A DNA stretch of 5,994 bases, from assembly GCA_900755865.1 (NCBI GenBank), contig CAAEHZ010000261.1, positions 1 through 5,994 of the forward strand, read 5' to 3'. The DNA comes from Lachnospiraceae bacterium. Lineage in GTDB: Bacteria; Bacillota; Clostridia; Lachnospirales; Lachnospiraceae. Positions 1 to 5,994 of the stretch are shown here, piece after piece (within the stretch, counting starts at the first letter, position 1; each line of letters begins with the position of its first letter). The notes under the pieces were generated by a model that worked only from the letters and a program-made list of their open reading frames with translations, did no database searches and had not been told where the DNA came from. The position numbers and the translations under genes were made by a program.

Positions 1-85
1 GGTTTATTGTTTACCTGTTTTTATAATAAATGGAACATACCTTCCGGCTGCCGGGCCCTGACCGCCTTATCAGCATATCCAATTA

Positions 86-361
86 TTAACGTTCCTCCGA
101 TGCATCTGCATTTCCTTTTGTAATAACCATTTTCTTCCTGTACTTTCTGCGGGGTTCTTCTTCCCTGTAATATTTGGGAAGCGTTGCTCTGATTTCCGGG
201 TCAGTAAATTGTTTTTCAATAACACTGCTGCGTACAATATTGACATTTTGAGGCGCATCAATCATAATTCGCAGGTGTTTCCCTGTTCCTCCCAGAAACA
301 CAATCTTAATATCATCTCCCAGCATCAAATACTCTTCTGTACTGACTGTAAGTCTTAACAT
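86..361 (-). CDS. csrA: Divergent CsrA family RNA-binding regulator
   Basis: The 91-residue product aligns without gaps to the CsrA/RsmA fold: MLRLT at the start, GDD at 15-17, LGG at 23-25, LRI at 30-32, DAP at 35-37 and R44. Family members are dimers that bind GGA motifs in mRNA leaders to block translation; in Firmicutes they typically repress flagellin synthesis and are antagonised by FliW. L4 and R44, both RNA-contacting positions, are kept, but the usual R6 and R7 are V and S and G9 is E. After residue 48 there is an unusually long charged tail of about 43 residues with a basic RRKYRKK patch, whereas typical CsrA has 60-75 residues. The start at 361 is chosen over the in-frame ATG at 382 because MLRLT matches the family N terminus and GAGGA lies just upstream. 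No fliW or flagellin gene is visible in the window. It is transcribed away from the recombinase gene. The family call is firm; retained RNA binding is likely but unproven. Confidence 0.85.
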   Translation of the reverse strand: MLRLTVSTEEYLMLGDDIKIVFLGGTGKHLRIMIDAPQNVNIVRSSVIEKQFTDPEIRATLPKYYREEEPRRKYRKKMVITKGNADASEER

Positions 362-404
362 TTCATCCTCATTTCCGCGCATGTTCTTTGCGCACAGCGT
401 CCCT
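362..404 (-). promoter_or_regulatory. csrA leader with GGA motifs, possible autoregulation
   Basis: Reading the minus strand, the csrA ribosome binding site is GAGGAUG immediately before the start codon, so a GGAUG core overlaps the Shine-Dalgarno sequence. A second motif, AGGGA (complement of 400-404), lies about 40 nt upstream. CsrA proteins recognise ANGGA/GGAUG motifs and often repress their own translation in this way. Motifs this short occur by chance, so autoregulation is only inferred. Confidence 0.3.
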
Positions 405-415
405 GCTTTTCATCG

Positions 416-450
416 CAACAATCTATAAACAAATGTTGCATACCCTATTA
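416..450. repeat. Left inverted repeat / putative recombination site (IRL)
   Basis: Positions 424-441 are the exact reverse complement of 2346-2363 (ATGCAACATTTGTTTATA). Extending both ways, 30 of 35 positions match the right copy at 2337-2371. The site has internal dyad symmetry: GCAACA (415-420) and TGTTGC (434-439) flank a 13-nt centre. Paired half-sites around a short spacer are the usual architecture of a tyrosine recombinase core site. The site lies between the divergent csrA and recombinase genes. Confidence 0.8.
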
Positions 451-478
451 TTACTTATCATCACGAAAGGAATTTATT

Positions 479-1057
479 ATGAGCGCGACACAGCCTATCA
501 GAGAACCTGAACTTCTGCAGAAATTTAAAGACTATTACTGTTCCAGTTACCCAAATATACGGAACTACACCCTTTGCGTTATGGGGCTTAATACAGCCCT
601 GAGAATTACGGATATCCTGAACCTGAAATGGGAAAATATTTATAACTTCCGAACCGGAAAATTTTTGATACATCTTACTGTCATAGAAAAAAAGACTCAG
701 AAAACTAATATGATTGCACTCAACGAAGCCCTCCGGGAAATCCTGTCCCTTTACTTTGAAACAACTGCCCCTTCTGCAGAGCAATATCTTTTTGTCAGTA
801 GAAACGGAATTAATCAGCCTTTAAGCCGCAGTCAGGCATTTCGTATTATTAAAAAAGCTGCGGTTTCTGCCGGAATGCTTCAGAATATCAGCTGTCATTC
901 CCTGCGAAAAACCTTTGGATATCATGCCTGGCAGCAGGGAGTTCCGCCTGTTCTTTTAATGGAAATTTATAATCATTCCTCTTATCAGATAACCAAAAGA
1001 TATCTTGGCATTGAACAGGATGATAAAGACAAGGTATTCTTAAATATGAATCTGTAA
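479..1057 (+). CDS. Catalytic-domain-only tyrosine recombinase (FimB/RecV-like invertase)
   Basis: The 192-residue protein carries the full tyrosine recombinase active site: R42 in the ALRITDIL motif, K72 in the beta-hairpin EKKTQK, H140 and R143 in HSLRKTF, H166 in NHSS, and nucleophile Y175 in KRYLG. It lacks the N-terminal SAM-like core-binding domain of XerC/D and phage integrases, and its length matches stand-alone invertases such as FimB, FimE and RecV (about 200 residues). Members cut and rejoin DNA through a 3'-phosphotyrosine link. The start is set by AAAGGA at 466-471, seven bases upstream. The gene lies 29 bp inside the left inverted repeat, reading inward, so those repeats are its probable substrate. 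No convincing sigma-A promoter was found in the short gap before it. No frameshift or missing catalytic residue is seen, so it should be active. Family assignment is secure, specific role inferred. Confidence 0.92.
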   Translation: MSATQPIREPELLQKFKDYYCSSYPNIRNYTLCVMGLNTALRITDILNLKWENIYNFRTGKFLIHLTVIEKKTQKTNMIALNEALREILSLYFETTAPSAEQYLFVSRNGINQPLSRSQAFRIIKKAAVSAGMLQNISCHSLRKTFGYHAWQQGVPPVLLMEIYNHSSYQITKRYLGIEQDDKDKVFLNMNL

Positions 1058-1071
1058 ATATCATTCCGGGC

Positions 1072-1099
1072 TAAATATTCTGCAGTGTCCTGCCGATAT
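1072..1099 (+). promoter_or_regulatory. Sigma-28/sigma-D flagellar-type promoter
   Basis: GCCGATAT at 1092-1099 is a perfect match to the Bacillus sigma-D -10 element, and TAAA at 1072-1075 matches the -35 element. The spacer is 16 nt against the usual 15. Transcription would start near 1106, pointing rightward at the terminator at 1137-1180 and the unknown gene at 1296. It lies wholly in intergenic DNA after the recombinase stop codon. One base of extra spacing is the only weakness. Confidence 0.55.
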
Positions 1100-1105
1100 C
1101 TTATA

Positions 1106-1180
1106 TAGCTGTATTTCAGGGATGATAAGCAAGGCTACGGATGGCTGTTTCTTCTAATTAAGAAGCGTCATCCGTTTTTT
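1106..1180 (+). ncRNA. Candidate ~75-nt RNA with CsrA-type motifs (sRNA or attenuated leader)
   Basis: A transcript from the sigma-28-like promoter would run about 75 nt to a Rho-independent terminator without containing a convincing ORF. It would carry CAGGGAUG (1117-1124), matching the CsrA SELEX core CARGGAUG, just after a small hairpin (CUG-UAUUU-CAG), and UACGGAUG (1136-1143), whose GGAUG forms part of the 5' terminator stem. It could be a small CsrA-titrating RNA, an attenuator controlling the downstream gene, or only the 3' tail of the recombinase transcript. No known RNA family is recognised. Confidence 0.28.
1137..1180 (+). terminator. Rho-independent terminator after the recombinase gene
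   Basis: ACGGATG (1137-1143) pairs with CATCCGT (1169-1175), and an inner TTCTT/AAGAA stem closes on a short loop. A run of six T follows the stem base. It would end recombinase transcripts and also any transcript from the promoter at 1072-1099, and it lies 115 bases before the next start codon. Confidence 0.75.
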
Positions 1181-1203
1181 ATAGGTCATACGCGGAATTT
1201 ATG

Positions 1204-1238
1204 TCTGCACACACCTGACACCATCCGGTATGTGCAGA
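1204..1238 (+). promoter_or_regulatory. Hairpin in the leader of the unknown gene
   Basis: TCTGCACA (1204-1211) pairs with TGTGCAGA (1231-1238), giving an 8-bp stem, and ACC/GGT (1213-1215 and 1227-1229) can add three more pairs after a single mismatch. There is no T run, so it is not a terminator. It ends about 48 nt before the ribosome binding site and may be a leader structure or protein-binding dyad. Function unknown. Confidence 0.3.
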
Positions 1239-1295
1239 AAACCTTTGCGGAATAAAGAGGATATCTGCAAATATGCGCAGAAGCAGGGAGGAATT

Positions 1296-2267
1296 ATGGC
1301 AATCACAGGAATCGAATATCGCTATCTTTATGCAGAAAACAACCAGACAAAAAGACAGATTAGCAGCACAACAAAAAATACCGGCACAGAAGGCACAACC
1401 GCCGCCGAAACCACAACCTCCAAGGGCTTTTCTCTGGACAGACACATTTCCGGGAAGAATAAAGTTCCTTATGGAGAAATGGCTCAGGATGGCGTTATTA
1501 CTTACAATGGCGTAACCTTTGTGTGTGATTATGAAAAAAACAGAATCTGCCTCGGTGATACAAGCAATATGGATAACTGTATTTCTGTCAGTCTTTCCGG
1601 TGGAGGCAGTCTTGTCGTAAACAGAAACAATCTGGACGACCTTTCCAGGGCGATTGGAATGTTTACTCCGGAGGATGTGAATCGCATTTTACGCGCTCTT
1701 GCCCAGGATGCAAAAATACAGAAAATGAAAAAAGAAATTGATGACATGGAAAACGGAGAAGAATCCGAGGAATCCGGGAAAAATACAGCAGAAGTCATAG
1801 AAGATTCCGATACAAAATTTCAAATTGGAAATCAATCCTATACCATAAAGGAATGGAAAACTTTTCTGGAAAGATTTGATTCTGTTCAGAACAGCATCCG
1901 GGAAGCATTAGAAGAAAAAATTAAAAAGGAACAGGAGGAGGCTCTGAAAAAGGAACTGTTAAGCAGACAGGAAAACACTTCCGATGCCGAGTCCCTTGAA
2001 AACATTCTGGCGCAAAGCTTTAAAAGCTACGATTCTTCCGATAAAGAGGAACCGAACTCCACATGGTATCTCACCTGCTATGATGAGAATGGTATCTGGT
2101 GCAGAAAGTATATCGATGGGACTTTTTCTGAAACCCTGTGGAATATAGATTTTACAGACGCTTCCCAGTATGAAACCGTATCCTCCTGTCTGGCAGCCCT
2201 TACCCCGGATGCAGATACGGCATTTACCAGAGATTTTTCCTTCTGGAAGAATCATTTGCAAATGTAA
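1296..2267 (+). CDS. Unrecognised 323-residue protein within the invertible segment
   Basis: No function is recognised. The start at 1296 is chosen because GGGAGGA (1286-1292) precedes it, while the in-frame ATG at 1230 has no ribosome binding site and lies inside a hairpin. There is no signal peptide or membrane segment. Visible regions are: a Thr/Ser/Lys-rich low-complexity N terminus (about 15-45); a compact beta-rich domain (about 65-111; DGVITYNGVTFVCDYE, LGD, SVSLSGGGSLVVNR); a helical part with FTPEDVNRILRAL (123-135); an acidic linker (about 147-172); a charged helix likely to form a coiled coil (about 190-226); and an aromatic-rich C-terminal domain (about 255-323; TWYLTCYDENGIWCRKYIDG). 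The architecture is reminiscent of uncharacterised proteins common in Lachnospiraceae. The sigma-28-like promoter upstream suggests co-expression with late flagellar genes, though a terminator intervenes. It ends 70 bases before the hairpin at the right repeat. It could be switch cargo, a flagellar-associated protein, or a regulator of the recombinase. Confidence 0.85.
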   Translation: MAITGIEYRYLYAENNQTKRQISSTTKNTGTEGTTAAETTTSKGFSLDRHISGKNKVPYGEMAQDGVITYNGVTFVCDYEKNRICLGDTSNMDNCISVSLSGGGSLVVNRNNLDDLSRAIGMFTPEDVNRILRALAQDAKIQKMKKEIDDMENGEESEESGKNTAEVIEDSDTKFQIGNQSYTIKEWKTFLERFDSVQNSIREALEEKIKKEQEEALKKELLSRQENTSDAESLENILAQSFKSYDSSDKEEPNSTWYLTCYDENGIWCRKYIDGTFSETLWNIDFTDASQYETVSSCLAALTPDADTAFTRDFSFWKNHLQM

Positions 2268-2301
2268 AAAGAAGAAAAAGGAAATTTTTTGCTTACAGGG
2301 G

Positions 2302-2328
2302 TTAAGAAAAGAGCGGAGCAGCCGATAA
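2302..2328 (+). promoter_or_regulatory. Sigma-28-type promoter at the right end of the invertible segment
   Basis: GCCGATAA (2321-2328) is an exact match to the FliA/sigma-28 -10 element. TTAAG (2302-2306) matches four of five bases of the -35 TAAAG, with the canonical spacing of 15 after the first four bases. The start point would be near 2335, a few bases before the hairpin at 2338-2382. It reads outward through the right inverted repeat. In the present orientation it faces the acyltransferase operon; after inversion it would face csrA. Confidence 0.55.
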
Positions 2329-2336
2329 TTATTATG

Positions 2337-2371
2337 TAACAGGGAATGCAACATTTGTTTATAATATGTTG
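2337..2371. repeat. Right inverted repeat / putative recombination site (IRR)
   Basis: Positions 2346-2363 exactly match the reverse complement of 424-441. The flanking AGGG (2341-2344) and TGTTG (2367-2371) are also shared with the left site, giving 30 matches in 35 positions. The half-sites GCAACA and TGTTGT flank the same 13-nt centre as in the left copy. The repeat overlaps a terminator-like hairpin. Confidence 0.8.
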
Positions 2372-2387
2372 TATTTCCTGTTTTTTT
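2338..2387 (+). terminator. Strong terminator hairpin containing the right recombination site
   Basis: Positions 2338-2354 pair along all 17 bases (two G-U) with 2366-2382 around an 11-nt loop, and a run of seven T starts at 2381. This is a textbook intrinsic terminator for the unknown gene 70 bases upstream. It also sits at the start of any transcript from the sigma-28-like promoter at 2302-2328 and would block it from reaching the next operon. The inner arm lies mostly inside the invertible segment and the outer arm and T run outside, so inversion would exchange one arm. Confidence 0.75.
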
Positions 2388-2395
2388 CTTCTTCC

Positions 2396-2424
2396 TTGCA
2401 TAACTCGACAGAATACGATAAAAT
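2396..2424 (+). promoter_or_regulatory. Possible sigma-A promoter of the acyltransferase operon
   Basis: TTGCAT (2396-2401) and TAAAAT (2419-2424) are separated by 17 nt. The start point would fall near 2431, almost at the ribosome binding site (GAGAGG, 2433-2438), leaving a very short leader. It lies outside the inverted repeats, so the operon could be expressed in either orientation. Confidence 0.4.
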
Positions 2425-2447
2425 GTGCAGGTGAGAGGTATAAACAT

Positions 2448-3896
2448 ATGTTATTTAATTCTGCATCATTTTTAATATTTTTTCCGGTTGTGTGTCTTTT
2501 GTACTTTATCATCCCCACTCATCGCCTGAAAAATATCTGGTTATTACTTGCCAGCTACTTTTTCTACATGAGCTGGGACGTAAAATACGGAACCCTGCTG
2601 TTTGCAACAACCCTTGTGTCTTATATATGTGCTGTCTGTCTGGAACGTTTCAGAAAATCTCCTGTTTTAGTCATCGGACTCCTGTTTGAATTTGGGGTCT
2701 TATTTGTCTTTAAATATTTCACCTTTTTCACAGACACTTTCCGGCAGTTGTTTTCCCTGAACGTGTCACCTTCCTTTTCGCTGGTGCTGCCTGTTGGCAT
2801 TTCCTTTTATATTTTCCAGAATACCAGCTATCTGATTGATGTATATCGCGGGGATACTCCCGTAGAACATAATTTTCTGGATTATGCCCTGTATATTTCC
2901 TTCTTCCCACAGCTTGTGGCGGGACCGATTGAGCGTTCCAGTTACTTTTTAAAGCAATTTAAGGAAACCTATCCCTTTGATTACAACCGCGTGAAAAAAG
3001 GACTTCTGATTATGCTCTGGGGCTACTTTTTAAAGCTTGTGATTGCTGACAGAGCCGCTCTGCTGGTGGACAATGTATACAGCAGCCTTTCCACAGCCTC
3101 CGGTTCCTTCCTTTTTGCAGCGGCAATTCTTTTTGCTCTCCAGATATACTGCGACTTTGCCGGTTATTCCACAATCGCCCTTGGAGCTGGTATGGTACTC
3201 GGCTTCCGGATGACGGATAACTTTCAAGCCCCCTATTTTTCCAGAAGCATTTCCGAGTTTTGGCGCAGATGGCATGTTTCTCTTTATGAATGGTTTAAAA
3301 ATTATCTTTATATTCCCCTGGGCGGAAGCCGTAAGGGAATCTTCCACAAATACTGCAACCTGCTGATTGTCTGTACTGTCAGCGGTTTGTGGCACGGTGC
3401 GAACTGGACTTATGTAATCTGGGGACTTATTAATGGCATTTATCAGCTTATGGGGGCAGCAACCCTTTCCCTGCGAAACCGCATCAGACAATCCTTTCTC
3501 CTGCGGAAACTTCCAGAAGGTATTTCCCATCTCTGGCAAAGCCTCTGGGTATACCTGCTGTTCGCTTTTTCCCTCATATTTTTCCGGGCAGAAAGCATTT
3601 CCAGCGCACTCGGCATTATAAAAACAATTTTTACCGCCTTTGACTTTTCCGATTTTGCAGACGGCAGTCTTCTGGCTCTCGGCATTAACGGGAAAAACAT
3701 GGTTGTACTGCTCCTTTCCGTTCTGCTTTTATGGTTTGCAGACAGGCAGAAAGCTCATGGAAAAAGTGTTGTGGATTCTCTTTTGCAAAAGCCCCTTGCC
3801 CTGCAATGGCTGATTTACCTGCCTGCGCTTCTGGGTGTGATTCTCTTTGGCATCTACGGAAAAAATACCGGAAGCTTTATCTACTTTGTATTTTAG
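2448..3896 (+). CDS. MBOAT family membrane O-acyltransferase (AlgI/DltB-like)
   Basis: The 482-residue polytopic membrane protein has about ten or more hydrophobic segments and the MBOAT hallmarks: LPVGISFYIFQ (114-124), QLVAGPIER (155-163), DFAGYSTIALG (236-246), FWRRWHVSLYEWFKNYLYIP (271-290) followed by LGGSR, and GLWHGANW (313-320) with the proposed catalytic His316. Family members move acyl groups, usually acetyl, across the membrane to hand them to an extracytoplasmic partner that esterifies a surface polymer such as alginate, peptidoglycan or teichoic acid. The start at 2448 matches the conserved AlgI-type N terminus (MLFNS) and has GAGAGG upstream; an in-frame ATG at 2346 lies in the recombination site and is not preferred. 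The following gene begins 12 bases after the stop, indicating an operon. No dltA or dltC is present, so D-alanylation is less likely than O-acetylation. The actual substrate cannot be told from sequence. Confidence 0.93.
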   Translation: MLFNSASFLIFFPVVCLLYFIIPTHRLKNIWLLLASYFFYMSWDVKYGTLLFATTLVSYICAVCLERFRKSPVLVIGLLFEFGVLFVFKYFTFFTDTFRQLFSLNVSPSFSLVLPVGISFYIFQNTSYLIDVYRGDTPVEHNFLDYALYISFFPQLVAGPIERSSYFLKQFKETYPFDYNRVKKGLLIMLWGYFLKLVIADRAALLVDNVYSSLSTASGSFLFAAAILFALQIYCDFAGYSTIALGAGMVLGFRMTDNFQAPYFSRSISEFWRRWHVSLYEWFKNYLYIPLGGSRKGIFHKYCNLLIVCTVSGLWHGANWTYVIWGLINGIYQLMGAATLSLRNRIRQSFLLRKLPEGISHLWQSLWVYLLFAFSLIFFRAESISSALGIIKTIFTAFDFSDFADGSLLALGINGKNMVVLLLSVLLLWFADRQKAHGKSVVDSLLQKPLALQWLIYLPALLGVILFGIYGKNTGSFIYFVF

Positions 3897-3908
3897 AAAG
3901 GACGAAAC

Positions 3909-4916
3909 ATGCGTAAAAATATTTTGCATTTTACTGCTTTCCTGCTTTTATTTCTGGTGGGACTGTTTCTTGTGTCACGCCTGAATCTGCTTTATCTGCG
4001 GGACCCGAATAATCATGAGTTTAATCACGAATATTTTTATGAGCTGCCGGAAAACAGTGTGGATGTCCTGATTGTAGGCTCCAGCCACAGCTACTGCTCC
4101 TTTATTCCCGCTTTATTATATGAAGAATACGGAATTTCCGGCTATAATCTGGCTACCTCCAACCAGTCCATGCTTGCCTGCTATCTCTGGGCAAAGGAAG
4201 CTTACGAAACCCAGAAATACAAGGTTCTTGTAGTAGAAGCCATGAGCGTTTCCAATTCCCACGGGGATATCGAAAACGACATCCGCTCTTTAAACAGTAT
4301 GGAGCTTTCCCCCCATTACTTTGAACTGATGAAAACCTACAAGCGCCAGAGTTTAAAGGTACTGTTCCCGGTTATCAGCTTCCACCAGTCCTGGGACAGC
4401 ATTACCCCTGCCAGCTTCCGCAAAACGGTTTATGAGGACGGGGATGCCATGCGGGGATATGTTCCCCTGTTCAGCACTGCCGGTGTGGAAAACACAACAC
4501 AGATTGTGGATGAAACAGACTCCACAGTCGGGTATCTGAAATACCCTTATGTGGATAAGCTGAGAGAATTTTGTGATGAAAACGGCATCCGGCTTCTTTT
4601 TATCAAGGCGCCCCTTGCCAATGTCGAAGTAAATCGCTGGGATACCGGAATGCATAATAATCTGGTGCAGTATACCTCCCAGTACAATATTCCCTTCTGG
4701 GATTTCAATGCTGCCTCCGATGCCCAGCTTGCCGGAATACAGGCATCTGAGGACGTAGCCGCAGACGGACGACACTGTAATTATTCCGGTGCAGTAAAGA
4801 TTACAAGATTTCTGGGGAAATTTTTAAAGGAAGAATGGCAGATTTCTTCTGCCCCGGGCAGCTTTTCCGAAGAAGCGCTTGCCTCCTATCACAGGATTAT
4901 AGATGCTCAGAAGTAA
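3909..4916 (+). CDS. Membrane-anchored SGNH/DltD-like partner of the acyltransferase
   Basis: The 335-residue protein has an N-terminal membrane anchor (about 7-25) with no obvious cleavage site, followed by an extracytoplasmic domain. VLIVGSSHS (53-61) corresponds to the GDS-type nucleophile block of SGNH hydrolases, with Ser59 the likely nucleophile by alignment. DGRHCN (286-291) supplies the D-x-x-H dyad, D286 and H289, and N84 in ATSNQS may be the block III Asn. AlgJ/AlgX, PatB and DltD play this part beside MBOAT proteins, completing acyl transfer onto a surface polymer. AAAGGA (3897-3902) precedes the start by six bases, and the 12-bp gap to the MBOAT gene implies co-transcription. Similar proteins are often labelled DltD-like or simply hypothetical. 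The pairing with MBOAT makes transfer more likely than hydrolysis; the acceptor is unknown. Confidence 0.82.
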   Translation: MRKNILHFTAFLLLFLVGLFLVSRLNLLYLRDPNNHEFNHEYFYELPENSVDVLIVGSSHSYCSFIPALLYEEYGISGYNLATSNQSMLACYLWAKEAYETQKYKVLVVEAMSVSNSHGDIENDIRSLNSMELSPHYFELMKTYKRQSLKVLFPVISFHQSWDSITPASFRKTVYEDGDAMRGYVPLFSTAGVENTTQIVDETDSTVGYLKYPYVDKLREFCDENGIRLLFIKAPLANVEVNRWDTGMHNNLVQYTSQYNIPFWDFNAASDAQLAGIQASEDVAADGRHCNYSGAVKITRFLGKFLKEEWQISSAPGSFSEEALASYHRIIDAQK

Positions 4917-4937
4917 AAATATACTGCGATAAAAGCA

Positions 4938-4984
4938 AAAGACCTCACAGAGCAGCTTCCCGCTCTGCAAGGTCTTTGTTTTCC
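4938..4984 (+). terminator. Terminator between the convergent operon and aldolase gene
   Basis: AAAGACCT (4938-4945) pairs with AGGTCTTT (4970-4977). After a 2x2 internal loop, CAGAGC (4948-4953) pairs with GCTCTG (4962-4967) around an 8-nt loop. The plus strand ends in a T-rich tract. On the minus strand the stem is followed by TTTTGCTTTT, so it can serve both convergent genes. Confidence 0.9.
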
Positions 4985-5000
4985 CGTTATTTTATCTTCT

Positions 5001-5864
5001 TTATGCCTTTCCAACAGAACCGAAAAGCTCCATCTTTTCCTTTACAGTTGCCTTAATTGCTTCTGCACCGGGTGCCAGAAGTTTACGGGGGTCAAAGCCC
5101 TTACCTTCCAAATCCTTGCCTTCCTCAATATACTTACGGGTTGCTGCCGCAAAGGAAAGCTGGCACTCTGTATTTACATTAATCTTTGCCACTCCAAGGC
5201 TGATTGCCTTCTTAATCATATCTGCGGGGATTCCGGTACCACCATGCAATACCAGCGGAAGTTCACCGGTAAGCTGCTGGATGGCATCCAGTGTTTCAAA
5301 GCTCAGACCCTTCCAGTTTGCGGGATACTTTCCGTGAATATTGCCGATGCCTGCTGCCAGGAAATCTACTCCCAAATCAGCTACAGCCTTACATTCCTTC
5401 GGGTCTGCACATTCACCCATACCGATAACGCCGTCCTCTTCGCCGCCAATGGAACCAACCTCTGCCTCGATGGAAAGCCCCTTTGCATGCGCTGCATGAA
5501 CCAGCTCTGTAGTCTTTGCCACATTCTCATCAATCGGATAGTGGGAACCATCGAACATAATAGAAGAAAAACCTGCTTCAATACATTTATAGCAGCCTTC
5601 AAAAGTACCATGGTCAAGATGTAATGCTACCGGTACATCAATATCCAAATCCTTCAGCAGACCATTTACCATACCAACAACTGCATGGTAGCCGCCCATG
5701 TACTTTCCGGCTCCTTCTGATACACCAAGAATAACCGGAGATTTGCACTCCTTTGCAGTCAGCAGAATAGACTTTGTCCATTCCAGATTGTTGATGTTAA
5801 ACTGACCTACTGCATAATGACCCGCTTTTGCCTTTTTCAGCATTTCTGTTGCAGAAACTAACAT
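5001..5864 (-). CDS. fba: Class II fructose-1,6-bisphosphate aldolase
   Basis: The 287-residue cytoplasmic enzyme reversibly cleaves fructose-1,6-bisphosphate to glyceraldehyde-3-phosphate and dihydroxyacetone phosphate in glycolysis and gluconeogenesis, using a divalent metal, typically zinc. The class II signature is clear: LHLDHG (81-86) with catalytic Asp84 and metal ligand His85, EAEVG (133-137), GNIHGKY (174-180) with metal ligand His177, LHGGTG (206-211) with His207 as a further metal ligand, and the phosphate-binding stretch INVNTE (228-233). Length is close to Bacillus FbaA (about 285 residues) and shorter than E. coli FbaA, which fits class IIB. The related tagatose-bisphosphate aldolase (GatY/KbaY) shares these motifs, but no tagatose or galactitol genes are adjacent. 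GGAGGT lies eight bases before the start at 5864. The gene appears monocistronic, with a strong promoter upstream and a terminator downstream, as expected for a housekeeping enzyme. Confidence 0.95.
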   Translation of the reverse strand: MLVSATEMLKKAKAGHYAVGQFNINNLEWTKSILLTAKECKSPVILGVSEGAGKYMGGYHAVVGMVNGLLKDLDIDVPVALHLDHGTFEGCYKCIEAGFSSIMFDGSHYPIDENVAKTTELVHAAHAKGLSIEAEVGSIGGEEDGVIGMGECADPKECKAVADLGVDFLAAGIGNIHGKYPANWKGLSFETLDAIQQLTGELPLVLHGGTGIPADMIKKAISLGVAKINVNTECQLSFAAATRKYIEEGKDLEGKGFDPRKLLAPGAEAIKATVKEKMELFGSVGKA

Positions 5865-5905
5865 TTCACTCTACCTCCGTTTTCCAGTTTGATACCTTTT
5901 TGCTT

Positions 5906-5934
5906 AGTTTACCATATTGTCAATTTTTTGTCAA
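5906..5934 (-). promoter_or_regulatory. Strong sigma-A promoter of the aldolase gene
   Basis: On the minus strand a perfect TTGACA (complement of 5929-5934) is separated by exactly 17 nt from TAAACT (complement of 5906-5911), which is preceded by an extended -10 TGG. A second TTGACA (complement of 5918-5923) lies inside the spacer and is too close to serve the same -10. The start point would be near 5899, giving a leader of about 35 nt. Confidence 0.8.
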
Positions 5935-5994
5935 AGAGTATTATTTACCATGATTTCGATTGCCTGATGCAGATTTCTGATTTCTACCCTTTCA
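5931..5994 (-). CDS. Possible C-terminal fragment of an upstream minus-strand gene
   Basis: Reading the minus strand from the window edge, one frame is open for 20 codons and ends ...IEIMVNNTL followed by TGA at 5931-5933. The peptide has an ordinary amphipathic composition and its stop codon touches the -35 box of the aldolase promoter. Twenty open codons prove little, and no family is recognisable from so short a tail. Confidence 0.3.
   Translation of the reverse strand, partial: ERVEIRNLHQAIEIMVNNTL

Follow-up and report, generated by a model that had tools for sequence, protein, structure and literature searches.

What does a DNA segment that appears able to invert itself switch in a Lachnospiraceae bacterium? 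The window, that is, the whole analysed stretch of 5,994 nucleotides, contains an inverted repeat with a tyrosine recombinase gene between its arms, and the preliminary description took the segment for a self-contained unit in which recombinase and cargo flip together, in contrast to the classical invertible promoters. Our comparison of related loci suggests instead that the window very probably holds a phase-variation switch for flagellin in its OFF orientation, in which a segment carrying a promoter motif and its own tyrosine recombinase would invert between two 27-bp sites. The segment itself looks like an invertible promoter element with an outward flagellar-type (sigma-D/FliA) motif at its edge, and the likely switched parts, judging from sequence, are this motif and the flanking csrA–flagellin operon.

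Table. Coordinates of the features in the window (a dot marks features given without strand)
Feature	Position	Strand	Remarks
Conserved csrA–flagellin intergenic leader element	21..90	-	model R1, 52.7 bits, E 7.2e-9 (rough calibration)
csrA paralogue, predicted switched gene	86..361	-	start 361 by alignment with 9 switch-linked relatives; ORF open to 382
GGA-loop hairpin in csrA leader, possible CsrA autoregulation site	394..406	-	GCAG-GGACG-CUGU in fold 440->361
Left recombination site, csrA side	414..440	.	CGCAACA-N13-TGTTGCA
Left arm, 18-bp perfect inverted repeat	424..441	.	
Small tyrosine recombinase with just the catalytic domain, 192 aa	479..1057	+	open frame; Pfam PF00589 and alignment
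Sigma-D-type box upstream of cargo gene	1072..1098	+	TAAA-N17-CCGATA
Cargo gene, 323 aa, probable optional passenger	1296..2267	+	relatives carry precomputed PF27009
Outward sigma-D-type box, predicted flipping promoter	2302..2327	+	TTAA-N16-CCGATA; 45 bp before right site
Terminator-like hairpin containing right site	2338..2382	+	17-bp stem, 11-nt loop, T-run from 2383
Right arm, 18-bp perfect inverted repeat	2346..2363	.	
Right recombination site, terminator side	2347..2373	.	TGCAACA-N13-TGTTGTA

The 18-bp perfect repeat is present as described and, when extended to 35 nt (416–450 and 2337–2371), matches at 30 of 35 positions (86% complementary). As also stated there, it encloses the recombinase and one unnamed ORF, and dyad half-sites are found at both ends. 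The 13-nt centres of the two sites, which had been called identical, agree at 10 positions only; the central seven (TATAAAC) are the same, and the three mismatches lie on the outer side, where the sites of relatives are also least matched. Chance occurrence of the repeat had been put at well under once in a thousand, an underestimate: one of 300 dinucleotide-preserving shuffles of the window contained an inverted repeat of at least 18 bp, so that its length alone would arise by chance at ∼0.3%. The decisive evidence for the segment is comparative, rather than the repeat length.

The recombinase gene lies inside the segment, between the two sites. Its product matches Phage_integrase (PF00589) with E 1.9e-25 and 90 bits (cut-off 27.1), and residues R42, K72, H140, R143, H166, and Y175, which we take to be the catalytic R-K-H-R-H-Y set, are invariant in an alignment of 21 recombinases; both the domain score and these residues place it in the family. 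At E 0.001 it has no other Pfam match, and in particular none to serine recombinases (resolvase family). Against the NCBIfam models NF007370 and NF007371, presumably those of FimB/FimE-type DNA invertases, it scored 40.6 bits (cut-off 221) and 45.5 bits (cut-off 222), respectively, which leaves it outside both subfamilies. A search of viral contigs gave only distant relatives, the best having 46% identity.

To characterize the segment further, we used a comparison set of 127 distinct related Lachnospiraceae modules, cultured hosts being represented by Roseburia faecis M72 (L039), Lachnospiraceae bacterium GAM79 (L031), and Velocimicrobium porci (L049), among others. These have paired 27-bp sites with a common 7-bp core, and the core varies between loci. 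Where the spacer is 13 bp long (79 modules), core positions 4–10 agree at 99–100% within a pair versus 30–66% between loci, the site pairs having been picked by a score that includes the core match. Counts of cores and promoters refer to the 96 of 127 modules with a site-pair score of at least 33 (31 are below this threshold), and promoter directions were labelled in the 100 of 127 modules that score at least 31.

Of the 96 modules, 65 have a relaxed sigma-D box 40–56 bp ahead of the right site and three have one at the left end, the background being 0.001 per 17-bp window. A promoter matrix, trained on 65 of the same 96 modules and with a letter shuffle as the null, passes 86 of them. The outward flagellar-class promoter at the segment edge is thereby defined as a motif, both in these modules and in the window, where the box reads TTAA, not TAAA, and its position fits the usual spacing in relatives, typically 45–48 bp ahead of one site. 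The predicted transcription start in the window falls roughly 10–15 bp short of the right site. In one clade the box is found instead at the left end of the segment, and two csrA modules with paired sites (L148 and L161) have a sigma-D box at neither end.

The predicted promoter points toward the hairpin and away from csrA in 87 of the 90 scorable modules and toward csrA in three; the window shows the majority orientation, with the promoter pointing at the hairpin (OFF). These labels replaced an earlier assignment, which went by where csrA lies with respect to the recombinase and gave 10 “ON” of 99; the change was made because of the clade with the box at the other segment end. On a quick recombinase tree, promoter direction changed at least three times, and genome G408 carries two modules in opposite orientation, the alignment switching strand near the sites. 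Relatives with an oppositely oriented segment, which the preliminary description had proposed to look for, exist both as related loci with the opposite orientation relative to csrA–flagellin and as two modules of one genome. Together with the co-varying paired cores, they lend good support to its central claim of an invertible segment with its own tyrosine recombinase. All the evidence for inversion comes from comparisons between species or between paralogous modules. The ratio of 87:3 is strongly biased, as might be seen if inversion happened rarely or if a large share of the modules were locked.

On the side to which the promoter points, the right site is part of a predicted terminator-like hairpin of –21.6 kcal/mol (z –6.74; none of 200 shuffles reached this stability), whereas the left site of the window has neither a T-run nor the stem extension. 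The asymmetry is general: compared with the csrA side, T's are more numerous on the non-csrA side in 86 of 88 modules, the folding energy there is lower, again in 86, and the stem is longer in 79. This test used the matching inner arm and covered 88 of 90 modules, two being dropped for short flanks; an earlier version, run before the relabelling, covered 87. The arrangement of promoter, terminator, and target gene is kept in 86 of 88 modules.

The gene directly outside the left site is transcribed away from the segment and encodes a CsrA paralogue. It belongs to the CsrA family (PF02599; E 4.5e-17, 62.2 bits, cut-off 27), and R44, which we take to be an RNA-contact residue, is invariant in ten switch-linked sequences. 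The canonical CsrA equivalogs gave scores below their cut-offs (TIGR00202, 29.9 of 70.1 bits; NF002469, 39.6 of 73). In 11 of 12 genomes the canonical csrA is found beside fliW, one per genome, and 11 of 12 carry one to three weaker csrA paralogues, 16 of the 17 in total being next to a recombinase match. A csrA paralogue lies directly beyond one site in 99 of the 127 modules; 26 have neither csrA nor a one-sided flagellin.

The gene after csrA matched Flagellin_N in 53 of 54 scanned proteins and Flagellin_C likewise in 53 of 54. The 54 proteins come from 56, with convergent ORFs in L002, the second L023 entry, L031, and L071 replaced by the next co-directional ORF; L059 and L063 were left out of the scan, and tblastn placed flagellins there. 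In the window, csrA is followed by a leader element matching model R1, which was built from 18 of the 24 GGGCCCG leaders among the 29 leaders found. This suggests that the flagellin gene lies just past the left edge, so that the switched operon would comprise csrA inside the window and a flagellin gene outside it, known from the relatives, where the gene after csrA most often begins 100–300 bp beyond it. An Rfam search (nine sources) gave a single match, a ribosomal-protein leader in L045. On the other flank, the commonest gene family occurs in only 5 of 58 cases (from 59, one L023 row being left out as the flagellin gene of a neighbouring module). The right-flank MBOAT gene was therefore rejected as the target, as the genes on this side vary across loci and the hairpin lies in between.

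From these observations, we propose the following sequence of events. The 1.9-kb segment would invert by exchange in the 7-bp core, carried out by its own recombinase. As the segment lies in the window, sigma-D transcription would stop at the hairpin on the right (OFF), while after a flip the promoter would read through the left site into csrA and the flagellin gene just off the window (ON). More speculatively, the CsrA paralogue might bind GGA-loop hairpins in flagellin leaders and, once bound, could either silence other flagellins, in the manner of FljA, or limit its own flagellin.

The locus could also be read as a self-inverting cassette that switches its cargo, in which case a flip would place the recombinase–cargo unit under the control of a promoter beyond the segment, and csrA and flagellin would just happen to lie next to it. 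The window and a few relatives do have cargo within the segment, and the cargo of the window is preceded by a sigma-D-type box of its own. Still, 95 of 108 segments (duplicates kept) are 683–924 bp long and have room for little beyond the recombinase, and tblastn of the inspected inserts in long segments gave no match to the cargo of the window; the long ones hold other genes. For these reasons, cargo was rejected as the switched gene, and its inclusion in the flipping unit, as originally proposed, does not hold generally: it appears to be a non-defining, optional part of the segment. The cargo ORF has no Pfam match in the profile search of the window, and its AlphaFold model (mean pLDDT 56.5, pTM 0.29) is too poor for a fold search. 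Since a cargo switch also leaves unexplained both the conserved outward box and the asymmetry between the csrA and non-csrA sides, we consider it very unlikely. A complication for the flagellin switch is that the 1.3-kb insert brings a sigma-D-type box and a hairpin of its own, which might change the regulation. We also regard as very unlikely a selfish or relic element, whose sites are maintained without a regulatory role, or whose modules are locked and the repeats persist as terminators. It would agree with the nearly uniform promoter direction, with the right site alone making a good terminator-like hairpin, and with the in-frame stop in one recombinase of the relatives' set (L170). It is at odds with cores that are identical within pairs yet different between loci, with the invariant catalytic residues and the repeated changes of promoter direction, and with the conserved promoter–terminator–target arrangement.

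Within the flagellin switch, the linked CsrA may act on its own flagellin or on others, as GGA-loop hairpins precede both alike: they occur upstream of 79 of 90 csrA-linked flagellins (shuffled mean 9.05) and of 11 of 11 others. The former would suit a local governor that controls the dose of its own flagellin rather than silencing others. Such a governor is also consistent with GGA ahead of the ribosome-binding site in 74 of 89 csrA leaders, as autoregulation predicts (the full csrA leader of the window does not clearly exceed shuffles in stability, z –1.05), and with repression of hag translation by CsrA in B. subtilis, as cited in the relevant passage of PMC3720852. On the other hand, the hairpins on other flagellins make their silencing equally possible, and the presence of a dedicated paralogue in addition to the canonical csrA hints at a job other than setting flagellin dosage in general. 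We see the governor as a genuine possibility, though a somewhat doubtful one. A bolder reading, slightly less likely than not, is that the switch is a convergent counterpart of Hin/fljBA built from unrelated parts and widespread in gut Lachnospiraceae. In this reading, a tyrosine recombinase inverts a sigma-28 promoter along with the gene that encodes it, the recombination site serves as the OFF terminator, the ON state yields a new flagellin and, with it, a private CsrA silencing the others, and several modules in some genomes produce a combinatorial repertoire.

A literature search by title and abstract opening, with most subscription journals and preprints outside its scope, found no description of such a system. 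If the flagellin switch is real, built-in flagellin choice would help explain the presence of several flagellin genes per genome and would predict mixed populations within one host. The problem solved by Hin/fljBA would then have been answered a second time and independently, by a simple design that uses one recombination site also as a terminator and that places a CsrA-type regulator under phase variation. Gut flagellins have been studied as antigens, as in two papers (PMC11285207, PMC11580831) on the antibody response in Crohn's disease and chronic fatigue syndrome.

Parts of the proposed switch resemble several known systems. In the B. subtilis FliW–CsrA–Hag circuit, CsrA acts with a flagellin mRNA that has GGA motifs in its leader. 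A CsrA-type protein and GGA motifs in flagellin leaders are found here as well, but the csrA is an extra paralogue, the flagellin operon lies behind a predicted invertible promoter, and the canonical fliW–csrA pair is located elsewhere in relatives. The E. coli fim switch has an invertible promoter and small tyrosine invertases of ∼200 aa, FimB and FimE, whose genes lie outside the segment. Similar to fim, we find a small tyrosine recombinase of this size, a putative invertase, and a putative invertible promoter; unlike fim, the recombinase gene is within the segment. The C. difficile RecV gene, too, is located away from the Cdi4 segment. The latter is a 154-bp segment in the leader of the flgB operon that turns early flagellar genes on and off at a step following transcription initiation; this relative from Clostridia also has a tyrosine recombinase and an inversion that affects flagella (PMC5386303, PMC5903667); the fim and Hin segments are given as 314 and 966 bp, respectively (PMC5903667). 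Unlike in Cdi4, a promoter motif and the recombinase gene both lie on the segment of the window, which borders one predicted csrA–flagellin operon. For C. difficile cwpV, a repeat-involving intrinsic terminator has been proposed for the OFF state, as we propose here, with the promoter outside and the terminator present in one orientation of the segment (PMC2784873). In our switch, by contrast, the promoter would flip and the terminator would stay with the flank.

The closest parallel is found in Salmonella, where Hin, a serine recombinase acting at hix sites with a Fis-bound enhancer, is encoded inside the inverting segment, and FljA silences the other flagellin. A recombinase within a flipping segment is therefore not new in itself. 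As in Hin/fljBA, the recombinase gene is accompanied by an outward flagellar promoter (here a motif) at the segment edge, and the predicted target operon would likewise combine a flagellin with a putative post-transcriptional regulator. Unlike Hin, the enzyme belongs to the tyrosine recombinases and its predicted sites are 27-bp dyads; CsrA would fill the position held by FljA, and on the OFF side the recombination site itself appears to form part of a terminator-like hairpin.

The predicted invertible segment is open to view in the layout of the window (see table): an open frame for a tyrosine recombinase and a gene without assigned function, which we call the cargo gene, both lie inside the inverted repeat, as the preliminary description had stated, while the csrA-like gene is outside. 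The extended repeat and its perfect 18-bp part were recovered where described, as were the half-site dyads, each arm containing a 27-bp dyad TGCAACA / TGTTGCA with 13 bp in between and one mismatch per site. The 13-nt centres, however, had been described as identical and match at 10 positions, of which the inner seven (TATAAAC) are the same in both sites; and a repeat as long arises in 1 of 300 dinucleotide shuffles, not well under once in a thousand as had been estimated.

Features of the window and their coordinates
Feature	Position	Place	Strand or direction
Leader element	21-90	csrA-flagellin leader	minus
csrA-like gene		left, outside segment	read leftwards
Left site	414-440	csrA side of segment	
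Inverted repeat, 30/35 paired	416-450 / 2337-2371	segment ends	
18-bp perfect inverted repeat	424-441 / 2346-2363	segment ends	
Tyrosine recombinase gene, 192 aa		inside segment	
Sigma-D-type box	1072	inside segment	
Hairpin CGGATG...CATCCG with T-run	1138-1180	between the 1072 box and the cargo gene	
Cargo gene, 323 aa	1296-2267	inside segment	plus
Right site	2347-2373	right end of segment	
MBOAT gene		right, outside segment	read rightwards
335-aa ORF		right flank, with MBOAT gene	read rightwards
Fructose-bisphosphate aldolase gene		right flank, beyond 335-aa ORF	opposite to 335-aa ORF

Among the matches listed, the best relatives with named sources come from Lachnospiraceae, and the window is probably from this family too. 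Genome contigs were scanned with an alignment of 21 recombinases, and the 80 best among 569 confirmed candidates yielded 79 loci. Further searches (e.g., 30 of the family's 397 genomes, at E <= 1e-40) enlarged the set, which after removal of duplicates comprised 127 distinct modules. csrA adjoins the recombinase in 99 of them, and two have a flagellin gene on one side without csrA. The remaining 26 have neither by the neighbour test; they take in contig ends and cases with flagellins on both sides, and some possibly have other uses. In L037, L060/L194, and L191, flagellin genes read outward on either side of the recombinase cassette and csrA was not found there; these cassettes are perhaps either/or flagellin toggles. 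Within 19 kb, locus L206 of genome G460 has seven matches to the flagellin N-terminus along with three csrA-recombinase-flagellin modules, and is a possible combinatorial flagellin locus.

At a site-pair score threshold of 33, the best pair passed in 96 of the 127 modules. Core positions 4-10 agree at 99-100% within a pair vs. 30-66% between loci (79 modules with 13-bp spacers), the within-pair agreement being somewhat favoured, as pairs were picked by a score including the core match. Across modules generally, the match is weaker at positions 1 and 3, towards the flank, and the three centre mismatches of the window are at positions 1-3. Such a pattern is expected of a recombinase whose binding sequence is fixed and whose crossover region can be any sequence, provided that the two sites match there. 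In L014 (737-1186) and L020 (7511-7727), the site pair is beside the recombinase, not around it, and delimits a small promoter-only segment; a TTAA-N16-TCGATA box ~45 bp before the site, missed by the box pattern, was seen there by eye.

The sigma-D/FliA-type consensus of Butyrivibrio is quoted as TAAA N16-17 MCGATAa (PMC3720852). Boxes of this type precede the right site by 40-56 bp, most commonly 45-48 bp, in 65 of 96 modules, and occur at the left end in three. A promoter matrix, trained on these 65 of the same 96 modules that it scores, passes 86 at the 1% letter-shuffle threshold; several of those not passing belong to a clade whose box is at the opposite segment end. The outward box of the window, TTAA-N16-CCGATAA, starts 45 bp ahead of the right site. 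On the non-csrA side, the stem continues beyond the site and is followed by a T-run. The first comparison of the two sides used fixed inner arms; in the final version, on 88 modules, the non-csrA side had the higher T count in 86, the lower folding energy in 86 (two ties), and the longer stem in 79 (two reversed, seven ties). The window transcript over the right site is predicted to form a hairpin (17-bp stem, 11-nt loop; -21.6 kcal/mol, z -6.74) with U's after it; on the csrA side, the stem extension is absent and T's make up 1 of 14 positions.

The genes following csrA matched Flagellin_N in 53 and Flagellin_C in 53 of the 54 scanned, and no family was common among genes beyond the other site, the commonest occurring in 5 of 58. 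Only 85 bp separate csrA from the window end, and the flagellin gene would be beyond the visible sequence. The csrA-flagellin leader contains a conserved element, GGTAATAACCGG...AGGGCCCG...CCGGTTACTATAA, also seen in relatives, e.g., L031 and L004. A model built from 18 relatives matches it in the window with 52.7 bits and E 7.2e-9, a rough value given the short calibration; searches of nine sources gave no Rfam match to the element at the gathering score. The element is a possible attenuator or RNA regulator.

Labelled by promoter-box direction, 87 of 90 csrA modules have the box pointing away from csrA, at the terminator-like hairpin (OFF, as in the window), and three (L016, L026, and L176) towards csrA (ON). 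On a quick recombinase tree without branch support, orientation requires at least three changes, and the promoter end one. The two modules of genome G408, L176 and L180, have opposite orientations, and the alignment of their regions (L208 vs. L209) changes strand near the sites. Labelling by csrA position yielded 10 "ON" modules, eight of them in one nine-member clade, and was dropped because this clade carries the promoter at the other end. The L170 recombinase has an in-frame stop codon. The strong OFF bias may reflect a biased switch or locking.

In 11 of 12 genomes, we found one canonical csrA (85-95 bits) adjoining fliW; in the other, G001, neither gene was found, possibly due to incompleteness. 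Extra, lower-scoring csrA paralogues (51-66 bits) are present in 11 of the 12, one to three per genome and 17 in total, and a recombinase hit adjoins 16 of these. The genome without an extra paralogue, G009, is the source of L037, with flagellins flanking its recombinase on both sides. Of 90 leaders of csrA-linked flagellins, 79 have a hairpin with a GGA loop no more than 110 nt from the start (shuffled mean 9.05), as have 11 of 11 leaders of other flagellins (1.95), the null being simple letter shuffles; these leaders make CsrA control of flagellin translation likely.

Judged from comparative sequence, the cargo gene is an insert in the segment, because 95 of 108 segments (duplicates kept) are 683-924 bp in length and the genes in long segments are different ones. 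By tblastn, the passengers inside the segments of L001 (2119-3129 and 8873-9817), L039 (8841-9857), and L076 (8817-9797) did not match the cargo gene of the window. Outside switches, four of five cargo relatives have a sigma-D-type box within 600 bp upstream. The homologues P0124 and P0147 are alike in their N-terminal parts and quite different at their C-terminal ends, which suggests tail exchange. N-terminal extensions of two others, P0134 and P0164, resemble the translation of the hairpin leader before the cargo gene.

We infer that the segment would invert in the cell and that sigma-D transcription would start from the outward box. In the OFF state, the transcript would end at the hairpin; in the ON state, csrA and flagellin would be expressed, and CsrA would act on flagellin mRNA. 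We found no description of this system in the literature searched, and other journals may hold one. Neither "tyrosine" nor "Lachnospir" occurs in the main text of a 2025 review on phase variation (PMC11868660). For Roseburia and Eubacterium, several flagellins, together with csrA and sigma-28 promoters, are reported in a 2013 flagellin study; in its available text, "recombinase" and "phase" are absent and "invert" occurs once (PMC3720852). The workings of the system would resemble those of Hin/fljBA, but its recombinase is of the other class, which places it outside that group. It shares the terminator logic with cwpV (PMC2784873) and the enzyme class with the RecV switches (PMC5386303, PMC5903667).
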